Below are positions 1-64,000 of a DNA stretch of 64,000 bases, in pieces (positions within the stretch are counted from its first letter, which is position 1; every line of letters begins with the position of its first letter). Position numbers and translations under genes: made by a program. Location: positions 373,462 to 437,461 of the forward strand of contig NZ_JAMXHT010000005.1 in assembly GCF_023955655.1 (NCBI RefSeq), given 5' to 3'. Source of the DNA: Ralstonia soli. GTDB lineage: Bacteria; Pseudomonadota; Gammaproteobacteria; Burkholderiales; Burkholderiaceae. The notes under the pieces were generated by a model that saw only the letters and a list, made by a program, of their open reading frames with translations, was not told the origin of the DNA and searched no databases.

Positions 1-67
1 GGTCGACAACATGCTCGGCGGCTATTCCCTGGAAGGCGAACTGGCGAGGGTCGCGCACGCTGCGTGA
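1..67 (+). CDS. 3' end of an unidentified gene (partial)
   Basis: Only the last 21 codons are in the window, read from base 2 to a TGA at 65-67; the peptide ends ...GELARVAHAA. It is too short to assign. It lies 48 bases before the cupin gene on the same strand, so it is probably the preceding member of the same operon. No terminator is visible between them. Confidence 0.45.
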   Translation, partial: VDNMLGGYSLEGELARVAHAA

Positions 68-115
68 GCCTTCATCCATCCATCTCGTTCATCAAACTGG
101 AGAAAGGAGAATCGT

Positions 116-502
116 ATGGCGATCAACAAGATCCACGACGAGTTTCACACGCTCGATATGCAAGAGGGCTGGCAACTGCCCGAAGGCTACGCGCCGGATT
201 CCGGCGCACAGGAGTTGATCCTGTCCGGCGCGCTCGACACGGTCAACAAGAAGGGCAGCCGCACGCGCCTGCTGCGCCTGCCAGCCGGCATGTACACGAC
301 CAAGCCGTTCGTGCACGACTACTGGGAGGAGGTCTTCCTCGTTGAAGGCGACCTGACGGTCGGCAACGATGATCGTGGCCAAGGCGGTACGCCGTTCAAG
401 GGCTACACCTACGCGGTGCGTCCGCCCGGCGCGTGGCACGGGCCGTTCAAATCGAACGACGGCTGCGTTCTGCTGGAAACCCACTACTACGACCCGGCCT
501 GA
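116..502 (+). CDS. Cupin-domain protein
   Basis: A 128-residue single-domain protein whose middle (about residues 50-120) carries cupin-like strands: a TKPFVHDYWEEVFLVEGD segment resembling cupin motif 1 (His and Glu metal ligands) and a PPGAWHGPF segment resembling motif 2. The ATG follows a strong GGAGAAAGGAGA ribosome site. It sits two bases upstream of the amidase and in the same operon as an ABC importer, so a role in catabolism or isomerisation of the imported compound is inferred. The fold call is fairly safe; the reaction is unknown. Confidence 0.8.
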   Translation: MAINKIHDEFHTLDMQEGWQLPEGYAPDSGAQELILSGALDTVNKKGSRTRLLRLPAGMYTTKPFVHDYWEEVFLVEGDLTVGNDDRGQGGTPFKGYTYAVRPPGAWHGPFKSNDGCVLLETHYYDPA

Positions 503-504
503 TC

Positions 505-1854
505 ATGGTCCAGACCGTAGAAGCCGCACTGCGTGCGCTGTCGGGCGGCAGCGCAACGGCGGCCTCCCTGCTGGCAGCCTGCGTCGAGCGCATCTGCAAT
601 CGCGGTGGGGAGGGTGCCCGTGCCTTTCCGCATGGCGTGAGCATGGCCGCGCAGAAGCAGGCCGCCGCCGTCGACATGCTGCGTGATCAGGGCGTGGCGG
701 GCCCGCTGGCTGGCCTGCCGATCTCGGTCAAGGATCTGTTTGACGTGCAAGGGGATGTGACGCGTGCCGGTGCCTCCTTTGTCCTGCCGGAGGTGCCGGC
801 GCGCGCGGACGCCGTGGCCATCGCACGCCTGCGGGCTGCGGGGGCCGTCTTCGTCGGCCGCACCAACATGACGGAGTTCGCCTACTCGGGCGTCGGCATC
901 AACCCGCACTACGGAACGCCCCGCAACCCGTATGACCGCGCGGTTGGCCGTATTCCTGGCGGGTCGTCGTCCGGCGCGGCAGTCAGCGTGACGGATGGCA
1001 TGGCACTGGCTGCCATCGGTTCGGATACCGGTGGCTCGTGCCGGATTCCGGCCGCGCTGTGCGGCATCACCGGTTTCAAGCCGACTGCGAGCCGCATCCC
1101 TTTGCAGGGCGCAGTGCCGCTGTCGGCCAGTTACGACTCGGTCGGATGCCTGGCCAATACCGTGGCGTGCTGTGCCGCCATCGATGCCGTGATGGCTGGG
1201 GACGCGGCTAGCCCGGTCAAGCCGTTGCCGCTGGCTGGCGTGCGGCTGGCCGTGCCGACGCAACTCGTGCTCGACGGGATGGAAGACGTTGTCGCACGGG
1301 CTTATCAGCAAGCGCTCGGCGCGCTGTCGGCTGCGGGTGCGTTGCTGCAGGAAGTTTGCTTCGGCAGTTGGGAGCGCCTTGCTGACATCACAGCCCACGG
1401 TGGCCTGGTGGCGGCAGAGGCCAGCGCCTGGCATGGCGAGTTGCTCGCAGTGCATGCCGATCGCTACGACCCGCGCGTGCTGTCACGCATTCGCCTGGCC
1501 GACCAGCAACGCGCTGCCGATTACCTGCGCATGCATGCCCATCGCGCTGCCCTGTGCCGGCAGGCCGACGAAGAGTTGGCGCAATTCGATGCCGTCGTCC
1601 TGCCCACCGTTCCCATCATCGCGCCTCGCATCCAAGACCTGGAAGGCGACGAAGCTTTCTTCAACGCGAACCGGTTGCTGCTGCGCAACCCAGCCATCGC
1701 CAACATGCTCGATCTGTGCGCGCTGTCCGTCCCGTGCCACCAGCCGGGCGACGCGCCGGTCGGCTTGATGCTGTTCGGCCGTCACCAGACGGACCGCCAT
1801 CTGCTTGCCCTGGGGCTGAGTGTGGAAGCCGCCCTGCAACGGTCAACACGCTGA
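505..1854 (+). CDS. Amidase-signature family amidase
   Basis: A 449-residue member of the amidase signature family (Ser-cisSer-Lys hydrolases that cleave carboxamides). The catalytic Lys is K76 (ISVKDLF), the cis-Ser lies in PGGSSSGAA (residues 151-159) and the nucleophile is S178 in GSDTGGSCRIP. The reading frame is open further upstream to 433, but ATG 505 is preferred because it follows the cupin stop directly and starts at the usual family N-terminus. It is cotranscribed with a cupin, an ABC importer and a DUF2848 protein, so it probably deamidates the imported substrate. The substrate cannot be read from sequence; related enzymes include allophanate hydrolase-like, indoleacetamide and aryl amidases. 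Confidence 0.9.
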   Translation: MVQTVEAALRALSGGSATAASLLAACVERICNRGGEGARAFPHGVSMAAQKQAAAVDMLRDQGVAGPLAGLPISVKDLFDVQGDVTRAGASFVLPEVPARADAVAIARLRAAGAVFVGRTNMTEFAYSGVGINPHYGTPRNPYDRAVGRIPGGSSSGAAVSVTDGMALAAIGSDTGGSCRIPAALCGITGFKPTASRIPLQGAVPLSASYDSVGCLANTVACCAAIDAVMAGDAASPVKPLPLAGVRLAVPTQLVLDGMEDVVARAYQQALGALSAAGALLQEVCFGSWERLADITAHGGLVAAEASAWHGELLAVHADRYDPRVLSRIRLADQQRAADYLRMHAHRAALCRQADEELAQFDAVVLPTVPIIAPRIQDLEGDEAFFNANRLLLRNPAIANMLDLCALSVPCHQPGDAPVGLMLFGRHQTDRHLLALGLSVEAALQRSTR

Positions 1855-1910
1855 CCGATTCCACGCCGTCAGTGCCCCCCTGATTCCAATTACAACGGAG
1901 GAAACACATC

Positions 1911-3137
1911 ATGTTTGGAATGCGTATCAACGCAGCTGTACTTGTAGGCGCCAGCCTCTGTGCGACGTCTGTCGCAGTTGCGCAGCCGGCGCGTATCAGC
2001 GACGGCGTCGTCAAGATCGGGGTGCTGACCGACATGTCGTCGATCTTTTCGGACATCGGCGGCAAGGGCTCGGTCGTGGCCGCACAGATGGCCGTGGATG
2101 ACTTTGGGGGCAAGGTGCTGGGCGCGCCGATCCAGATCGTCAGCGCCGACCACCAGAACAAGACCGACGTGGCGGGCACCATCGCGCGCGGCTGGTTCGA
2201 CAACCAGAAGGTCGACATCATCCAAGATGCACTGCCTTCCTCGGTGGCGCTGGCTGTTTCCAACCTGGGCAAGCTTAAGCACAAGATCGTGATCGCCAGC
2301 GGCGCCGGCACCACGCGCCTGAGCAACGAAGACTGCTCGCCCTATACGGTGCAGTACTCGTACGACACGTATGCGTTTGCAGCCAACACCGTCAAGGCGA
2401 TGACAAATGGTGGTGAGAACAGCTGGTACTTCCTGACCGTTGACTACGCGCTCGGCGCCTCGCTCGAGAAGGATGCCACGGAGGCGTTGGCCGCTGTTGG
2501 TGGCAAGCTGGTTGGAAAAGCCAAGCATCCCATCAACTCCCCCGATCTCTCCTCGTACCTACTGCAAGCCCAATCGTCGGGGGCCAAGGTCATCGGCCTT
2601 GCCAATGCCGGTGCCGACACTGTCAACGCAATCAAGACGGCGCGGGACTTCGGCATCAATGCGCCAGGCAAACAGAAGCTCGCCGCGCTGCATATGTTCA
2701 TCAGCGACATTCATAGCCTGGGGCTTCCGGCAGCGCAGGGGATGACGTTGACAACGGCGTTCTACTGGGACCGCGATGAAGAGACCCGCAAGTGGTCGAA
2801 ACGCTTCTTTGAGAAGACCAAGCATATGCCGACACTGGTACATGCCGGTGTGTACTCGTCGACCGTGCATTACCTCAAGGCCGTCCAGGCCGCGCAGACC
2901 GATGACAGCGATGCGGTCATGGCCAAGATGCGCGAGATGCCGGTCAACGACTTCTTCGCCAAGAACGGCAAGATCCGCCCGGATGGCCTGATGGCACATG
3001 ACATGTACCTCGTTGAGGTCAAGCGCCCGCAGGAATCCAAACAGCCGTGGGACTACTACAAGATCAAGAGCGTGATTCCGGCCAGCGAAGCGTTCCGCCC
3101 GCTGGGCGCCAGCACGTGTCCGCTGGTCAAGAAGTAA
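1911..3137 (+). CDS. ABC transporter substrate-binding protein, branched-chain amino acid type
   Basis: A 408-residue periplasmic binding protein of the Leu/Ile/Val (HAAT, Peripla_BP_6) type. Residues 1 to about 25 form a signal peptide ending SVAVAQ, followed by the typical opening VVKIGVLTDMSS. The two-lobed receptor part runs through residue about 380. It is followed in the operon by a DUF2848 gene and by two ATPases and two permeases of the same importer class, completing the transporter. The local amidase and cupin genes suggest an amide or other nitrogen compound rather than leucine as ligand; this is an inference. Confidence 0.92.
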   Translation: MFGMRINAAVLVGASLCATSVAVAQPARISDGVVKIGVLTDMSSIFSDIGGKGSVVAAQMAVDDFGGKVLGAPIQIVSADHQNKTDVAGTIARGWFDNQKVDIIQDALPSSVALAVSNLGKLKHKIVIASGAGTTRLSNEDCSPYTVQYSYDTYAFAANTVKAMTNGGENSWYFLTVDYALGASLEKDATEALAAVGGKLVGKAKHPINSPDLSSYLLQAQSSGAKVIGLANAGADTVNAIKTARDFGINAPGKQKLAALHMFISDIHSLGLPAAQGMTLTTAFYWDRDEETRKWSKRFFEKTKHMPTLVHAGVYSSTVHYLKAVQAAQTDDSDAVMAKMREMPVNDFFAKNGKIRPDGLMAHDMYLVEVKRPQESKQPWDYYKIKSVIPASEAFRPLGASTCPLVKK

Positions 3138-3172
3138 GCGCGTCCCTGATCCTCTCTGGAGACTGTTTGACC

Positions 3173-3862
3173 ATGAAAACGATGACGTTTGAAGTGGATG
3201 GCGCACGCGGCAAGGCTTCGCGCGCGATCGCATTGCACCAACTGGTGGTGGCTGGTTGGACGGGGCGCGATGTTGCGGCCATGGAAGCCCATATCCGCGA
3301 GCTTGAAGAACTGGGCGTCAAGCGGCCGGCCTACACGCCGGTGTTCTATCGCGTCGCTGCGCAACGGCTGGATGCGCAGCCGGAGATTCAGGTGAGCGGC
3401 ACGGCCAGCAGCGGCGAGGTGGAGTTCCTGCTGGTCAAGAATGCGGGCGAGATCCTGGTCGGCATCGCCTCCGATCACACCGACCGCGAAGTGGAAACCT
3501 ATGGCATCACCGTGTCCAAGCAGATGTGCGAGAAGCCATGCGGTTCGGTGCTGTGGCGCCTGGCGGATGTGCAGGACCACTGGGACCGCCTCATCCTGCG
3601 CTCGTACGCCACGATCGGCGGCGAGCGCGTTCTATACCAGGAGGGCAATACCACCGCCATGCGCGCACCGGCCGACCTGCTTGCCAAATTTGCCGAACGC
3701 GGGGGCGAATTCACCGATGGCAGCGCGATGCTGTGCGGAACCTTGGCCGCCATCGGCGGAATCCGGCCGGCCCAGCGCTTCGAGATCGAACTGGAAGACC
3801 CGGTGCTCGGGCGCACCCTGCGGCATGCGTACTCGATCGAGACGTTGCCCATTCACGGGTGA
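3173..3862 (+). CDS. DUF2848-family protein
   Basis: A 229-residue cytoplasmic protein resembling DUF2848 members, with the early IRELEELGVKRPAYTPVFYR segment and a later VSKQMCEKPCGSVLWRL segment. The frame is open upstream to 3047, but ATG 3173 is chosen because the upstream extension overlaps the binding-protein gene in another frame and looks non-coding. DUF2848 genes are often found beside amidases and HAAT importers; no reaction is known to me. Its position inside the transporter operon implies that it acts on the imported compound or its product. Confidence 0.75.
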   Translation: MKTMTFEVDGARGKASRAIALHQLVVAGWTGRDVAAMEAHIRELEELGVKRPAYTPVFYRVAAQRLDAQPEIQVSGTASSGEVEFLLVKNAGEILVGIASDHTDREVETYGITVSKQMCEKPCGSVLWRLADVQDHWDRLILRSYATIGGERVLYQEGNTTAMRAPADLLAKFAERGGEFTDGSAMLCGTLAAIGGIRPAQRFEIELEDPVLGRTLRHAYSIETLPIHG

Positions 3863-3870
3863 GCGCAGCC

Positions 3871-4647
3871 ATGCATCGAGATGAACTGATACTGGAAACC
3901 CGCAAGCTGGCGAAGTCGTTCCGCGGGTTCACCGCGGTCAATGACGTTGACCTGCGCGTGCGGCGCGGCTCCATCCACGCGCTGATCGGCCCCAACGGCG
4001 CGGGCAAGACAACCTGCTTCAACCTGCTGACCAAGTTCCTCGTGCCCACGGCGGGCACCATCCTCTTCAACGGTATCGACATCACGCACGAGCGGCCGGC
4101 GCAGATTGCGCGCCGTGGCGTGATCCGCTCGTTCCAGATTTCTGCTGTGTTTCCGCATCTGACCGTGCTGGAGAACGTGCGGATCGGGCTGCAGCGCCAG
4201 ATGGGCAGCGCGTTCCGGTTCTGGCGCAGCGAGCGTTCGCTCGATGCGCTCAACGCGCGCGCGCTGGAACTGCTCGACCAGGTGGGGGTGGCGGATTTTG
4301 CCGACACCGTGACGGTCAACCTGTCCTACGGCCGTAAGCGTGCGCTGGAGATTGCCACCACGCTGGCCATGGAGCCCGAGCTGATGCTGCTCGACGAACC
4401 GACGCAAGGCATGGGCCACGAAGACGTGGACCGTGTCACACAACTGATCAAGAAGGTCTCGGCCGGACGCACCATCCTGATGGTCGAGCACAACATGAGC
4501 GTGGTGTCGTCCATTGCCGACAGGATCACCGTCTTGCAGCGCGGCGCGATTCTCTCGGAAGGCCCTTACGCGGAGGTCTCCACCGACCCGCGCGTGATGG
4601 AAGCCTACATGGGCACGACCGACGCCGAATTGCACGGCGCGCATTGA
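3871..4647 (+). CDS. ABC transporter ATP-binding protein, LivG type
   Basis: A 258-residue ATPase subunit of the HAAT importer. Walker A is GPNGAGKTT (residues 40-48), the Q-loop Gln is Q89, the signature is LSYGRKRA (151-158, a variant of LSGGQ), Walker B is LMLLDEPT (171-178) and the switch His is H207. A GTG at 3859 in the same frame overlaps the DUF2848 stop and is an alternative start adding four residues. All catalytic motifs are intact, unlike its partner ATPase downstream. Confidence 0.93.
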   Translation: MHRDELILETRKLAKSFRGFTAVNDVDLRVRRGSIHALIGPNGAGKTTCFNLLTKFLVPTAGTILFNGIDITHERPAQIARRGVIRSFQISAVFPHLTVLENVRIGLQRQMGSAFRFWRSERSLDALNARALELLDQVGVADFADTVTVNLSYGRKRALEIATTLAMEPELMLLDEPTQGMGHEDVDRVTQLIKKVSAGRTILMVEHNMSVVSSIADRITVLQRGAILSEGPYAEVSTDPRVMEAYMGTTDAELHGAH

Positions 4648-4659
4648 AGGAGCCGGCAT

Positions 4660-5385
4660 ATGCATTCCAAACAGCAGAGCGCTCCCGCGCTCGAGATCCA
4701 GGATCTGCACGTCTGGTACGGCGAGTCGCACATCCTTCATGGCGTCAACCTGACGGTCAACCGGGGCGAGGTGGTCACCCTGCTGGGCCGCAATGGCGCT
4801 GGCCGCACCACCACGCTGCGCGCCATCATGGGGTTGACCGGGGCACGCAAGGGCTCGATCCGTATTGACGGACACGAAACCATTGGCTTGCCGACGCACA
4901 AGATCGCCCATTTTGGCGTGGGCTATTGCCCGGAAGAACGCGGCATCTTCGCCAGCCTCTCATGCGAAGAAAACCTGATGCTGCCGCCGCACCTGAAAGG
5001 CCAGGGCGCGGGCATGAGCGTGGCCGAAATCTACGAAATGTTTCCCAACCTGCAAGAGCGCCGGCACAGCCAGGGCACCCGCATGTCGGGGGGCGAGCAA
5101 CAGATGCTGGCAGTCGGGCGCATCTTGCGCACCGGCGCCAACCTGCTGCTGCTCGACGAGATCTCGGAAGGGCTGGCCCCGGTGATCGTGCAGGCGCTGG
5201 CACGCATGATCCTGACCCTCAAGAAGAAGGGCTACACGGTGGTGATGGTGGAACAGAACTTCCGCTTTGCCGCGCCGCTGGCCGATCGCTTCTACGTGAT
5301 GGAGCACGGCCACATTGTCGAGACCTTCGCGTCGGCCGAGCTGGAGCACAAGATGCCGGTGCTGCACGAACTGCTGGGCGTATGA
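4660..5385 (+). CDS. ABC transporter ATP-binding protein, LivF type, variant Walker A
   Basis: A 241-residue second ATPase of the HAAT importer. The Walker A reads GRNGAGRTT (residues 43-51), so the usual P-loop Lys is replaced by Arg49. The signature MSGGEQQ (142-148), Walker B LLLLDE (162-167, with catalytic E167) and the C-terminal layout are normal; the switch residue region reads VEQNF, so Gln stands where His is usual. Both changes suggest that this site of the heterodimer is ATPase-weak and the LivG site does most of the hydrolysis. It lies 12 bases after LivG and just before the permeases. Confidence 0.93.
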   Translation: MHSKQQSAPALEIQDLHVWYGESHILHGVNLTVNRGEVVTLLGRNGAGRTTTLRAIMGLTGARKGSIRIDGHETIGLPTHKIAHFGVGYCPEERGIFASLSCEENLMLPPHLKGQGAGMSVAEIYEMFPNLQERRHSQGTRMSGGEQQMLAVGRILRTGANLLLLDEISEGLAPVIVQALARMILTLKKKGYTVVMVEQNFRFAAPLADRFYVMEHGHIVETFASAELEHKMPVLHELLGV

Positions 5386-5395
5386 GGAACCTGTC

Positions 5396-6280
5396 ATGAC
5401 TGTATTCGCTATCCCGTTCCCAGCGCTGCTATCGCAGTTGATGCTGGGGCTCGTCAATGGCGCGTTCTACGCGATGCTGAGCTTGGGGCTGGCCGTGATC
5501 TTCGGCCTGCTCAATGTCATCAACTTCGCACACGGTGCGCTGTTCATGCTGGGCGCGCTGCTGGCCTGGGCCGGCATGGAGTACGCGGGCCTCAACTACT
5601 GGGTGATGCTGGCGCTGTCGCCGCTGATGGTGGCGGTGCTCGGTGTGGTCATCGAGAAGACGATGCTGCGCTGGATCTACAAGCTCGACCACATCTACGG
5701 TTTGCTGCTGACGCTGGGCATTACGCTGGTAATTGAAGGGGTGTTTCGCTCGGTCTATGGCGTGTCGGGTCTGCCGTACTCGCCGCCGGAAGCCCTTCAG
5801 GGGGCGGCCGATTTCGGCTTCATGCGCTTGCCCAACTATCGCATCTGGGTGGTGGCGGTATCGCTCGGCGTGTGCTTTGCCACGTGGTACGTCATCGAGA
5901 AGACCAAACTCGGCGCCTATCTGCGCGCTGGGACGGAGAACCCGAAAGTTGTCGAGGCGTTCGGCATCAACGTGCCACTGATGGTGACGCTCACCTACGG
6001 CTTTGGCGTGGCGCTGGCCGCCTTCGCGGGCGTGCTGGCGGCACCGGTCATGCAGGTCTCGCCGCTGATGGGGCAGAACCTGATCATCGTCGTGTTTGCC
6101 GTGGTGGTGATCGGCGGCATGGGGTCGATTACCGGCTCGATCTTCACCGGGCTCGCGCTCGGCGTGATCGAGGGGCTGACCAAGGTGTTCTATCCGGAGG
6201 CATCGTCGACCGTGGTGTTCGTCATCATGGTGATCGTGCTGCTACTGCGCCCGGCAGGGCTGTTCGGCAAGGAGAAGTGA
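5396..6280 (+). CDS. ABC transporter permease, LivH type
   Basis: A 294-residue inner-membrane permease with the LivH hallmarks: an N-terminal LVNGAFYAMLSLGLAVIFGL helix, then NVINFAHGALFMLGA, and a late GMGSITGSIFTGLALGV segment that contacts the ATPase. About eight hydrophobic helices are visible. The start at ATG 5396 leaves 10 bases after the LivF stop; upstream in-frame codons overlap LivF and are rejected. It overlaps the next permease by one base (TGATG), so the two are translationally coupled. Confidence 0.93.
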   Translation: MTVFAIPFPALLSQLMLGLVNGAFYAMLSLGLAVIFGLLNVINFAHGALFMLGALLAWAGMEYAGLNYWVMLALSPLMVAVLGVVIEKTMLRWIYKLDHIYGLLLTLGITLVIEGVFRSVYGVSGLPYSPPEALQGAADFGFMRLPNYRIWVVAVSLGVCFATWYVIEKTKLGAYLRAGTENPKVVEAFGINVPLMVTLTYGFGVALAAFAGVLAAPVMQVSPLMGQNLIIVVFAVVVIGGMGSITGSIFTGLALGVIEGLTKVFYPEASSTVVFVIMVIVLLLRPAGLFGKEK

Positions 6281-7299
6281 TGAACGGACAATCAATCGCT
6301 GTCACCAAGGTGCAGCAAGGCCCACTGAGCCGGAGCCTGTCGAAACGCGCCGTGGCCGGCCTGGTGCTGCTGGGCCTGCTGGCTGCGCCGGCACTGGGCG
6401 CCTACCCCGTTTTCATATTGAAGGTGCTGTGCTTCGCGCTGTTTGCGTGCGCCTTCAACCTGTTGATCGGCTACGCGGGCCTGCTGTCGTTCGGGCATGC
6501 GGCGTTCTTCGGCGGCGCCGGTTATGTTGCCGGCGAGGCCATGAAGGTCTGGGGTGTCACGCCGGAGGTCGGGCTCGTCATCGGTACGGCCAGCGGCGCG
6601 CTGCTCGGTTACGTGATGGGCGCGCTGGCCATCCGGCGGCAGGGCATCTACTTCTCGATGATCACGCTCGCGCTGGCGCAGATGCTCTACTTCTTCTGCC
6701 TGCAGGCGCCGTTCACGGGCGGCGAGGATGGCCTGCAGGGCATTCCGCGCGGCAGCCTGTTCGGCGTGTTGCCGCTGGATGCAGATACCACGCTGTACTA
6801 CGTGGCGCTGGTCGTCATCGTGGCGGCATTCGCGCTGATTGTGCGGATCGTGCATTCTCCGTTCGGGCAGATCCTCAAGGCGATCAAGGAGAACGAGCCG
6901 CGCGCCATCTCCCTGGGCTATGACGTCGACCGCTTCAAGCTGATGGCGTTCGTGCTATCGGCGGCGCTGGCGGGGCTGGCCGGTTCGCTCAAGGCGCTGG
7001 TGCTGGGGTTCGAGACGCTGTCCGATGTGCACTGGTCGCTGTCGGGCATGGTCATCCTGATGACCCTCGTGGGTGGACTGGGCACGCTGTCCGGCCCCAT
7101 CGTCGGTGCGCTGGTGGTGGTGGCGCTCGAGAACAAGCTCGGCGATCTGGGCAGCTACCTGAATGCCGTCACCGGCATCGAATGGTTCAACGTGCTGGGT
7201 GAATCCGTGCCGATGGTGATGGGGGCGATCTTCATCCTGTGCGTGCTGCTGTTCCGCAAGGGGATCGTCGGGCAGTTCGGCCGCCGACCTGAGCGATAG
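6280..7299 (+). CDS. ABC transporter permease, LivM type
   Basis: A 339-residue inner-membrane permease of the HAAT importer. The hydrophobic part begins near residue 22 and includes the family segment NLLIGYAGLLSFGHAAFFGG and a KAIKENEPRAISLGYD cytoplasmic loop, the usual ATPase-contact region. The ATG overlaps the LivH stop. It is the last gene of the operon; a perfect 10-bp hairpin follows at 7320-7346 in the gap shared with the convergent MFS gene. Confidence 0.93.
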   Translation: MNGQSIAVTKVQQGPLSRSLSKRAVAGLVLLGLLAAPALGAYPVFILKVLCFALFACAFNLLIGYAGLLSFGHAAFFGGAGYVAGEAMKVWGVTPEVGLVIGTASGALLGYVMGALAIRRQGIYFSMITLALAQMLYFFCLQAPFTGGEDGLQGIPRGSLFGVLPLDADTTLYYVALVVIVAAFALIVRIVHSPFGQILKAIKENEPRAISLGYDVDRFKLMAFVLSAALAGLAGSLKALVLGFETLSDVHWSLSGMVILMTLVGGLGTLSGPIVGALVVVALENKLGDLGSYLNAVTGIEWFNVLGESVPMVMGAIFILCVLLFRKGIVGQFGRRPER

Positions 7300-7319
7300 A
7301 CGAACACGCTGCTGCGGTG

Positions 7320-7346
7320 GCAGGCGCGCAGCACTAGCGCGCCTGC
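7320..7346. terminator. Hairpin between convergent genes (candidate terminator)
   Basis: A perfect 10-bp stem GCAGGCGCGC / GCGCGCCTGC with a 7-base loop lies between the end of the ABC operon and the end of the convergent MFS gene, and includes the MFS stop codon. No T-run follows on either strand, so it is not a textbook intrinsic terminator; it may act as an RNA-stabilising hairpin or a weak bidirectional terminator. Confidence 0.4.
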
Positions 7347-8746
7347 ACTGCCTCGGGTTGTGTGCGCTCAAGTGGCTTGGCATCCAGTCGGCGGAAGATG
7401 AAACCCGACAGCACCGTCACCAGGCCCATGGTGAGAAAGGCGAGCCGGTAAGCGGGCGCGGCCACACCGAGCTTGACCGAGAAGAGGCTGACCAGCCCAC
7501 CGCCAATCGTGACGCCCAGGCCGATGGCCAGCATCTGCACCATCGAGAACAGGCTGTTGCCGCTGCCGGCATCCTCGTGCGACAGGCCCTTCAACGTGAT
7601 GCTGTTCATGGCCGCGAACTGCATCGAGTTCGCCCATCCAAACACCGACAGCTGCACGATCGACAGCGCCAGCGGCCAGCCCGGCGACATGACCGCAAAC
7701 GATGCAATCGACACGCCGACAATCCACGTGTTGATTTGCAGGAAGCCGTCGTATCCCAACCGGTTGACCAGCGGCACGACCCAGCGCTTGGCGAGCATGC
7801 CGGCAATGGCGATTGGCAACAGCAGCAAGCCCGAGTGAAACGGCGAATAGCCGAGCTGCAGCTGGAACAGCAGCGGAAGCAGGAAGGGCACGGCGCCCGA
7901 ACCGATGCGGCAGAAGAGGTTGCCGGCCAGGCCCACGCTGAAGTTCGGTTCGCGGAACAGCGCCAGCCGGAACAACGGCGTCGCACGCCGCCTGGCATGC
8001 GGAATGTAGAGCAGCGCGCTGGCGACGCTTACGGCGACCAGCAACGCAGTCCACGGACTACTGACGCCATTTTCGAGCGCGAGCGAGAACGTCACCATGC
8101 ACAGCGACAGCAGGCCGCATCCGACCCAGTCGAACGGAGCCACCACGCTCGCCGCGTCGTGCGGCAGATAGCGCCGGACCGCGAACAGGCCCACAGCACC
8201 CACCGGTACGTTGATCAGGAAGATCCAGTGCCACGAGGCGTTCTGCACAAGCCATCCGCCCAACGCCGGCCCCAACAGCGGGCCGACCTGGCCAGCCACC
8301 GACACGAAGGCCAGCGCCGCGATGTATTGCTCGCCTGGGATGTTGCGCAACACCGCCAATCGGCCGACCGGCAGCAGCATGGAGCCACCAATGCCTTGCA
8401 GCACGCGCGCGATGACGAGCTGCGGCAGCGTATGGGCCGTGGCGCAGAACATCGAGCCGAGCGTGAAGATCAGGATCGCGCTGAAATAGACGCGCCGTGT
8501 GCCGAACTTATCGGCCAGCCAGCCCGATGCCGGCGTCAGAAGCGCCATGGTCAGCGTGTAGGCCACCACCACCGATTTGAGGTCGAGCGGCTTTTCGCCG
8601 AGGCTGAGCGCCACCGACGGCAGCGCGGTGTTGACGATCGTCGTGTCCAGCGCCTGCATGAAGAAGCCGGCAAAGACGATCCAGAGCATGGCCTTCCGGC
8701 CGGCGCCCTGTTCAGCGGGGAAGGGGGAAGCGGTATGCATGGGCAA
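7334..8746 (-). CDS. MFS efflux pump, DHA2 (EmrB/MdtD-like) family
   Basis: A 470-residue membrane transporter of the drug:H+ antiporter-2 group. Diagnostic segments are [16 protein letters not shown] in helix 1, the motif A loop GWLADKFGTRRV, and GPALGGWLV (motif C-like) in helix 5. It is transcribed away from a LysR gene at 8867, and the 120-bp gap holds a LysR-type dyad, so the neighbour probably controls it. It closely resembles the second DHA2 pump at 23738. Its substrate is unknown. Confidence 0.9.
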   Translation of the reverse strand: MPMHTASPFPAEQGAGRKAMLWIVFAGFFMQALDTTIVNTALPSVALSLGEKPLDLKSVVVAYTLTMALLTPASGWLADKFGTRRVYFSAILIFTLGSMFCATAHTLPQLVIARVLQGIGGSMLLPVGRLAVLRNIPGEQYIAALAFVSVAGQVGPLLGPALGGWLVQNASWHWIFLINVPVGAVGLFAVRRYLPHDAASVVAPFDWVGCGLLSLCMVTFSLALENGVSSPWTALLVAVSVASALLYIPHARRRATPLFRLALFREPNFSVGLAGNLFCRIGSGAVPFLLPLLFQLQLGYSPFHSGLLLLPIAIAGMLAKRWVVPLVNRLGYDGFLQINTWIVGVSIASFAVMSPGWPLALSIVQLSVFGWANSMQFAAMNSITLKGLSHEDAGSGNSLFSMVQMLAIGLGVTIGGGLVSLFSVKLGVAAPAYRLAFLTMGLVTVLSGFIFRRLDAKPLERTQPEAVQAR

Positions 8747-8840
8747 TCCTGGTGATGCCTGTCCGGAGAGGGCCGGACATCCAGCCGTAATGTTACGCAG
8801 GCTTACCTAATCGGGAACCCCTCTGAGGTCGTTGACTGTT

Positions 8841-8855
8841 ATCGGAAAATCCGAT
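8841..8855. promoter_or_regulatory. LysR-type operator dyad
   Basis: ATCGGA-AAA-TCCGAT is a perfect 6-bp inverted repeat of the T-N11-A form bound by LysR regulators. It lies 11 bases before the LysR start and about 95 bases before the divergent MFS start, so it is well placed for autorepression and for activation of the pump. Confidence 0.55.
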
Positions 8856-8866
8856 GACAATGCGGC

Positions 8867-9724
8867 ATGCTCAATCCTGTTTGGATCCAGACTTTCGCCA
8901 CCGTGGCCGCCGCGCATAGCTTTACCGAGGCGGGGCGCCAGCTTGGCCTGTCGCAGTCGTCGGTCAGCGATCACATTCGCCGCCTGGAGCAGAGCGTGAA
9001 CCGCCGGCTGTTCGTGCGCGATACCCATTCGCTGTCGTTGACGCCCGATGGCGAGGCACTGCTTGTTCACGCAAAGCTGATCCTCGAATCGCTGGCGCGC
9101 GCGGAACTGCAGTTCAGCGCGCCGCGGCTGCAGGGGCGGGTGCGGCTGGGGTCTTCCGAGGACTTGGCGCAGGGGCCGCTGCCCAATCTGCTGGCGGCGT
9201 TTCGCGCCACGCACCCCGACGTTGAACTCGAGATCAAGCTGGGGATGACGCACAAGCTCTACGAGGGGATCGAAGACGGCACGCTCGACCTCATCGTCGG
9301 CAAGCGCCGCGAAGGCGAACGCCGGGGGGTGCCGCTGTTTCGCGGGCAGCTCGAATGGCTGGCGCGGCCCGGCACCGTGGTGAACGTGGGTCAGCCGCTG
9401 CCGCTCATCCTGGTCAACGAGCCGAGCGTGACGCGCTCGGTGGTGCTGGATGCGTTGGCTGCCGCGGGCTGGCTCTGGCGCGTGGTCTGCACCAGCAGCA
9501 GCCATTCCGGCTGCATTGCCGCGGCGCGTGGCGGGCTGGGCATTACCGTGCGCGCGCAGAACCTGGCCGGTGGCGGACTGGTGCCACCCATCAATGTCGA
9601 TGCGTTGCCGCCCTTGCCGGCCATCGAATTCATCACGCTGTCGGCTCGCCGCTTGAGCCGCCCTGCAGAGACGCTCCTGCAACTCATCCGCAAGAGCGAT
9701 CTGCGCGCCGGGCGCACCGACTGA
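8867..9724 (+). CDS. LysR-family transcriptional regulator
   Basis: A 285-residue LysR regulator. Residues 5-62 form the winged helix-turn-helix (FATVAAAHSFTEAGRQLGLS, then SVSDHIRRLEQ), and the remainder is the periplasmic-binding-like effector domain (start VRLGSSEDLAQGPLP). It is divergent from the DHA2 pump at 8746, which is the likely target. The effector is unknown. Confidence 0.92.
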   Translation: MLNPVWIQTFATVAAAHSFTEAGRQLGLSQSSVSDHIRRLEQSVNRRLFVRDTHSLSLTPDGEALLVHAKLILESLARAELQFSAPRLQGRVRLGSSEDLAQGPLPNLLAAFRATHPDVELEIKLGMTHKLYEGIEDGTLDLIVGKRREGERRGVPLFRGQLEWLARPGTVVNVGQPLPLILVNEPSVTRSVVLDALAAAGWLWRVVCTSSSHSGCIAAARGGLGITVRAQNLAGGGLVPPINVDALPPLPAIEFITLSARRLSRPAETLLQLIRKSDLRAGRTD

Positions 9725-9859
9725 GCGCAACGAGCTGCGCCGTCCATGCTCGCGGCGCACATGAAGTCGAGATAGCCGGCAACTGGTTGGCCCGCCGCTT
9801 TGCGCCTATCCTTCGCTGCATCGCTCTAGCCGGTGCCCCGTTTGGGCGAGGAGGCCTCT

Positions 9860-10384
9860 GTGACAATCTTCCCGCGTTGTCTTGTTCTGGTGCTGCTGCT
9901 GGCAGTGCCCGCCGCCCACGCCGAAGACGACCTGCAGAACCGCGGTCACGATCCCTTTTTCCAGATTTCGTCGGGCGTGGCCAACTGCCCGGAACCCGCC
10001 GGCCCGCGCATCACCGAAGCCGAATGGAAGCGCGACTCCCACCACCGCATCGAACACGGCAACCACTGCTGGGTCGAGGGTCGCTGTCGCCTGCCCAATG
10101 CGTTTGCCTACGACGACGAGATCGCCGAGACGGCGAAGCGGCGCCTGCAATGGATGGCCATCCACGTGCCCGGCTGGCGGCAGAACACCACGCTGTGGGT
10201 GACGGTGTGGCAGCGCTGGATGCTCGTGCAGGGCTGCGTGGCACCGGGCTATGCGTTTGCGCCGTTCATGACGGCGCTGCACGAGGTGCCCGATGTGGAG
10301 CGCTTCATCAACGAGACGACGGCGCACCCGGAGCAGGGTGTGCCGTATGCGCTGTTTCGCAAGGGGACGATTGCCAAGCCTTGA
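9860..10384 (+). CDS. Secreted protein of unknown function
   Basis: A 174-residue protein beginning at GTG 9860, which follows a good GAGGAGG ribosome site; an upstream ATG at 9833 has no such site. A signal peptide ending AAHAE (about residue 22) is clear. The mature part has four cysteines (NCPEPAG, HCWVEGRCR and a later QGCVAPG) and is rich in Trp and His. I do not recognise the family. It stands alone between a LysR gene and a leftward PEBP gene. Confidence 0.7.
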   Translation: MTIFPRCLVLVLLLAVPAAHAEDDLQNRGHDPFFQISSGVANCPEPAGPRITEAEWKRDSHHRIEHGNHCWVEGRCRLPNAFAYDDEIAETAKRRLQWMAIHVPGWRQNTTLWVTVWQRWMLVQGCVAPGYAFAPFMTALHEVPDVERFINETTAHPEQGVPYALFRKGTIAKP

Positions 10385-10408
10385 GGCGGCTGCGGCGCAG
10401 TCCAGTCT

Positions 10409-10977
10409 CTAGGGCTTGTGCTTCTGGTAGGTGCCGATGAGTTCGGCTTCCGCCAGCACATGGCCGCGCATGGCGCGTTCGAGTTCGGCCTTGGTGGGCG
10501 CACCCAGCTCGGGCAGTTCGACGTTCAGCGCGTAGAGCTTGTGGTAGTAGCGATGGCGCCCGGTGGGCGGGCACGGGCCGCCGTAAGCGGTGCGCTCCAG
10601 TCGTTGTTGCCGGGGCGTGCGCCGGGCGGCAGCCCCTTGCGGGCGGCATCTTCAGCCAGCGCCGTTGTGTTTGGCGGGATGTTGTAGAGCACCCAGTGGA
10701 CCCACGTCATCTGCGGCGCCGCCGGGTCGGGGGCGTCCGGGTCGTCGACGATCAGCGCCAGGCTGCGTGTGCCGGCCGGAGCACCGGTCCATGCAAGCGG
10801 TGGCGATGTATCCGAGCCTTCGCATGTGAGCCGGGTGGGGATTTCGGCGCCAGCGACAAAGGCGGGGGAGGTCAAGGTGAGCGTCATGGCGTTCTTTACT
10901 TGAGCGGAGGCGGGAAGGCCGTCCAGAGCTGCCAGCAACAGCGTCAAAACACACGTTCGGCGGCGTATGGAGAGCAC
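10409..10977 (-). pseudogene. PEBP (YbhB/YbcL) family gene with a frameshift
   Basis: The gene would encode a secreted phosphatidylethanolamine-binding-protein homologue. The leftward GTG at 10977 follows an AGGA site and begins a signal peptide ending LPASAQ. The fold segments IPTRLTCEGSDTSPPL, ALIVDDPDAPDP and WVHWVLYNIP are present. After NNDWS the frame runs into nonsense, but one base shift restores TAYGGPCPPTGRHRYYHKLY and a normal C-terminus ending ELIGTYQKHKP at TAG 10409. The break is near 10592-10596, where the family normally reads NDW-x-R-T, consistent with one missing base. It is either a recent inactivation or a sequencing error. Confidence 0.8.
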
Positions 10978-11105
10978 GTAAAGTCCTGTTCGGTGGGTTC
11001 GCACCCGGTGGATGCGGCCCTTCTGACTCCTTCAAGCTAGTGCGCGATGGCGGCGCAGACAAGCTTCGTCGCCATCGCCCGAACGGCTACCGCCACGTCG
11101 CGCCT

Positions 11106-11468
11106 TCAGGCGAACCACCCGAGCGCCAGCGCCACGACTGCCGGCACTGCCTGTACAAAGAGAATCCGCTTGCTGACCGTGATGGCCCCCCAGATGCCGG
11201 CCACCGCCACGCAGAGCAGCCCGAACAGCGCAAATGCAGCATTGATGGCCGGGTCCGGCGCCACCAGCCCGATCACCAGCGCCGCCACCAGGAAGCCGTT
11301 GTACAAGCCCTGGTTGGACGCCATGGCTGCGGTCTCGGCTGCCTTTTCGGGCGTGATCCGGAATACCTTGGGGCCGCGCGTTTTCCACAGCGCCATTTCA
11401 AGCACCACGATATAGACGTGGATCAACAGCACCAGCAGGTAGACGAGCAGGGCAAGGGTCTTGATCAT
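11106..11468 (-). CDS. DUF1304 family membrane protein
   Basis: A 120-residue protein with four hydrophobic helices and the DUF1304 hallmarks HVYIVVLEMALW near residue 15 and SNQGLYNGFLVA near residue 50. The start at ATG 11468 is preferred over an in-frame start 18 codons upstream because it begins at the first membrane helix. It is a single gene in a leftward orientation. The family has no established function. Confidence 0.85.
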   Translation of the reverse strand: MIKTLALLVYLLVLLIHVYIVVLEMALWKTRGPKVFRITPEKAAETAAMASNQGLYNGFLVAALVIGLVAPDPAINAAFALFGLLCVAVAGIWGAITVSKRILFVQAVPAVVALALGWFA

Positions 11469-11625
11469 GGCGGTTTGGCGGTCCAAACGAGAATGAAGGT
11501 GCGCACATGATAGAGCGTTCACATCGCGAACTTGTGCTGTGTAAATGGCGTTTGCCTGAAAACTTCATCGGCACGGGCTATGCTGTGCGCTTTCGTCTCA
11601 CGTCGTGTCATAGAGGAGCCATCAC

Positions 11626-12339
11626 ATGACTGCAACCCACGGATCCATGATTTCGTTCAAACGCCCCGACGGGCAGGAACTCCAGGGCTACCTGGCCAAG
11701 CCGGCCAAGGCGGAGGGCGCGCCCGGGGTGGTGGTCATCCAGGAGTGGTGGGGCCTGAATGACCAGATCAAGGGCGTGGCCGACCGCCTCGCGCGCGCCG
11801 GCTATGTGGCACTGGTGCCCGACCTCTACCGCGGCACCATGACGGTGGAAGAGGAAGAGGCCCACCACCTGATGAGCAACCTGAACTTTGGCGATGCCGC
11901 CACGCAGGACATTCGCGGCGCCGTGCAATACCTCAAGCAGAATTGCGACCGCGTGGGGGTGACGGGCTACTGCATGGGCGGCGCGCTCACGCTGCTCGCC
12001 CTGTGTAACGTGCCGGAAGCGGCGGCCGGCGTGGTGTGGTACGGCTTCCCCCCGCTGGAATACATCGATGCCTCCAAGATCAAGGTGCCGGTGCAGGGCC
12101 ACTGGGGCACGCAGGACACGGCCTTCAAGATCGAAACGGTAGATGCGCTCGAGAAGAAGCTGGTCGATGCCGGGGTCGATGTCGACTTCCACCGCTACCT
12201 CGCGTATCACGCCTTCGCCAACGAAACCGCCGTCGGCGAGAACCGCATCGCCATCACGCAGTACGACCCGGTGTGGGCCGAGCATGCGTGGGACCGCGCG
12301 CTGACGTTCTTCGGCCGCACGCTGTGGGCCAAGGCTTAA
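11626..12339 (+). CDS. Dienelactone hydrolase family protein
   Basis: A 237-residue alpha/beta hydrolase. The nucleophile is Cys116 in GYCMGG, with Glu40 (QEWWG), Asp164 (GTQD) and His195 (YHAF) completing the arrangement of carboxymethylenebutenolidase. The ATG follows AGAGGAG. Dienelactone hydrolases open lactone rings in chlorocatechol breakdown, but many genomic copies, like this one, have no catechol genes nearby, so the true substrate is open. Its last four bases overlap the end of the convergent FAD oxidoreductase gene. Confidence 0.88.
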   Translation: MTATHGSMISFKRPDGQELQGYLAKPAKAEGAPGVVVIQEWWGLNDQIKGVADRLARAGYVALVPDLYRGTMTVEEEEAHHLMSNLNFGDAATQDIRGAVQYLKQNCDRVGVTGYCMGGALTLLALCNVPEAAAGVVWYGFPPLEYIDASKIKVPVQGHWGTQDTAFKIETVDALEKKLVDAGVDVDFHRYLAYHAFANETAVGENRIAITQYDPVWAEHAWDRALTFFGRTLWAKA

Positions 12340-13958
12340 CTCGACAGAATCGTCCGCGCCGCGCGGTCACCCCACCACGCGGCTTCTTCAAAGACCGAGT
12401 AGCCGGACAGGTCCGCATGCGCATGGTGGATCGGCCCGGCGCTCTCACGCAGGCAGGCAATGGCAGGCCGCGAGAGAAAGCCCGGCGTGGGAATCGACAT
12501 GGCATGGCCGCGTAGTGTGAGATCGGCGCGCCGGACTTGCGTGCGCAGGCGGATGCCATACACCGTATCGAGATCGGCCAGCGCGCGATCGAGCAATGCT
12601 TGTGGCGATGCCCTCAACAGCCATTCGCGTGCTGCATGGGGCGTCATGTCTGACAGCGCCACATAGGCCGTAAACACGCTCTGTGCTGGCGGTCCGACGC
12701 GGATGTCCTGATGATTGGCCACTACATAGCCCAGTCCCGTGCCGCGATAGACCACGTTGTCCCACGCCAGCGGCGTGTCGTCGTGCTCCGGCGGAAAGCC
12801 CTCGATTAGCAGGTTGGCGAGCAACCACGGCGCGGCTTCGGGCAACTCGGCGGCGGGCACGTCAAAACCTTCGACGACGTGTTTGGCAACGTGCAGCGGC
12901 ATCGCGCTGACCACGTGGTCGGCCAGCAATCGCACGACGCGGCCATCGGCCTGCAGCACATCGGCATAGACGCGGGCGCCGGCTTCGTTCGTGGTGCCGA
13001 TGCGCGCGGCGCTGCCGGGCAGCAGACGGCCGGCCTCGTTCAATCCGGCGGCTTCGAACAGCCGCTCGGCCATCCAGTCCAGCCCTTCGGGCCACGTGAG
13101 CACGGTGCCCTGTTCGGCGTTGCTGGCCATGCCGCCGCGGCTGGCGAAGTAGGCGATGCCGGCCCAGGCGGAGACGCGGTCGGCGGTGGCGCCGTAATCG
13201 TCGCGGCAGCAGTAGTCGGCATACCAGTGCAGCGTGGCGGCGTGGTAGCCCTCGCGGTGCAGCCAGTCGCGGAAGGTGAGCGCATCGAGCGCGCGCCAGG
13301 TTGGGTCGTTGGAGGCAAGCGCGGTCGGGACGACGAAGATGCGCCGGCCATCGCGGCCGGTGGTCTGGCGCAGGCGTTCGATGTAGGCGAAGAAGCGGGT
13401 GTGCTCGGCGCGTTGTTCGGGCGTGATGCCTTCGTGTGGCACGAACCCGTCTTGCCAGCGGTTGCCGAGCCACAGGCGTTCATCCGGCGCATGCACGAGC
13501 ACGCGTTCGTCGTAGGTGGGGCGCTGTGCAAACGGGTTGCGTTCGATCACGCCAAAGTCGGCCAGCATCTCGCGCACGTGCGTCGATTCCATCGACGGCA
13601 GCGGCAGGTAGTGCGCGCCGGTCGGAAAGCGTTGGCTGCCAAATGCACCGCCGGCGGCATTGCCGTAGCGCTCGGATCCTTCTACGACCACCACATCGCG
13701 CCGGCCGCCTTTTGCCAGCCGCCATGCGCAGCTCAATCCGCCGATGCCGCTGCCGCAGATCGCCACGTCCACGCGTCGCGTTTCCGATGGCGCGGGCAGC
13801 GCGCGCGGATCGCGCAGTTGATGGCCGGCGGCCTGGCCGGGCATGCGCACGTTGGGGGTGATCTCCGTGAAGGCACGAAAGCCCGCCCACGAAGCAGCAC
13901 CTGCCGCGGCCACACCGGCTGCAGCGGTACCCACCAGGAAGCTGCGTCGCGTCGTCAT
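12336..13958 (-). CDS. Tat-exported FAD-dependent oxidoreductase (amine oxidase-like)
   Basis: A 540-residue protein with a twin-arginine signal (TTRRSFLVG at residues 2-10 followed by an Ala-rich helix) and a Rossmann dinucleotide site (CGSGIGGLSC around residues 68-76, acidic end VVVEGSERYG). The layout resembles the flavin amine oxidase/phytoene desaturase superfamily. It overlaps the spermidine synthase homologue by an ATGA, so the two are coupled, which makes a polyamine or aminopropyl product a reasonable but unproven substrate. It would act in the periplasm. Confidence 0.82.
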   Translation of the reverse strand: MTTRRSFLVGTAAAGVAAAGAASWAGFRAFTEITPNVRMPGQAAGHQLRDPRALPAPSETRRVDVAICGSGIGGLSCAWRLAKGGRRDVVVVEGSERYGNAAGGAFGSQRFPTGAHYLPLPSMESTHVREMLADFGVIERNPFAQRPTYDERVLVHAPDERLWLGNRWQDGFVPHEGITPEQRAEHTRFFAYIERLRQTTGRDGRRIFVVPTALASNDPTWRALDALTFRDWLHREGYHAATLHWYADYCCRDDYGATADRVSAWAGIAYFASRGGMASNAEQGTVLTWPEGLDWMAERLFEAAGLNEAGRLLPGSAARIGTTNEAGARVYADVLQADGRVVRLLADHVVSAMPLHVAKHVVEGFDVPAAELPEAAPWLLANLLIEGFPPEHDDTPLAWDNVVYRGTGLGYVVANHQDIRVGPPAQSVFTAYVALSDMTPHAAREWLLRASPQALLDRALADLDTVYGIRLRTQVRRADLTLRGHAMSIPTPGFLSRPAIACLRESAGPIHHAHADLSGYSVFEEAAWWGDRAARTILSS

Positions 13959-15535
13959 CAGCGCAGCACGCCGTGCCAGTCTTCTTCGAAATACCGCACC
14001 AGCGATTGATTGTTCAGCCGGTTGGGCTCCACCTGCGGGCGGGGCATGTCGGGCGCGAAGCTGAACATCTGATGCGTGGTGTCGGCATCCAGGAAACGTG
14101 TTGGCACGCGGTATGACGTGGGCGGCTGGAAGTCAGCCCGGCCCGGTGCAGCCAGGATGAAACCCCATTCCCCAAAAGACGGCACCAGCGCGTGATACGG
14201 CCACGTGCGGTAGCCGGCTTCGTTCAGGGTCGCATCCACGCACCAGTACGAGCGCGGCGCGAAATACGGCGACGTGGCCTGAATGACCACCAGCCCGGTA
14301 TCCGCCACATGCCGCGATAGCAGCCGATAGAACGGTACCGAATACAGCTTGCCGATGCTGAAGTTGGATGGGTCCGGAAAATCCACGATGGCCACGTCGA
14401 ACATGTCGGTGGCAGTCTGTAGCCATTGCCCCGCATCGGCGTTGACCACCGTCACGCGCGGGTCGCTGAAGGCGTGCTGGTTGAGCGCGACCAGCGCTTC
14501 CGCATGTGAGAACAGGTTCGTCATGCGCGGGTCCAGATCGACCAGCGTGACGTGTTCAATCTGTGGGTACTTCAGGATCTGCCGCAGCGCGAGGCCGTCA
14601 CCTCCGCCAAGCACCAGTACGCGGCGCGCACCGCGCACGGATTCCAGCGCGGGCAGCACCAATGCCTCGTGATAGCGGTATTCGTCGCGCGAGGAGAACT
14701 GCAGGTTGCCATTGATGTAGAGGCGCAGGTCATCCTTCCAGCGCGTGACCACCAGGCGCTGATACGGCGATGAAATCGCGTGGATGATCTCGTCGCCAAA
14801 GAGCGCACGCTCCGACCAATGCGTGAGCTTGTCCGATGCGCCAAAGCCCGCCAGCAGGGCTGCGGCCACCGCACCGGCGCGCCACGCCATGGCCGTGCGC
14901 ATGCGGGCCGAGAGCGCCAATTCCGCACGGAAGTGCCACAGCGTCCACACCGCAATCGCCGTATTGAACAGGCCGAACAGGAAGCCGGTGCGCACCAGCC
15001 CCAGGCGCGGCGCCAGCACCAGCGGAAACAGCAGCGACACCGCCAGCGCGCCCAGGTAATCGAACGTCAGCACGCGGCTGACCAGATCCGAGAACTTGGC
15101 CTGCCGGCGATGCAGCATGCGCATCACCAGCGGAATCTCCATGCCCACCAGCACGCCGATCACCGTCACCAGCGCATACAGCACCAGCCGGAACGGTGCG
15201 GATTCCACCGCAAACAGCACAAACAGCGCCGCCGCCGACACGCCGCCAAACAGTCCCACCAGTAGCTCCAGATCGACAAAGCGCGCGAGCAACGCGTCGT
15301 CCGCCACGTAGCGCGAGAGCCACGAGCCGATGCCCATCGCAAACAGGTAGGCGCCGATGATGGAGGAGAACTGCAGGATGGAATCGCCCAGCAGGTACGA
15401 GGCCAATGCCCCGGCAATCAATTCGTACGCCAGCCCGCACGAGGCAACGACAAAGACAGCGAGGACCAGCAGGGCATTGCTGCGGCCTGCCGGCTGCGCG
15501 GGTTCGTACGTAGCGTCGGATTGCGGCGTCGGCAT
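13958..15535 (-). CDS. Membrane-anchored spermidine synthase homologue
   Basis: A 525-residue fusion. Residues about 20-230 contain seven or more hydrophobic helices; residues about 250-510 form a spermidine-synthase-like methyltransferase fold with the AdoMet loop VLVLGGGDGLALR (306-318), the acidic end TLVDLDP and the active-site-region segment IVDFPDPSNFSIGKLYS. Soluble SpeE is about 290 residues, so the membrane half is extra. The start at ATG 15535 is preferred to an upstream in-frame codon at 15649 because the extension is Arg-rich and not hydrophobic. It is divergent from the DUF350 operon that ends with an AdoMet decarboxylase, the enzyme that makes the aminopropyl donor. Confidence 0.85.
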   Translation of the reverse strand: MPTPQSDATYEPAQPAGRSNALLVLAVFVVASCGLAYELIAGALASYLLGDSILQFSSIIGAYLFAMGIGSWLSRYVADDALLARFVDLELLVGLFGGVSAAALFVLFAVESAPFRLVLYALVTVIGVLVGMEIPLVMRMLHRRQAKFSDLVSRVLTFDYLGALAVSLLFPLVLAPRLGLVRTGFLFGLFNTAIAVWTLWHFRAELALSARMRTAMAWRAGAVAAALLAGFGASDKLTHWSERALFGDEIIHAISSPYQRLVVTRWKDDLRLYINGNLQFSSRDEYRYHEALVLPALESVRGARRVLVLGGGDGLALRQILKYPQIEHVTLVDLDPRMTNLFSHAEALVALNQHAFSDPRVTVVNADAGQWLQTATDMFDVAIVDFPDPSNFSIGKLYSVPFYRLLSRHVADTGLVVIQATSPYFAPRSYWCVDATLNEAGYRTWPYHALVPSFGEWGFILAAPGRADFQPPTSYRVPTRFLDADTTHQMFSFAPDMPRPQVEPNRLNNQSLVRYFEEDWHGVLR

Positions 15536-15738
15536 GCGGCGGAACAGGGAAAATAGTGCGGAAGATGAAGGCGCGTTAACACACGCCTTGCGCAAATGGC
15601 GAGCGCGATTGTGCCGCCTTTTTTCGCCGTCTGCGAGCCGGCTGTGCACGGCAGCATCGGGGGGTACGCAAGCGGCGCATCAGCCGCTATAGTGGCGCCA
15701 CCTGTGCCCTGTCCAGCCTGTCTACGCTGCCATCCGCC

Positions 15739-16137
15739 ATGCCCGACATGACCGCTTCCCTGATCGCCTACGTCTCCCACCTGCTGGCGGGTGCCGTGGT
15801 GTTCTCCGGCTTCTTCTTCGTCTACCTGCGCCTGACGCCGTATGACGAGTTCAAGCTGATCCGCGAGGGCAACATCGCGGCGGCGCTGTCGCTGGCCGGC
15901 GCACTGCTCGGTTTCGTGCTGACCATCGCGTCGAGCATCACGCACGCCGACGGCTTGGTACCGTTTCTGTTCTGGGCGGTGATGGCATCGGTCGTGCAAC
16001 TGATCGTCTTTGTGGTGCTCACGCGGCTGATGCCCGACTACCGTCTGCAGATCGAGCACAACAACATCGCCGCCGGTATGCTGTTCGGCGTGAGCGCGCT
16101 GGCCGTGGGCGTGATCAACGCGGCCTGCCTGTCCTGA
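15739..16137 (+). CDS. DUF350 family membrane protein
   Basis: A 132-residue protein with four membrane helices; it resembles YjfL-type DUF350 proteins, with an early LAGAVVFSGFFFVYLRLTPY and an EHNNIAAGMLFGVSALAVG segment in the last half. ATG 15748 is a possible alternative start three codons on. It heads the rightward operon of this island and is divergent from the spermidine synthase homologue; a TATAGT at 15688 is a possible -10. DUF350 genes recur next to DUF4178, PspA-like and polyamine genes in other proteobacteria. Confidence 0.82.
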   Translation: MPDMTASLIAYVSHLLAGAVVFSGFFFVYLRLTPYDEFKLIREGNIAAALSLAGALLGFVLTIASSITHADGLVPFLFWAVMASVVQLIVFVVLTRLMPDYRLQIEHNNIAAGMLFGVSALAVGVINAACLS

Positions 16138-16182
16138 CGTTCTGATTGTTCTGCCCCGCGAGCTTTCGCGAAGGAGTGTGCT

Positions 16183-17214
16183 GTGAGCCTGTCCAGTTTC
16201 ATCAAGAAGCAGTTCATCGACATCCTGCAATGGACGGAGAGCGAAGACGGCGTGCTCGCCTGGCGCTACCCCATGCAGGACATGGAAATCCAGAACGGCG
16301 GCACCCTGGTCGTGCGCGACTCGCAGATGGCGATGTTCGTCAACGAAGGGCAGATCGCCGATGTGTTCAGCGCCGGCACCTTCAAGCTGACCACGCAGAC
16401 GCTGCCGGTTCTCACGTACCTGAAGAACTGGGACAAGCTGTTCGAATCCCCCTTCAAGTCCGACGTTTACTTCTTCAGCACGCGCCAGCAGCTCGGCCGC
16501 CGCTGGGGCACGCCGCAGCCGGTGACGGTGCGCGACAAGGATTTCGGCATGGTGCGCCTGCGCGCCTTTGGCGTGTACGCCTACCACGTGGCCGACCCCA
16601 AGCTGTTCTACCAGCAGGTGAGCGGCACGCGCGATATCTACACCGTCGATGAGGTCGAGGCGCAACTCGCACCCGTCATCATGGGCGCGATGGCCACGGC
16701 GTTTGGCGAATCTGGCGTGCCGTTCCTGGACTTGGCTGCCAACCAGATGCTGATGTCAAACAAGGTGCGCGAAGCCTTGCTGCCGCAGTTCACGCAGTAC
16801 GGTCTGGCGCTCGACAGCTTCCAGGTCTCCAGCGTCACGCTGCCGGATGAACTGCAGGCCGCGCTGGACCGCCGCATCAGCATGGACATGACCGGCGACA
16901 TGCAGCGCTTCACGCAATACCAGACGGCCGAATCGCTGCCGCTGGCCGCGCGCAATGAAGGCGGCATTGCCGGCACGGGCGCAGGGCTGGCCGCCGGTTT
17001 GGCGATGGGCCAGGCGATGGCCGAGAGCCTGCGCACGACCGTGCAGGGTGCAGCCGCAGCGCAACCTGCCGCCGCGGCACCGGTTGCTCCGGCCGCTGAC
17101 GACCCGACCGCACGCCTGGCCAAGCTCAAGGAACTGCTCGACAAGGGCCTCATCACGCAGGCCGACTTTGATGCCGGCAAGGCAGCCGTGCTCAAGGCGC
17201 TGACCGGGGGCTGA
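16183..17214 (+). CDS. SPFH-domain protein with C-terminal SHOCT domain
   Basis: A 343-residue protein starting at GTG 16183 behind an AAGGAG site. Residues about 25-230 look like the SPFH (band 7/flotillin-like) domain of the YdjI/virion-core group, e.g. SLSSFIKKQFIDILQW and GGTLVVRDSQMAMFV near the N-terminus. A low-complexity Ala/Pro linker (about 275-304) leads to a SHOCT domain (about 305-343: LAKLKELLDKGLITQADFDA), a short helical module that usually mediates oligomerisation. Such proteins scaffold membrane microdomains. It is followed by an intrinsic terminator before the DUF4178 gene. Confidence 0.87.
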   Translation: MSLSSFIKKQFIDILQWTESEDGVLAWRYPMQDMEIQNGGTLVVRDSQMAMFVNEGQIADVFSAGTFKLTTQTLPVLTYLKNWDKLFESPFKSDVYFFSTRQQLGRRWGTPQPVTVRDKDFGMVRLRAFGVYAYHVADPKLFYQQVSGTRDIYTVDEVEAQLAPVIMGAMATAFGESGVPFLDLAANQMLMSNKVREALLPQFTQYGLALDSFQVSSVTLPDELQAALDRRISMDMTGDMQRFTQYQTAESLPLAARNEGGIAGTGAGLAAGLAMGQAMAESLRTTVQGAAAAQPAAAAPVAPAADDPTARLAKLKELLDKGLITQADFDAGKAAVLKALTGG

Positions 17215-17239
17215 ACCGTAGCCGCAGCTATCGGAGGAT

Positions 17240-17265
17240 CGGGCGGTACGCACCGCCCGTTTTTT
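17240..17265 (+). terminator. Intrinsic terminator inside the operon
   Basis: CGGGCGGT-acgc-ACCGCCCG is a perfect 8-bp stem with a 4-base loop followed by six T residues. It lies in the 74-bp gap between the SPFH and DUF4178 genes, so it should reduce expression of the three downstream genes relative to DUF350 and SPFH unless a separate promoter exists. Confidence 0.85.
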
Positions 17266-17288
17266 CTGCGCAATCGAACGACCTGACC

Positions 17289-18737
17289 ATGTTTCATGCC
17301 AACTGCCCGGCGTGTGGCGCGCCGGTGGAACTGAAGTCTGCCGCGGCGGTGATGACGGTGTGCAGCTTCTGCAAAAGCACGCTGCTGCGCGACGGCCAGA
17401 CGCTGTCCGACATCGGCAAGATGTCTGCCGTGCTGGAGGACTACGCACGCGTGCAGATCGGCACCACCGGGCGCTACAAAGCCAAGGCCTTCACCGTGGT
17501 CGGCCGCATCCAGTTGCGTTATGACGCGGGCTTCTGGAACGAGTGGTACGTGCTGTTCGATGACGGCACCGACGGCTGGCTGGCGGAAGCGTCCGGGCAA
17601 GTAACGATGACCCTGGCACATGGCACGCCGGCCAACGCGGTCGCATTCGAGACACTGCGCCCCGGCCAGCTGTACAACGCCGACGGCAAGCCGTTCACGC
17701 TGTCGGACGTGCGCGAGGCAGATTGCACCGGAGGCCAGGGTGAATTGCCCTTCCGCGTGGGCGCGGGCTGGCACGCACGCGTGGCCGACGGCCGCTGCGA
17801 AGACGCCTTCATGACGCTGGATTATTCGGACGGCACGGCGCCCACGCTCTACCTTGGCGAAGCCACCACGCTTGATGCGCTCAAGTGCCAGCTCCTGCGC
17901 ACCGACGCCGAGATCATGGAAGCCGCCGGCCGTGTTCCCGGCAAGCTCACCAACCTTGATTGCCCACAGTGCGGCACATCGGTGCCGTTCAGCCCCGGCG
18001 TGACGGGCCACGTGCTGTGCCCCGGCTGCGGCGCCGCCATTGACGCGTCCACGCCGCGCGGTGACATCATCGCGCGCGCACGCTCGGTGCCGAAAGTCGT
18101 CACCACGCTGGAGCTTGGCGACAAGGCGCTCATCGACGGCCTGCAGTGGCAGGTGATCGGCGTGATGCGTCGTGCGGTGGTCAACGGCGAGGGTGAATGG
18201 TTCGAATACCTGCTGTACACGCCCAAGCGCGGTTTCATGTGGATGGTCGAAACCGATGACGGCTGGTTTCGCGCGAATGTGCTTGCGCTCTGGCCCACGC
18301 AGCCCGACAGCCGCAAGGCCCTGCATGGCGGCACGCAATTCATTCGCGATGAGGATTACGACGCGCGTGTCACCTACGCGGCCGGTGCGTTCAACTGGCG
18401 CGTGCAGACCGGCGACCAGACGCACGTGGTCGAATACAAAGCCGGTCAGGAAAGCCTCGCCGCCGAGAGCGATGCGCATGAGCTGACGTGGTCGAAGAGC
18501 ACGCCGGTGAGCGCCGCACAGATCAAGGCGTGGTTCGGCAAGGTGGTGGCGGAGCCGGCCAAGGCATCGTCCTCAAACATCATGACGGTGGCGGTGGTGG
18601 CCTGCGTGCTGCTCGGCCTGCTGAACCTGGTGCCGTTCTTCATGGCGCCTGGCGCGGTGTTCAGCATCACGTTCTTCGCGGCGCTGTTGTTGATCGTGCC
18701 GGCCTGGCTGGTCGCCAAGATCGGGGGTGGAGAGTGA
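17289..18737 (+). CDS. DUF4178 protein with two zinc ribbons and a C-terminal membrane anchor
   Basis: A 482-residue protein. A first zinc ribbon uses C6, C9, C25 and C28; a DUF4178-like beta domain follows (about 55-150). A second ribbon uses C225, C228, C244 and C247, followed by a second DUF4178-like domain (about 275-370), so the protein is an internal duplication. Two hydrophobic helices near the C-terminus anchor it in the inner membrane. It overlaps the next gene by GTGA. DUF4178 proteins co-occur with DUF350 and AdoMet decarboxylase genes; their biochemistry is unknown to me. Confidence 0.82.
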   Translation: MFHANCPACGAPVELKSAAAVMTVCSFCKSTLLRDGQTLSDIGKMSAVLEDYARVQIGTTGRYKAKAFTVVGRIQLRYDAGFWNEWYVLFDDGTDGWLAEASGQVTMTLAHGTPANAVAFETLRPGQLYNADGKPFTLSDVREADCTGGQGELPFRVGAGWHARVADGRCEDAFMTLDYSDGTAPTLYLGEATTLDALKCQLLRTDAEIMEAAGRVPGKLTNLDCPQCGTSVPFSPGVTGHVLCPGCGAAIDASTPRGDIIARARSVPKVVTTLELGDKALIDGLQWQVIGVMRRAVVNGEGEWFEYLLYTPKRGFMWMVETDDGWFRANVLALWPTQPDSRKALHGGTQFIRDEDYDARVTYAAGAFNWRVQTGDQTHVVEYKAGQESLAAESDAHELTWSKSTPVSAAQIKAWFGKVVAEPAKASSSNIMTVAVVACVLLGLLNLVPFFMAPGAVFSITFFAALLLIVPAWLVAKIGGGE

Positions 18738-18919
18738 AGGGCTGGTTCGTTCTCTATGCCGTGGCCGTGGTGATCGGCGCGACGTACATGGATTGGAAGG
18801 CGGGCTTTGCCGCGCCACGCACGCCGTCGTACGGCAGCGGCACGGGGGGCTCGTCGTATTGGGGCGGGTCGTCGGGCGGCAGCGGTTATGGCGGCGGCTT
18901 CAGCGGGGGCCACAAGTGA
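18734..18919 (+). CDS. Small membrane protein with a Gly/Ser-rich tail
   Basis: A 61-residue protein starting at GTG 18734, which overlaps the DUF4178 stop. It has one N-terminal membrane helix (LYAVAVVIGATYMDW) and a Gly/Ser/Tyr-rich tail from about residue 32 ending GGHK. Its stop overlaps the AdoMet decarboxylase start. The tight overlaps on both sides support a real gene. No function is known; it may be an accessory of the membrane complex. Confidence 0.7.
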   Translation: MKGWFVLYAVAVVIGATYMDWKAGFAAPRTPSYGSGTGGSSYWGGSSGGSGYGGGFSGGHK

Positions 18920-19335
18920 CGCGCACCGATGCGGGCCTGCCCCTGGCGGACGCGACCGTCGCCGTAGGCGAGCATCTGCTGCTCGACCTGTATGGCGTGG
19001 CGCCTGCATTGCTGCGCGATGCGCGCGCCCTGGAGACCGCATTGCGCGCGGCAGCCGATGCGCTTGGTGCGACCATTCTCCATGCGCATTTGCATCGCTT
19101 CGATACCGTGCGTACGGGCACCCCGGGCGGGGAGCAAGGCGGCGTGACCGGCGTGCTGCTGCTGGCTGAGTCGCACCTGTCGATTCATACCTGGCCCGAA
19201 CATGGATTTGCCGCCATCGATGCCTTCATGTGCGGCACAGGCACGACGCATGCCGCGCGTGCGGTGTTCGAGCGAGCCCTGGCGCCGCAGCGCGTCGACC
19301 TGCGCATCGAACGGCGCGGCGGCGCGGGGCTCTAG
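18916..19335 (+). CDS. speD: S-adenosylmethionine decarboxylase proenzyme
   Basis: A 139-residue pyruvoyl-type AdoMet decarboxylase of the short prokaryotic class. The self-cleavage site is E85-S86 in AESHLSIHTWPE, and the processing and catalytic residues H91 and C106 sit at the spacing seen in the Thermotoga enzyme. GTG 18916 overlaps the previous stop. It makes decarboxylated AdoMet, the aminopropyl donor for spermidine synthase. Its partner here is presumably the membrane-fused synthase on the opposite strand (13958-15535). Confidence 0.9.
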   Translation: MTRTDAGLPLADATVAVGEHLLLDLYGVAPALLRDARALETALRAAADALGATILHAHLHRFDTVRTGTPGGEQGGVTGVLLLAESHLSIHTWPEHGFAAIDAFMCGTGTTHAARAVFERALAPQRVDLRIERRGGAGL

Positions 19336-19556
19336 TGCATTCGATTTAATCCGAAATCCTCGGGCGCCCGTCGCACACACCCCGGGGTCGCGCAAAAGCG
19401 GTGCGTGCGTTGCCATAGCGGTTGCCCGGCTGCGTCAACGCCAAGACTCGCGTGCACGCGCGTGCCATGATGGCGCCTTGGATTTGCATCCACGGTGGCT
19501 GATGCAAGGCCACCGGCGTTTGGTCTCTCCGCCACCGACCTGACGATGAGGCCTTC

Positions 19557-20849
19557 ATGACCACCCTGCCCACGCACGTTCCCGCTTCTTTTATCCCCAG
19601 TCAGCCTTCGCCCGCCGCCCCGCCGCTGCCGGAATGGATTCTTGCCCGCATGCGGACGCATTTCGATGAGCGCATGGCCAAGCTCTGGGGAGGCGACCAT
19701 CTTCTGCATGGCCGTATTCCGGGGCCGGATGCTCTATTCCTGAACAGTAACGACTACCTTTGCCTGCTTGGCGAGCGGCCTCTCGTGCGCGCGCAGGCCC
19801 GTTCGCTGCTGGGCCACTCGCCTGAGTTGCTCATGTCGGCCGTGTTTCAGCATGGCGATACGCCACAGCACCGTGTTGAGCATCGCCTGGCCACGCTCAT
19901 GCGGGCGGAATCCGGGTTGATCACGCAATCGGGATGGGCAGCCAATGTCGGCTTGATCCAGTGCATCGCAGGCCCGGGCGTGCCGGTCTTCATCGACATG
20001 AACGCCCACGCCTCCTTGTGGGAGGGCATCAGCGCGGCCGGAGCGCAACCGGTTCCGTTCCGTCACAACGACGTCGATCACCTTGGGCGCCAGATCGAGC
20101 GCGCGGGGCCGGGCATCATCGTGGTGGATTCGGTATACAGCACCACCGGCAGCGTCGCGCCGCTGCGGGAACTCGTCGAACTGGCTGAGTCGAGCGGTTC
20201 CGGCATCGTCGTGGACGAGTCGCACTCGCTGGGGACGCATGGGCCGGGCGGGGCGGGTCTGGTGGTGCAGTTCGGACTGGAGCGGCGCGTGCATTTCCGG
20301 ACCGCCTCCCTGGCGAAGGCCTTTGCCGGGCGTGCCGGGTTGATTGCCTGCGGTGGCCAGTTCAAGGAGTTTTTTGCGGTGGAGGCGCGTCCGGCCATTT
20401 TCAGTTCGGGCTTGTTGCGGCATGAGCTTGCCTGGTTCGAGGCCGCCGCCGACTTCATTGCTGCCGCCAACGAGCGGCGTGCGCGCCTGCATGCATTGAC
20501 CCGCACCGTGCGTGCCGGCATTGCGGCGCTGGGCTACAACATCGGCGGCGGCACGGAGCAGATCATTGCGTTGGAGGCCGGCACGGAACCCCAGGTCAAG
20601 GTGCTTCGCGATGCCTTACAGAAGCGGGGCATTTTTGGGGCAGTATTTTGTGCCCCCGCCACGCCCAAGAATCGGGCGTTGATGCGGCTGACGCTGCATG
20701 CCAAACTTATCCCCGCGCAAATCGACCGCCTGCTGTGCACGCTGGCCGATATCCGCGATGAGGTGGGGCTGGAGAACTGGCCGTCTACGCGGCGCATGCG
20801 CCGTCCCGCGGCGGCCGATCAACACAATGCATGTCTGGCAGACTCATGA
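19557..20849 (+). CDS. cqsA: CqsA-like alpha-hydroxyketone autoinducer synthase (PLP enzyme)
   Basis: A 430-residue fold-type I PLP enzyme of the alpha-oxoamine synthase family. The PLP lysine is K254 in ASLAKAFAGRAG, a motif close to that of Vibrio CqsA, and the PLP aspartate is D220 in VVDESHSLGTHG. FLNSNDYLCL near residue 61 is the family substrate-entry region. CqsA joins an acyl-CoA to an amino donor and yields alpha-hydroxyketones (CAI-1 type signals). The other family members (KBL, BioF, ALAS) are less likely because the next gene, overlapping by four bases, is a CqsS-like sensor kinase. The C-terminus is about 25 residues longer than usual. Confidence 0.85.
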   Translation: MTTLPTHVPASFIPSQPSPAAPPLPEWILARMRTHFDERMAKLWGGDHLLHGRIPGPDALFLNSNDYLCLLGERPLVRAQARSLLGHSPELLMSAVFQHGDTPQHRVEHRLATLMRAESGLITQSGWAANVGLIQCIAGPGVPVFIDMNAHASLWEGISAAGAQPVPFRHNDVDHLGRQIERAGPGIIVVDSVYSTTGSVAPLRELVELAESSGSGIVVDESHSLGTHGPGGAGLVVQFGLERRVHFRTASLAKAFAGRAGLIACGGQFKEFFAVEARPAIFSSGLLRHELAWFEAAADFIAAANERRARLHALTRTVRAGIAALGYNIGGGTEQIIALEAGTEPQVKVLRDALQKRGIFGAVFCAPATPKNRALMRLTLHAKLIPAQIDRLLCTLADIRDEVGLENWPSTRRMRRPAAADQHNACLADS

Positions 20850-22144
20850 CCGACACAGAGGGTGGAGTATTTGAAGGCAGCTTCGGCCGCTGGCCGCTGG
20901 GCGTGTGGCAGCGCGTCGTGGCGTCTTTGACGAGCGCGGCGCTGCTCGATGATGAAAGCGCAGCGCGGCTTCGACGCATCCGCTTTGTCGGCGCGCTTGG
21001 CGTGATCGGGCACCCGCTTTACTACGCAATCTGGTCTTACGTTTTTCCTCAGCCGTACGAAAACGTTTGGTTGCGGGCGCTCTGCACGCTGCTGTTCCTC
21101 CCCTTGCTGTTTGCCAACCGGTTGTCGCAGTACAAGTGGCTGCCGGCCTATGCGCTCTTCGCGATCACCGCGGGGTTGCCCTTCGCCTTTATCTTTTTCT
21201 ACCTGGAAAACGCCGGCACCATGGTGTGGGCCGAATCCGTGGTGATTGCAGTGGTCATCCTCTTTCACTTCAGCACGGCGTTCGCGATGATTTCGCTGAT
21301 CAGCGGCGCCGTGGTGGCCACCATGCTGTTTCTGGCGGTGGGGCATGCGGCTACCGCATTCCCATGGTATGCGCTGCTGGAACAGCTGCCCGTGCTCGGG
21401 TTTGTCGTTGCGGTGCTGGTCGTCATCAAGATCGACCGGCAGATCCTGGTCGAACAGAAGCAGCGAGGTGTGGCGCTGGCCCTTGGCACCGTCGCCCACG
21501 AACTGCGCACGCCACTGGCAAGCCTTGCGCTGACAGCACAAGGCATTCAACGACGCCTGCAGGGCGGGGTGCCGGCGGACTCGCCCGACTTGCCTGCCTT
21601 GCACCAAGCCATCGAGCGCATGCGCACCGACGTTGCTCGGGCCAACACCAGCATCGAATTGCTCCTGGCCAACTCAAAAGACCCGCAAACCGTGAGCACC
21701 GGATGGTTTGATCCGCACGACGCCATCTGTTCGGCCATTGCGGCGTTCCCGTTCGAGCCCGGCGGCCGTGAGCTCGTGCAGATTGCACCCAGCGCCGGTG
21801 TGCGGGTTCTGGGCAACGCCAAGCTCTTTGAGCATGTCATCACCAATCTGACGAAGAACGCGCTGGAGGCAATCCAGCGTGTCGGGAAGGGCGACATCCA
21901 GATTGGCTACGCACTGGCTCCGCAGACGGTGGAGGTGGTCGTGCGCGACACCGGCGCCGGCGTGTCGCCCACCGTGCTCAAGCGGATGTTTCAGCCATTT
22001 TTTTCCTACCCGGCGCATCGCGGTACGGGTATCGGGTTGATGTTCTGCAGCAAGGTCCTGCGCAGCTGGGGCGCGAGCATTTCGTGCCGATCGGTCGAGC
22101 ACGAATACACCGAGTTCCGCATCCGTTTCCCACAGGCGCGCTGA
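20846..22144 (+). CDS. cqsS: CqsS-like membrane sensor histidine kinase
   Basis: A 432-residue inner-membrane kinase. Six hydrophobic helices span about residues 45-196, with no periplasmic domain. The H-box AHELRTPL carries H218; the N-box HVITNLTKNALEAI starts near residue 330 and the G1 box VRDTGAGV near 366. The final segment GTGIGLMFCSKVLRSWGA completes the HATPase domain. Vibrio CqsS has a C-terminal receiver; this protein lacks one, like Legionella LqsS. An upstream in-frame ATG at 20831 is possible. The kinase is translationally coupled to the synthase. No response regulator lies nearby. Confidence 0.82.
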   Translation: MTDTEGGVFEGSFGRWPLGVWQRVVASLTSAALLDDESAARLRRIRFVGALGVIGHPLYYAIWSYVFPQPYENVWLRALCTLLFLPLLFANRLSQYKWLPAYALFAITAGLPFAFIFFYLENAGTMVWAESVVIAVVILFHFSTAFAMISLISGAVVATMLFLAVGHAATAFPWYALLEQLPVLGFVVAVLVVIKIDRQILVEQKQRGVALALGTVAHELRTPLASLALTAQGIQRRLQGGVPADSPDLPALHQAIERMRTDVARANTSIELLLANSKDPQTVSTGWFDPHDAICSAIAAFPFEPGGRELVQIAPSAGVRVLGNAKLFEHVITNLTKNALEAIQRVGKGDIQIGYALAPQTVEVVVRDTGAGVSPTVLKRMFQPFFSYPAHRGTGIGLMFCSKVLRSWGASISCRSVEHEYTEFRIRFPQAR

Positions 22145-22153
22145 ATTGTCGGC

Positions 22154-23551
22154 CTATTTGCCGACCATGTTTTCCGGCTGCACCCACGCATCGAACTGCT
22201 CGGGCGTGACATAGCCCAGGGCCAGCGCGGCCTCGCGCAGGCTCGTGCCTTCCTTGTGCGCCTTCTTGGCGATCTGCGCCGATTTGTCGTAGCCGATGTG
22301 CGGGTTGAGCGCCGTCACCAGCATCAGCGAGCGCTGCACCAGCTCTTCGATACGCGCGCGGTTGGGCTCGATGCCCACGGCGCAGTGGTCGTTGAAGCTG
22401 CGCATGCCGTCGGCCAGCAGGCGCACGCTGTGCAGGAAGTTGTAGGCAATCATCGGTCGGAACACGTTCAGCTCGAAGTTGCCCGATGCGCCGCCCACGT
22501 TGACGGCGACATCGTTGCCGAACACCTGCGCACACAGCATCGTCACGGCCTCGCTCTGCGTGGGATTGACCTTGCCCGGCATGATGGAAGAGCCCGGCTC
22601 GTTTTCTGGGATGGAGATTTCACCCAGCCCGCTGCGCGGGCCGCTTGCCAGCCAGCGGATGTCGTTGGCGATTTTGGTGAGGCTGGCGGCCAGTGTCTTC
22701 AATGCACCATGCGCAAACACGAGGCCATCGGCCGATGCCATGGTCTCGAACTTGTTGGGTGAGGTGACGAAGGGCAGGCCGGTCAACTGCGCCAGCTCTG
22801 CTGCCACCTGCTCCGCATAGCCGGCCGGCGCGTTCAGACCGGTGCCGACGGCTGTGCCACCCAGCGCGAGCTCGCACAGGTGCGGCAGCACGGCGTTCAG
22901 GTGCGTCTCGTTGTGCTGCAGCTGGGCGACGTAGCCGGAGAACTCCTGGCCGAGCGTGAGCGGCGTGGCGTCCTGCAGATGCGTGCGACCGATCTTGATG
23001 ATGTCGTCAAACTCGGCAGATTTTTTGGCGAGCGTGTTACGCAGGGCGCGCAGCGAGGGCAGCAAGTGGTGCGTGATGGCTGTCACGGCGGCCACGTGCA
23101 TCGCCGTGGGGAACACGTCGTTGGATGACTGGCTGCGGTTGACGTCGTCGTTCGGGTGCACGAGGCGCGCTTCGCCGCGCTCGCCGCCGAGCAGTTCGCT
23201 GGCGCGGTTGGCCAGCACCTCGTTCATGTTCATGTTGGTCTGCGTGCCCGAGCCCGTTTGCCAGACCACCAGCGGGAATTCGTTCGGGTGCTTGCCGGCG
23301 ATGACTTCGTCGGCGGCGGCGATGATGGCGTTGGCCTTGTCCGCAGGCAGCAGGCCGAGCCGCTCGTTGACGGCGGCACTGGCACGTTTGATGCGAGCGA
23401 GCGCGTCAATCAGCTCGCGCGGCATGCGGTCGCCGGCAATGTCGAAGTTCTGCAGCGAGCGTTGCGTCTGCGCGCCCCACAGATGGTCGGCAGGGACTTC
23501 AATGGGGCCAAAGGTGTCGCGTTCAAGGCGAGTGGCGGTGGGGGTGGTCAT
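22154..23551 (-). CDS. fumC: Fumarate hydratase class II
   Basis: A 465-residue class II fumarase, the usual length. The family signature [16 protein letters not shown] and the active-site region [20 protein letters not shown] are intact. ATG 23551 gives the canonical N-terminus [20 protein letters not shown]; an upstream in-frame ATG would add 59 Pro-rich residues and is rejected. The enzyme hydrates fumarate to malate in the TCA cycle and uses no iron-sulfur cluster. It converges with the CqsS-like gene, 9 bases apart. Confidence 0.95.
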
Positions 23552-23737
23552 GGCGAGAGCGAGGGCACGAGGTGACGGGGACGAACGCTCCAGTATAGGC
23601 AGAGCCCAGTGCCCTTGTTGGGGGTAGGGCGGATGGCCAGTAGGGCCAGGCGGCGCCGTTTTGCCGGGTACACCGTTTGCGAGCCCGGGCGTGGCACGCC
23701 ACAATGGCGGCTCCGCCGCACGCCCCACTGCCTCGCC

Positions 23738-25162
23738 ATGTCTTCTTCCGCTTCTGTCGACAAATCTCTCAAACCGTTACTCTGGCTGGTGGCCATGGGT
23801 CTGTTCATGCAGACGCTGGATTCCACCATCGTCAACACGGCCTTGCCGGCCATGGCGCGCAGCCTGTCGGAAAGCCCGCTGAAGATGCAGTCGGTCATCA
23901 TCGCGTACACGCTGACGACCGCCATGCTGATGCCGGCCTCCGGCTGGCTGGCCGATCGCTTTGGCACACGCAAAATGTTCTTCGCGGCCATCTTCCTGTT
24001 CACGCTCGGCTCGTTGCTGTGCGCCGAATCGCGCAGCCTGACCATGCTGATTGCCTCGCGCGTGGTGCAGGGCGTAGGTGGTGCACTGCTGATGCCCGTG
24101 GGGCGCCTGACCGTGCTGCGCGTGGTGCCGCGCGAGCAGTTCCTGCCGGCCATGAGCTTCGTCACCATTCCGGGGCTGATCGGCCCGCTGATCGGCCCGA
24201 CGCTGGGCGGCTGGCTGGTGCAGGCGGTGTCGTGGCACTGGATCTTCCTCATCAACATTCCGGTGGGCGTGATCGGCGCGCTGGTCACGCTCAAGGTGAT
24301 GCCCGATGTGCGTGCGGACGATGACACCCGCTTCGACTGGTCGGGCTATCTGATGCTGGCCTTCGGGATGGCGGCGGTGTCGTTCTCGCTCGATGGACTG
24401 TCCGAGCTGGGCTTCCAGCACGCCACAGTGCTGGTGCTGCTGATCCTCGGGCTGGCTGCGCTCACGGCGTATTGGCTGCATGCGGGGCGTGTGCCGGGGC
24501 CGCTGTTTCCGCGCACGCTGTTCGGCATTCCGAGTTTTTCCATCGGCGTGCTGGGCAACCTGTTTGCGCGTATCGGTAGCGGCGGCATGCCGTTCCTGAT
24601 TCCGCTGCTGCTGCAGGTGAGCCTGGGGTACTCGCCCTTGCAGGCAGGGCTGATGATGGTGCCCGTGGCTGCTGCCGGCATGGCCGCCAAGCCGCTGGGC
24701 ACCTGGGCCATCAAGCACTTCGGTTATCGCCGCATGCTGTTTGTGAACACGCTGATGGTCGGGCTGATGATGGCCAGCTTTGCGGTGATGACGCCCAACG
24801 TGCCGGTGTGGCTGCGCATCGTGCAACTGGCGGTGTTCGGCACGTTCAATTCGATGCAATTCACCGCGATGAACACGCTCACGCTCAAAGACCTGACCGG
24901 TCCGCTGGCCAGCGCGGGCAACAGCATGCTCTCCATGGTGATGATGCTGTCGATGAGTCTGGGCGTGGCCGCCGCCGGTGCGTTGCTCACGGGCTTTACC
25001 GATTTCACCGCCGGGCCGGAAGGGCGCGACACGCTGGCCGCGTTCCACAAGACCTTCGTCTGCGTGGGCATCATGACGGCGGCAGCGGCGTGGATCTTCG
25101 CGCAGCTCTCGCGCTACGAGTCAACCCAGGTGGTCAAGCGGCCCGAGATGGAAGTGCATTGA
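23738..25162 (+). CDS. MFS efflux pump, DHA2 family (second copy)
   Basis: A 474-residue DHA2 transporter with the same landmarks as the pump at 7334: [36 protein letters not shown] and [16 protein letters not shown] 23738 follows no strong ribosome site but begins directly before helix 1; the upstream extension overlaps no helix. It is divergent from fumC and converges with the helicase. Unlike the copy at 7334 it has no adjacent regulator. Confidence 0.9.
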
Positions 25163-25175
25163 CTGCGCGAACACG

Positions 25176-27338
25176 TTACTTCTTCCAATAGCCGCGCATC
25201 GTCTTGGTGAGGTCTACCTTGGCGGCGGCGCGCGCTTCCGCTGCCGGGTCCGCACCGGGCTCGGGTGCAGGCCATGCGCAGGCCTCGAACAGCGGCAGCA
25301 GCGCGGGCGGAATGAAGCGCGTGCGCGAGGCGTAGATGTGGCGGTCGCCGTTGGGCGTCTGCTGCGTGACATAGAAGCGCTGCGGCACCAGGATGTCGAG
25401 GTGCTCACGCGCGCGCGTCATCGCCACGTACAGCAGGCGGCGCTCCTCTTCCAGTTCCTCATGCGAACCGGCGCCCAGGTCGGCCGGCATGCAGCCGTCC
25501 ACGGCGTTGAGCACGTACACCGCCTTCCACTCCTGGCCCTTCGATGAATGGATGGTCGAGAGGATCAGGTAATCCTCGTCGCGGTACGGGTCGCCGGATT
25601 CATCGCTGGTCAGCTCCGGCGGGTCGAGCGTCATCTCGGTGAGGAAGCGTTCGCGCGTGGCATAGGTGGCGGCCATGCGGGCGAGCTGGTCCAGATCGCC
25701 CTGCCGCACGGCGGCATCGTCGTGCAGGCGCTCCATGTGCGGCGTGTACCAGGCACCCACGGCTTCCAGTTCGCTGGCCCATGCGAGGCTGTCTTTCGGC
25801 GTGCGCAGGGTTTGCATCAGCGCCATCAGCGCGGCCCAGTCGCCGGCCAGGCGTGCGGGCGGTTCGTAGGCGAGCAGCGCAGCAATCGGGTCCACGGCCT
25901 CGGCCATGGCGTCGAGCACGCGTGCGGCCGTGGCAGGGCCGGCACCCGGCAGCAACTGGATCACACGAAACCCGGCGATGCGGTTGCGCGGGTTCTCGGC
26001 CCAGCGCAGTACCGAGAGCACGTCTTTCACATGCGCCGCTTCCAGAAACTTCAGGCCCCCGTATTTCACGAACGGGATGTTGCGGCGCGTGAGTTCGATT
26101 TCCAGCGGCGCGCTGTGGCTTGCGGTGCGGAACAGCACTGCCTGCGATTTCAGCGCGAGGCCGCCTTCACGCTGATGCAGCACCTGTTCGGCCACGCAGC
26201 GCGCCTGATCGGCCTCGTCGCGCACCGAGATCAGCCGCGGGCGATGTGTCGACGCGCGGTCCGTCCACAACGTCTTGGCGAAACGCTCGGTGGCAAAGCG
26301 CATGACGCCGTTGGAGGCATCGAGGATGGGCTGCGTCGAGCGGTAATTGCGCTCCAGCAGCACGGTGTGCGCCGGCCGCGAGAAGTGCCGCGGGAAGTCG
26401 AGGATGTTGCGCACCGTTGCCGCACGAAACGCATAGATCGATTGCGCATCGTCGCCCACCACCGTCACGCCGCGGCCATCGGGGCGCAGCGCACGCAGGA
26501 TGGACGACTGCAGCCGGTTCGTATCTTGGTATTCGTCGACGAGGATGTGGTCGAAGCGCGCGCCGATTTCCGCCGCCAGTTCGGCATCGGACACCATCGC
26601 GTGCCAGTAGAGCAGCAGGTCGTCGTAGTCGAGCACGTGCTGGGCCTGCTTGGCCTCGACATACGCATCGAACAGCGTACGCAACTGTGCTTCCCACATC
26701 GTGCACCACGGGAAGTGGTGCTTGAGCACGGCGTTGAGCGGGCTCTCGGCGTTGATGGCGCGCGAGTAGATGGCCAGGCACGTCTGCTTGAGCGGGAAGC
26801 GGCGTTCCTTGGTCGACAGGTTCAGTTCGTGGCGCACGACGTTGAGCAGGTCTGCCGAGTCGCTGCGGTCGTGGATGGTGAAATCGGGCGCGAGGCCGAC
26901 GCGATCAGCGTACTCGCGCAGCAGGCGCGCGCCAATGCCGTGGAAGGTGCCGGCCCAGGGGAGGGTGGTCTTGTACGACGTGCCGGCGGCGTTCAGTGCA
27001 TTGTTTGTGCGTTCGCCCTGCATGGCGCGCGCCAGCAGGTGGCCAGCGCGGTTGGACAGCTCGCTCGCCGCGCGACGGGAGAATGTCAGCAGCAAGACGC
27101 GCTGCGGATCGGCCCCGTTGGCCACGAGGTGCGCCACACGCCAGCCCAGCGTGTGAGTCTTGCCCGAGCCGGCGCCCGCGAGCACCAGCAGCGGGCCGGT
27201 TTCCGCTGCATCTGCCCCCGAAATGCCGAACTCGACTGCCTTGCGCTGCTGGTCGTTCAGTTGGGCCAGGTAACCCGGGGTGACCGGGGTATGGGCAGTG
27301 TCAGGGGTGGGGGAGGCGGCAAGCACGGCGGGCGTCAC
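25176..27338 (-). CDS. UvrD/Rep-type ATP-dependent DNA helicase
   Basis: A superfamily 1A helicase of about 720 residues. Walker A is AGAGSGKT (54-61); motif II is VDEYQDTN; motif VI is YVAMTRAREHLDIL; the segment TIHSSKGQEWKAVYV is motif V. An intact core with a shortened C-terminus resembles UvrD-like proteins of unknown role rather than UvrD itself. The start is uncertain: GTG 27338 and GTG 27326 are both close behind a perfect LexA box at 27348, which makes the upstream frame to 27428 unlikely. Expression is expected to rise in the SOS response. Confidence 0.88.
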   Translation of the reverse strand: MTPAVLAASPTPDTAHTPVTPGYLAQLNDQQRKAVEFGISGADAAETGPLLVLAGAGSGKTHTLGWRVAHLVANGADPQRVLLLTFSRRAASELSNRAGHLLARAMQGERTNNALNAAGTSYKTTLPWAGTFHGIGARLLREYADRVGLAPDFTIHDRSDSADLLNVVRHELNLSTKERRFPLKQTCLAIYSRAINAESPLNAVLKHHFPWCTMWEAQLRTLFDAYVEAKQAQHVLDYDDLLLYWHAMVSDAELAAEIGARFDHILVDEYQDTNRLQSSILRALRPDGRGVTVVGDDAQSIYAFRAATVRNILDFPRHFSRPAHTVLLERNYRSTQPILDASNGVMRFATERFAKTLWTDRASTHRPRLISVRDEADQARCVAEQVLHQREGGLALKSQAVLFRTASHSAPLEIELTRRNIPFVKYGGLKFLEAAHVKDVLSVLRWAENPRNRIAGFRVIQLLPGAGPATAARVLDAMAEAVDPIAALLAYEPPARLAGDWAALMALMQTLRTPKDSLAWASELEAVGAWYTPHMERLHDDAAVRQGDLDQLARMAATYATRERFLTEMTLDPPELTSDESGDPYRDEDYLILSTIHSSKGQEWKAVYVLNAVDGCMPADLGAGSHEELEEERRLLYVAMTRAREHLDILVPQRFYVTQQTPNGDRHIYASRTRFIPPALLPLFEACAWPAPEPGADPAAEARAAAKVDLTKTMRGYWKK

Positions 27339-27347
27339 AGAAAATAA

Positions 27348-27363
27348 CTGTACAAATATACAG
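27348..27363. promoter_or_regulatory. LexA (SOS) box
   Basis: CTGTACAAATATACAG fits CTGT-N8-ACAG exactly. It is 10 bases upstream of the helicase start codon (reading leftward) and overlaps a likely -10 (TATATT on the minus strand), so LexA would block the promoter. Confidence 0.75.
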
Positions 27364-27399
27364 CACTGTGATGCCGGCGACGGCGGAAAACGGGTGGGG

Positions 27400-27708
27400 T
27401 CAGATACCGTCCCGCAGCTTCTTCGCAACGTCCTGGGGCGAGGTTCGCTGATTGACGGCGTCCACCAGGTCCGCCAGGAACCAGGGCAGGACGAGTTGCG
27501 TGTTCGGATCGCTCAGGCCGACGTGCAGCCTCTGCCGGGTTACCGGTTCGGTGCGTTTGGCGGATTGCGCGGGCTTGCTGTGCGCAAGCATGGCCTGCAG
27601 CTCCTGATCGCTGAAGGCGGCGGGCGACGTGGTCAGGGCGGAGGCCGCCGTAGTGACGAACATGAGCGTCGACGTTACGAGCAGATGTTTGAGGGTGGTG
27701 GCAGGCAT
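27400..27708 (-). CDS. Small secreted protein of unknown function
   Basis: A 102-residue protein from ATG 27708 with a signal peptide ending TAASA near residue 24. The mature part has no cysteine and no motif that I recognise. It lies upstream of the helicase on the same strand, separated by the LexA box region, so it is probably a separate transcription unit. Confidence 0.55.
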   Translation of the reverse strand: MPATTLKHLLVTSTLMFVTTAASALTTSPAAFSDQELQAMLAHSKPAQSAKRTEPVTRQRLHVGLSDPNTQLVLPWFLADLVDAVNQRTSPQDVAKKLRDGI

Positions 27709-27808
27709 CGGGGCCTCCAAAACGGTTGGATGAACGGGGCGGCAGGCAGCGATGATCCCGCATCGGCGCGTGGCCGCGCCTTACGGTTCCGTTGCAATCA
27801 GCAAAGCA

Positions 27809-28141
27809 TCAGCCGGCCTGCGGCTGCAGGGCGATCACCGCCATCCCCACCAGTGCAATTGCTGCGCCGCCGATATCCCAGCGTGTGAGGGTGACGCCGT
27901 CGACCACGCGCAGCCACACCAGCGCCACGGCGATGTACACGCCGCCATATGCAGCATAGGTGCGGCCGGCAGCGATGGGGTGCAGCGTGAGCAGCCACGC
28001 GAACAGCGCGAGGGAGGCGGCTGCGGGCAGCAGCAACCAGAGGGACTTGCCCTGCCGCAATATCAGCCACGGCAGGTAGCAGCCGACGATTTCCGCCACG
28101 GCGGTGACGGCAAACAGCAAGGCAATCCGAAGCAGTTCCAA
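27809..28141 (-). CDS. YnfA (UPF0060) family membrane protein
   Basis: A 110-residue protein with four membrane helices and the UPF0060 hallmarks [11 protein letters not shown] near residue 16 and [19 protein letters not shown] near residue 60. YnfA-like proteins are related to small multidrug resistance transporters. The start lies 21 bases after the end of the TraB/GumN gene, so the two may be cotranscribed. Confidence 0.92.
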
Positions 28142-28162
28142 CAGCGTGACTCCAGTTCAGTG

Positions 28163-29167
28163 TCAGTGCGAGGCGGGCAACACCGGTGTGACCGTAAAGC
28201 CGCGCGCTGCCAGCAGTGCTGGAATGCCCTTGGGCCCGATCATGTGCAGCGCGCCCACCGCGCCAAACACGCGCTGGCCGTTGGTATGCACACGCGCGAT
28301 GTTCTCGGCCATGGCGCGGTTGCGATTCGTCACCAGGCGCTCGAAGGCGCGCTTGTCCGACGGTGTCTTCAGGCAATCGCACCATTGCGGATAGTGTTCG
28401 AGCGTGCTGAGGTCGCTCTCGGCCCAGGCGTTTGCGAGCGTGAGCGTCTGCGTGCGGGCCTCGCCCGATTCGATCGCGTCGAGCACGGTATCGAACTGCT
28501 GCGCGACTTCGTTTTTCGGCACGATTTCATTGAGCACGCGCACCTGCTCGGCCAGCGTTTCGAGCGGCACGATGGGCAGGTTCTGCCGCTTGGCGTAAGT
28601 GGTCAGGAACAGGTCGATGCCGAAATCGGGGTAGAGCCCGTCGGTGCGCGCGCCCAGCACCGCCAGCGAAGCGAGCTGCATGGTCGGTTCGAACTTGCGG
28701 ATCTGCGTGAGCGCGGCGTCGGGCAGGCACGCCGCCGCGAGCAGCTTGTTGAAACGTGCACCGCGCTTGCCGGTCAGGAGCCGGCGGTCGTCGCGAGTGG
28801 GCAGCGGGGTGAGCGATGCGCGGTCGGCGTTTTTGTCGAGCAGGTCGAGTTCGAGCGCAATGGCGTCAACGTGCTGGAGTGCGTCGCGCACAGCGGGCCC
28901 GGGCAGCATCCAGTCGGCGCGCGCAACGTGGATCGTGCCGTAGAGCCATGAGATGCGGCCGTTTCTTTCAATGCGCCAGAGCACGCCGTGGTCTGTCGCG
29001 CGCTGGGCAGCGGCAGCCCAGCCGTCCTTGGGGGCAAAGCTTGCGGCAGGCGGCGGGCAGTTGGCGGGGGCTTGCACAGGTGCGTCTTGCGCGGCGGCCG
29101 CGCCGATGCCCGCCAGCAGGCACAGCGCCGCCGTCAATGTGCGCCACGTGGTGCGGTGGTGTGCCAT
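28163..29167 (-). CDS. TraB/GumN family secreted protein
   Basis: A 334-residue protein with a signal peptide ending AAAAQ. Residues 60 to the end match the TraB/GumN (Tiki-like) fold: WRIERNGRISWLYGTIHVA at the start and VFGAVGALHMIGPKGIPALL near the end, containing the His and acidic residues of a putative metalloprotease. ATG 29167 is preferred because a GAGGG site lies nine bases before it; ATG 29176 is nine bases farther upstream. The substrate of bacterial members is unknown. Confidence 0.85.
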   Translation of the reverse strand: MAHHRTTWRTLTAALCLLAGIGAAAAQDAPVQAPANCPPPAASFAPKDGWAAAAQRATDHGVLWRIERNGRISWLYGTIHVARADWMLPGPAVRDALQHVDAIALELDLLDKNADRASLTPLPTRDDRRLLTGKRGARFNKLLAAACLPDAALTQIRKFEPTMQLASLAVLGARTDGLYPDFGIDLFLTTYAKRQNLPIVPLETLAEQVRVLNEIVPKNEVAQQFDTVLDAIESGEARTQTLTLANAWAESDLSTLEHYPQWCDCLKTPSDKRAFERLVTNRNRAMAENIARVHTNGQRVFGAVGALHMIGPKGIPALLAARGFTVTPVLPASH

Positions 29168-29235
29168 GTGCCTCATCCCTCGGCAGTCCTGTGAATGCAA
29201 TGCGCGCAGTGTAACGGCCGCCGGTGATGGCGCCA

Positions 29236-30417
29236 TTACGTGCTCAGGCGCGGCGGTACGGCATGCGTGCCCCGCGTCTCACGAAACCACAGCGCCAGGC
29301 TTTCGTCTTCGAGCGCATAGGCGCCGCGCGATTCCTTCCAGATCAGGTTCTTGTCGCGCAGCGCATCGAGCGCAGCCTGCACCGTGGCCGTGGAGAACTC
29401 GCTGTGGCCGAGTTTTGCCGCATACGCCTTCATCGAGTCTTCCGAGAACGGCGAGTAGCCTTGCCCGCGCTCGATCAGCACCGCCAGCACGGCGCGCTGG
29501 ATTTCGGTCAGCGCGGCGTAGTCGCTTTCGATTTCGCCCCAGATGCGGTCGCGGAAACCCTGCGCGCCGCGCTTGAGCAGTTCGCCCAGGCTGGCGGCTT
29601 CGCCGAGTTCCAGTGCGATCTCGCTGACGATCCCTTTGAGCATCTCTGGCCGGTGGCCGACCAACTGGAAGGCGGCGAACATGTCGTCTTCCTTGAACTG
29701 GTTGTTGGGCGCCAGGTGCTGGTTGACCCACGCCGTATACGCCGACACATACGGCCGCCCCAGCAGCGGAAAGTTGGTCACGCGCGAGCCGAAGAACGGT
29801 TGCGTGCGGTTGAGCAGCAGGTTGGCGAGCTTGTCGCGGTTCGACCCCGTGAAGACCAGGAACAGGCGGGGCTCTTCCACGCCCTGGTTCATCTGGTCGC
29901 GTGCGGCCTTGAGGGCGAACATGGCGTTCGTCCCCGCCTCGGTGGACAGCGCGTGCTGTGCCTCGTCGATGATCAGCACGACCGGCCGCTGGACGGCCTT
30001 GTAGAGCACATCCAGCGCATCGGCCAGCGTGATGCCCGGCGGCAGACCGATCTTGCCGAGGTTGAAGGTGAATGTGCGCAATACGTCCACTTTTTCCATG
30101 CCGGCCTGTTTGGCCAGCTTGGCGATCGGCCCGTCGAACTGGGCGAGCTTGGACTTGATGGCGTCGGCGATGAGGTGGCCGGGGTCGCGGGCGCGGTCGG
30201 CCCACAAATCCACGTAGATGGCGACCCATTTGCGGCGCTCGACCTCGGGCACCAGGTCTTCGCGCAGGAAGGTGCTTTTGCCGGTGCGCCGGGGTGCTGC
30301 CAGGAACAGGCCGGAGCGCGCGTCGGCCAAGCCCTTGCCCTCCAGGCTGTCGCACAGCGTGTTGGCGAGGTCCTGGCGGTGGAAGTTGAAGCGGCCGGTA
30401 TCTGTATCGGAATCCAT
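29236..30417 (-). CDS. AAA-type (archaeal ATPase-like) ATPase with winged-helix tail
   Basis: A 393-residue P-loop ATPase. Walker A is APRRTGKS (41-48), which keeps GKS but has Ala for the first Gly; Walker B is VVLIIDEAQHAL (146-157). VFTGSNRDKL is a sensor-like segment. The last 90 residues look like a winged helix (FSTATVQAALDALRDKNLIW). Such ATPases appear in stress and defence contexts, but no partner gene lies beside this one. The promoter region is AT-rich with a long dyad, suggesting autoregulation. Confidence 0.72.
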   Translation of the reverse strand: MDSDTDTGRFNFHRQDLANTLCDSLEGKGLADARSGLFLAAPRRTGKSTFLREDLVPEVERRKWVAIYVDLWADRARDPGHLIADAIKSKLAQFDGPIAKLAKQAGMEKVDVLRTFTFNLGKIGLPPGITLADALDVLYKAVQRPVVLIIDEAQHALSTEAGTNAMFALKAARDQMNQGVEEPRLFLVFTGSNRDKLANLLLNRTQPFFGSRVTNFPLLGRPYVSAYTAWVNQHLAPNNQFKEDDMFAAFQLVGHRPEMLKGIVSEIALELGEAASLGELLKRGAQGFRDRIWGEIESDYAALTEIQRAVLAVLIERGQGYSPFSEDSMKAYAAKLGHSEFSTATVQAALDALRDKNLIWKESRGAYALEDESLALWFRETRGTHAVPPRLST

Positions 30418-30438
30418 GAAAGCTCCGTTTTAGACCTG

Positions 30439-30477
30439 ATTATTGGAATCGGTATAAATTATAGCCAATCCAATAAT
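30439..30477 (-). promoter_or_regulatory. AT-rich promoter with flanking dyad, ATPase gene
   Basis: Arms ATTATTGGA (30439-30447) and TCCAATAAT (30469-30477) are a perfect 9-bp inverted repeat with a 21-base spacer. The spacer holds TATAAT on the minus strand (complement 30458-30463), a consensus -10 reading towards the ATPase gene. An extra CCAAT copy sits just inside the right arm (30465-30469). The arrangement looks like an operator around the promoter. Confidence 0.5.
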
Positions 30478-30583
30478 TAAGGCTAATTCTGCCCGAATCC
30501 GGCTTCACGCGGCACTGTGCCGCAGGCAAATCGAGGAACTGTGTGCAGCGCTATACTCCACACATTCTGACGTTGCACCCCTC

Positions 30584-30997
30584 ATGCTCCATCGCCGCTG
30601 GCTCTTCCTCGTCTGGCTCGCGATCGTACTGAACGTACTGTCGCCGGTGCTCGCGTCTGCGCGCGCAGCGCAGACGGGCACGCTCGCCGTCGAGCTGTGC
30701 AGTGCCACGGCACGGCATGACGGAACAGCGGGCAGCACCGTCCAGATTGCCGTCGATCTGCAGGGCGATGGCTCCGCCGACGATTCGGCAGCCCACCACA
30801 GCGTGGCGCATTGCCTGTACTGCCCGGGGTTTGCCGCCGGGTTTGCGCTGGCATCCCCGCCGGCGCTGGATGTGCCCATCGCCCATTTCGCCTATCGCGT
30901 GCGGCAGCCGGCCAGCCCGGCACCGGTGTACGCGCGCAGCGCGCTGCGCGTGGCCGAGTCGCGCGCGCCTCCGGTTTCTCCGTCGTTGTCGATCTGA
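30584..30997 (+). CDS. DUF2946 protein, possible copper-sensing upstream ORF
   Basis: A 137-residue protein with an N-terminal membrane or signal helix (LVWLAIVLNVLSPVLA). It has C39 and a histidine-rich stretch ending HCLYC at 76-80, the conserved metal-binding HCxxC of DUF2946. It is the first gene of an operon with a TonB receptor. DUF2946 genes in Bordetella have been described as copper-sensing upstream ORFs (CruR) that switch off the following TonB receptor gene after translation of the Cys motif; whether this one acts alike is inferred. A TATACT (30552-30557) flanked by TGTGTG/CACACA lies upstream. Confidence 0.8.
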   Translation: MLHRRWLFLVWLAIVLNVLSPVLASARAAQTGTLAVELCSATARHDGTAGSTVQIAVDLQGDGSADDSAAHHSVAHCLYCPGFAAGFALASPPALDVPIAHFAYRVRQPASPAPVYARSALRVAESRAPPVSPSLSI

Positions 30998-31082
30998 CGC
31001 GCCTGCGGGGATTGAACTCCGTGGCGCCTTTGCGTTTGGCCTCCTGTTCGGCCAGCGCCATCGCAATCCGGAGACCATCCCG

Positions 31083-33395
31083 ATGTCATCCCACAAGCGC
31101 ACTGCGGCCGCCGGCCCCAGGCGCACGCTGGTGTGCCGAGCCGCGCTCGCGCTGAGCGCTGCGGCACCGCTGTCCGCCTTTGCTGCAGACGACGCGGCCC
31201 CCGCGCCCGTCACCCAGGAACTCGCGCCCACCGTGGTGCGTGCCAACACCACCCCCGCGCCGTTCGCCCGCAACACGCCGGCCGTCGTGCAGACCGTGAC
31301 GGCTGACCAACTGGCCGACCGCAACGTCGTCACCACCGAAGATGCGGTCAAGTACCAGCCCAACGTGATGGTGCGCCGCCGCTTCATCGGCGACCGCAAC
31401 TCCATCTTCGCCGGCCGCGATTTCAACGAGATTCAGAGCGCACGCGGCCTGCTGTACGCAGACGGCATCCTGCTCTCGAACCTGCTGGGTTCCAGCTACA
31501 GCTTTCCGCCGCGCTGGTCGATGGTCGGGCCGGATGATCTGGCGCGCGTCGACATCCTGTACGGGCCGTTCTCGGCACTGCTGCCGGGCAACTCGATGGG
31601 AACGACCATTTCGATGACGCTGCGCCGCCCCGAGACCTTCGAGGCCGCCGCGCAGACGCAGGTGATGAGCCAGCATTACAACGATGCGTACGGCTTCTCG
31701 CGCAACGTCACCGGCAATCATGAGAGCGCCTCGCTGGGCGATCGCATCGGCAAGTTCTGGTATGCGCTGTCGGTCGATCGGCTGGAGAACGACAGCCAGC
31801 CGATGCAGTACGCCACGCCCAACTCTAGGTTGACGGCGGGTGGCACGCCGGTGCCGGTGACGGGCGCCAGGCAAGACCTCGGCCCCAACGGTCAACCCCG
31901 CGTGATCCTGGGGCCGCAACTGTTGGAGCGCACGCAGCAACTGCAGGAAACGCTGCGATTGGGCTACGTTTTCAGCGATAGCTTGGAGGCATCGCTCACG
32001 CTGGGCCACTGGGAGAACCACTTCAACGATCAAGCCGTCAGCTTCCTCCGCGACGCTGCTGGCAACGTAGTCACTGGCGGCAATGTGCTGATCAACGGTA
32101 CGCCGTACACGATTGCCCAGAACACCTTCGCCCCGCAGAACGGCGATCAGGAAAACTGGCTCTACGGCCTGGGCGTGAAGGGCAAACTCGGCGGCTGGAA
32201 GATCGACACCAACGCGTCCGCCTACAACGTGTCGCGCGACATCCTGCGTGCGTCCAACACGGCGGCCGGCAATGGCCCCGGCACGGTGTTTTACGGCGAC
32301 GGCACGGGCTGGTCCAACTTCGACATCAAGGCGACGTCGCCCACGGTGTCGGGCCACACCTTCACGACGGGCTACCACGTCGACCAGTACCACCTGCGCA
32401 ACCAGACCTTCAACGCAACCAACTGGTCGGCGGAAACGCTGTCCACGTTGAAATCCAGCTACCAGGGCGATACGCAAACGCAGGCCGTCTTCCTGCAGGA
32501 TGCGTGGGCCTTTTCGCCGCGCTGGCTGGCCACGCTGGGTTTGCGCTATGAGAATTGGCGCGCCTACAACGGTCAGTTGGGTAACGGCGGTACGACGCTG
32601 GGCTACGCCAGCCGCACCGAAGATGCGTTCTCGCCCAAGGCGGCCATCCAATGGCAGGCCACGCAAGACACGCTGCTGCGGCTGTCGTATGGCCGTGCGG
32701 TGCGCTTCCCGACGGTGGCGGAACTGTTCCAGGGCACGATCAGTGGCAACACCATCGTCAATAACGACCCGAATCTCAAGCCCGAGCGCGCGAACGACTT
32801 TGACTTCACCGTCGAGCAGGCTGTGCCTTACGGTGTGCTGCGCACCAGCCTGTTCCAGAGCGACGTGCGCGACAGCATCTACACGCAGACCAACATCACC
32901 GTTACGCCCAACGTGACGAACGTGCAGAACGTCGATCGCGTGCGCACGCGCGGCATCGAGCTGGCGTACTCCGGGCATGACGTTTTGCAAGGCGCGGGCG
33001 TGCGCGGTGTGGATGTCGAGGCCAACGTCGCCTTCACGCAATCGAAGACGCTGGCCGATGCGGCCAACCCGACCTACGTCGACAAGACCTGGCCACGCAT
33101 GCCGCGCATGCGCGCCAACCTGTTTGCCAGCTGGCACGCCACGGCGGATTGGACGGTGGGCGCAGGCGTGCGCTATTCCGGCCGCCAATACGGCACGCTC
33201 GACAACACCGACGTGCTGCCCAACGTCTACGGTGGCACCAGCAGCTTCTTTACGGTGGACCTCAAGGCCAGCTATCGCGTCGACAAGCATTTCACGCTGG
33301 CGCTGGGCGTCGACAACCTGACCGATCGGCGGTATTTCGTGTACCACCCGTATCCGTCTCGCACCTTCTATGGGCAACTGAAATGGCGTCTGTAA
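31083..33395 (+). CDS. TonB-dependent outer-membrane receptor
   Basis: A 770-residue receptor. A signal peptide ends SAFAAD; the plug domain begins with VVQTVTADQLADRN and contains the YGPFSALLPGNSMGTTI segment; the barrel ends in an aromatic terminal residue pattern (FYGQLKWRL). ATG 31083 is the first plausible start; the frame upstream overlaps the DUF2946 gene. It imports a metal or metal chelate; operon context suggests copper. The BNR-type gene begins one base inside its stop (TAATG). Confidence 0.92.
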   Translation: MSSHKRTAAAGPRRTLVCRAALALSAAAPLSAFAADDAAPAPVTQELAPTVVRANTTPAPFARNTPAVVQTVTADQLADRNVVTTEDAVKYQPNVMVRRRFIGDRNSIFAGRDFNEIQSARGLLYADGILLSNLLGSSYSFPPRWSMVGPDDLARVDILYGPFSALLPGNSMGTTISMTLRRPETFEAAAQTQVMSQHYNDAYGFSRNVTGNHESASLGDRIGKFWYALSVDRLENDSQPMQYATPNSRLTAGGTPVPVTGARQDLGPNGQPRVILGPQLLERTQQLQETLRLGYVFSDSLEASLTLGHWENHFNDQAVSFLRDAAGNVVTGGNVLINGTPYTIAQNTFAPQNGDQENWLYGLGVKGKLGGWKIDTNASAYNVSRDILRASNTAAGNGPGTVFYGDGTGWSNFDIKATSPTVSGHTFTTGYHVDQYHLRNQTFNATNWSAETLSTLKSSYQGDTQTQAVFLQDAWAFSPRWLATLGLRYENWRAYNGQLGNGGTTLGYASRTEDAFSPKAAIQWQATQDTLLRLSYGRAVRFPTVAELFQGTISGNTIVNNDPNLKPERANDFDFTVEQAVPYGVLRTSLFQSDVRDSIYTQTNITVTPNVTNVQNVDRVRTRGIELAYSGHDVLQGAGVRGVDVEANVAFTQSKTLADAANPTYVDKTWPRMPRMRANLFASWHATADWTVGAGVRYSGRQYGTLDNTDVLPNVYGGTSSFFTVDLKASYRVDKHFTLALGVDNLTDRRYFVYHPYPSRTFYGQLKWRL

Positions 33396-34669
33396 TGAAT
33401 TCGACTTCCCGGTGGATGGCAGGCCTGCTGCTGGCTTTGGCAACGACGGTTGCCTTTGCGCACGAAGGCCACGATCACGGCGCCATGGCCAGCACGGCTG
33501 CAGCCCAGCCACAACGCGCGCAGCTCGCCACCACGGCTGCGTTCGACAAGGCGGGCCGCCTGTGGGTGACGTGGGCGGAAGGGCCGCACGTCGTGGTGGC
33601 CTCGTCCGATGACTTCGGCAAGACGCTCTCCAGACCGCAGCGCGTGAACCCGCAGCCCGAGCCGATCTACACCGACGGCGAGAATCGCCCGAAAGTCATC
33701 GCCAGCCCGGACGGCGCGCTGTACGTGAGCTGGTCGCGTCCGCTCGATGAACCGTACACGGGCTTCGTGCGCTTCTCACGCTCGCTCGACGGCGGCAAGA
33801 CATGGAGCGCGCCGGTGACGGTCCACCACGATCGTCAGCCGATCACGCACCGCTTCGATTCGATTGCCGTGGACAGCGCCGGCCGCATCTTCGTCACGTG
33901 GATCGACAAGCGCGACCTGCTGCGCGCGCAAGCCGCCAAACAACCGTACGACGGTGCGGCGGCGTACTACACCGTATCGACCGACCGTGGCGCCACCTTC
34001 GCCCCCGAGCGCAAGGTCATCGACCAGACGTGCGAGTGCTGCCGTATCGCGCTCGCGCCCGATGCCGACGGCCACATGGTCGCGCTGTGGCGCAACGTGT
34101 TTGCCGGGCAGATCCGCGATCACGCGTTGACCACGTTGCCGGTCGCGCTGTCAGCCGATCGCGCGCCGCTCGCCATCGCGCGCGCGACGTTTTCGGAATG
34201 GCGGGTCGATGCATGTCCGCACCACGGCCCGGCGCTCGCCATCACGGCCGATGGCGTACGGCACATGGCATGGTTCTCGGTCATGAACGACAAGCCTGGG
34301 CTGTTCTACAGCCGGCTCTCGGCCGACGGCAAGCCGATCGGCGGCGCATGGGCGTTTGCTGGTTCGGCGCAGGCGGGCGCGCAGGCATCGCACCCCGCAC
34401 TGCTTGCGACGGACAGTGCGCTGTGGCTGGCGTGGAAGCAGTTTTCCGACGACCGCATGCAGATACTGCTGCGCAAATCGACGGACGGCGGCGCGCACTG
34501 GACGGCCCCCGCGAGCGTGGCGAACACCAATGGCGGCAATGACCATCCGCAACTGCTCGCGCGCGATGGCCATGTCTTTCTGTCATGGCGCACGCAGAGT
34601 GAGGGCTACCGCCTGATCGACGTGACCAGCGCCGTTACGGCCAACGCAACACTGGAGGCATCGCAATGA
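33395..34669 (+). CDS. Secreted Asp-box (BNR/sialidase-like propeller) protein
   Basis: A 424-residue exported protein with a signal peptide ending VAFA. The mature N-terminus is HEGHDHG, a possible metal-binding tail. The body has several Asp-box repeats (SRSLDGGKTWSAPV, STDRGATFAP, STDGGAHWTAPAS), indicating a beta-propeller. Potential extra ligands are TCECC in the middle and CPHHGP later. Its start overlaps the receptor stop by one base. A role as periplasmic metal-handling partner of the receptor is inferred; it is not expected to be a sialidase because the catalytic Arg triad is not evident. Confidence 0.78.
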   Translation: MNSTSRWMAGLLLALATTVAFAHEGHDHGAMASTAAAQPQRAQLATTAAFDKAGRLWVTWAEGPHVVVASSDDFGKTLSRPQRVNPQPEPIYTDGENRPKVIASPDGALYVSWSRPLDEPYTGFVRFSRSLDGGKTWSAPVTVHHDRQPITHRFDSIAVDSAGRIFVTWIDKRDLLRAQAAKQPYDGAAAYYTVSTDRGATFAPERKVIDQTCECCRIALAPDADGHMVALWRNVFAGQIRDHALTTLPVALSADRAPLAIARATFSEWRVDACPHHGPALAITADGVRHMAWFSVMNDKPGLFYSRLSADGKPIGGAWAFAGSAQAGAQASHPALLATDSALWLAWKQFSDDRMQILLRKSTDGGAHWTAPASVANTNGGNDHPQLLARDGHVFLSWRTQSEGYRLIDVTSAVTANATLEASQ

Positions 34670-35172
34670 ACATTCGATGGAAATCGCTGGCGATGGGCGT
34701 GGCGTTGTCTGCCGCTGCGTTTGCTGTGCACGCGGCCGGTGCGCTGCAATTTCAGCCGCTGCATGCACGCGATGTGCCTGCGTTGCTGCAGACGCCGCAG
34801 GCGCGCCCGCTCATCGTCGAGATCTGGTCGCTCGAATGCAGCTACTGCCGCGACAACATCGCGCGCATCGCGCAATGGCGGCGCACCGCCAAGCGGAACG
34901 TGGACGTGGTGATGGTGGCGATGGACGGCCCGGACCAGGCCGAGATGCTGAACCGCGCTCTGGCGCCGCTGGCCCGCGACAACAAGATCGGTCTTGCACG
35001 CGTGCCCCAGTACGCCAATGCCGAAGACATGCCGGAGCGCCTGCGTGCCGCGCTCGACCCCGGCTGGCAGGGCGAGATGCCGCGCACGATCATCCTGCGC
35101 CCCGATGGCAAGCGCCATGCGTCGAGCGGTTTGCTGACACCGCAGGCATTGGATGCCGCGCTCAGGGATTAG
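34666..35172 (+). CDS. Periplasmic thioredoxin-fold protein
   Basis: A 168-residue protein with a signal peptide ending AVHAAG. The redox motif is CSYC (58-61) in VEIWSLECSYCRDN, as in TlpA/DsbE-like thiol oxidoreductases; the C-terminal PRTIILRPDGK segment corresponds to the cis-Pro region. It overlaps the previous stop (ATGA), completing the DUF2946 operon. It could reduce cysteines of the CECC motif or handle copper. Confidence 0.83.
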   Translation: MNIRWKSLAMGVALSAAAFAVHAAGALQFQPLHARDVPALLQTPQARPLIVEIWSLECSYCRDNIARIAQWRRTAKRNVDVVMVAMDGPDQAEMLNRALAPLARDNKIGLARVPQYANAEDMPERLRAALDPGWQGEMPRTIILRPDGKRHASSGLLTPQALDAALRD

Positions 35173-35243
35173 TCAGAAAGCGGCACAGACCCCCCTCGTT
35201 GTTGGGGTATGGCGGCGTACGTGCCCTTTTTTATAATGGCCCC

Positions 35244-35355
35244 GCTTTGTGAATTCCGGCGCATTGCTCGTTCACAAAGCACACCCGACCATCTTTCGTC
35301 GTCAAAGGCTAAAGGTGTTAAGCCCGCCCGCCCCCCGGCCCGCGGGCTTTTTCTT
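35244..35355 (+). ncRNA. Candidate small RNA of about 110 nt
   Basis: A TATAAT at 35232-35237 places a start near 35244, where a perfect 10-bp inverted repeat begins: GCTTTGTGAA (35244-35253) and TTCACAAAGC (35271-35280). The transcript would end at the intrinsic terminator 35320-35355. No ORF fits and the gap is otherwise empty. No convincing -35 was seen, so the promoter is only half supported. The family is unknown. Confidence 0.4.
35320..35355 (+). terminator. Intrinsic terminator
   Basis: AAGCCCGC (35320-35327) pairs with GCGGGCTT (35342-35349), a 14-base loop between, and is followed by T-rich bases to 35355. It would end either the upstream copper operon or the candidate small RNA. 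Confidence 0.7.
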
Positions 35356-35378
35356 TGGTGATGTTCGCCAAAAGAAAA

Positions 35379-35404
35379 CCCCGGAAGACGGGGATCTTCC
35401 GGGG
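35379..35404 (-). terminator. Intrinsic terminator of the phosphatase gene
   Basis: CCCCGGAAGA and TCTTCCGGGG form a perfect 10-bp stem with a 6-base loop. On the minus strand the hairpin is followed by TTTTCTTTT, so it ends the leftward e(P4)-type phosphatase gene, whose stop lies 34 bases upstream of it. Confidence 0.8.
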
Positions 35405-35438
35405 TTGTTCCACCGTGGTGGGCGGATGCTATAAGCGC

Positions 35439-36347
35439 TCAGCGCCCATCCCACGCCGTGCGGGTCGCCGCCTTTTTGAACAGGCGGCGGTTGTCATCGG
35501 TGGGCGGCGGTTCGGAGTCGCCGAAGATCGCGGCCAGCCAGTGGCCATCGGTCGGGTTGGGGAACAGCACGAACTTGCGGCCGAACTGGTCGCGCTCGCT
35601 CTCCATCACCTTCATCCGCTCGTCGACATTCTTGACGTAGAACTTGCGGCGGAAATCGTTGAGGTTGTCGCCCAGGTACACCACGACGTCGAACTTCTTG
35701 GCGATCTCGTCCTGGCGCGGCTGCTTGTTGCTGGTGTCTCGCAGCACGGTCAGGTGATCCGTGTCGGCGTAGGGCGCGCCCAGCACCTTGAGGTGCTTCA
35801 TGGCGTAGTCGTAGGTGTGCTCGTCCTGATCGCGGCTCGTTACGTAGAAGACCTCCACGCCGTTGTCCTTGCAGAACTGCAGGAAGGCCCGGGAGCCCGG
35901 CGACGGCACGATCTGGTCGCGCGGGATCCACTTGTCCCATTCAGGATCGTTGAAGAAATCCTGGTTCTGGTTGATCAGGTAACCCCAATAGGCCAGCGGC
36001 AGCAGGATCGTGTCATCCATGTCGGTAATGACCGCCAGCGGCTTGTCGCCCGGCTTGCGGTTCTTGACTGCCGCCTCGACGTGCATGCGCGCAATGTTGA
36101 ATCCCTGGTAGTACAGCGCGCGGTATTCCGCCGCCGTTTGTTTCCACGCTACCGCGCCAATCAGCTGGTTGTTCAGCCCTTCGCCGGACGGCCCGAGCGT
36201 GTTGGGCTTGGCCGCGGCGGTCGGCACTGCAGCGGCGGGCTGGCTGGGCAAGTTGCCGGTCTGCGCGCAGGCGGTACTGAGTAGCCCTGCAACCACCAGG
36301 CTGGTCAGCGTCCGGATGCGATGGCCGCCGCGAACGGTTGAAAACAT
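35439..36347 (-). CDS. Lipoprotein e(P4)-type acid phosphatase / 5'-nucleotidase
   Basis: A 302-residue HAD-superfamily enzyme of the class B/C acid phosphatase, e(P4) type. The DxD nucleophile motif is in AVITDMDDTILLP (about residue 107), followed by YVTSRDQ and VVVYLGDNLNDF, the other HAD motifs. The leader ends LLSTAC, a relaxed lipobox, so it is probably outer-membrane anchored. ATG 36347 follows AGGGGA. Family members dephosphorylate nucleotides to nucleosides for uptake. Confidence 0.88.
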   Translation of the reverse strand: MFSTVRGGHRIRTLTSLVVAGLLSTACAQTGNLPSQPAAAVPTAAAKPNTLGPSGEGLNNQLIGAVAWKQTAAEYRALYYQGFNIARMHVEAAVKNRKPGDKPLAVITDMDDTILLPLAYWGYLINQNQDFFNDPEWDKWIPRDQIVPSPGSRAFLQFCKDNGVEVFYVTSRDQDEHTYDYAMKHLKVLGAPYADTDHLTVLRDTSNKQPRQDEIAKKFDVVVYLGDNLNDFRRKFYVKNVDERMKVMESERDQFGRKFVLFPNPTDGHWLAAIFGDSEPPPTDDNRRLFKKAATRTAWDGR

Positions 36348-36534
36348 AGGCTGTCCCCTGTGAATGTTCGAAAAATAATGGTGAGAAAAACACGATCGCA
36401 AACTGCGCGACGGCAAAGTATTTCACAGGCGAACGGCAGTTCACACTGCAACATTCTTTGCGTATTGCACAGTCTTCTAGCGAAATGGCAGCGTGTGTGA
36501 GCAATCTGCAAGGTCTGCCCGTGACCGCCGGCTT

Positions 36535-36990
36535 TTAGGCAGACGCCAGCTTTTCTCCCTTCCCCAGCGGCGTGCGATAGGTCTCCAGGTGGATGCTGGT
36601 CTCGGTGTTGTGAATGCCCTTGATCAGGCGGACACGCTCAAGCACGTGGGCCAGTTCGGCAAGGCTGGTGACCTGCAACTCGGCCAGCAAGTCCCATTGT
36701 CCGTTGGTGCTGTGCAAGGACGACACGCCGGGCTCGCCCAGCAGCGAAGCAATGACGCGGCGGGCGTCGTTGCCCTCGATCGAGATGCTCATCCAGGCCA
36801 TCAGGCCCGCGCTTTCGGCTTCGGGACGCAGACGCACGGTGTAGCCGACGATGAGGCCGCTGTCTTCGAGCTTGCGGATGCGGTTGGTTACGGTGCCGCG
36901 CGACACCCCCAGCCGCTTGGCCAGGGTGGCCACGCTGGCACGGGCGTTGTGCCGCAGTTGGGCAATGAGCTGCTGATCGATGTTGTCCAT
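36535..36990 (-). CDS. Lrp/AsnC-family regulator
   Basis: A 151-residue regulator: helix-turn-helix about residues 18-46 (ASVATLAKRLGVSRGTVTNR) and a RAM ligand-binding domain with the GxDL-like segment NGQWDLLAELQV. ATG 36990 is chosen; a TTG two codons upstream is possible. It is divergent from ornithine cyclodeaminase, arginase and a permease, and is probably their arginine- or ornithine-responsive regulator, comparable to BkdR/ArgR-like Lrp members. Confidence 0.9.
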   Translation of the reverse strand: MDNIDQQLIAQLRHNARASVATLAKRLGVSRGTVTNRIRKLEDSGLIVGYTVRLRPEAESAGLMAWMSISIEGNDARRVIASLLGEPGVSSLHSTNGQWDLLAELQVTSLAELAHVLERVRLIKGIHNTETSIHLETYRTPLGKGEKLASA

Positions 36991-36994
36991 TTGC

Positions 36995-37065
36995 AAGATT
37001 CAACCATTCAATATGGCAACATATTGCCAATATGACTGCAGTTTTGTCGATATGATTTGAATCTT
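36995..37065. promoter_or_regulatory. Dyad cluster between Lrp gene and arginine operon
   Basis: Two nested inverted repeats lie in this AT-rich gap: AAGATTCAA (36995-37003) with TTGAATCTT (37057-37065), and TGGCAA-cata-TTGCCA (37014-37029). They are likely Lrp-type binding sites that control both directions. Confidence 0.45.
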
Positions 37066-37142
37066 CGTTATGGGAAGCTCCTTGCCGATGCCTCAACTCC
37101 GATTTGCCAGACCCAGGAGCTGAGGCCAACAAGGAACTTGCC

Positions 37143-38273
37143 ATGTCCCATACAACACCTACATCCCCCGTCATTTCCGCAGGCGTCCACACGGATTTCC
37201 TCAGCCATCGCAAGGCCGCAGAACTGGTTGCCCGCGTCGGCGTGATCGAGTGCCTGCGCGGCATGTCGCTCGCCATCGAGGCCGATTTCATGCGCTGGCA
37301 AGACTTCGACAAGTCGGCCCGCGTTGCCAACCACTCGCAGGATGGCGTGATCGAGCTGATGCCCGTGTCGGACCAGCAGGACTACGCCTTCAAATACGTC
37401 AACGGCCACCCCGTCAACACGCGTCATGGCTTGCCGACGGTGATGGCGTTTGGCGCGCTGGCCAGTGTTGCGACCGGCATGCCGGTCTTCCTGAGCGAGC
37501 TCACGCTGACCACCGCGCTGCGCACCGCGGCAACCTCGGCCATGGTGGCGCGCCGGCTCATGCGTCCCGGCAGCCGCACGATGGCGCTGATCGGCAACGG
37601 CTCGCAAAGCGAGTTTCAGGCGCTGGCCTTCCATGGGCTGCTGGGCATTCGCGAACTGCGGCTGTTCGACATTGACGCCGCCGCCACGCGCAAGCTGCAA
37701 GCCAATCTCGCACCGTACGACCTCGATGTCGTCTGCTGCGGCAGCGCCGCTGAGGCTGTGGAGGGCGCGGACATCGTGACCACCGTGACGGCCGACAAGG
37801 CCTACGCCACGATCCTGCACGCCGACATGGTCCGCCCCGGCATGCACATCAATGCGGTGGGGGGCGACTGCCCGGGCAAGACCGAACTGGCCGCCGAAGT
37901 GCTGCGGCGCGCCGACGTGTTCGTTGAGTTCGAGCCGCAGACACGCATCGAAGGCGACCTGCAGCAGATGCCCGCCGATTTTGCCGTTACCGAGTTCTGG
38001 CGCGTGCTCAGCGCAGACGCGCCCGGACGCACGTCGGATGCGCAGATCACCGTGTTTGATTCGGTCGGTTTTGCGCTGGAGGATTACTCGGCGCTACGGC
38101 ACATGCGTGCGTTGGCCGCGTCTGCGGACATGCTGGAGCCGCTGGAGCTGATCCCGGCACTGGACGATCCCAAGAACCTGTTCGCGTTGCTCGGAGCGAC
38201 CCAACACGGCAGCCGCGCTGCGGCGTCTTCCGCGCGCGCTGTCACCCCTCAGCCGGAGGTGGCTGCGCTGTGA
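37143..38273 (+). CDS. Ornithine cyclodeaminase
   Basis: A 376-residue member of the ornithine cyclodeaminase/mu-crystallin family, which converts ornithine to proline plus ammonia using bound NAD. The NAD-fold glycine motif is ALIGNGSQSEFQALA and the substrate-side segments are MPVSDQQDYAFKYVNGHP and INAVGGDCPGKTEL. ATG 37143 is preferred over an upstream ATG at 37104. It overlaps the arginase gene (GTGA). Together with arginase it gives arginine to proline. Confidence 0.93.
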   Translation: MSHTTPTSPVISAGVHTDFLSHRKAAELVARVGVIECLRGMSLAIEADFMRWQDFDKSARVANHSQDGVIELMPVSDQQDYAFKYVNGHPVNTRHGLPTVMAFGALASVATGMPVFLSELTLTTALRTAATSAMVARRLMRPGSRTMALIGNGSQSEFQALAFHGLLGIRELRLFDIDAAATRKLQANLAPYDLDVVCCGSAAEAVEGADIVTTVTADKAYATILHADMVRPGMHINAVGGDCPGKTELAAEVLRRADVFVEFEPQTRIEGDLQQMPADFAVTEFWRVLSADAPGRTSDAQITVFDSVGFALEDYSALRHMRALAASADMLEPLELIPALDDPKNLFALLGATQHGSRAAASSARAVTPQPEVAAL

Positions 38274-39283
38274 ATACGCGACTCTCACTCGACGTACCGC
38301 CGGTGCACACGCAGGTGCCGTTGCCCGTCACGTTGATCGGCGTACCAAGCGACGCTGGCGCCAGCAGGGTCGGCGCGTGCATGGGGCCCGATGCGCTGCG
38401 GGTGGCGCAGCTTGGGCCCGCGCTTGCGGCCCTCGGGTCAGACGTGCATGACTTGGGCAACCTCGCGGGTCCGCCCAACCCGCGCGGACCGCGCGACGAC
38501 CGGTCCGGCTTGCGCAACCTGGAGGAGTGCGTGCAATGGAACCGCTCCGTCCATGACGCGGTGTTCGCGGAGCTGAGCCAGGGGCGCCTGCCCATCATGC
38601 TGGGCGGTGACCATCACTTGGCGATCGGCTCGATCAGTGCCGTCGCGCGCCACTGCCAGACACAGGGCAAGCGCCTGCGCGTGCTGTGGTTCGACGCGCA
38701 TGCCGATTGCAATACCCCGGACATTTCGCCCACGGGAAACGTGCATGGCATTCCGGTCGCCAGCCTGTATGGCTTCGGGCCTGCCATCCTCGCAACACTG
38801 GGCGGGCTGCGCCCGGCGTTGCAACCGGGCGAGCTTCGGCAGATCGGCCTGCGCAGCGTTGACGACTCCGAAAAGCACATGATCCAGACCCTCGACATCG
38901 AGGCCTACGACATGCGCCGGATTGACGAGCTGGGCATGCGCGAGGTGATGCAGCGCGCCCTGCGCGATGTGTCTGACCCCGATGTGCATCTGCATGTGAG
39001 TTTCGATGTCGATTTCCTTGACCCGGAAATCGCTCCCGGCACGGGCACCACGGTGCGTGGGGGGCCGAACTACCGCGAAGCGCAGTTGTGCATGGAGATG
39101 ATTGCCGACACCGGCAAGCTGCGCTCGCTCGATGTGGTCGAACTCAACCCCGCGCTCGACATGCGCAATCAGACGGCCGAACTGGTCGTCGATCTCATGG
39201 AAAGCCTCTTCGGCAAAAGCACGCTGATCCGGCCGGCACATGCGGAACTGACTTCAACCCATCTCGCTTCACCCTTGGCCTGA
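38270..39283 (+). CDS. Arginase (ureohydrolase family)
   Basis: A 337-residue ureohydrolase starting at GTG 38270 within the ocd stop. Mn-binding motifs are all present: LGGDHHLAIG, WFDAHADCN and SFDVDFLDP. Context with ornithine cyclodeaminase favours arginase over agmatinase or formimidoglutamase. The product ornithine is the substrate of the upstream gene product. Confidence 0.92.
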   Translation: MNTRLSLDVPPVHTQVPLPVTLIGVPSDAGASRVGACMGPDALRVAQLGPALAALGSDVHDLGNLAGPPNPRGPRDDRSGLRNLEECVQWNRSVHDAVFAELSQGRLPIMLGGDHHLAIGSISAVARHCQTQGKRLRVLWFDAHADCNTPDISPTGNVHGIPVASLYGFGPAILATLGGLRPALQPGELRQIGLRSVDDSEKHMIQTLDIEAYDMRRIDELGMREVMQRALRDVSDPDVHLHVSFDVDFLDPEIAPGTGTTVRGGPNYREAQLCMEMIADTGKLRSLDVVELNPALDMRNQTAELVVDLMESLFGKSTLIRPAHAELTSTHLASPLA

Positions 39284-39362
39284 ACCTCGCGCCGCCGGTA
39301 ATCGATGCCGGTGGCGCGAGGCGTTTTGCACAACACATACCAATAAACGGAGACCCACGGCC

Positions 39363-40925
39363 ATGCCCCAACAGCCGTCCACGCCGGCGCATCCTGCGCC
39401 CGATGCATCCCCACACCTGCAACGCAGGCTCGAAGCGCGGCACCTGACCATGATCGCCATTGGCGGTGCCATCGGCACGGGGCTGTTCGTCGCCTCCGGC
39501 TCGGCCATCGCCCAGGCGGGTCCAGGCGGCGCGGTACTGACCTACCTGACCATCGGCATCATGGTGTACTACCTGATGACCAGCCTGGGCGAGCTCGCCG
39601 CGTTCATGCCGGTGGCCGGGTCGTTCTCGACCTACGCGTCACGCTATGTCGATAAGGGTTTCGGTTTCGCGCTGGGGTGGAATTTCTGGTTCAGCTGGGC
39701 GGTGGTGGTTGCCGTCGATCTGGTGGCTTCTCAGTTGGTGATGGCGTACTGGTTTCCGAATGTGCCCGGCATTCTCTGGAGCGGCCTGTTCCTGCTGGTG
39801 ATGGTGGGGCTCAATGCCTTTTCCGTGAAAGGCTTCGGCGAGGCCGAATACTGGTTCGCGTTGATCAAGGTGATTGCCGTCATTGGCTTCCTGGGGACAG
39901 GCGTCGCCATCCTGTTCGGCATCATCCACACCGGGCACGCTCCGGGCTTCTCGAACTGGACCGTGGGCGATGCGCCGTTCGTCGGCAACTTCGCCACACT
40001 GGTGGGCGTTGCCATGATCGTGGCGTATTCGTTTCAGGGCACGGAACTCGTCGGCATTGCGGCCGGTGAATCGGTGGACCCACGGCGCAATGTCCCGCGC
40101 GCGATCCGCCAGGTCTTCTGGCGCATCCTGCTGTTCTACGTCCTGTCGATCGTGGTGATCGGCTTCCTGATCCCGTACACCGATCCGCAGTTGCTGCGCA
40201 GCGAAGTCAGTGACATTGCGGTCAGCCCGTTCACGCTGGTGTTCAAGCATGCGGGGCTGCTGTCCGCCGCCACCGTCATGAACGCGGTGATCCTCACTTC
40301 CGTGCTTTCTGCCGGTAACTCGGGCATGTATGCCGCAACGCGCATGCTGTTCAACATGGCCACCGAAGGCCAGGCGCCGCGCGTCTTTGCACGGCTGACT
40401 CGCGCTGGCGTGCCGCTCATCGCTCTGCTGGGCACGACCGCGCTGGCGAGCCTGTGCCTGTTGAGTTCAATCTACAGCCCGCAAGCCGTTTATATCTGGT
40501 TGCTCAATCTGGCCGGTATGACGGAGTTCATCGTCTGGCTGAGCATTGCCGTCAGTCATTACCGCTTTCGCAAGGGCTATGTCATGCATGGGCATGATGT
40601 GAACGATCTGCCCTACAAGGCAGGCATGTTCCCGTTCGGCCCTGTGTTCGCATTCGTGCTGTGCCTGCTGATTACGCTCGGCCAGAACTACGAGGCCTTC
40701 CTGGCGGATCGGATCGACTGGATCGGTGCCATCGCCACCTATCTGGGCATCCCGCTGTTTCTGGCCACGTGGGCGGGTTACCGGCTGGTGTGCAAGTCGC
40801 GCTGGGTGCGCTATGAGGACATGCGCTTCGACGCCATCCCCATCGCCGATGTGCCCGAGGCGATCATCGAAGCGGAACCCAAGCCCACTGGCGTGGCGGG
40901 ATACGGAGCCGCCTCCAACGGCTAG
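39363..40925 (+). CDS. Amino acid permease, APC family (LysP-like)
   Basis: A 520-residue transporter with about 12 helices. The APC hallmark IAIGGAIGTGLFVASGSAIA lies near residue 31 and the substrate-region segment SGMYAATRMLFNM is in helix 8. It is downstream of the arginine catabolic pair by 79 bases, so arginine or ornithine import is the likely role; the LysP/RocE branch is the closest match by eye. Confidence 0.9.
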   Translation: MPQQPSTPAHPAPDASPHLQRRLEARHLTMIAIGGAIGTGLFVASGSAIAQAGPGGAVLTYLTIGIMVYYLMTSLGELAAFMPVAGSFSTYASRYVDKGFGFALGWNFWFSWAVVVAVDLVASQLVMAYWFPNVPGILWSGLFLLVMVGLNAFSVKGFGEAEYWFALIKVIAVIGFLGTGVAILFGIIHTGHAPGFSNWTVGDAPFVGNFATLVGVAMIVAYSFQGTELVGIAAGESVDPRRNVPRAIRQVFWRILLFYVLSIVVIGFLIPYTDPQLLRSEVSDIAVSPFTLVFKHAGLLSAATVMNAVILTSVLSAGNSGMYAATRMLFNMATEGQAPRVFARLTRAGVPLIALLGTTALASLCLLSSIYSPQAVYIWLLNLAGMTEFIVWLSIAVSHYRFRKGYVMHGHDVNDLPYKAGMFPFGPVFAFVLCLLITLGQNYEAFLADRIDWIGAIATYLGIPLFLATWAGYRLVCKSRWVRYEDMRFDAIPIADVPEAIIEAEPKPTGVAGYGAASNG

Positions 40926-40934
40926 GCAGGCCCT

Positions 40935-41225
40935 TCAGCGGGCTGTTGCCTGCGAAGACGCGGGAGGCGGGTTCGGGGCGTTTGCGGTGTCGTCCGACAT
41001 GGCGCCCATGCCAACCGCCACCGCAGCCAGCAAGACCGCCACGCCGCGCGCGACGTAGAAGACCGTTTGCGCGCAGACCATCTCCGGCTCGCGCGATGTG
41101 CTGCCGGCGGGGTACGCGTGCCACTTGCCGCGGCTGGCGTGGTACGACATGGGCGTCGGCATCGCATCGCGATGCGCGCGCGGGGGGCGTGTGTGGTGTG
41201 TCGGATGAGGCTGCATGTTCGGCAT
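40935..41225 (-). CDS. Small membrane protein of unknown function
   Basis: A 96-residue protein with a basic, His/Pro-rich N-terminus and one membrane helix (FYVARGVAVLLAAVAVGMGA). ATG 41225 follows a GAGGA site; an upstream in-frame ATG at 41240 is possible. The gene begins 17 bases after the TauE gene and is probably cotranscribed. The frame is open far upstream, so coding is supported by the ribosome site and the helix rather than by length. The family is unknown. Confidence 0.5.
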   Translation of the reverse strand: MPNMQPHPTHHTRPPRAHRDAMPTPMSYHASRGKWHAYPAGSTSREPEMVCAQTVFYVARGVAVLLAAVAVGMGAMSDDTANAPNPPPASSQATAR

Positions 41226-41242
41226 GGCGATTGTCCTCATAC

Positions 41243-42001
41243 TCAAGCGTGAGCCCAGGCGCGCCAGAACAGCAGCGCCGTCATCGAAAACCCGAAGGTG
41301 GAAACCAGCGCCCGCACTACCGGCACCGGCAGGCGCTTGGCCGTGTGCGCGCCCAGATAACCGCCCAGTGCGGCGGCCACCAGCATCACCAGCGTCTGCG
41401 GCCACCACACCATCCTGGCCAGCGCAAAGCACAGCACGGCGACGAGGTTGGTAGCCCCCACCAGCAGCGTGCGCGAGGCATTCAGGGCTTTGATGTCGTC
41501 GTGGCCGAACAGTGCCCACACCGCCATCATCATGATCCCGACCGCGCCGCCAAAGTAGCCGCCATAGATGGCCAGCCCGCCTTGCGCGACCAGCAGCGTC
41601 GTCCGGCCGATGTGCACGCGCTGGCGCAGCCACGCCCCGGCCTGCCTGCCGAACGTGAACGCCAGGGAGCCGATCAGCAGCAGCCACGGCACGATGAAAT
41701 CGAACGCGCGCGATGACGTGTTCATCAGCAGCAGCGCGCCGAGCAATCCACCCGCCAGGCTGATCCCTACCATGGCGCGCATCGAGACCTGCTCGAAGCC
41801 GCGGTAGTCGGATCGATACGCCCATGCGGACGTCGCCGCGCCCGGCAGCAGCGCCACCGTGCTCGACGCATTGGCAAACACCGACGGCACACCCGCAAAC
41901 ATGAGCGCGGGCAGGGTGACGAACGAGCCGCCGCCGGCCAGCGCATTCATCATGCCGGCGAGCAGGCCCGCGCCAAAAAGCAGCAGCGTGGCGGATTCCA
42001 T
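41243..42001 (-). CDS. TauE/SafE family sulfite/organosulfonate exporter
   Basis: A 252-residue membrane protein with about eight helices and the family pattern of two repeats, e.g. LAGMMNALAGGGSFVTLPAL near residue 15 and GYFGGAVGIMMMAVWALFG about residue 155. It is divergent from a LysR regulator 130 bases away, which probably controls it. The family exports sulfite, sulfoacetate or related anions; the substrate is not evident. Confidence 0.9.
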   Translation of the reverse strand: MESATLLLFGAGLLAGMMNALAGGGSFVTLPALMFAGVPSVFANASSTVALLPGAATSAWAYRSDYRGFEQVSMRAMVGISLAGGLLGALLLMNTSSRAFDFIVPWLLLIGSLAFTFGRQAGAWLRQRVHIGRTTLLVAQGGLAIYGGYFGGAVGIMMMAVWALFGHDDIKALNASRTLLVGATNLVAVLCFALARMVWWPQTLVMLVAAALGGYLGAHTAKRLPVPVVRALVSTFGFSMTALLFWRAWAHA

Positions 42002-42131
42002 TGGGGGCGAGAGTGGGATGTTGCGTTGGGAGGTGCCTCAGTTTCTGCCACTGGCCGCAACACCGCAATCTGCGATACATTGACCAAGCCTCAGGATGAC
42101 ACTGAGGCTGATGCCTTATTTGAGAGTCTTC

Positions 42132-43016
42132 GTGCGCTTTGACCTGACTGATCTGCGACTCTTCCTGTACACCGCCGAGGCCGGCAGCATCACTGCCGGG
42201 GCGGAGCGCTCGCACTTGACGCTGGCGTCGGCCAGCGCGCGCATCCGCGGCATGGAAGACACGCTGGGCGTGCCGCTGCTCACGCGCAATCGCCGGGGCG
42301 TGGAAACCACCGCCGCCGGCCGCACGCTTGTCCACCACGCACGCGTGGTGCTGCAGCAGATGGACCGCATGCGCGGTGAGCTGGGCGAATACGCGCGCGG
42401 CCTCAAGGGCTACGTGCGGTTGCTGTCCAACACCGCCGCCATGACGGAGTTCCTGCCCGAAACGCTCAGCGCCTTCCTGGCCGCGCATCCCGAAGTCGAC
42501 ATCGATCTGGAAGAGCTGGTCAGCCACGAGATTGTCGAAGCGATTGTGCAGGGGCGGGCGGACATCGGCATCGTCAACGACGCGGTGGATCTGTCGGGGC
42601 TGGAGACCTTCCCGTTCCGCCACGACCGCTTGGTGCTGGTGACCGCGCGCGACCACCCGTTGGCCGAGCGCCGCGAGCTGGCTTTTGTCGACACGCTGCA
42701 GGAAGACTTCGTCGGCCTGACGGGTGACAACGCCTTGCAGGCCTACCTGGCCGGGCATGCCGCGCGCGCCGGTTATCGGCTCAAGTACCGCGTGCGGCTG
42801 CGCAGCTTTGATGCGGTGTGCCGCATGGTGGAGCGCAACGTGGGCGTGGGGGTGATCCCCGAGCATGCGGCGATCCGCCTGCAGCGCTCCATGGCCATTC
42901 GCCGTGTGCGGCTGACCGATGCCTGGGCGACGCGCCTGCTGCGCATCTGTGTGCGCCGCTTTGACGACCTGCCGGTCTTCGCGCGCCAACTGATCGAGCA
43001 TTTGCGCGAGGCCTGA
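42132..43016 (+). CDS. LysR-family transcriptional regulator
   Basis: A regulator of about 294 residues. The helix-turn-helix covers residues about 4-60 (FLYTAEAGSITAGAERSHLT). GTG 42132 gives the common LysR start and follows GAGAG; ATG 42096 and ATG 42111 in frame are alternatives. The effector domain begins at YVRLLSNTAAMTEFLPE. It is divergent from the TauE gene, which is its likely target. Confidence 0.9.
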   Translation: MRFDLTDLRLFLYTAEAGSITAGAERSHLTLASASARIRGMEDTLGVPLLTRNRRGVETTAAGRTLVHHARVVLQQMDRMRGELGEYARGLKGYVRLLSNTAAMTEFLPETLSAFLAAHPEVDIDLEELVSHEIVEAIVQGRADIGIVNDAVDLSGLETFPFRHDRLVLVTARDHPLAERRELAFVDTLQEDFVGLTGDNALQAYLAGHAARAGYRLKYRVRLRSFDAVCRMVERNVGVGVIPEHAAIRLQRSMAIRRVRLTDAWATRLLRICVRRFDDLPVFARQLIEHLREA

Positions 43017-43196
43017 GCGCTGCGCGCGTCCGTCATTCGGCGGAGAGAGGCTGTTTGAACTCGCTTGGGGGATATCGCATCGGTACACTGCAAGCAGTTG
43101 CGCTCCACCGCATGCCTCACCTGGTCGTTGTGGCGGCGCAGCAAAGCAGCATCGTCTGGCCGCATTCCGACCGCAGTCGTTCTGATGGAGCGCACG

Positions 43197-43718
43197 ATGG
43201 CTTCCGCCGGTGTTCCCCCCGATGTTCCTCCGATCGGCTTGCTGCACGCCGCGCGTGCACTGCGCATCTATCGTCGCCACGAGATCAACGCGCTGGCGTG
43301 GATCGCGCTGGGTGTGTGCCTTCGCACGCCCGCGGCCATGGCGGCCATCAGTGTGGCGCTGCTCATCGTGTGCGCGTGGTCGCTCACGCGGCATATCCAA
43401 TATCTCAAGCCGTTGTACGAACTGCCGGCGTTCAGCCGGCTGCTCACGCACAGCGGCATGGCCTTCGCGGCTGTCAATGCCGCGCTGCTGGCGGTGGAGC
43501 TGGCCACCGGCGCCGGACGCGGCGGATGGTTCGATGCCGACGGCTGGCTCGCGCCGGCGTGGCCGCAAATCCTGCCCGATATGGCAGGCACGATCGAGCT
43601 GATGCTGGTGTGCGCGCAGTGGATTGTCGTGCTGGGCGTTGTGGTTGCCGCAACGGCCTGGGCATGGCTGAGCCTGGGCGGCGGCCGGTCGCTGCGCTTT
43701 CCGCCGCGCTCGCAATGA
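43197..43718 (+). CDS. Membrane protein of unknown function
   Basis: A 173-residue protein with four predicted hydrophobic helices (INALAWIALGVCL, AAMAAISVALLIVCAWSL, MAFAAVNAALLAVELA, MLVCAQWIVVLGVVVAATAW). ATG 43197 follows GGAG at six bases; ATG 43185 is an alternative. No motif recognised. It lies between a LysR gene and the acyl-CoA synthetase on the same strand. Confidence 0.65.
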   Translation: MASAGVPPDVPPIGLLHAARALRIYRRHEINALAWIALGVCLRTPAAMAAISVALLIVCAWSLTRHIQYLKPLYELPAFSRLLTHSGMAFAAVNAALLAVELATGAGRGGWFDADGWLAPAWPQILPDMAGTIELMLVCAQWIVVLGVVVAATAWAWLSLGGGRSLRFPPRSQ

Positions 43719-43846
43719 GCGCATGCCCGGGGTGATTCCGGGCTGTTCCGGCGGCAGTTTTCCTTCTATAAGTGGGTGAGTCGGTTGCAGGTGCGTTTCC
43801 GTCGCGCCAGGACGAGGCGCGTGCAGTCCAACCCCAGGAGACAGGC

Positions 43847-45544
43847 ATGACATCGCTGGACGCCTTCCTGCGGTGCCGCGACTTTCTGCTCGCGCATCGT
43901 GAAGACTACGACACCGCCGTGCGCGATTTTGCGTGGCCCGAGCTGGATCGCTTCAACTGGGCGCTCGATTATTTCGACACCATGGCGCGCGGCAACGACG
44001 CCATCGCGCTGTGGGTGCTCGACGACCAGGGCAACGAGACGCGCCTGTCCTTCGCGCAGATGGCCGAACGCTCGGCGCGCGTGGCCAACCACATGCGCGC
44101 GCTCGGCGTGCAGCGCGGGGACCGTATCCTGCTCATGCTCGGCAACGTGCCGGGGCTCTGGGATGTGATGCTCGCCAGCATCAAGATCGGCGCGGTCATC
44201 ATTCCTGCCACCACGCTGCTTACGGCCGAAGACCTGCGCGAGCGCATTGCCATGGGCGAGGTGCGCCACGTGGTGGTGGGCGCGGCGGATTGCGCCAAGC
44301 TCGATGCCGTCTCAGGCACATTCACACGCATCGTGATTGGCGCGGACAAGGCGCCCGCCGGCTGGCACCGCTTTGAAGATGCGTATGCGGCATCCCCCGA
44401 ATTCACACCCGATGGGCCCACGCAGGCCAGCGATCCGCTGCTGCTGTATTTCACCTCCGGCACCACGTCCAAGCCCAAGCTCGTGATGCACACGCATGCG
44501 AGCTACCCCGCCGGGCATCTGTCCACGCTGTACTGGATCGGCCTGGCGCCCGGCGATGTGCACTGGAACATCAGTTCGCCCGGCTGGGCCAAGCACGCGT
44601 GGAGCTGCTTCTTTGCGCCCTGGAATGCCGGCGCCACCATCTTCATCTACAACTACGCGCGCTTCGAACCCAAGGCCGCGCTCGACGTACTTTGCCGGGC
44701 CAAGGTGACCACGCTCTGCGCGCCGCCTACGGTGTGGCGCATGCTCATTCAGGAAGACCTGGCCGCCTGGAAGCCCGCCCTGCGCGAACTGGTGGGCGCC
44801 GGCGAGCCGCTCAACCCGGAAGTGATCGAACGCGTCCGCATCGCCTGGGGCATCACCATCCGCGACGGCTATGGCCAGACTGAAACCACCTGCCAGATCG
44901 GCAACAGCCCGGGGCAGCCGGTCAAGCCGGGTTCGATGGGCCGGCCGCTGCCGGGCTACCGCATCACGCTGCGCGACCCGGATGGCAACGAAGCCGAGGA
45001 AGGCGAGATCTGCATCGAATTGAATTCACGCCCCACGGGGCTGATGGAAGGCTACGCTGGCAACGCCAGCAAAACCGCCGAAGCGATGCGCGGCGGCGTG
45101 TACCACACCTCCGACATTGCCGCGCGCGACGCGAGCGGCTACCTGACCTACGTCGGCCGCGCCGATGACGTGTTCAAGGCGTCGGACTATCGCGTCAGCC
45201 CGTTCGAGCTGGAGAGCGTGCTGATCGAACACCCCGCCATTGCCGAAGCCGCAGTCGTGCCGAGCCCCGACCCCGTGCGCCTGGCCGTGCCGAAGGCCTT
45301 CCTGGTACTGCGCGCGGGGCACGAAGCCGGCCCCGAACTGGCGCGCGACATCCTGGCGTTCTGCCGCAACCGGCTGGCGTCGTACAAGCGCGTGCGCCGC
45401 ATCGAGTTTGCCGATCTGCCCAAGACCATCTCGGGCAAGATCCGGCGTGTCGAATTGCGCATGCGTGAAGCGGCGCGCAGCGAAAGCGCCGCGGGCGTTC
45501 GCAACGTGCAGGAATACTGGGAAGAGGATTTCCCGGCCGATTGA
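43847..45544 (+). CDS. AMP-forming acyl-CoA synthetase, medium-chain/aryl type
   Basis: A 565-residue member of the ANL family. The P-loop-like motif is YFTSGTTSKPKLVMHTHAS, the adenine-binding segment DGYGQTETTCQIGN, the ribose-binding HTSDIAARDASGYLTYVGR, and the catalytic Lys sits in LPKTISGKIRRVEL near the C-terminus. Overall pattern resembles ACSM/benzoate-CoA ligase enzymes. The ATG follows AGGAGA. It has no neighbouring pathway genes, so the acid activated is unknown. Confidence 0.88.
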   Translation: MTSLDAFLRCRDFLLAHREDYDTAVRDFAWPELDRFNWALDYFDTMARGNDAIALWVLDDQGNETRLSFAQMAERSARVANHMRALGVQRGDRILLMLGNVPGLWDVMLASIKIGAVIIPATTLLTAEDLRERIAMGEVRHVVVGAADCAKLDAVSGTFTRIVIGADKAPAGWHRFEDAYAASPEFTPDGPTQASDPLLLYFTSGTTSKPKLVMHTHASYPAGHLSTLYWIGLAPGDVHWNISSPGWAKHAWSCFFAPWNAGATIFIYNYARFEPKAALDVLCRAKVTTLCAPPTVWRMLIQEDLAAWKPALRELVGAGEPLNPEVIERVRIAWGITIRDGYGQTETTCQIGNSPGQPVKPGSMGRPLPGYRITLRDPDGNEAEEGEICIELNSRPTGLMEGYAGNASKTAEAMRGGVYHTSDIAARDASGYLTYVGRADDVFKASDYRVSPFELESVLIEHPAIAEAAVVPSPDPVRLAVPKAFLVLRAGHEAGPELARDILAFCRNRLASYKRVRRIEFADLPKTISGKIRRVELRMREAARSESAAGVRNVQEYWEEDFPAD

Positions 45545-45622
45545 CCTCGTGCCGCGCTTGGGCACCGAACGGAACGCGCGGCCCCCGACCGCACGTTCCG
45601 CTGCGCCCGCGCCGATGCGATA

Positions 45623-45964
45623 TCAGCGCGATGAACGCGGGACCAGGCGCAACTGGCGCGCGCGGTCCAGATCGTAGGCCGGCACACCGCCATGCGGCAG
45701 CGAGGCACGGGAAGCGGCCAGGTCACGGCCGCGCACGATCACCGGGGCGAGCGTGCCTGCGCGGATCAGGTCCGACGCAGCCAGCTCGATCCAATCGCGG
45801 TAGTTGCGATAGACCTCTTCGGCCGTGGCTTTCTGATGCGCGCAGTCGCAGAGCGACAGGGCTTCGGACGTGACGAAACAACTCACAACCTTGCCGTCGA
45901 CGATGGCTTGGAAGAACAGGTCGCCTACGGACCTGAAAGTCTTGCCGGTGAACGAGATGTTCAT
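45623..45964 (-). CDS. DUF1488-like small protein
   Basis: A 113-residue protein beginning MNISFTGKTFRSVGDLFFQA with a VVSCFVTSEAL segment, similar by eye to DUF1488 proteins, which are about 85 residues. The C-terminal 30 residues extend beyond that family. Function unknown; it stands alone. Confidence 0.5.
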   Translation of the reverse strand: MNISFTGKTFRSVGDLFFQAIVDGKVVSCFVTSEALSLCDCAHQKATAEEVYRNYRDWIELAASDLIRAGTLAPVIVRGRDLAASRASLPHGGVPAYDLDRARQLRLVPRSSR

Positions 45965-46233
45965 GATGCTCCCCCATTGATCGGGCGCGCCGCGTTTACG
46001 GCGTGCCCCACATGCCGCTTTCGCGGCGCTGCGATCACATGCGGGAGCGCAGGTTCCGAATGGAGGGATGACGATGCTCCGGATGTGAAATCCATCCGGA
46101 TGCGGTTGACCCAGTGAAGCGGGTCGGACTATCCCTCGGTGCCGTTATACGGTCTGTCAATTCGGTAGTTGACTGCGGGTTCACTCTCGCGCTGCGACCT
46201 TCCCCGTACAAATCATGTTCGATATCGTTTTCG

Positions 46234-46434
46234 TTACCACAAGCGGTTCAACACCCCGACGCCTACGGCAATCGAGATGGCCAGCAGCCAGAACACAACG
46301 GTTGGAACGCGCGTCGCCGGAAGACGTGTTTGAAACAGGCGCCGCCGCGTCGGAATGAACTGCCAATCGGCAGTGTGACGTTCCCACCCCAAGCGAGCCG
46401 TCAAGCCCGCAGTTCCCCGTTTGGTGATTCCCAT
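46234..46434 (-). CDS. Small membrane protein (66 aa)
   Basis: A 66-residue ORF at the leftward ATG 46434, which follows GGGAG at a good distance. It is basic at the N-terminus and ends with one membrane helix (VVFWLLAISIAVGVGVL). The rest of this stretch is AT-rich non-coding DNA. The family is unknown; it is supported by the ribosome site and the clear hydrophobic helix only. Confidence 0.4.
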   Translation of the reverse strand: MGITKRGTAGLTARLGWERHTADWQFIPTRRRLFQTRLPATRVPTVVFWLLAISIAVGVGVLNRLW

Positions 46435-46835
46435 GGCTTGCTCCCGAAAGCCCACTGCTGCGTATTTAATATTATTTAATTCTGCTGTTCTTCGGTTGCA
46501 TTCTAGGACACTCCACGCGGAGCGCTAGTGCGCCTTGGCATGATTCTTCTCGTCCATTTGGTTCATAAACGGGAGGTCTAGGACATATTGGGGGGGAAAT
46601 ATGAACTGGTTTTCCAATCACATTGAGCCAATTCACCGATACGCAAACGCTTACGTTTCAAACGGGTGCTTTAGAGGCTGCAAAAGGTCCTGCAAGGTTG
46701 CGCAGCTACAGTCACGGGTTTCTTGCGGGGCGCGGTCTGCAGCGGCGCTCAGAGGGCAAAACGCCGAACTGGCGCGCGTCCTGAGGTACAGTGCGACCGG
46801 CAGCACGGTAGGGCAACAATGAGCGGGACATCAAC
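46435..46835. other. Non-coding stretch upstream of the serine hydrolase
   Basis: It contains AT-rich DNA around 46460-46480 (TTTAATATTATTTAATT), suitable for promoters. A 73-codon ORF at 46601-46822 has a good ribosome site but a composition unlike neighbours and no homology that I recognise; it is not called. No repeats or RNA structure stood out. Confidence 0.4.
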
Positions 46836-47888
46836 ATGACGCAGGCAAGGCGCGCCCCAAAAGCGTGGGCGTTCGCGGGGTTCGGAATACGGCTGGCGGC
46901 CGTATTCGGGGTATGTGGGGCGGGAATGGCAATGGCGCACGCCGAGGCGCCGAGTCTGGCGGTGCGTCGCGCGGCCGTGGAGTCGACGTTGGCCCATGCT
47001 GGCAGTTGCCAGCGCCTGGGCGACTATTACTGGGAAATCGGCGATGCCAAGGGCGTGCTGATGCGTGGTCAGCATGGCCAGCGCATCAGTGCCAACAAAA
47101 CGGTGCGGCTGGCGTCGGCTTCCAAATGGGTCTTTGGCGCCTATGTGGCGGAACGCACGCACGGCAAGCCCACACCCGCCGAGATTGATGCGCTGACCAT
47201 GCGCTCCGGCTACGACGGACTCAACCCGCTGCTGTGCAATCGCAACGACACCGTGCAGAGCTGCTTCGAGCGTGGCCGCAACAGCACCTTCACTCCGGGC
47301 CATGTCGGGCGATTCAGTTACAACGGCGGCCACGACCAGAAGCTGCTGATCAATCTTGGTTTTGGCGGCGCCGATGCCGACACGCTCAGCAACGAGCTCG
47401 ATCGCCAGCTTGCCAACACGCCCGGCCTGCGCGACGCCGACAAGCCGCTCGGCATCCGTTACCTGGCCCCCGAGCCCGGCGGCGGGATGATCGCTACGCC
47501 CAGCACCTACGGTCAGTTCTTGCGCCGCCTGATGCGCGGTGAATACGAGCTCGGCAAGATGCTCGGCCAGCATGCCGTCTGCACTGAGCCCGGCACGTGC
47601 GCGAATGCTGTCAGCACGCCGGCCGCGCTGCCGTGGCACTACGCGCTCAACTATTGGATTGAAGACCACCCTGGCGGTGACGGCGCTTTCAGCTCGCCGG
47701 GCGCGTTCGGCTTCTATCCGTGGATCACTGCCGACAAACGCTACTACGGCATGCTCGTGCGCGAGACGCTTGCGCCGCGCGCGTACGTGCGCAGCGCAGC
47801 GTGCGGGGCCCTGATCCGCCGCGCCTTTGCCGAAGGGCTGGCGCAGCACCCTGCGGAATCCGCCGGTACGCCCGATTTTGCGGACTGA
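46836..47888 (+). CDS. Secreted serine hydrolase of the penicillin-binding/beta-lactamase type
   Basis: A 350-residue exported protein (signal peptide ending MAHAEA). SASK in RLASASKWVFGAYVAE is the SxxK motif with its catalytic serine, YNGG in RFSYNGGHDQKLL is in the position of YxN, and GAFGFYPWI follows near the C-terminus where the KTG box is expected but absent. This is a distant class C beta-lactamase/esterase-like enzyme; antibiotic resistance should not be assumed. Confidence 0.72.
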   Translation: MTQARRAPKAWAFAGFGIRLAAVFGVCGAGMAMAHAEAPSLAVRRAAVESTLAHAGSCQRLGDYYWEIGDAKGVLMRGQHGQRISANKTVRLASASKWVFGAYVAERTHGKPTPAEIDALTMRSGYDGLNPLLCNRNDTVQSCFERGRNSTFTPGHVGRFSYNGGHDQKLLINLGFGGADADTLSNELDRQLANTPGLRDADKPLGIRYLAPEPGGGMIATPSTYGQFLRRLMRGEYELGKMLGQHAVCTEPGTCANAVSTPAALPWHYALNYWIEDHPGGDGAFSSPGAFGFYPWITADKRYYGMLVRETLAPRAYVRSAACGALIRRAFAEGLAQHPAESAGTPDFAD

Positions 47889-47948
47889 CTTAACCGAGCC
47901 AACCGGCGCTCAGGAATTGAGCGGCGGGCATGCCGGCCCCGCCGCTGA

Positions 47949-48077
47949 TCAATAACCGCGGTAATACGGGTGATAGTGCGGACGGTCGTAGTAGCCGCCC
48001 GCCGGCACCACCACACATGCGCTCAGCGCGGAAGCGGCGGCAGCGGCCAGGATGAGCAGGGCGAGGGTGCGTTTCAT
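47949..48077 (-). CDS. Very small lipoprotein (42 aa)
   Basis: The minus strand encodes a 42-residue protein starting MKRTLALLILAAAAASA, with the lipobox LSAC (acylated Cys21) followed by a short His/Tyr-rich tail ending YYRGY. The lipobox and AT-free compact layout are convincing. Similar tiny Tyr/His-rich lipoproteins occur in Burkholderiales; function unknown. Confidence 0.65.
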   Translation of the reverse strand: MKRTLALLILAAAAASALSACVVVPAGGYYDRPHYHPYYRGY

Positions 48078-48527
48078 GGTGAGGCTCCGTGGTTGTCGTT
48101 GGACTTGGCCTCACTGTATGGAAACGTCTCGCAACCGCGCTTTACCGTTTGTAAGCAAAACTGCGGCGTCCGGACCGGTCATCCACGGCTGTTGCCGCGT
48201 TGGCAGCCGGTGCGCCACTGCGGCCGTAATTTGCCGTTACCTTTGCGGTCAGACTGTGGAGACGCTGGGCGTGCACGCTCTTGTCGGTGTCGCGCCACAA
48301 TGTTCCACAAACTTATCGCCACACTATTGACAGTTCGTCGAGATAAGCGGGAAATAGAACAAACGGCAAACGTTGGGCTTCAAGTTTGAGCGCCCGGCGC
48401 CGATAGCCGTTCATAGAGACGTCAGGGCGTTTCGGCTAACCGCCGGAACAACAATGCCCTGCGGGGACTAGACGATGCGCAATGCCCAACCGTGCGCATC
48501 GGCAACATGTGTCGGGGGGAACGCATC
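48078..48527. other. Non-coding stretch
   Basis: No credible ORF is seen. It is upstream of the small lipoprotein (leftward) and of the 48-residue protein (rightward). A consensus -35 TTGACA lies at 48327-48332 but no good -10 follows at the right spacing. No hairpin or repeat stood out. Confidence 0.4.
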
Positions 48528-48674
48528 ATGACGAATTTTCTGGAGTCCACCATTGCCTGGGCCGTGCCGTGCCTGATTGCCACCGCGATTGTGGCGCCGG
48601 TCATGTGGCGCAAGCTGCGTACGCGCCGTCTGCTCGAAGCCATGCATGAGGCGCGCGAATACCGCGATGAATGA
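48528..48674 (+). CDS. Small membrane protein (48 aa)
   Basis: A 48-residue protein (MTNFLESTIAWAV start) with one N-terminal membrane helix and a charged tail ending EAREYRDE. ATG 48528 follows a GGGGGGA ribosome site; an in-frame upstream ATG at 48492 is less likely. An intrinsic terminator follows at 48726. Family not recognised. Confidence 0.5.
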   Translation: MTNFLESTIAWAVPCLIATAIVAPVMWRKLRTRRLLEAMHEAREYRDE

Positions 48675-48725
48675 ACTGGGGATCGGCGAGCCGCGCTGAT
48701 CTCTCCAGGCTGTTACGCCAATCAG

Positions 48726-48759
48726 AAACGGGCGCCGCATTGCTGCAGGCGCCCGTTTT
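48726..48759. terminator. Bidirectional terminator
   Basis: AAACGGGCGCC (48726-48736) pairs with GGCGCCCGTTT (48748-48758), an 11-bp stem, followed by T on the plus strand and by TTT on the minus strand. It ends the small membrane protein gene and the leftward azoreductase gene. Confidence 0.8.
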
Positions 48760-48813
48760 GCATTTTGCGATGCCGATTGCGGCGCGCATCCTGCCGCGCC
48801 GCTTCCTGTGCGC

Positions 48814-49440
48814 TCAGGCAGCCACGGCTTGGCTGACGACGTCGCGCATGGCGGCGTGTGCGGCTTCCAGGGCTTGCGTGCGGGCGTCCGGGCCCATCGC
48901 CAGGCGTTCAGCGCGCACGAACTGCACGTCGGTGATGCCGAAGAAACCGAACACCGTCTTCAGGTAGGCCTCCTGGAAGTCCATGGCGGCTGCCGGGCCG
49001 GCCGAATACATGCCGCCACGCGTGGAGGCAACGATCACCTTCTTGCCGCCAGCCAGGCCGACCGGGCCGTTTTCCGTGTACTTGAACGTGCGGCCGGCTT
49101 GCGCCACGCGGTCGATCCAGGCCTTGAGCTGGCTCGGCACCGAGAAGTTGTACATCGGTGCGCCGACCACGATGACATCGCTGGCGAGCAGTTCGCCCAC
49201 GAGTGCATCCGAGCGGGCATGCTCGGCGCGGGTGGCGTCATCGAAATCATCGGTGCCCGTGGCGCGGAAGCCGGCGGCAATGGCGCCGTCCAGGTGGGGA
49301 ATGGCTTCCACGGCCAGGTCGCGGTGGACGACGGTGGCGCTGGGGTTTTCGCGGCGCAGTTCCTCGACGATGGCGGCGGTCAGCAGGCGCGAGGCCGACG
49401 CGTCACCGAGGATGCTGGAATCAATGTGAAGGACTTGCAT
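48814..49440 (-). CDS. azoR: FMN-dependent NADH-azoreductase
   Basis: A 208-residue flavodoxin-fold enzyme: MQVLHIDSSILGDASASRLL at the N-terminus binds FMN phosphate, PMYNFSVPSQLKAWIDRVAQ and STRGGMYS are further FMN segments. ATG 49440 follows GGAGAG. It reduces azo bonds and quinones. It is divergent from a LysR regulator. Confidence 0.93.
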   Translation of the reverse strand: MQVLHIDSSILGDASASRLLTAAIVEELRRENPSATVVHRDLAVEAIPHLDGAIAAGFRATGTDDFDDATRAEHARSDALVGELLASDVIVVGAPMYNFSVPSQLKAWIDRVAQAGRTFKYTENGPVGLAGGKKVIVASTRGGMYSAGPAAAMDFQEAYLKTVFGFFGITDVQFVRAERLAMGPDARTQALEAAHAAMRDVVSQAVAA

Positions 49441-49566
49441 GATGTCTCTCCAAGAAAAGGTGGGTTGACGTAACGATAGTGCGGTGCAGCGAGTTCCAGT
49501 AGTGGGTCGAATCGACACACATCGTTCTATGAGTGAGACAATCCTCGCGACCCTCGGAGAACGGCC

Positions 49567-50517
49567 ATGCAAGACCTGAACGACCTCGTCCTGTTTGCCA
49601 GTGTGGTGACGCACGGCAGTTTTTCCGGCGCCGCGCGGGCGCTGGGGATCCCCAAGTCGCGTGTAAGCCGTCGGGTGGCCGAACTGGAGGCGCGCCTCGG
49701 TGTACGGCTGCTGCAGCGATCCACGCGGGCGGTGCACGTGACGGACGTCGGCTCGGCGTTCTACACGCATTGCGAATCGATGACGCGGGCCGCCCGCGCC
49801 GCCTTCGAGGTGGCCGAGCATGCCGGCGAGAAGCCCGCCGGCCGCCTGCGCGTGAGCTGCCCGGTGGGCGTGGCGCACGTGTTCCTGGGGCCGGTGGTGC
49901 CGCGCTTCCTGCGCGAGCACCCCGACGTGCGCCTGGAGCTGGATGTCACCAACCGCCGCGTCGACGTCATCGGTGAGGGTTACGACGTGGCGCTGCGCGT
50001 GCGTTCGACGCTGGATGATTCCAACCTCGTGGTGCGCACCTTCGGCGTGAGCAATCAGGTCATGGTGGCGAGCCCGGAATTCGTGGCCGCGCACGGGCCG
50101 TTCGATACGCCGGCATCGTTGCAGGGCGTGGCGGCGCTCTGGCTCGGTTCCTCCGCGGGCGAGCGCACGCGCTGGCGCCTGACCGGGCCGGATGGGGCCG
50201 CGGTCGACATCGAGTGCCAGCCGGTGTTGGCCACCGATGACCTTTATCTGCTGGTGTTGAGCGCCATTGCCGGCGTGGGGGTGGGGCAACTGCCAGTCAA
50301 CCTGTGCGAGGAGGGGCTGCGTGATGGCCGGCTCGTCCCCTTGTTGATCGACCACAAGCTGCCGACGCACCAGTTCCACGCGGTGTTTCCGTCCCGGCGG
50401 GGGCTGGTGCCGGCGGTACGCGCCTTCATTGAATTTCTGGCCGCCGAACTGCCAGCCATGACGCTGAAGACAGCGAAAGGCTGTTACGAAGACATCCTGC
50501 AGCCGCCAGATCGTTGA
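49567..50517 (+). CDS. LysR-family transcriptional regulator (azoR neighbour)
   Basis: A 316-residue LysR protein with the HTH in residues about 5-60 (FSGAARALGIPKSRVSRRVA) and an effector domain from LRVSCPVGVAHVFLG. Divergent from azoR with a 126-bp gap, so it most likely controls quinone/azo-responsive azoR expression. Confidence 0.92.
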   Translation: MQDLNDLVLFASVVTHGSFSGAARALGIPKSRVSRRVAELEARLGVRLLQRSTRAVHVTDVGSAFYTHCESMTRAARAAFEVAEHAGEKPAGRLRVSCPVGVAHVFLGPVVPRFLREHPDVRLELDVTNRRVDVIGEGYDVALRVRSTLDDSNLVVRTFGVSNQVMVASPEFVAAHGPFDTPASLQGVAALWLGSSAGERTRWRLTGPDGAAVDIECQPVLATDDLYLLVLSAIAGVGVGQLPVNLCEEGLRDGRLVPLLIDHKLPTHQFHAVFPSRRGLVPAVRAFIEFLAAELPAMTLKTAKGCYEDILQPPDR

Positions 50518-50608
50518 CTCTGCAACGAATGTCAATCGGCAGTATCATCGAGAGCTTCGCTTCAGCCATTGGTGTGAGTGGTTTTTTACGGCACTTGCGC
50601 ACATTCCC

Positions 50609-52180
50609 ATGTCCTCCCGCCCCAGCATTGAATCGCCACAGTCAGACTCGCCCGTCGCAGCATTGACAGACCCATTGGGTAAGCCGCCGGTGGCCGACAT
50701 CCCGGTGATGGTGGTCATGGGCGGGCTGATGCTCGCCATTCTGCTGGGCGCGCTGGAGCAAACGATCGTGGCGGTGGCGCTACCCGTCATCGCGGGGGAG
50801 TTCAACGGCTTTGCGTTGATGGCCTGGCTGGTGTCGGCCTATCTGGTGGCCTCCACCGTCGTCACGCCCATCTACGGAAAACTGAGCGACCTGTACGGCC
50901 GGCGCGCCATGCTGACGACGGCGATCACACTGTTTGTGCTGGCGTCGGTGGTCTGTGCGCTGGCGACCAGCATGCCGATGCTGCTGTTTGCACGTGTGCT
51001 GCAGGGGCTGGGCGGGGGCGGGCTGATCTCGGTGGCGCAGGCCACGATTGCTGACGTGGTGCCGCTGCGCGAGCGCGGCCGCTACCAGGGTTATGTGAGC
51101 GGCATGTGGGCCATGGCCAGCCTGGCCGGCCCGGTGATCGGCGGTTACCTGACGCACTACCTGTCGTGGCGCTGGATCTTCTGGATCAACCTGCCGCTGG
51201 GCATTGTCGCGTTGGTGGTGGTGCGGCGCGCGCTACGGCATTTGCCGGTGGCGCATCAGCGTCGCCCGATCGACGTGCCGGGGGTGGTGCTCTTTGCGCT
51301 GGGGCTGACAGCGCTGCTGGTCATGATTACCCGTGTGGGCCAGGGGGTGCCGCTCATGCAGCCCGACAACCTTGGTTTGCTGGTCGGGGCTGTGGTGGTG
51401 CTGGGCGCCTTCGTGTGGCAGGAGAACCGCGCGGCTGAGCCGATCATTCCCCTGTCGATGTTCCGTGTGCGCACGGTCACGATCTGCTGTCTGGCGTTGT
51501 TCCTGTGCTTCTTCCAGTTGATTGCCACGTCGGTGCTGATGCCGTTGCGCTTCCAGATGGTCGCGGGTGCCAGCCCCGATGCCGCCGCGCTGCGCCTGGT
51601 GCCGCTCACCCTGTCGATTCCGCTTGGGGCCTTCCTTGCCGGCAAGTGGATGACACACAGCGGCCGCTACAAGCCGCTCATGCTGAGCGGCGCGTGCGTA
51701 GTGCCGTTTGCGGTGGCTTCGCTGGGTCTGCTGGATCCGCACAACGTCCTGGCGCTCACGCTGGCGATGGTGGTGCTGGGCCTGGCGATTGGCGTGCAGT
51801 TTCCGACGGGCCTGGTGGCCACGCAGAACGCAGTGCCGCCGCAGACGGTGGGCCTGGCGACGGCGCTCACGGCCTTCTCGCGTCTGCTGGGTGGCGCGGT
51901 GGGCGTGGCCGTGCTGACGTCGGTGCTGATTGCGCTGCTGCGCCAGGCTGCGCCGCAAGCGCAGGTGGCCGCGGGCGGCGACGTGCTGATGGACCTCTTC
52001 CATGCGGCGCTCGCCAGCAGCGGTGCCGATGCACAAGCTCTGCAGCGTGCAGGCGAGACCGCGTTCCGCCATCTGTTCTTCTTTGCTGCTGCGGTGTCGG
52101 TGGTCTCGCCGCTGCTGATTGTGCGGCTGGAAGAAAAGGCGCTGCGCGGCAAGGTGTCGATCGCAGAAGCCATCGAGTAA
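50609..52180 (+). CDS. MFS multidrug transporter, DHA2 family (third copy)
   Basis: A 523-residue, about 14-helix DHA2 transporter. LLGALEQTIVAVALPVIA, GKLSDLYGRRAML (motif A) and GPVIGGYLTHYLSWRWIFW are diagnostic. It is more divergent from the two pumps at 7334 and 23738 than these are from each other, and has no adjacent regulator except the LysR gene upstream on the same strand. Confidence 0.9.
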   Translation: MSSRPSIESPQSDSPVAALTDPLGKPPVADIPVMVVMGGLMLAILLGALEQTIVAVALPVIAGEFNGFALMAWLVSAYLVASTVVTPIYGKLSDLYGRRAMLTTAITLFVLASVVCALATSMPMLLFARVLQGLGGGGLISVAQATIADVVPLRERGRYQGYVSGMWAMASLAGPVIGGYLTHYLSWRWIFWINLPLGIVALVVVRRALRHLPVAHQRRPIDVPGVVLFALGLTALLVMITRVGQGVPLMQPDNLGLLVGAVVVLGAFVWQENRAAEPIIPLSMFRVRTVTICCLALFLCFFQLIATSVLMPLRFQMVAGASPDAAALRLVPLTLSIPLGAFLAGKWMTHSGRYKPLMLSGACVVPFAVASLGLLDPHNVLALTLAMVVLGLAIGVQFPTGLVATQNAVPPQTVGLATALTAFSRLLGGAVGVAVLTSVLIALLRQAAPQAQVAAGGDVLMDLFHAALASSGADAQALQRAGETAFRHLFFFAAAVSVVSPLLIVRLEEKALRGKVSIAEAIE

Positions 52181-52191
52181 GCAGGACAGCG

Positions 52192-53088
52192 CTAGCTCGG
52201 GGCGGGCGCCAGCGCGCGCCGTCGAGCGCGGCGTGCGACGCTGCCTTCGTATAGCGCCCAGCGCAGCGTCGGGGCCACGGTGCGCATGGCAGCCGATGCA
52301 AACGCGGCCTGCAACGGCGGCCGCTTGAGATCGAGCATCTGGATGGCCCACGGCGGCAGCAACTGGATGCCGGCATCCAGAAACAAGCGCACCGCTGGCC
52401 GCAACCCGGGGCGCGGTGCCTGCCACGTCATCAACACCTCCACCACCGTGCGTGTGCGATCGCTGGCCACCAGTTCAGCGCGCATGCCATGCAGATACGC
52501 CTGGATGGCTGCGCGCGATTTCGGCACATCCCGCGCGCCAAGCAACTCGGCAATGAGTGCCGTCTCTTCAAAATAACGATCCTGCTGGGCGCCGCTCAGG
52601 CCGCCATCCACGTAGCGCAGATAGCCGGCCAGGAAGCTCGACATCTCGGCGACGTGCACCCAGGTGAGCAGGTCCGGATCGTTGGCTGAATAGGGCCGGC
52701 CATCGGGGGCGATGCCCTGCACGCGGTTGTGGATCGTCTTGACGCGTTCGATGAGCGCCAGCGCATCGTGCCGGCTTCCGTAGGTGGTGCCCGCCACGAA
52801 CTGCGCGGTGCGGCCCAGGCGACCCTGCAGGTCTTCGCGAAAGTTGGAGTGGTCCCACACGCCGGCCAGGGCGCGCGGGTGCAGCGCTTGCAGCAGCAAC
52901 GCGCTGACGCCGCCGGCCATCATCGCCGGGAAATCCGCGTGGACCTTCCAGCAGACCGCATCGGGGCCGAACAGGCCGGGGTCGCCGGGCGGCGAGGCGA
53001 TATCGAGCGTGAGGCTGCCGGTGGCACGCGTGAGGCCGCGGACCTGGTTGGCAATGCGCTCGCGAAGCGCAACGAGTGGTGAGGGCAT
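52192..53088 (-). CDS. DUF2236 / oxygenase MpaB family protein
   Basis: A 298-residue protein. The family segments GPDAVCWKVHADFPAMMAGG, LLLQALHPRALAGVWDHS and LLTWVHVAEMSSFLAGYLRY are present, containing the conserved HP and WVH motifs that bind heme in latex-clearing proteins and related oxygenases. Function of this subgroup in bacteria is not established. Confidence 0.85.
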   Translation of the reverse strand: MPSPLVALRERIANQVRGLTRATGSLTLDIASPPGDPGLFGPDAVCWKVHADFPAMMAGGVSALLLQALHPRALAGVWDHSNFREDLQGRLGRTAQFVAGTTYGSRHDALALIERVKTIHNRVQGIAPDGRPYSANDPDLLTWVHVAEMSSFLAGYLRYVDGGLSGAQQDRYFEETALIAELLGARDVPKSRAAIQAYLHGMRAELVASDRTRTVVEVLMTWQAPRPGLRPAVRLFLDAGIQLLPPWAIQMLDLKRPPLQAAFASAAMRTVAPTLRWALYEGSVARRARRRALAPAPS

Positions 53089-53263
53089 GGTGCCGAAGGT
53101 GCGGTGCGGGCACGAGGCGGGGAAGCCTCCATTTTACCGAGCCGCTTCCGCCGTGCCGTGATGACGCAACGCCGCATGGCGTATGCATTGGCAGGCCCAT
53201 TTGTTGCGAGCCTGTGGGCGATAGCGCCTCCTAGAATGAAGAACAATTCCATGAGAACGCCAC

Positions 53264-54178
53264 ATGCCTATGCTTCCCCACCGATATGTTGCCCGGTTCG
53301 GCCTGATTGTCCTGATGGCGGGCCTCTGCCTGAGCCCTGCGTTGCGCGCTGCCGACAACGCACAAGCCTTGCGCGATAAATACCAGAGCGTTGCGCAGCA
53401 ATTGGCCGACAACCCATTCCACCGCCCGTTGGTGCTGGAATCCAACGAGACGCCCGACCGGCTCAAGAGTGATATCTACAGCGTGCTCGATTACCCGTTC
53501 GCCACCGTCAAGGGCGCGCTGAACGACCCGGCGCACGGCGCTGCCAACTGGTGTGACGTGCTGATCCTGCATCTGAACATCAAGTACTGCCACGCAACGC
53601 AGGGGGCGGGCGGCAGCGTGCTCAACGTCAACCTGGGGCGCAAGGTGGAAGACTCGCTGTCCACGACCTATCCGCTCGAATTCAGTTATCACCCGGCCGC
53701 CAGCAGCGCCGACTACTTCCGGGTAGAGCTCAACGCGGCTTCGGGGCCGCTCAGCACGCGTGATTACCACATCATGCTGGAGGCCGTTCCCGCGCCGGGC
53801 AGCGGTAACCATACGTTCCTGCATCTCACCTATGCCTACGGTTACGGCACCGCCGGCCGCCTGGCGATGCGCACGTATCTCGCCACCGTGGGCAGCGGCA
53901 AGGTGGGCTTCACCAGGGAGGCGGAGTCATCGAGCGCGGAGCCGGGATACGTGGGCGGTGTGCGCGGCTTGCTGGAGCGCAACACGATGCGCTACTACCT
54001 TGCCATCGACGCCTACTTGAAATCGCTTGCCGCGCCGCCGGACAAGCGCCTGCAGCAGCGCCTGATCACGTGGTTCAACGCGACCGAGCAGTACCCGCGC
54101 CAACTGCACGAAGTGGAGCGGCAGGACTACCTCGAGATGAAGCGCCACGAAATCGAGCGCCAGCAGACGCCTCAGTGA
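53264..54178 (+). CDS. Conserved secreted protein of unknown function
   Basis: A 304-residue exported protein (signal peptide ending ALRAAD). It begins QALRDKYQSVAQQLADNPFH and contains the WCDVLILHLNIKYC segment with two Cys that could form a disulfide, and a later YAYGYGTAGRLAMRTYLATV segment. I do not recognise the family. It is convergent with the PGDYG gene. Confidence 0.68.
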   Translation: MPMLPHRYVARFGLIVLMAGLCLSPALRAADNAQALRDKYQSVAQQLADNPFHRPLVLESNETPDRLKSDIYSVLDYPFATVKGALNDPAHGAANWCDVLILHLNIKYCHATQGAGGSVLNVNLGRKVEDSLSTTYPLEFSYHPAASSADYFRVELNAASGPLSTRDYHIMLEAVPAPGSGNHTFLHLTYAYGYGTAGRLAMRTYLATVGSGKVGFTREAESSSAEPGYVGGVRGLLERNTMRYYLAIDAYLKSLAAPPDKRLQQRLITWFNATEQYPRQLHEVERQDYLEMKRHEIERQQTPQ

Positions 54179-54191
54179 TGGCGCTTGCGCT

Positions 54192-54632
54192 TCAAGCGTG
54201 GGTGTAAGGCCGATAGACCTTGGCGAAGCGCTGCGCCTGCACGACGCCATAGTCGCCGGGGGCGTATTGCAGGACCCAGTCGCCGGCTTGGCCGTGCAGC
54301 ACGTCGCCGGCTTCGGAACGCGCCATCGAGAATGCTTCGCCCATCTGCTTGGCAAGCACCACGCTCGGGCGGTTGCGATAGGCGCCCGCCTGACCGTGCG
54401 CGACCGATGCATCCGCGCTGACGTACTTCGCATCGAAGCGCTCACGCGAGACCACCCAGCGGTCGCCCGTCGAACCGGTGATGAGTGCATCGCCGGGGGC
54501 GTAGCGGTTCGGGCCTTCCAGGCTCATCAACTCACCGGGGGCGGTGGCAAAGTCGACGTGGACGGTCTCGTCCTTGACGAAGGGGCGGGCGGCAGGGTCC
54601 GTGCGCAGATCGACGTGTTGCAGGGTCGGCAT
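54192..54632 (-). CDS. PGDYG-motif protein
   Basis: A 146-residue cytoplasmic protein with two repeated motifs: RYAPGDALITGSTGDRWVV and QYAPGDYGVVQAQRF; the second is the PGDYG signature. ATG 54632 is preferred over an in-frame start four codons upstream. No function is known. Confidence 0.7.
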   Translation of the reverse strand: MPTLQHVDLRTDPAARPFVKDETVHVDFATAPGELMSLEGPNRYAPGDALITGSTGDRWVVSRERFDAKYVSADASVAHGQAGAYRNRPSVVLAKQMGEAFSMARSEAGDVLHGQAGDWVLQYAPGDYGVVQAQRFAKVYRPYTHA

Positions 54633-54765
54633 AGGGTGACGCAAAGGCGATGAAGGCGATGAAGGCGAGACGAGGCGGAAGGCCGTAAGCGTAGCGCAAA
54701 CGGCGTGCCGAAGGTTCGTTAGAGTGGGGGCGGAATTATTGATATCTCAACCCGAGGATTCCACC

Positions 54766-55275
54766 GTGAACGCACGTGAACCCCATTCGCCATCCCCGCT
54801 GACCGAACGCGACATGGCGCTGTTGCGCCAGGCGATTGCGCTGGCCGACGATGCGCGCAAGCGCGGCCGCCACCCGTTCGGCGCACTGGTGGCCGACGAA
54901 CACGGCAACGTGATTGCCACGGCCGGCAACAACTCGATGCCGCCTGAAGGCGACCCCACTCAGCATGCGGAACTGGCGGCCGCTGCGGCGGCAGCCAAGG
55001 TGCTGTCCCCCGAGCAGCTTGAGCGCTGCACGCTGTACACCAGCGCCGAGCCCTGCTGCATGTGCTCGGGCGCCATCTACTGGTGCAACATCGGTCGCGT
55101 GGTCTATGCGCTTTCGGAGCACCACCTGCTGACGCTCACGGGCGACCACCCCGAGAACCCCACGTTCTCATTGCCGTGCCGCGAGGTGTTCGTACGCGGG
55201 CAGCGCCGCATCGAGGTGCACGGCCCGTTGATCGAAGAGGAAGCCGCGCACTCGCACGTCGGCTTCTGGGGGTGA
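54766..55275 (+). CDS. Nucleoside/guanine deaminase-like protein (CDA fold)
   Basis: A 169-residue zinc deaminase: HAELAAAAA carries the zinc His and catalytic Glu, and SAEPCCMCSGAIYW carries the two zinc Cys. GTG 54766 follows GAGGA; an ATG at 54724 in frame lacks one. The family includes guanine, cytosine and tRNA adenosine deaminases. It is followed by a hydroxyisourate hydrolase homologue five bases later, which favours purine catabolism. Confidence 0.85.
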   Translation: MNAREPHSPSPLTERDMALLRQAIALADDARKRGRHPFGALVADEHGNVIATAGNNSMPPEGDPTQHAELAAAAAAAKVLSPEQLERCTLYTSAEPCCMCSGAIYWCNIGRVVYALSEHHLLTLTGDHPENPTFSLPCREVFVRGQRRIEVHGPLIEEEAAHSHVGFWG

Positions 55276-55280
55276 GCGCC

Positions 55281-55637
55281 ATGCCGGGGATCTCGATCCA
55301 CGTGGTGGATGTGTCGCGCGGCGTGGTCGCACAGGGGCTGGCGGTGCGCATCGAACGGCTGGTGGGCGGCGAGCGTTTGCTGCTGGCGGCGGGGCGCATC
55401 GGCTCCACCGGTACGCTGCGCGAGTTGGATGCACTGGCGGCGCACTGTGTGGCCGGCGTGTACGAGGCCACCTTCGAGGTGGGCGAGTACTACCGGCAGG
55501 CCGGCATCGCGTTGCCTGCCACGCCGTTCCTCGAAACGGTGCCCTACCGGTTCGGGCTGGATGATGTAGCGCAGCACTATCACCTGCCGTTCAAGATGAC
55601 GCCGTGGGGGTACTCCTGCTTTCGGGGTGGGGCGTAG
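55281..55637 (+). CDS. uraH: Hydroxyisourate hydrolase (transthyretin-like) with altered C-terminus
   Basis: A 118-residue transthyretin-like protein. The catalytic HVVD (His7) at the start and HYHLPF near the end match HIU hydrolase, which opens 5-hydroxyisourate in uric acid breakdown. The family C-terminus YRGS, part of the active site, reads FRGGA here, and the middle segment is short, so activity is uncertain. It follows the deaminase immediately. Confidence 0.78.
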   Translation: MPGISIHVVDVSRGVVAQGLAVRIERLVGGERLLLAAGRIGSTGTLRELDALAAHCVAGVYEATFEVGEYYRQAGIALPATPFLETVPYRFGLDDVAQHYHLPFKMTPWGYSCFRGGA

Positions 55638-55823
55638 TGTGTTGCGTTCGTCCTCTGCCAGTCGTGATCCGGAGAAGCTGCGCCGCCTCCGGGGGTCTCG
55701 GCACCGGCTTGAGAGGGGCGGTACCGACGCATTTGTAAGCCCCCCGCCCCCATGCCAGGCATCATTCATTTGGATGACGCCCGCATCAAACGAACGATGC
55801 CGTAGCGCAAATGCCCGTGCTAC

Positions 55824-55839
55824 GTTATGCGCACATAAC
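55824..55839. promoter_or_regulatory. Operator-like palindrome before the LuxR-type gene
   Basis: GTTATG-CGCA-CATAAC is a perfect 6-bp inverted repeat, 73 bases before the proposed start of the LuxR-type regulator and in a gap of otherwise ordinary sequence. It is a candidate autoregulatory site. Confidence 0.4.
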
Positions 55840-55911
55840 AAGCCCGCCACCACCATCGGGGTGAGTCCGGCGGGCACCAGCGCAGACAGCCATCCTTCGG
55901 GGGAGGGAAGC

Positions 55912-57030
55912 TTGCTCAAAGATCAGTTGATTGGCGATCTGTACGAAGCGGCAGTGACGCAGGATGGTTTCCTGGAGGCCTTCCAGCAGGTGACCGAATC
56001 GCTCGGCGCTGACATGTTTCACATGTTCAGCTGGGACGCCGTGCGCAATGCCCCGCAACTCTCCGTCTACTCACCAAAGAGAGAGATCGACGACACCATC
56101 CGCCTGTATGACCAATACTACGGTGCGCTGGACCCGCGCCGCGGTTTTGTCGAGCGAGCCAACGTGCGCGAGTTCGCCTTCTGCCAGGACCACCTTTCCG
56201 ACGTCTATGTCGAGCGCAGCGAATTCTTCCAGGACTATCAGATTCCGGCGGGCTTCCGCTACTTGATGGGTGTACGCCTGGAGCGTCCGGGCAGCAGCGA
56301 CATCCTGCTCGGCATGCTTCGAGCGCACGGCCGAACACCGTATTCCGAAGAGAATCGCTTCAACGCCGCAGGCATGGCCGGCCACCTGCAGCGCACGATC
56401 AACCTATGGCGTGATACACGCGTGCTCCACCGCGATGCGGCCATTGGCGCAGAACTGATGGAGCAGCTTGGCCTGGCCGTGTTCGCCCTCGGACGCGATC
56501 AGCGCGTGCTGTTTGCCAACGCCCAGGCCGAGGCGCTGCTGCGTGCTTCGACGTGTCTGCGTCTCGAACACGGGCGCCTGTGCGCCACGTTTGCGGCCGA
56601 CAACGACGGTCTCCAGGCTGCGTTGGCGCGCGTGGCAAAAACCCGCAAGGGCGAGAGCGTTACGGTGCGGCCGAGGCTGGGCGCGCCGCACGAAATCTTC
56701 CTCGGGATATCACAGTTGCCCGCTCACGCTGCGCATGCTGCGTTTGGCGATGCCGCCATGCTGATCACGGCGCGCCGCCGCGGTGATGCAGCGCCCGTCA
56801 CGGCGATGCAGTTGCGTCAGGCCTTCGGCCTGTCGGCCGCAGAAGCCGCGGTGGGCGAGGCGCTGATTGCCGGCAAGACCCCCGACGAATACGCCGCCAG
56901 CGCTGGCGTGGCCATGTCGACGGTGCGCTCGCAATTGCGCGCCATCTATGAGAAGACCTGCACGCGCTCGCAGACGGAAGCCGTCGGGACGATGCTGTGG
57001 GTGCTGTCGCAGCGCAAGCCGCAGGGCTAG
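55912..57030 (+). CDS. LuxR-type transcriptional regulator
   Basis: A protein of about 372 residues. The C-terminal 60 residues form a LuxR HTH (FGLSAAEAAVGEALIAGKTP, then VAMSTVRSQLRAIYEKT). The N-terminal half is a ligand-sensing region without a clear autoinducer or receiver domain. The start is uncertain: TTG 55912 follows GGGAGGGAAGC and gives a sensible N-terminus (LKDQLIGDLYEAA); GTG 55861 and further upstream codons are in frame but have poor sites. Confidence 0.82.
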   Translation: MLKDQLIGDLYEAAVTQDGFLEAFQQVTESLGADMFHMFSWDAVRNAPQLSVYSPKREIDDTIRLYDQYYGALDPRRGFVERANVREFAFCQDHLSDVYVERSEFFQDYQIPAGFRYLMGVRLERPGSSDILLGMLRAHGRTPYSEENRFNAAGMAGHLQRTINLWRDTRVLHRDAAIGAELMEQLGLAVFALGRDQRVLFANAQAEALLRASTCLRLEHGRLCATFAADNDGLQAALARVAKTRKGESVTVRPRLGAPHEIFLGISQLPAHAAHAAFGDAAMLITARRRGDAAPVTAMQLRQAFGLSAAEAAVGEALIAGKTPDEYAASAGVAMSTVRSQLRAIYEKTCTRSQTEAVGTMLWVLSQRKPQG

Positions 57031-57387
57031 TACCGCGCTTGCCGCTTGCCGGATAGCAATCCGGTCGATCATCACGCACGAAAACATCCGGGCTACCGCC
57101 TGCGTCCATGGTTGTGAAAAATTCTCATGAGCAAACGTGTGCTGATGCGCAACAAAGGTAGGGTGTGTCTTCGAAACGCCGGGAATTAACGCAAATGAGT
57201 AATTATCAAGCGTGGGCTATTTAGATAATCCGATTTTCCCGCATATGGCCTATGCGCCAGTGTCCAGATATGCCGCCTGCTATCAGGCGTTCACGTGAAT
57301 GGGCGCCGCTTCCATTTAGGTCTTTCCTTTCTATGAGGTTGGCGGCCACGGCAATGATTTTCCTGCGAAGGTGGGGTTATTGGGGAC
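57031..57387. other. Non-coding stretch upstream of the chemoreceptor
   Basis: No credible ORF is present. Composition is lower in GC than the rest (for example TTTAGATAATCCGATTTT near 57220). The region may hold regulatory sites for the LuxR-type gene or the chemoreceptor; nothing structured was found. Confidence 0.35.
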
Positions 57388-57414
57388 TCAATAAATCCCG
57401 AATCGTGCCGAAAA
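57388..57414 (+). promoter_or_regulatory. Sigma-28 (FliA)-like promoter of the chemoreceptor gene
   Basis: TCAA (57388-57391), 15 bases, then GCCGAAAA (57407-57414) fits TAAA-N15-GCCGATAA with one mismatch in each box. It lies about 40 bases upstream of the chemoreceptor ATG, the right position and the right gene class for a flagellar sigma factor. Confidence 0.5.
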
Positions 57415-57454
57415 GCTTCTTGCAAATCGAATCAACAAAGGAGAAGCCCCCGCC

Positions 57455-58999
57455 ATGCGTGTCAACGAACCGGTTACCCAGCGTGAATATGAGTTCCCCG
57501 ACAACGCGACGCTGATGTCGACCACCGATACACAGAGCTATATCGCCTATGCGAATGCCGCGTTTATCGAAGTCAGCGGTTTTACTCGGGAGGAGATCGA
57601 GGGCCAGCCGCATAACCTCGTGCGCCATCCCGACATGCCGCCCGAAGCGTTTGGCGACATGTGGGCCACGCTCAAGGCCGGGCAGCCCTGGACGGCGCTG
57701 GTGAAGAACCGTCGGAAGAACGGCGACCACTACTGGGTGCGCGCCAACGCCACGCCGGTGGTGCGCAATGGCCAGGCCACCGGCTACATGTCGGTGCGCA
57801 CCAAGCCCTCGCGCGAAGAGATCGCCGCGGCCGAGGCGCTGTACAAGGATTTCCGCAGCGGTCACGCGGGCAGCCGCAAATTCCACAAGGGCTTGATCGT
57901 GCGGACGGGCTTGATGGCCTGGCGCTCGGTGTTCCAGGTGATGCCGGTGCGCTGGCGCATCCGCCTGACGTTCCTGTCGCTGCTTCCGCCCCTGATTGCC
58001 GTGGCATGGGCCTTCGGTCTGTCCGGCGCGGCGCTCGGCGGCTTTGCGGCTTCGATGTTGGTGGCGCTGGCGCTCGCGTCGTGGTCATTGAAGGTGCAGA
58101 TCGCCACGCCGCTCGAAAAGCTCCAGGAACTGGCCCTGAACGTGGCTTCGGGCGAGAGCCGCAAAGTCGCCATCGCAGACCGCGTGGATGAGATCGGCAT
58201 GACGCTGCGCTCCATCAGCCAGCTTGGATTGATGTTCCGCTGGCTGATCGACGACGTGGCCGAGCAGGTGGTCAACGTGCAGTCGGCCAGCCATGAAATC
58301 GCCAAGGGCAATGGCGACATCAACATCCGCACCGAACAGGCCGCCGCCAGCCTGGAGCAAACCTCCAGCTCGATGACGGAGATGACCGCCACGGTGGCCA
58401 GCAACGCAGAAACGGCCGGGCAGGCCAATACGCTGTCTGGCTCCGCCACGCAGGCCGCGCTCAACGGTGGTCGCGCCATGGAAGAGGTGGTGAGCACGAT
58501 GAGTGCCATCTCGCAGAGTGCCAAGCAGATCGCCGACATCATCGGCGTGATCGACAGCATTGCGTTCCAGACCAACATCCTGGCGCTCAATGCCGCCGTG
58601 GAGGCCGCGCGCGCCGGTGAGCAGGGCCGTGGCTTTGCCGTGGTGGCGGGCGAGGTGCGTGCGCTCGCGCAGCGCAGCGCCGGGGCGGCCAAGGAGATCA
58701 AGGAGCTGATCGGCACCAGCGTGGACAAGGTGGAGTCGGGTTCGCGGCTGGTCGACCAGGCCGGCAAGACCATGGACGACATCGTCGATCAGGTCAAAAA
58801 GGTCTCCTCCATGATCGCGGACATCAGCCTGGCCACCGCGCAGCAGACGGAGGGCATCACGCAGGTGAGTCAGGCGGTCAATCACCTGGATCAGGTCACG
58901 CAGGAAAACGCCACGCTGATCGGGCAAAGTGCGGCCGCAGCGGAGGGGCTGCGTCATCAGGCCACGCGCCTGGTGGAGGCGGTGAACGTGTTCCGCTAA
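57455..58999 (+). CDS. aer: Aer-like PAS-containing methyl-accepting chemotaxis protein
   Basis: A 514-residue chemoreceptor. Residues 10-110 form a PAS domain of the Aer type ([33 protein letters not shown]), expected to bind FAD and sense redox or oxygen. A single hydrophobic region near 165-210 replaces the usual periplasmic loop. The tip of the signalling domain has the invariant [23 protein letters not shown] follows AGGAG. A sigma-28-like promoter precedes it. Confidence 0.9.
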
Positions 59000-59147
59000 G
59001 CGGCTCGCGCGTGCGTGCGAGGGATGTGGCTGGCCATCGGCAATTGCAAAAACCACGAAGCCGCCACATGGCGGTGGTGTGGTCTTCGCCTACTATGCCT
59101 ATGCAACAACATCCCTCACTACGCACATTCTTTGGAGCGCAAAAAAC

Positions 59148-59402
59148 ATGGCCTCACACGGTTTGATTGCTTGGCTGATCATCGGTGCAGTGGCGGGTTG
59201 GCTGGCCGGCATTCTGGTCAAGGGCGGCGGTTTCGGCATCTTCGTCGACATCGTGGTCGGCATCGTGGGCGCGTTCATTGGCGGGTGGCTGGCTGGTGTG
59301 CTGCACATCTCGCTGGGCAGCGGCTGGATCGGTTCGATCATCACGGCGGTGATCGGTGCGGTGATCCTGCTGTTCATCATCCGGCTGATCAAACGCGGAT
59401 AG
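59148..59402 (+). CDS. GlsB/YeaQ/YmgE family small membrane protein
   Basis: An 84-residue protein with three Gly-rich membrane helices (LIAWLIIGAVAGWLAGI, VDIVVGIVGAFIGGWL, SIITAVIGAVILLFIIRL). ATG 59148 is preferred over an upstream ATG. Members are annotated as transglycosylase-associated and are often stress-induced. Confidence 0.88.
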   Translation: MASHGLIAWLIIGAVAGWLAGILVKGGGFGIFVDIVVGIVGAFIGGWLAGVLHISLGSGWIGSIITAVIGAVILLFIIRLIKRG

Positions 59403-59549
59403 CGCGCCATCGCGGCGGTGGGTGACGATGTCGTCCACCGCCAGATTCCACTCTTCAATGCATCACCTAGACTGGTTGGTACAAGGACGACCACGCCGCG
59501 CCACAAGCGTCGGTGCGGCAGGTACACGCTATACCCATGCGAGGCCACC

Positions 59550-59840
59550 ATGTCTGATCAGCTCACCGCGCCCCTCGAGCTCTACGAAGGGTTCGAGATC
59601 CACGTCGTGCCGGCTCCCACGCGCACCAACTCCGCCCGCTACACCTACACCGGCTACGTGTGCCACCCTGGCGCCGATCCGCACCTGACGGGCCACGTCG
59701 TCCCCTTTCATGCAGACGGCGACGATAGCTTCCGCAGCCCCGAAGAGGCCATCGAGGAAGCCGTGCACGTGGCGCGTAGCATCGTCGACGGCACCCACCC
59801 GGATCTGTCCGTGCTGTCGATCGTGACGCACGGCTACTGA
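59550..59840 (+). CDS. Hypothetical protein (96 aa)
   Basis: A 96-residue soluble protein with several aromatic beta-like segments (LYEGFEIHVVPAPTRTNS, ARYTYTGYVCHPG) and a C-terminal helix (SPEEAIEEAVHVARSIVDG). ATG 59550 follows GAGG. The upstream region of the same frame is open but its composition is unlike coding sequence. Function unknown. Confidence 0.6.
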   Translation: MSDQLTAPLELYEGFEIHVVPAPTRTNSARYTYTGYVCHPGADPHLTGHVVPFHADGDDSFRSPEEAIEEAVHVARSIVDGTHPDLSVLSIVTHGY

Positions 59841-60071
59841 CCGCTCAACGCGGGCATCACACACCGGCACGCGCACCACGTGCCGACGTCTTCCGTTTGG
59901 CCGCAGCAGCATTTGCTGTGCCGCACCATACCGAACCGAACCTGCACCGAAACCGTGCGGCGCAGCGCCCATGCTTGAGGCACGTTGCGGGTGCGTGGGC
60001 GTCGCTTTGCACGGCAAACCGCGATAGATCAAGGCTTTGCGGCCTTGGCATACCTGTTGCGTAGCACCAGT

Positions 60072-60147
60072 GCGCGAGTCAACGGCGATTCGCGCTCTTC
60101 GTGGTGACGGCCCTGGTGCTCAGGGCTCTTGGACAACGGCGTCCCAG
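60072..60147 (+). promoter_or_regulatory. ANTAR-type two-hairpin antitermination leader
   Basis: Hairpin P1 (60072-60095) has stem GCGCGAGTC/GATTCGCGC around the hexaloop AACGGC. Hairpin P2 (60128-60147, core GGAC/GTCC at 60131-60144) has the same hexaloop AACGGC. Both loops keep the A1 and G4 positions that ANTAR proteins (NasR, NasT, AmiR type) require. P2 uses bases that also form the 5' arm of the terminator at 60138, so binding would prevent termination. A third hairpin, GCCCTG/CAGGGC, lies in the linker. An ANTAR protein gene is not in the window. Confidence 0.75.
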
Positions 60148-60190
60148 AACCTGGCCTAGTGCCCGGTTCTCGGACGCCTTTCTTTTTTTT
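60138..60190 (+). terminator. Leader terminator (attenuator) before the nitrate operon
   Basis: GGCGTCC-c-AGAACC (60138-60151) pairs with GGTTCT-c-GGACGCC (60165-60178), 13 bp interrupted by one C-C mismatch, with a 13-base loop, followed by TTTCTTTTTTTT. It ends only 16 bases before the transporter ATG, so without antitermination the operon should be off. Confidence 0.88.
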
Positions 60191-60206
60191 GGAAGCGGGA
60201 CTCGAC

Positions 60207-61529
60207 ATGAACGGCAAAGCCACCCGAATCGACTTGTTCAGCCTGCGCACGCCGCAGATGCGCGCCTTCCACCTGACGTGGCTGGCGTTCTTTGTGTGCT
60301 TTTATGCGTGGTTCGCCTGCGCGCCGCTCATGCCGGTGCTCAAGGGCGAGTTCCACCTCACGCCAGGGCAGATCGCCAACATCAACATCGCTGCGGTGGC
60401 GGTGACGATCCTGGTGCGGCTGCTGGTCGGCCCGCTGTGCGACCGCTTCGGTCCGCGCAAGACGTACACCGGCCTGCTGGTGTTGGGTGCCATTCCTGTG
60501 CTGGGGGTGGCGCTGGCGCAGAGCTATGAGGCGTTCCTCTTCTTCCGCCTGGCGATTGGCGCGATTGGCGCGAGCTTCGTCATCACGCAGTACCACACGT
60601 CGGTCATGTTCGCGCCCAACGTAGTCGGTACGGCCAACGCAGCGGCCGCCGGCTGGGGTAACGCGGGCGGTGGCGTAGCGCAAGGCACGATGCCGCTGCT
60701 GCTGACCGCCATTGTGATGATGGGCGTGACGCAGAGCCTGGGGTGGCGCCTGGCCATGGTGGTGCCGGGTGTGGCGATGTTGATCGTCGCGGCGCTCTAC
60801 TGGCGCTATACGCAGGACTGCCCGGAAGGCAACTACGCAGAACTGCGCGCCGCCGGCAAGACCATCGAAGGCGGCAAGAAAGGCGGCTGGGGCAGCTTTG
60901 TGGCCGCGGCCGGCAACTACCGCGTGTGGCTGCTGTTCATCACCTACGGCGCGTGCTTTGGCGTGGAGATCTTCATCCACAACATCGCAGCCACGTATTA
61001 CGTTGATCACTTCGGCCTGTCGCTGTCCGCGGCCGGCATGGCTGCGGCGAGCTTCGGCCTGTTGGCGCTGTTTGCGCGTGCGCTGGGCGGCATCGTGTCG
61101 GACCGCGTGGCGGCCAAGCGCGGGTTGGACGCCCGTACTCAACTGCTGTGCGTGCTGATGCTGGGCGAGGGCCTGGGCCTGTTCGGTTTTGCCCATGCCG
61201 GCAGCGTGACGGTGGCGGTGGTGGCCATGCTCGGTTTCGGCCTGTTCACCCACATGGCTTGCGGCGCCACGTATGCGCTGGTGCCCTTCATTGATCGCCG
61301 CGCGCTGGGCGGTGTGGCCGGCATCATCGGCGCGGGCGGCAACGCTGGTGCGGTGGCTGCGGGTTTCCTGCTCAAGGGCATGGCCGATACGCAGGCCACG
61401 CTGTCCATCCTCGGCGTGCTGGTGGCGCTGTCGGCCGTCTGCGCCATCGCGGTGCGCTTCTCGGCAGAACACAAGGCGCGTGAACAAGCGCTGTACGACA
61501 ACACGCTGGCCGCTGCCGGCGGCGCCTGA
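60207..61529 (+). CDS. narK: Nitrate/nitrite transporter, MFS NarK/NasA type
   Basis: A 440-residue MFS permease of the nitrate/nitrite porter family. The NNP signature is seen as AAAAGWGNAGGGVAQGTMP (residues about 147-166) and GIIGAGGNAGAVAAGFLL later. The start at ATG 60207 follows GGAAGCGGG; the upstream in-frame region is the terminator. It is the first gene of the nirB operon and is controlled by the ANTAR-type leader, so assimilatory nitrate uptake is the probable role. Confidence 0.92.
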   Translation: MNGKATRIDLFSLRTPQMRAFHLTWLAFFVCFYAWFACAPLMPVLKGEFHLTPGQIANINIAAVAVTILVRLLVGPLCDRFGPRKTYTGLLVLGAIPVLGVALAQSYEAFLFFRLAIGAIGASFVITQYHTSVMFAPNVVGTANAAAAGWGNAGGGVAQGTMPLLLTAIVMMGVTQSLGWRLAMVVPGVAMLIVAALYWRYTQDCPEGNYAELRAAGKTIEGGKKGGWGSFVAAAGNYRVWLLFITYGACFGVEIFIHNIAATYYVDHFGLSLSAAGMAAASFGLLALFARALGGIVSDRVAAKRGLDARTQLLCVLMLGEGLGLFGFAHAGSVTVAVVAMLGFGLFTHMACGATYALVPFIDRRALGGVAGIIGAGGNAGAVAAGFLLKGMADTQATLSILGVLVALSAVCAIAVRFSAEHKAREQALYDNTLAAAGGA

Positions 61530-61542
61530 GGAGAACATCACC

Positions 61543-64000
61543 ATGACCATGAAGATCGTCGTCATCGGCCACGGAATGGTGGGCCACAAGTTTCTGGAAA
61601 GCCTGCTGCATGCGCCGGGCCATCACCTGCAAGTGACGGTGCTGTGCGAAGAGCCGCGCCCCGCGTACGACCGCGTGCACCTGTCGGAATTCTTCACGGG
61701 CAAGACGGCGGAAGACCTCTCGCTCGTTACGCCAGGTTTCTTCGACCGTGACGACGTGGTGCTCAAGCTCAATGCCCGCGCCACTGCCATCGACACCACC
61801 GCCAAGACGGTGACGGCCTCCACCGGGGAGGTGCTGCCGTACGACAAGCTCGTGATCGCCTCCGGCTCGTCGCCCTTTGTGCCGCCCGTGCCGGGCAAGG
61901 ACCGCAAGGACTGCTTCGTCTACCGCACCATCGAAGACCTGGAGGCGATGGCCGAATGCGGCCAGCGCGCCAAGACCGGCGTGGTGATCGGCGGCGGCCT
62001 GCTGGGCCTGGAGTGCGCCAAGGCCCTGCGCGATATGCACCTGCAAACGCACGTGGTTGAATTTGCCGGCCGTCTGATGGCGATGCAGGTGGACGACGGC
62101 GGCGGCCGCATGCTGCGCCGGAAGATCGAAGACCTGGGCGTGACGGTGCACACGCAAAAGAACACGGTGGAGATCGTCGATGGGGTGGACGGTACCCACC
62201 GCCTGAACTTTGCCGACGGCACGCATCTGGATGCTGACATGGTCGTCTTCTCCGCCGGCATCCGCCCGCGTGATGAGCTGGCGCGTGCCTGCGGCCTGCA
62301 AGTGGGCGAGCGCGGCGGCATCGTGATCGACTCCGAATGCCGCACCTCTGCGCCGGACGTGTACGCCATTGGCGAGTGCGCACTATGGGGCGGCAAGGTG
62401 TACGGCCTAGTGGCGCCCGGCTACGAAATGGCGCGCATCACCGCCAAGCAGATCCTGGCCGACGACGACGCTACCGAGTTCAGCGGTGCCGACATGAGCA
62501 CCAAGCTCAAGCTGATGGGCGTGGACGTTGCCAGCCTGGGCGATGCGCAAGGCACCACGCCGGGCAGCCGCAGCGTGCAGTTCACCGATGAGCGCAAGCA
62601 GATCTACAAGAAGCTGGTGGTGTCGGAAGACGGCAAGTACCTGCTGGGCGGCGTGCTGGTGGGCGATGCGGCTGAATACGGCACGCTGCTGCAGATGATG
62701 CTCAACCGCATCGAACTGCCCGAGGCGCCGGAATTCCTGATCCTGCCGCAGGCCGATGGCAATGCGCGCCCAGCGCTGGGTGTGGATGCGCTGCCCGACA
62801 GCGCACAGATCTGCTCGTGCAACGATGTGTCGAAGGGCGCGTTGTGCCAGGCCGTGTGCGCCGGTGCCACCGCCGTGGGTGCGTTGAAGGATGCAACGAA
62901 GGCCGGCACCTCGTGCGGCGGCTGCGTGCCGCTCATGACGCAGGTGATGAAGGCCGAGATGAAGAAGCAGGGCCTGGCCGTCAACAACCACCTCTGCGAA
63001 CACTTCCCGTATTCGCGTCAGGAGCTGTATCACCTGGTGCGCGTGGGCCGTATCCAGTCATTCGACGCGCTGCTGCAAGCGCATGGCCACGGCATGGGTT
63101 GCGACATCTGCAAGCCGGTGGTGGCAAGCATCCTCGCTTCGTGCTGGAACGACTTCGTGCTCAAGAAAGAGCACGCCAGCCTGCAGGATTCCAACGACTA
63201 CTTCCTTGCCAACATCCAGAAGGACGGCACGTATTCGGTCGTGCCGCGCATGCCGGGCGGCGAGGTGACGGCGGACGGCCTGATTGCCGTCGGCCAGGTC
63301 GCCAAGAAGTACGGCCTGTACACCAAGATCACCGGCGGCCAGCGCGTGGACCTGTTTGGCGCCCGCCTGGAGCAACTGCCGCTGATCTGGGAAGAGCTGA
63401 TCGCGGCAGGCTTTGAGTCGGGCCACGCGTATGGCAAGTCGCTGCGTACGGTGAAGTCGTGCGTGGGCTCCACGTGGTGCCGTTATGGCGTGGGTGATTC
63501 GGTAGGCTTTGCGATTGCGCTGGAGAACCGCTACAAGGGCCTGCGCTCGCCGCACAAGCTGAAGTTTGGCGTGTCGGGCTGCACGCGCGAATGCGCGGAA
63601 GCGCAAGGCAAGGATGTTGGCATCATCGCCACGGAGAAGGGCTGGAACCTGTACGTGTGCGGCAACGGCGGCATGAAACCCCGCCATGCCGAACTGCTGG
63701 CTGCGGACCTCGACCAGGACACGCTCATCAAGTACGTCGACCGCTTCCTGATGTTCTACGTGCGCACCGCCGACCGCCTGCAACGCACCAGCACGTGGCG
63801 CGACAACCTCGAAGGCGGCCTCGACTACCTGAAGGACGTGGTCATCAACGACAAGCTGGGCATCGTGGCTGAACTGGAAGCCGAGATGCAGCACGTGGTC
63901 GATACCTACCAGGACGAGTGGAAGACCGCCGTGACCAACCCCGAGGTGCGCAAGCGTTTCCGCCACTTCGTGAACAGCGACGCGAAGGACGCCAACGTCG
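61543..64000 (+). CDS. nirB: Assimilatory nitrite reductase [NAD(P)H] large subunit (3' end missing)
   Basis: The reading frame is open to the end of the window (819 codons). FAD-binding residues about 7-21 (VIGHGMVGHKF) start a pyridine nucleotide-disulfide oxidoreductase domain; a BFD-type [2Fe-2S] segment begins near residue 424 (CSCNDVSKGALCQAVC); the siroheme/[4Fe-4S] domain supplies C640, C646, C680 and C684. ATG 61543 follows GAGGAGA, 13 bases after the transporter stop. It reduces nitrite to ammonia. Only about the last 20-40 residues are cut off. Confidence 0.95.
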   Translation, partial: MTMKIVVIGHGMVGHKFLESLLHAPGHHLQVTVLCEEPRPAYDRVHLSEFFTGKTAEDLSLVTPGFFDRDDVVLKLNARATAIDTTAKTVTASTGEVLPYDKLVIASGSSPFVPPVPGKDRKDCFVYRTIEDLEAMAECGQRAKTGVVIGGGLLGLECAKALRDMHLQTHVVEFAGRLMAMQVDDGGGRMLRRKIEDLGVTVHTQKNTVEIVDGVDGTHRLNFADGTHLDADMVVFSAGIRPRDELARACGLQVGERGGIVIDSECRTSAPDVYAIGECALWGGKVYGLVAPGYEMARITAKQILADDDATEFSGADMSTKLKLMGVDVASLGDAQGTTPGSRSVQFTDERKQIYKKLVVSEDGKYLLGGVLVGDAAEYGTLLQMMLNRIELPEAPEFLILPQADGNARPALGVDALPDSAQICSCNDVSKGALCQAVCAGATAVGALKDATKAGTSCGGCVPLMTQVMKAEMKKQGLAVNNHLCEHFPYSRQELYHLVRVGRIQSFDALLQAHGHGMGCDICKPVVASILASCWNDFVLKKEHASLQDSNDYFLANIQKDGTYSVVPRMPGGEVTADGLIAVGQVAKKYGLYTKITGGQRVDLFGARLEQLPLIWEELIAAGFESGHAYGKSLRTVKSCVGSTWCRYGVGDSVGFAIALENRYKGLRSPHKLKFGVSGCTRECAEAQGKDVGIIATEKGWNLYVCGNGGMKPRHAELLAADLDQDTLIKYVDRFLMFYVRTADRLQRTSTWRDNLEGGLDYLKDVVINDKLGIVAELEAEMQHVVDTYQDEWKTAVTNPEVRKRFRHFVNSDAKDANV

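What the first reader, a model, noticed from the sequence alone, without database searches (positions are those of the whole stretch)
60072..60206. ANTAR-type antitermination leader upstream of the nitrate operon
Two hairpins carry the identical hexaloop AACGGC (A1, G4) and the second overlaps the 5' arm of a strong intrinsic terminator ending 16 bases before narK. This matches the established mechanism in which NasR/NasT-like ANTAR proteins bind two hexaloops and stop termination. The spacing between hairpins (about 35 bases) is longer than in the best-known leaders and contains a third hairpin, so this may be a variant arrangement. It predicts nitrate-dependent control after initiation, with the ANTAR gene elsewhere in the genome.
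Basis: partly seen in the sequence, partly recalled or inferred. Interest (0 to 1): 0.82.

Follow-up and report, generated by a model that had tools for sequence, protein, structure and literature searches.

The report
Nitrate-gene RNA switch, three hairpins
The stretch before a nitrate-uptake gene looks like an RNA switch of a known type, in which transcription runs on only when a partner protein grips two matching hairpin loops; here the two loops lie unusually far apart with another conserved hairpin between them.

Summary
Window 60072-60190 has every sequence feature of an ANTAR (NasT-type) antitermination leader behind a sigma54 promoter: a 5' hexaloop hairpin (P1), a middle hairpin, and a second hexaloop hairpin (P2) with the same loop, whose 3' arm is the terminator's 5' arm; the U-tract ends 16 nt before narK. 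It is present in 16 of 16 sampled genomes of the genus (Ralstonia by a named relative). The genome has one ANTAR protein, NasT-like, beside an nrtA whose own leader has a 1-nt linker. In an order-wide sample, 22 of 22 leader-bearing genomes carry an ANTAR gene (baseline 73 of 150). The 35-nt linker (35-67 nt in 56 of 69 parsed narK leaders) holds a hairpin with compensatory changes in another genus of the family. Rfam P11 (Pseudomonas) already has this layout, listed as an sRNA gene. Other Burkholderiales leaders have a third A1/G4 hexaloop there. For the ANTAR protein EutV, a 14-nt linker drastically cuts induction and 20 added nt abolish antitermination in vitro, so how NasT bridges the loops is open. 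No NasS was found. Binding, nitrate response and the middle hairpin's role are inferred. New member of a known kind.

The parts
59943..59958 (+). Candidate NtrC enhancer site TGCAC-N7-GTGC (motif recalled)
   Evidence: Exact match; the pattern is not enriched in the window (36 found, 50.7 expected at up to 1 mismatch). GCAC-N7-GTGC is kept in the 9 of 16 genus loci aligned.
60046..60060 (+). sigma54 promoter TGGCAT-N5-TTGC; -12 GC at 60059-60060, predicted +1 about 60072
   Evidence: Only exact match to TGGCAYNNNNNTTGC in 64 kb; TGGCA-N6-TTGC in all 16 genus leaders. Start site inferred from recalled sigma54 spacing.
60072..60095 (+). P1: 9-bp hairpin, hexaloop AACGGC (A1, G4), C-G closing pair
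   Evidence: 97.7% of cells paired in the genus
60109..60127 (+). Middle hairpin Pm, GCCCUG-GUGCU-CAGGGC plus outer G-U; not a hexaloop
   Evidence: the 6 core pairs form in all 15 distinct genus rows; compensatory changes in the equivalent hairpin of another genus
60131..60144 (+). P2: hairpin GGAC-AACGGC-GUCC, antiterminator
   Evidence: only match to GWCAANGGCGWC in the window, 0.24 expected
60138..60190 (+). Intrinsic terminator, 5' arm shared with P2, U-tract 60179-60190
60207..61529 (+). narK, nitrate/nitrite MFS transporter
   Evidence: MFS_1; best NCBIfam is TIGR00886 NarK, 299.9 bits, below its cut-off of 311.7
61543..64000 (+). nirB, running beyond the window; in L003 it is followed by a 118-aa ORF of nirD size and by FAD-reductase-like and nitrate-reductase-like ORFs (labels by reading, not by a family search)
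   Evidence: TIGR02374 1152.5 bits; ORFs

Best explanation
It is a NasT-type ANTAR antitermination leader of the narK-nirB nitrate assimilation operon, of the P11-like form with a structured linker. (1) sigma54 polymerase, probably NtrC-activated under nitrogen limitation, starts at the foot of P1 [sites shown as sequence; activation inferred]. (2) P1 folds as the 5' end of the RNA [fold predicted; timing inferred]. (3) The middle hairpin folds, then the P2 region is made. (4) Without active NasT the terminator forms and narK is not transcribed [structure predicted; outcome inferred]. (5) NasT is recruited to the P1 loop and then holds the P2 loop with the same sequence, keeping the terminator's 5' arm in P2 so that polymerase passes the U-tract [inferred from ANTAR systems]. 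The middle hairpin most likely shortens and organises the path between P1 and P2, or slows polymerase just before P2; its place is tied to P2 more than to P1 [inferred].
For: Two A1/G4 hexaloops with C-G closing pairs, the second overlapping a terminator. Present in 16 of 16 genus genomes. One ANTAR protein per genome in 16 of 16, matching ANTAR structures 1s8n, 6wsh (EutV) and 4akk (NasR). Of the EutV RNA-contact residues named, R142, K143, E160 and M172 are identical in the alignment (2-residue offset, read by eye). The same sigma54-P1-P2-terminator plan lies before nrtA in 14 of 16 nasT loci. Leader-bearing genomes are ANTAR-positive in 22 of 22 cases against 73 of 150 (hypergeometric 2e-8, kinship not corrected). 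Sub-threshold matches to Rfam P11 and narK RNA, families that match leaders of this plan in 5 of 20 other loci. Middle hairpin: 25 of 44 linker clusters against 13.9 expected, narK clusters 9 of 12 against 3.2; own arms -14.9 against mixed arms -9.1 kcal/mol in 7 leaders of another genus.
Against: No binding, termination or expression data. The 35-nt linker exceeds what EutV is known to tolerate: natural 5-12 nt, 14 nt drastically reduced induction in vivo, 20 added nt abolished antitermination in vitro (passages of PMC3369931, and PMC8934654). Other EutV contact residues differ here: K147 to R, Y164 to F, N173 to D, R175 to N, R177 to K (by eye; NasR also differs). In Bradyrhizobium a narK leader with predicted NasT hairpins was expressed more, not less, without nasT (passage of PMC6759348). 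No NasS in the genome. Genus covariation is uninformative: 0 pairs changed on both sides. 19 of 44 long-linker clusters, 3 of 12 narK ones, lack a qualifying middle hairpin, and arm-mixing shows little in two of the three groups tested.
Confidence: 0.87

Rival explanations
1. The middle hairpin is the decayed relic of a third ANTAR hexaloop hairpin, now without a role; NasT simply tolerates long linkers.
For: Nineteen parsed leaders have three or more A1/G4 hairpins, the one before P2 lying 1-12 nt from it. Some two-loop leaders show near-misses in that slot: L281, L283 and L284 with a mismatched stem, L273 with a 5-nt loop (text, read by eye).
Against: Compensatory changes in another genus suggest selection on the stem. 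No tree was built, so loss and gain are not told apart.
Confidence: 0.25
2. The middle hairpin is an RNA polymerase pause signal that gives NasT time to load on P1 before P2 and the terminator emerge.
For: In the 9 narK clusters that have it, it ends 2-5 nt before P2 while its distance from P1 varies from 13 to 34 nt; in several lineages pyrimidines follow it.
Against: The stretch after it is not U-rich in the nasB-like group. No pausing data.
Confidence: 0.25
3. A plain attenuator or terminator with chance hexaloops, not controlled by an ANTAR protein.
For: No functional data; EutV linker limits are exceeded.
Against: Conservation of both loops, the single ANTAR gene, co-occurrence, and the second leader beside nasT.
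Confidence: 0.05
4. A free small RNA (as Rfam lists P11) rather than a leader.
For: Terminated transcripts would appear as short RNAs; RF00625 is typed as a gene.
Against: A gene starts 16 nt after the U-tract and the P2/terminator overlap is conserved in the genus.
Confidence: 0.05

Closest known systems
Rfam RF00625 P11 (Pseudomonas; typed as a gene/sRNA)
   Same: sigma54-like start, A1/G4 hexaloop hairpin, a middle hairpin (CCCG...CGGG) ending 4 nt before GGACAAAGGCGUCC, then a terminator sharing the P2 arm
   Different: Linker 19 nt in L130 against 35; the window scores 23.3 bits against a gathering score of 70
Rfam RF03032 narK RNA
   Same: sigma54-like promoter, hexaloop hairpin and P2-like sequence; the window scores 25.8 bits
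   Different: Linker of 7-8 nt in the four best matches and no middle hairpin; the window is below the 43.2-bit cut-off
NasT-NasS controlled leaders (Paracoccus nasA, Bradyrhizobium nosR, Pseudomonas nirBD)
   Same: NasT-type protein, leader hairpins, nitrogen-oxide genes. In Paracoccus, hairpins HI and HII lie 137 and 91 bp before nasA and a chromosomal HI mutant lost growth on nitrate (passages of PMC5424462)
   Different: No NasS found here. The Pseudomonas paper (Romeo 2012) was seen only in reference lists and citations
EutV-eut leaders
   Same: Two A1/G4 hexaloops, P2 exclusive with the terminator
   Different: Natural linkers of 5-12 nt with strict length dependence
NasR-nasF leader (Klebsiella)
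   Same: Nitrate genes; tandem hexaloops, A and G at positions 1 and 4, terminal C:G pair (passages of PMC7496416)
   Different: NasR carries a NIT nitrate sensor domain; no NIT domain was found in the protein here

Membership tests
ANTAR dual-hexaloop antitermination leader | Two stem-loops with 6-nt loops, A1 and G4 | tested here: met
   kept in all 16 genus leaders
ANTAR dual-hexaloop antitermination leader | Second hairpin overlaps an intrinsic terminator | tested here: met
ANTAR dual-hexaloop antitermination leader | ANTAR protein encoded in the genome | tested here: met
   One; one each in 16 of 16 genus genomes
ANTAR dual-hexaloop antitermination leader | Linker within reported ranges (5-12 nt in E. 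faecalis eut; 2-25 nt used for curation in actinobacteria) | tested here: not met
   35 nt. These ranges come from other lineages; the motif definition itself states a variable linker, so this lowers confidence in the mechanism rather than excluding membership
ANTAR dual-hexaloop antitermination leader | Protein binding and readthrough | not testable with these tools
   Needs bench work
NasT-NasS system | NasT: receiver-like domain plus ANTAR, no NIT | tested here: met
   PF03861 72.8 bits; Response_reg 19.8 bits, below its cut-off of 30.2
NasT-NasS system | NasS, a nitrate-sensing partner without export signal | tested here: not met
   A NasS-like query (L374) has one match at E <= 0.001, the NrtA beside nasT, which has a Tat-like signal by eye. 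Of 14 NMT1_2 matches in the genome only the two best were looked at; the second has a secretion signal by eye
Rfam P11 (RF00625) | Score at or above gathering | tested here: not met
   23.3 against 70 bits
Rfam narK RNA (RF03032) | Score at or above gathering | tested here: not met
   25.8 against 43.2 bits

The most novel reading that the evidence does not exclude
NasT leaders in Burkholderiales and Pseudomonas form a modular class in which the slot just before P2 holds a third ANTAR hexaloop hairpin, a non-binding structured hairpin, or nothing, with P1 fixed at the RNA's 5' end by the sigma54 start. In the window's form the middle hairpin is an active part of the switch that lets NasT pass from P1 to P2 across 35-67 nt, a distance at which EutV fails, and NasT works without NasS.
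Probability: 0.3. Interest if true: 0.62.

Novelty: new member of a known kind. Interest (0 to 1): 0.42.

Why it matters
ANTAR leaders are understood best from EutV, where the distance between the loops is critical. Here one genome has two leaders for its one ANTAR protein, one with 1 nt and one with 35 nt between hairpins, so if both are NasT targets the same protein must cope with both. That makes the spatial rule and the stepwise-handover model of ANTAR action testable on matched natural RNAs. It also suggests that two Rfam families (P11 and narK RNA) are NasT leaders whose models include promoter sequence, which would improve annotation of nitrate control.

Tried and rejected
Rfam scan of the whole window at gathering scores found nothing; a relaxed local scan gave narK RNA and P11, plus two chance-like matches. 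An extended P1 with an outer GCACC/GGUG stem, in the MFE, was set aside because the predicted transcription start lies inside it. Genus covariation was uninformative. Order-wide gap patterns returned many matches that look like coding sequence; only loci passing the parser were counted, and some plausible ones fell out of it (L040, L192, L247, L270, L286, L287, L294, L295, L313-L315, and genus members L006 and L018). The class-wide three-loop pattern matched 12 of 369 genomes, of which by eye about four look like leaders (L320, L326, L328, L329, not followed up; the match in the window's own genome looks like coding sequence). Arm-mixing in the nasB-like group and in one other genus showed little difference (own -20.6 against mixed -18.9; -11.4 against -10.5). 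One search was a useless two-row alignment. Paper searches for P11 and narK RNA listed mostly unrelated papers. No paper describing an intervening or third hairpin in an ANTAR leader was seen in the listings (open library only; several listings were capped at 10-20 rows), and the term searches in PMC3369931 and PMC8934654 found no such passage. No structure prediction was run.

Full report
What is there. The finding is real at the stated place. From 5' to 3': a candidate NtrC site (59943-59958), the only exact sigma54 promoter match in the window (60046-60060), P1 with loop AACGGC (60072-60095), a 35-nt linker holding a middle hairpin (60109-60127), P2 with the same loop (60131-60144), a terminator that shares P2's 3' arm (60138-60178) with a U-tract to 60190, and narK at 60207. 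With recalled sigma54 spacing the transcript starts at about 60072, the first base of P1. Folding from 60074 gives P1, the middle hairpin and the terminator (z -2.96).

Conservation. The stretch matches in 16 of 16 genomes of the genus, the window's own included, and all 16 leaders keep both loops A1/G4, P2 and a middle hairpin. The genus appears to be Ralstonia: the named record L054 (Ralstonia sp. ASV6) has the same leader and a 96% identical NarK. Within the genus there is too little variation for covariation (0 pairs changed on both sides; observed values no better than shuffles).

The protein. The genome has one ANTAR domain, as has each of the 16. It belongs to a 192-residue receiver-like plus ANTAR protein similar to 1s8n, EutV 6wsh and NasR 4akk, that is, NasT-like. 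It lies on another contig, upstream of nrtA (NMT1_2) and of ORFs that I read as nrtB and nrtC (no family search). Before nrtA is a second leader of the same sigma54-P1-P2-terminator plan with a 1-nt linker when stems are extended fully. The plan was found in 14 of 16 nasT loci of the genus; L339 holds only 2076 bases and L344 gave no match. Of the EutV RNA contacts named in PMC8934654, four are identical and five differ (by eye).

Relatives. A model of the genus leader matched in 66 of 200 genomes of the family, 16 of them the genus itself. By form and downstream gene (tblastn with seven to eight window or genome proteins): three or more hexaloops 19 (11 nrtA, 8 narK); linker over 25 nt 101 (56 narK, 19 nrtA, 12 nasB-like, 5 nirB, 9 none found); 15-25 nt 11 (9 nrtA, 1 nasB-like, 1 none); up to 14 nt 21 (11 nrtA, 5 narK, 2 nasB-like, 3 none). 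Shuffled loci gave 0-1 parser calls against 163.

Co-occurrence. In a 150-genome sample of the order, 73 have an ANTAR domain. Of the genomes with parser-accepted leaders that I could place in that sample by handle (G000, G024 and G200-G337), 22 of 22 are ANTAR-positive (hypergeometric 2e-8). Kinship is not corrected for, the placing was done by reading, and not every ANTAR protein counted need be a NasT.

The middle hairpin. In 103 leaders with linkers of 24 nt or more, clustered to 44, 25 have a stem of at least 4 bp with 3 G-C ending within 6 nt of P2, against 13.9 expected from shuffles (P 8e-5); for clusters with narK downstream 9 of 12 against 3.2 (P 1.4e-4). Nineteen of 44 have none by that rule, some because their hairpin is bulged (for example L042). 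In another genus of the family (7 leaders; two further model matches, L040 and L192, were not parsed) the hairpin's own arms pair at -14.9 kcal/mol and mixed arms at -9.1, with compensatory changes such as CC/GG against TT/AA. In two other groups the same test shows little. In the narK clusters the gap from middle hairpin to P2 is 2-5 nt while the gap from P1 is 13-34 nt. Rfam's P11 consensus has a hairpin in the same slot, and four P11 matches among the fetched loci all show it (L130 and L067 are named Pseudomonas, the names of L140 and L146 were not displayed). So the layout is wider than this family and already on record, though not, as far as the searches here show, as part of an ANTAR leader.

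Three-hexaloop leaders. In 19 parsed leaders a further A1/G4 hexaloop hairpin stands before P2, 1-12 nt from it. Fifteen of the 19 are from other families of the order, one (L244) from the window's family, and three (L138, L144, L171) from records whose names were not displayed. Whether the window's middle hairpin descends from such a hairpin is a hypothesis; no tree was made.

How it works. By analogy with EutV, NasR and NasT (passages read, not whole papers: PMC3369931; PMC8934654; PMC7496416; PMC5424462; PMC3795266; PMC8164766; PMC7261876), NasT bound to P1 and then P2 should block the terminator. The EutV rule on linker length is the main point against a simple transfer, and it is what makes the case useful. 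A second caution is Bradyrhizobium, where expression of a narK leader gene with predicted hairpins rose in a nasT mutant (PMC6759348). A third is the missing NasS: a NasS-like protein from another family finds only NrtA in this genome.

Known or new. It works like, and by sequence features belongs with, ANTAR leaders of the NasT group. It fails the formal score of the two nearest Rfam families. Those families gave 9 matches in 5 of 20 other loci; of these the five narK RNA matches and one of four P11 matches coincide with parsed leaders, and the other three P11 matches show the same plan by eye. I file it as a new member of a known kind; the structured long linker is the part worth testing.

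Noticed in passing
L002 about 6200-6365, minus strand: Second NasT-type leader before nrtA with a 1-nt linker, loops AACGUG and AACGGC, in the same genome.
   Followed up: yes
G000 whole genome; L374: No NasS found; nasT neighbours an NrtA with a Tat-like signal here and in many Burkholderiales nasT loci (by eye), while L374 (another family) has a signal-less NasS-like gene beside nasT.
   Followed up: partly
L130, L140, L067, L146, L302: Rfam P11 and narK RNA match leaders of the NasT plan, and both models start with what looks like sigma54 promoter sequence, which would not be transcribed.
   Followed up: partly
L138, L144, L171, L244, L254-L257, L263, L268, L272, L274, L275, L277-L280, L282, L285: Leaders with three or more A1/G4 hexaloop hairpins before nrtA or narK.
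   Followed up: partly
L095, L141, L170, L214: Additional parsed leaders, with promoters such as TGGCCTGGATATTGC (L095, L170), before a gene not identified with my queries.
   Followed up: no
L002 about 6380-6900: Imperfect short repeats fill the stretch between nasT and the nrtA leader (by eye).
   Followed up: no
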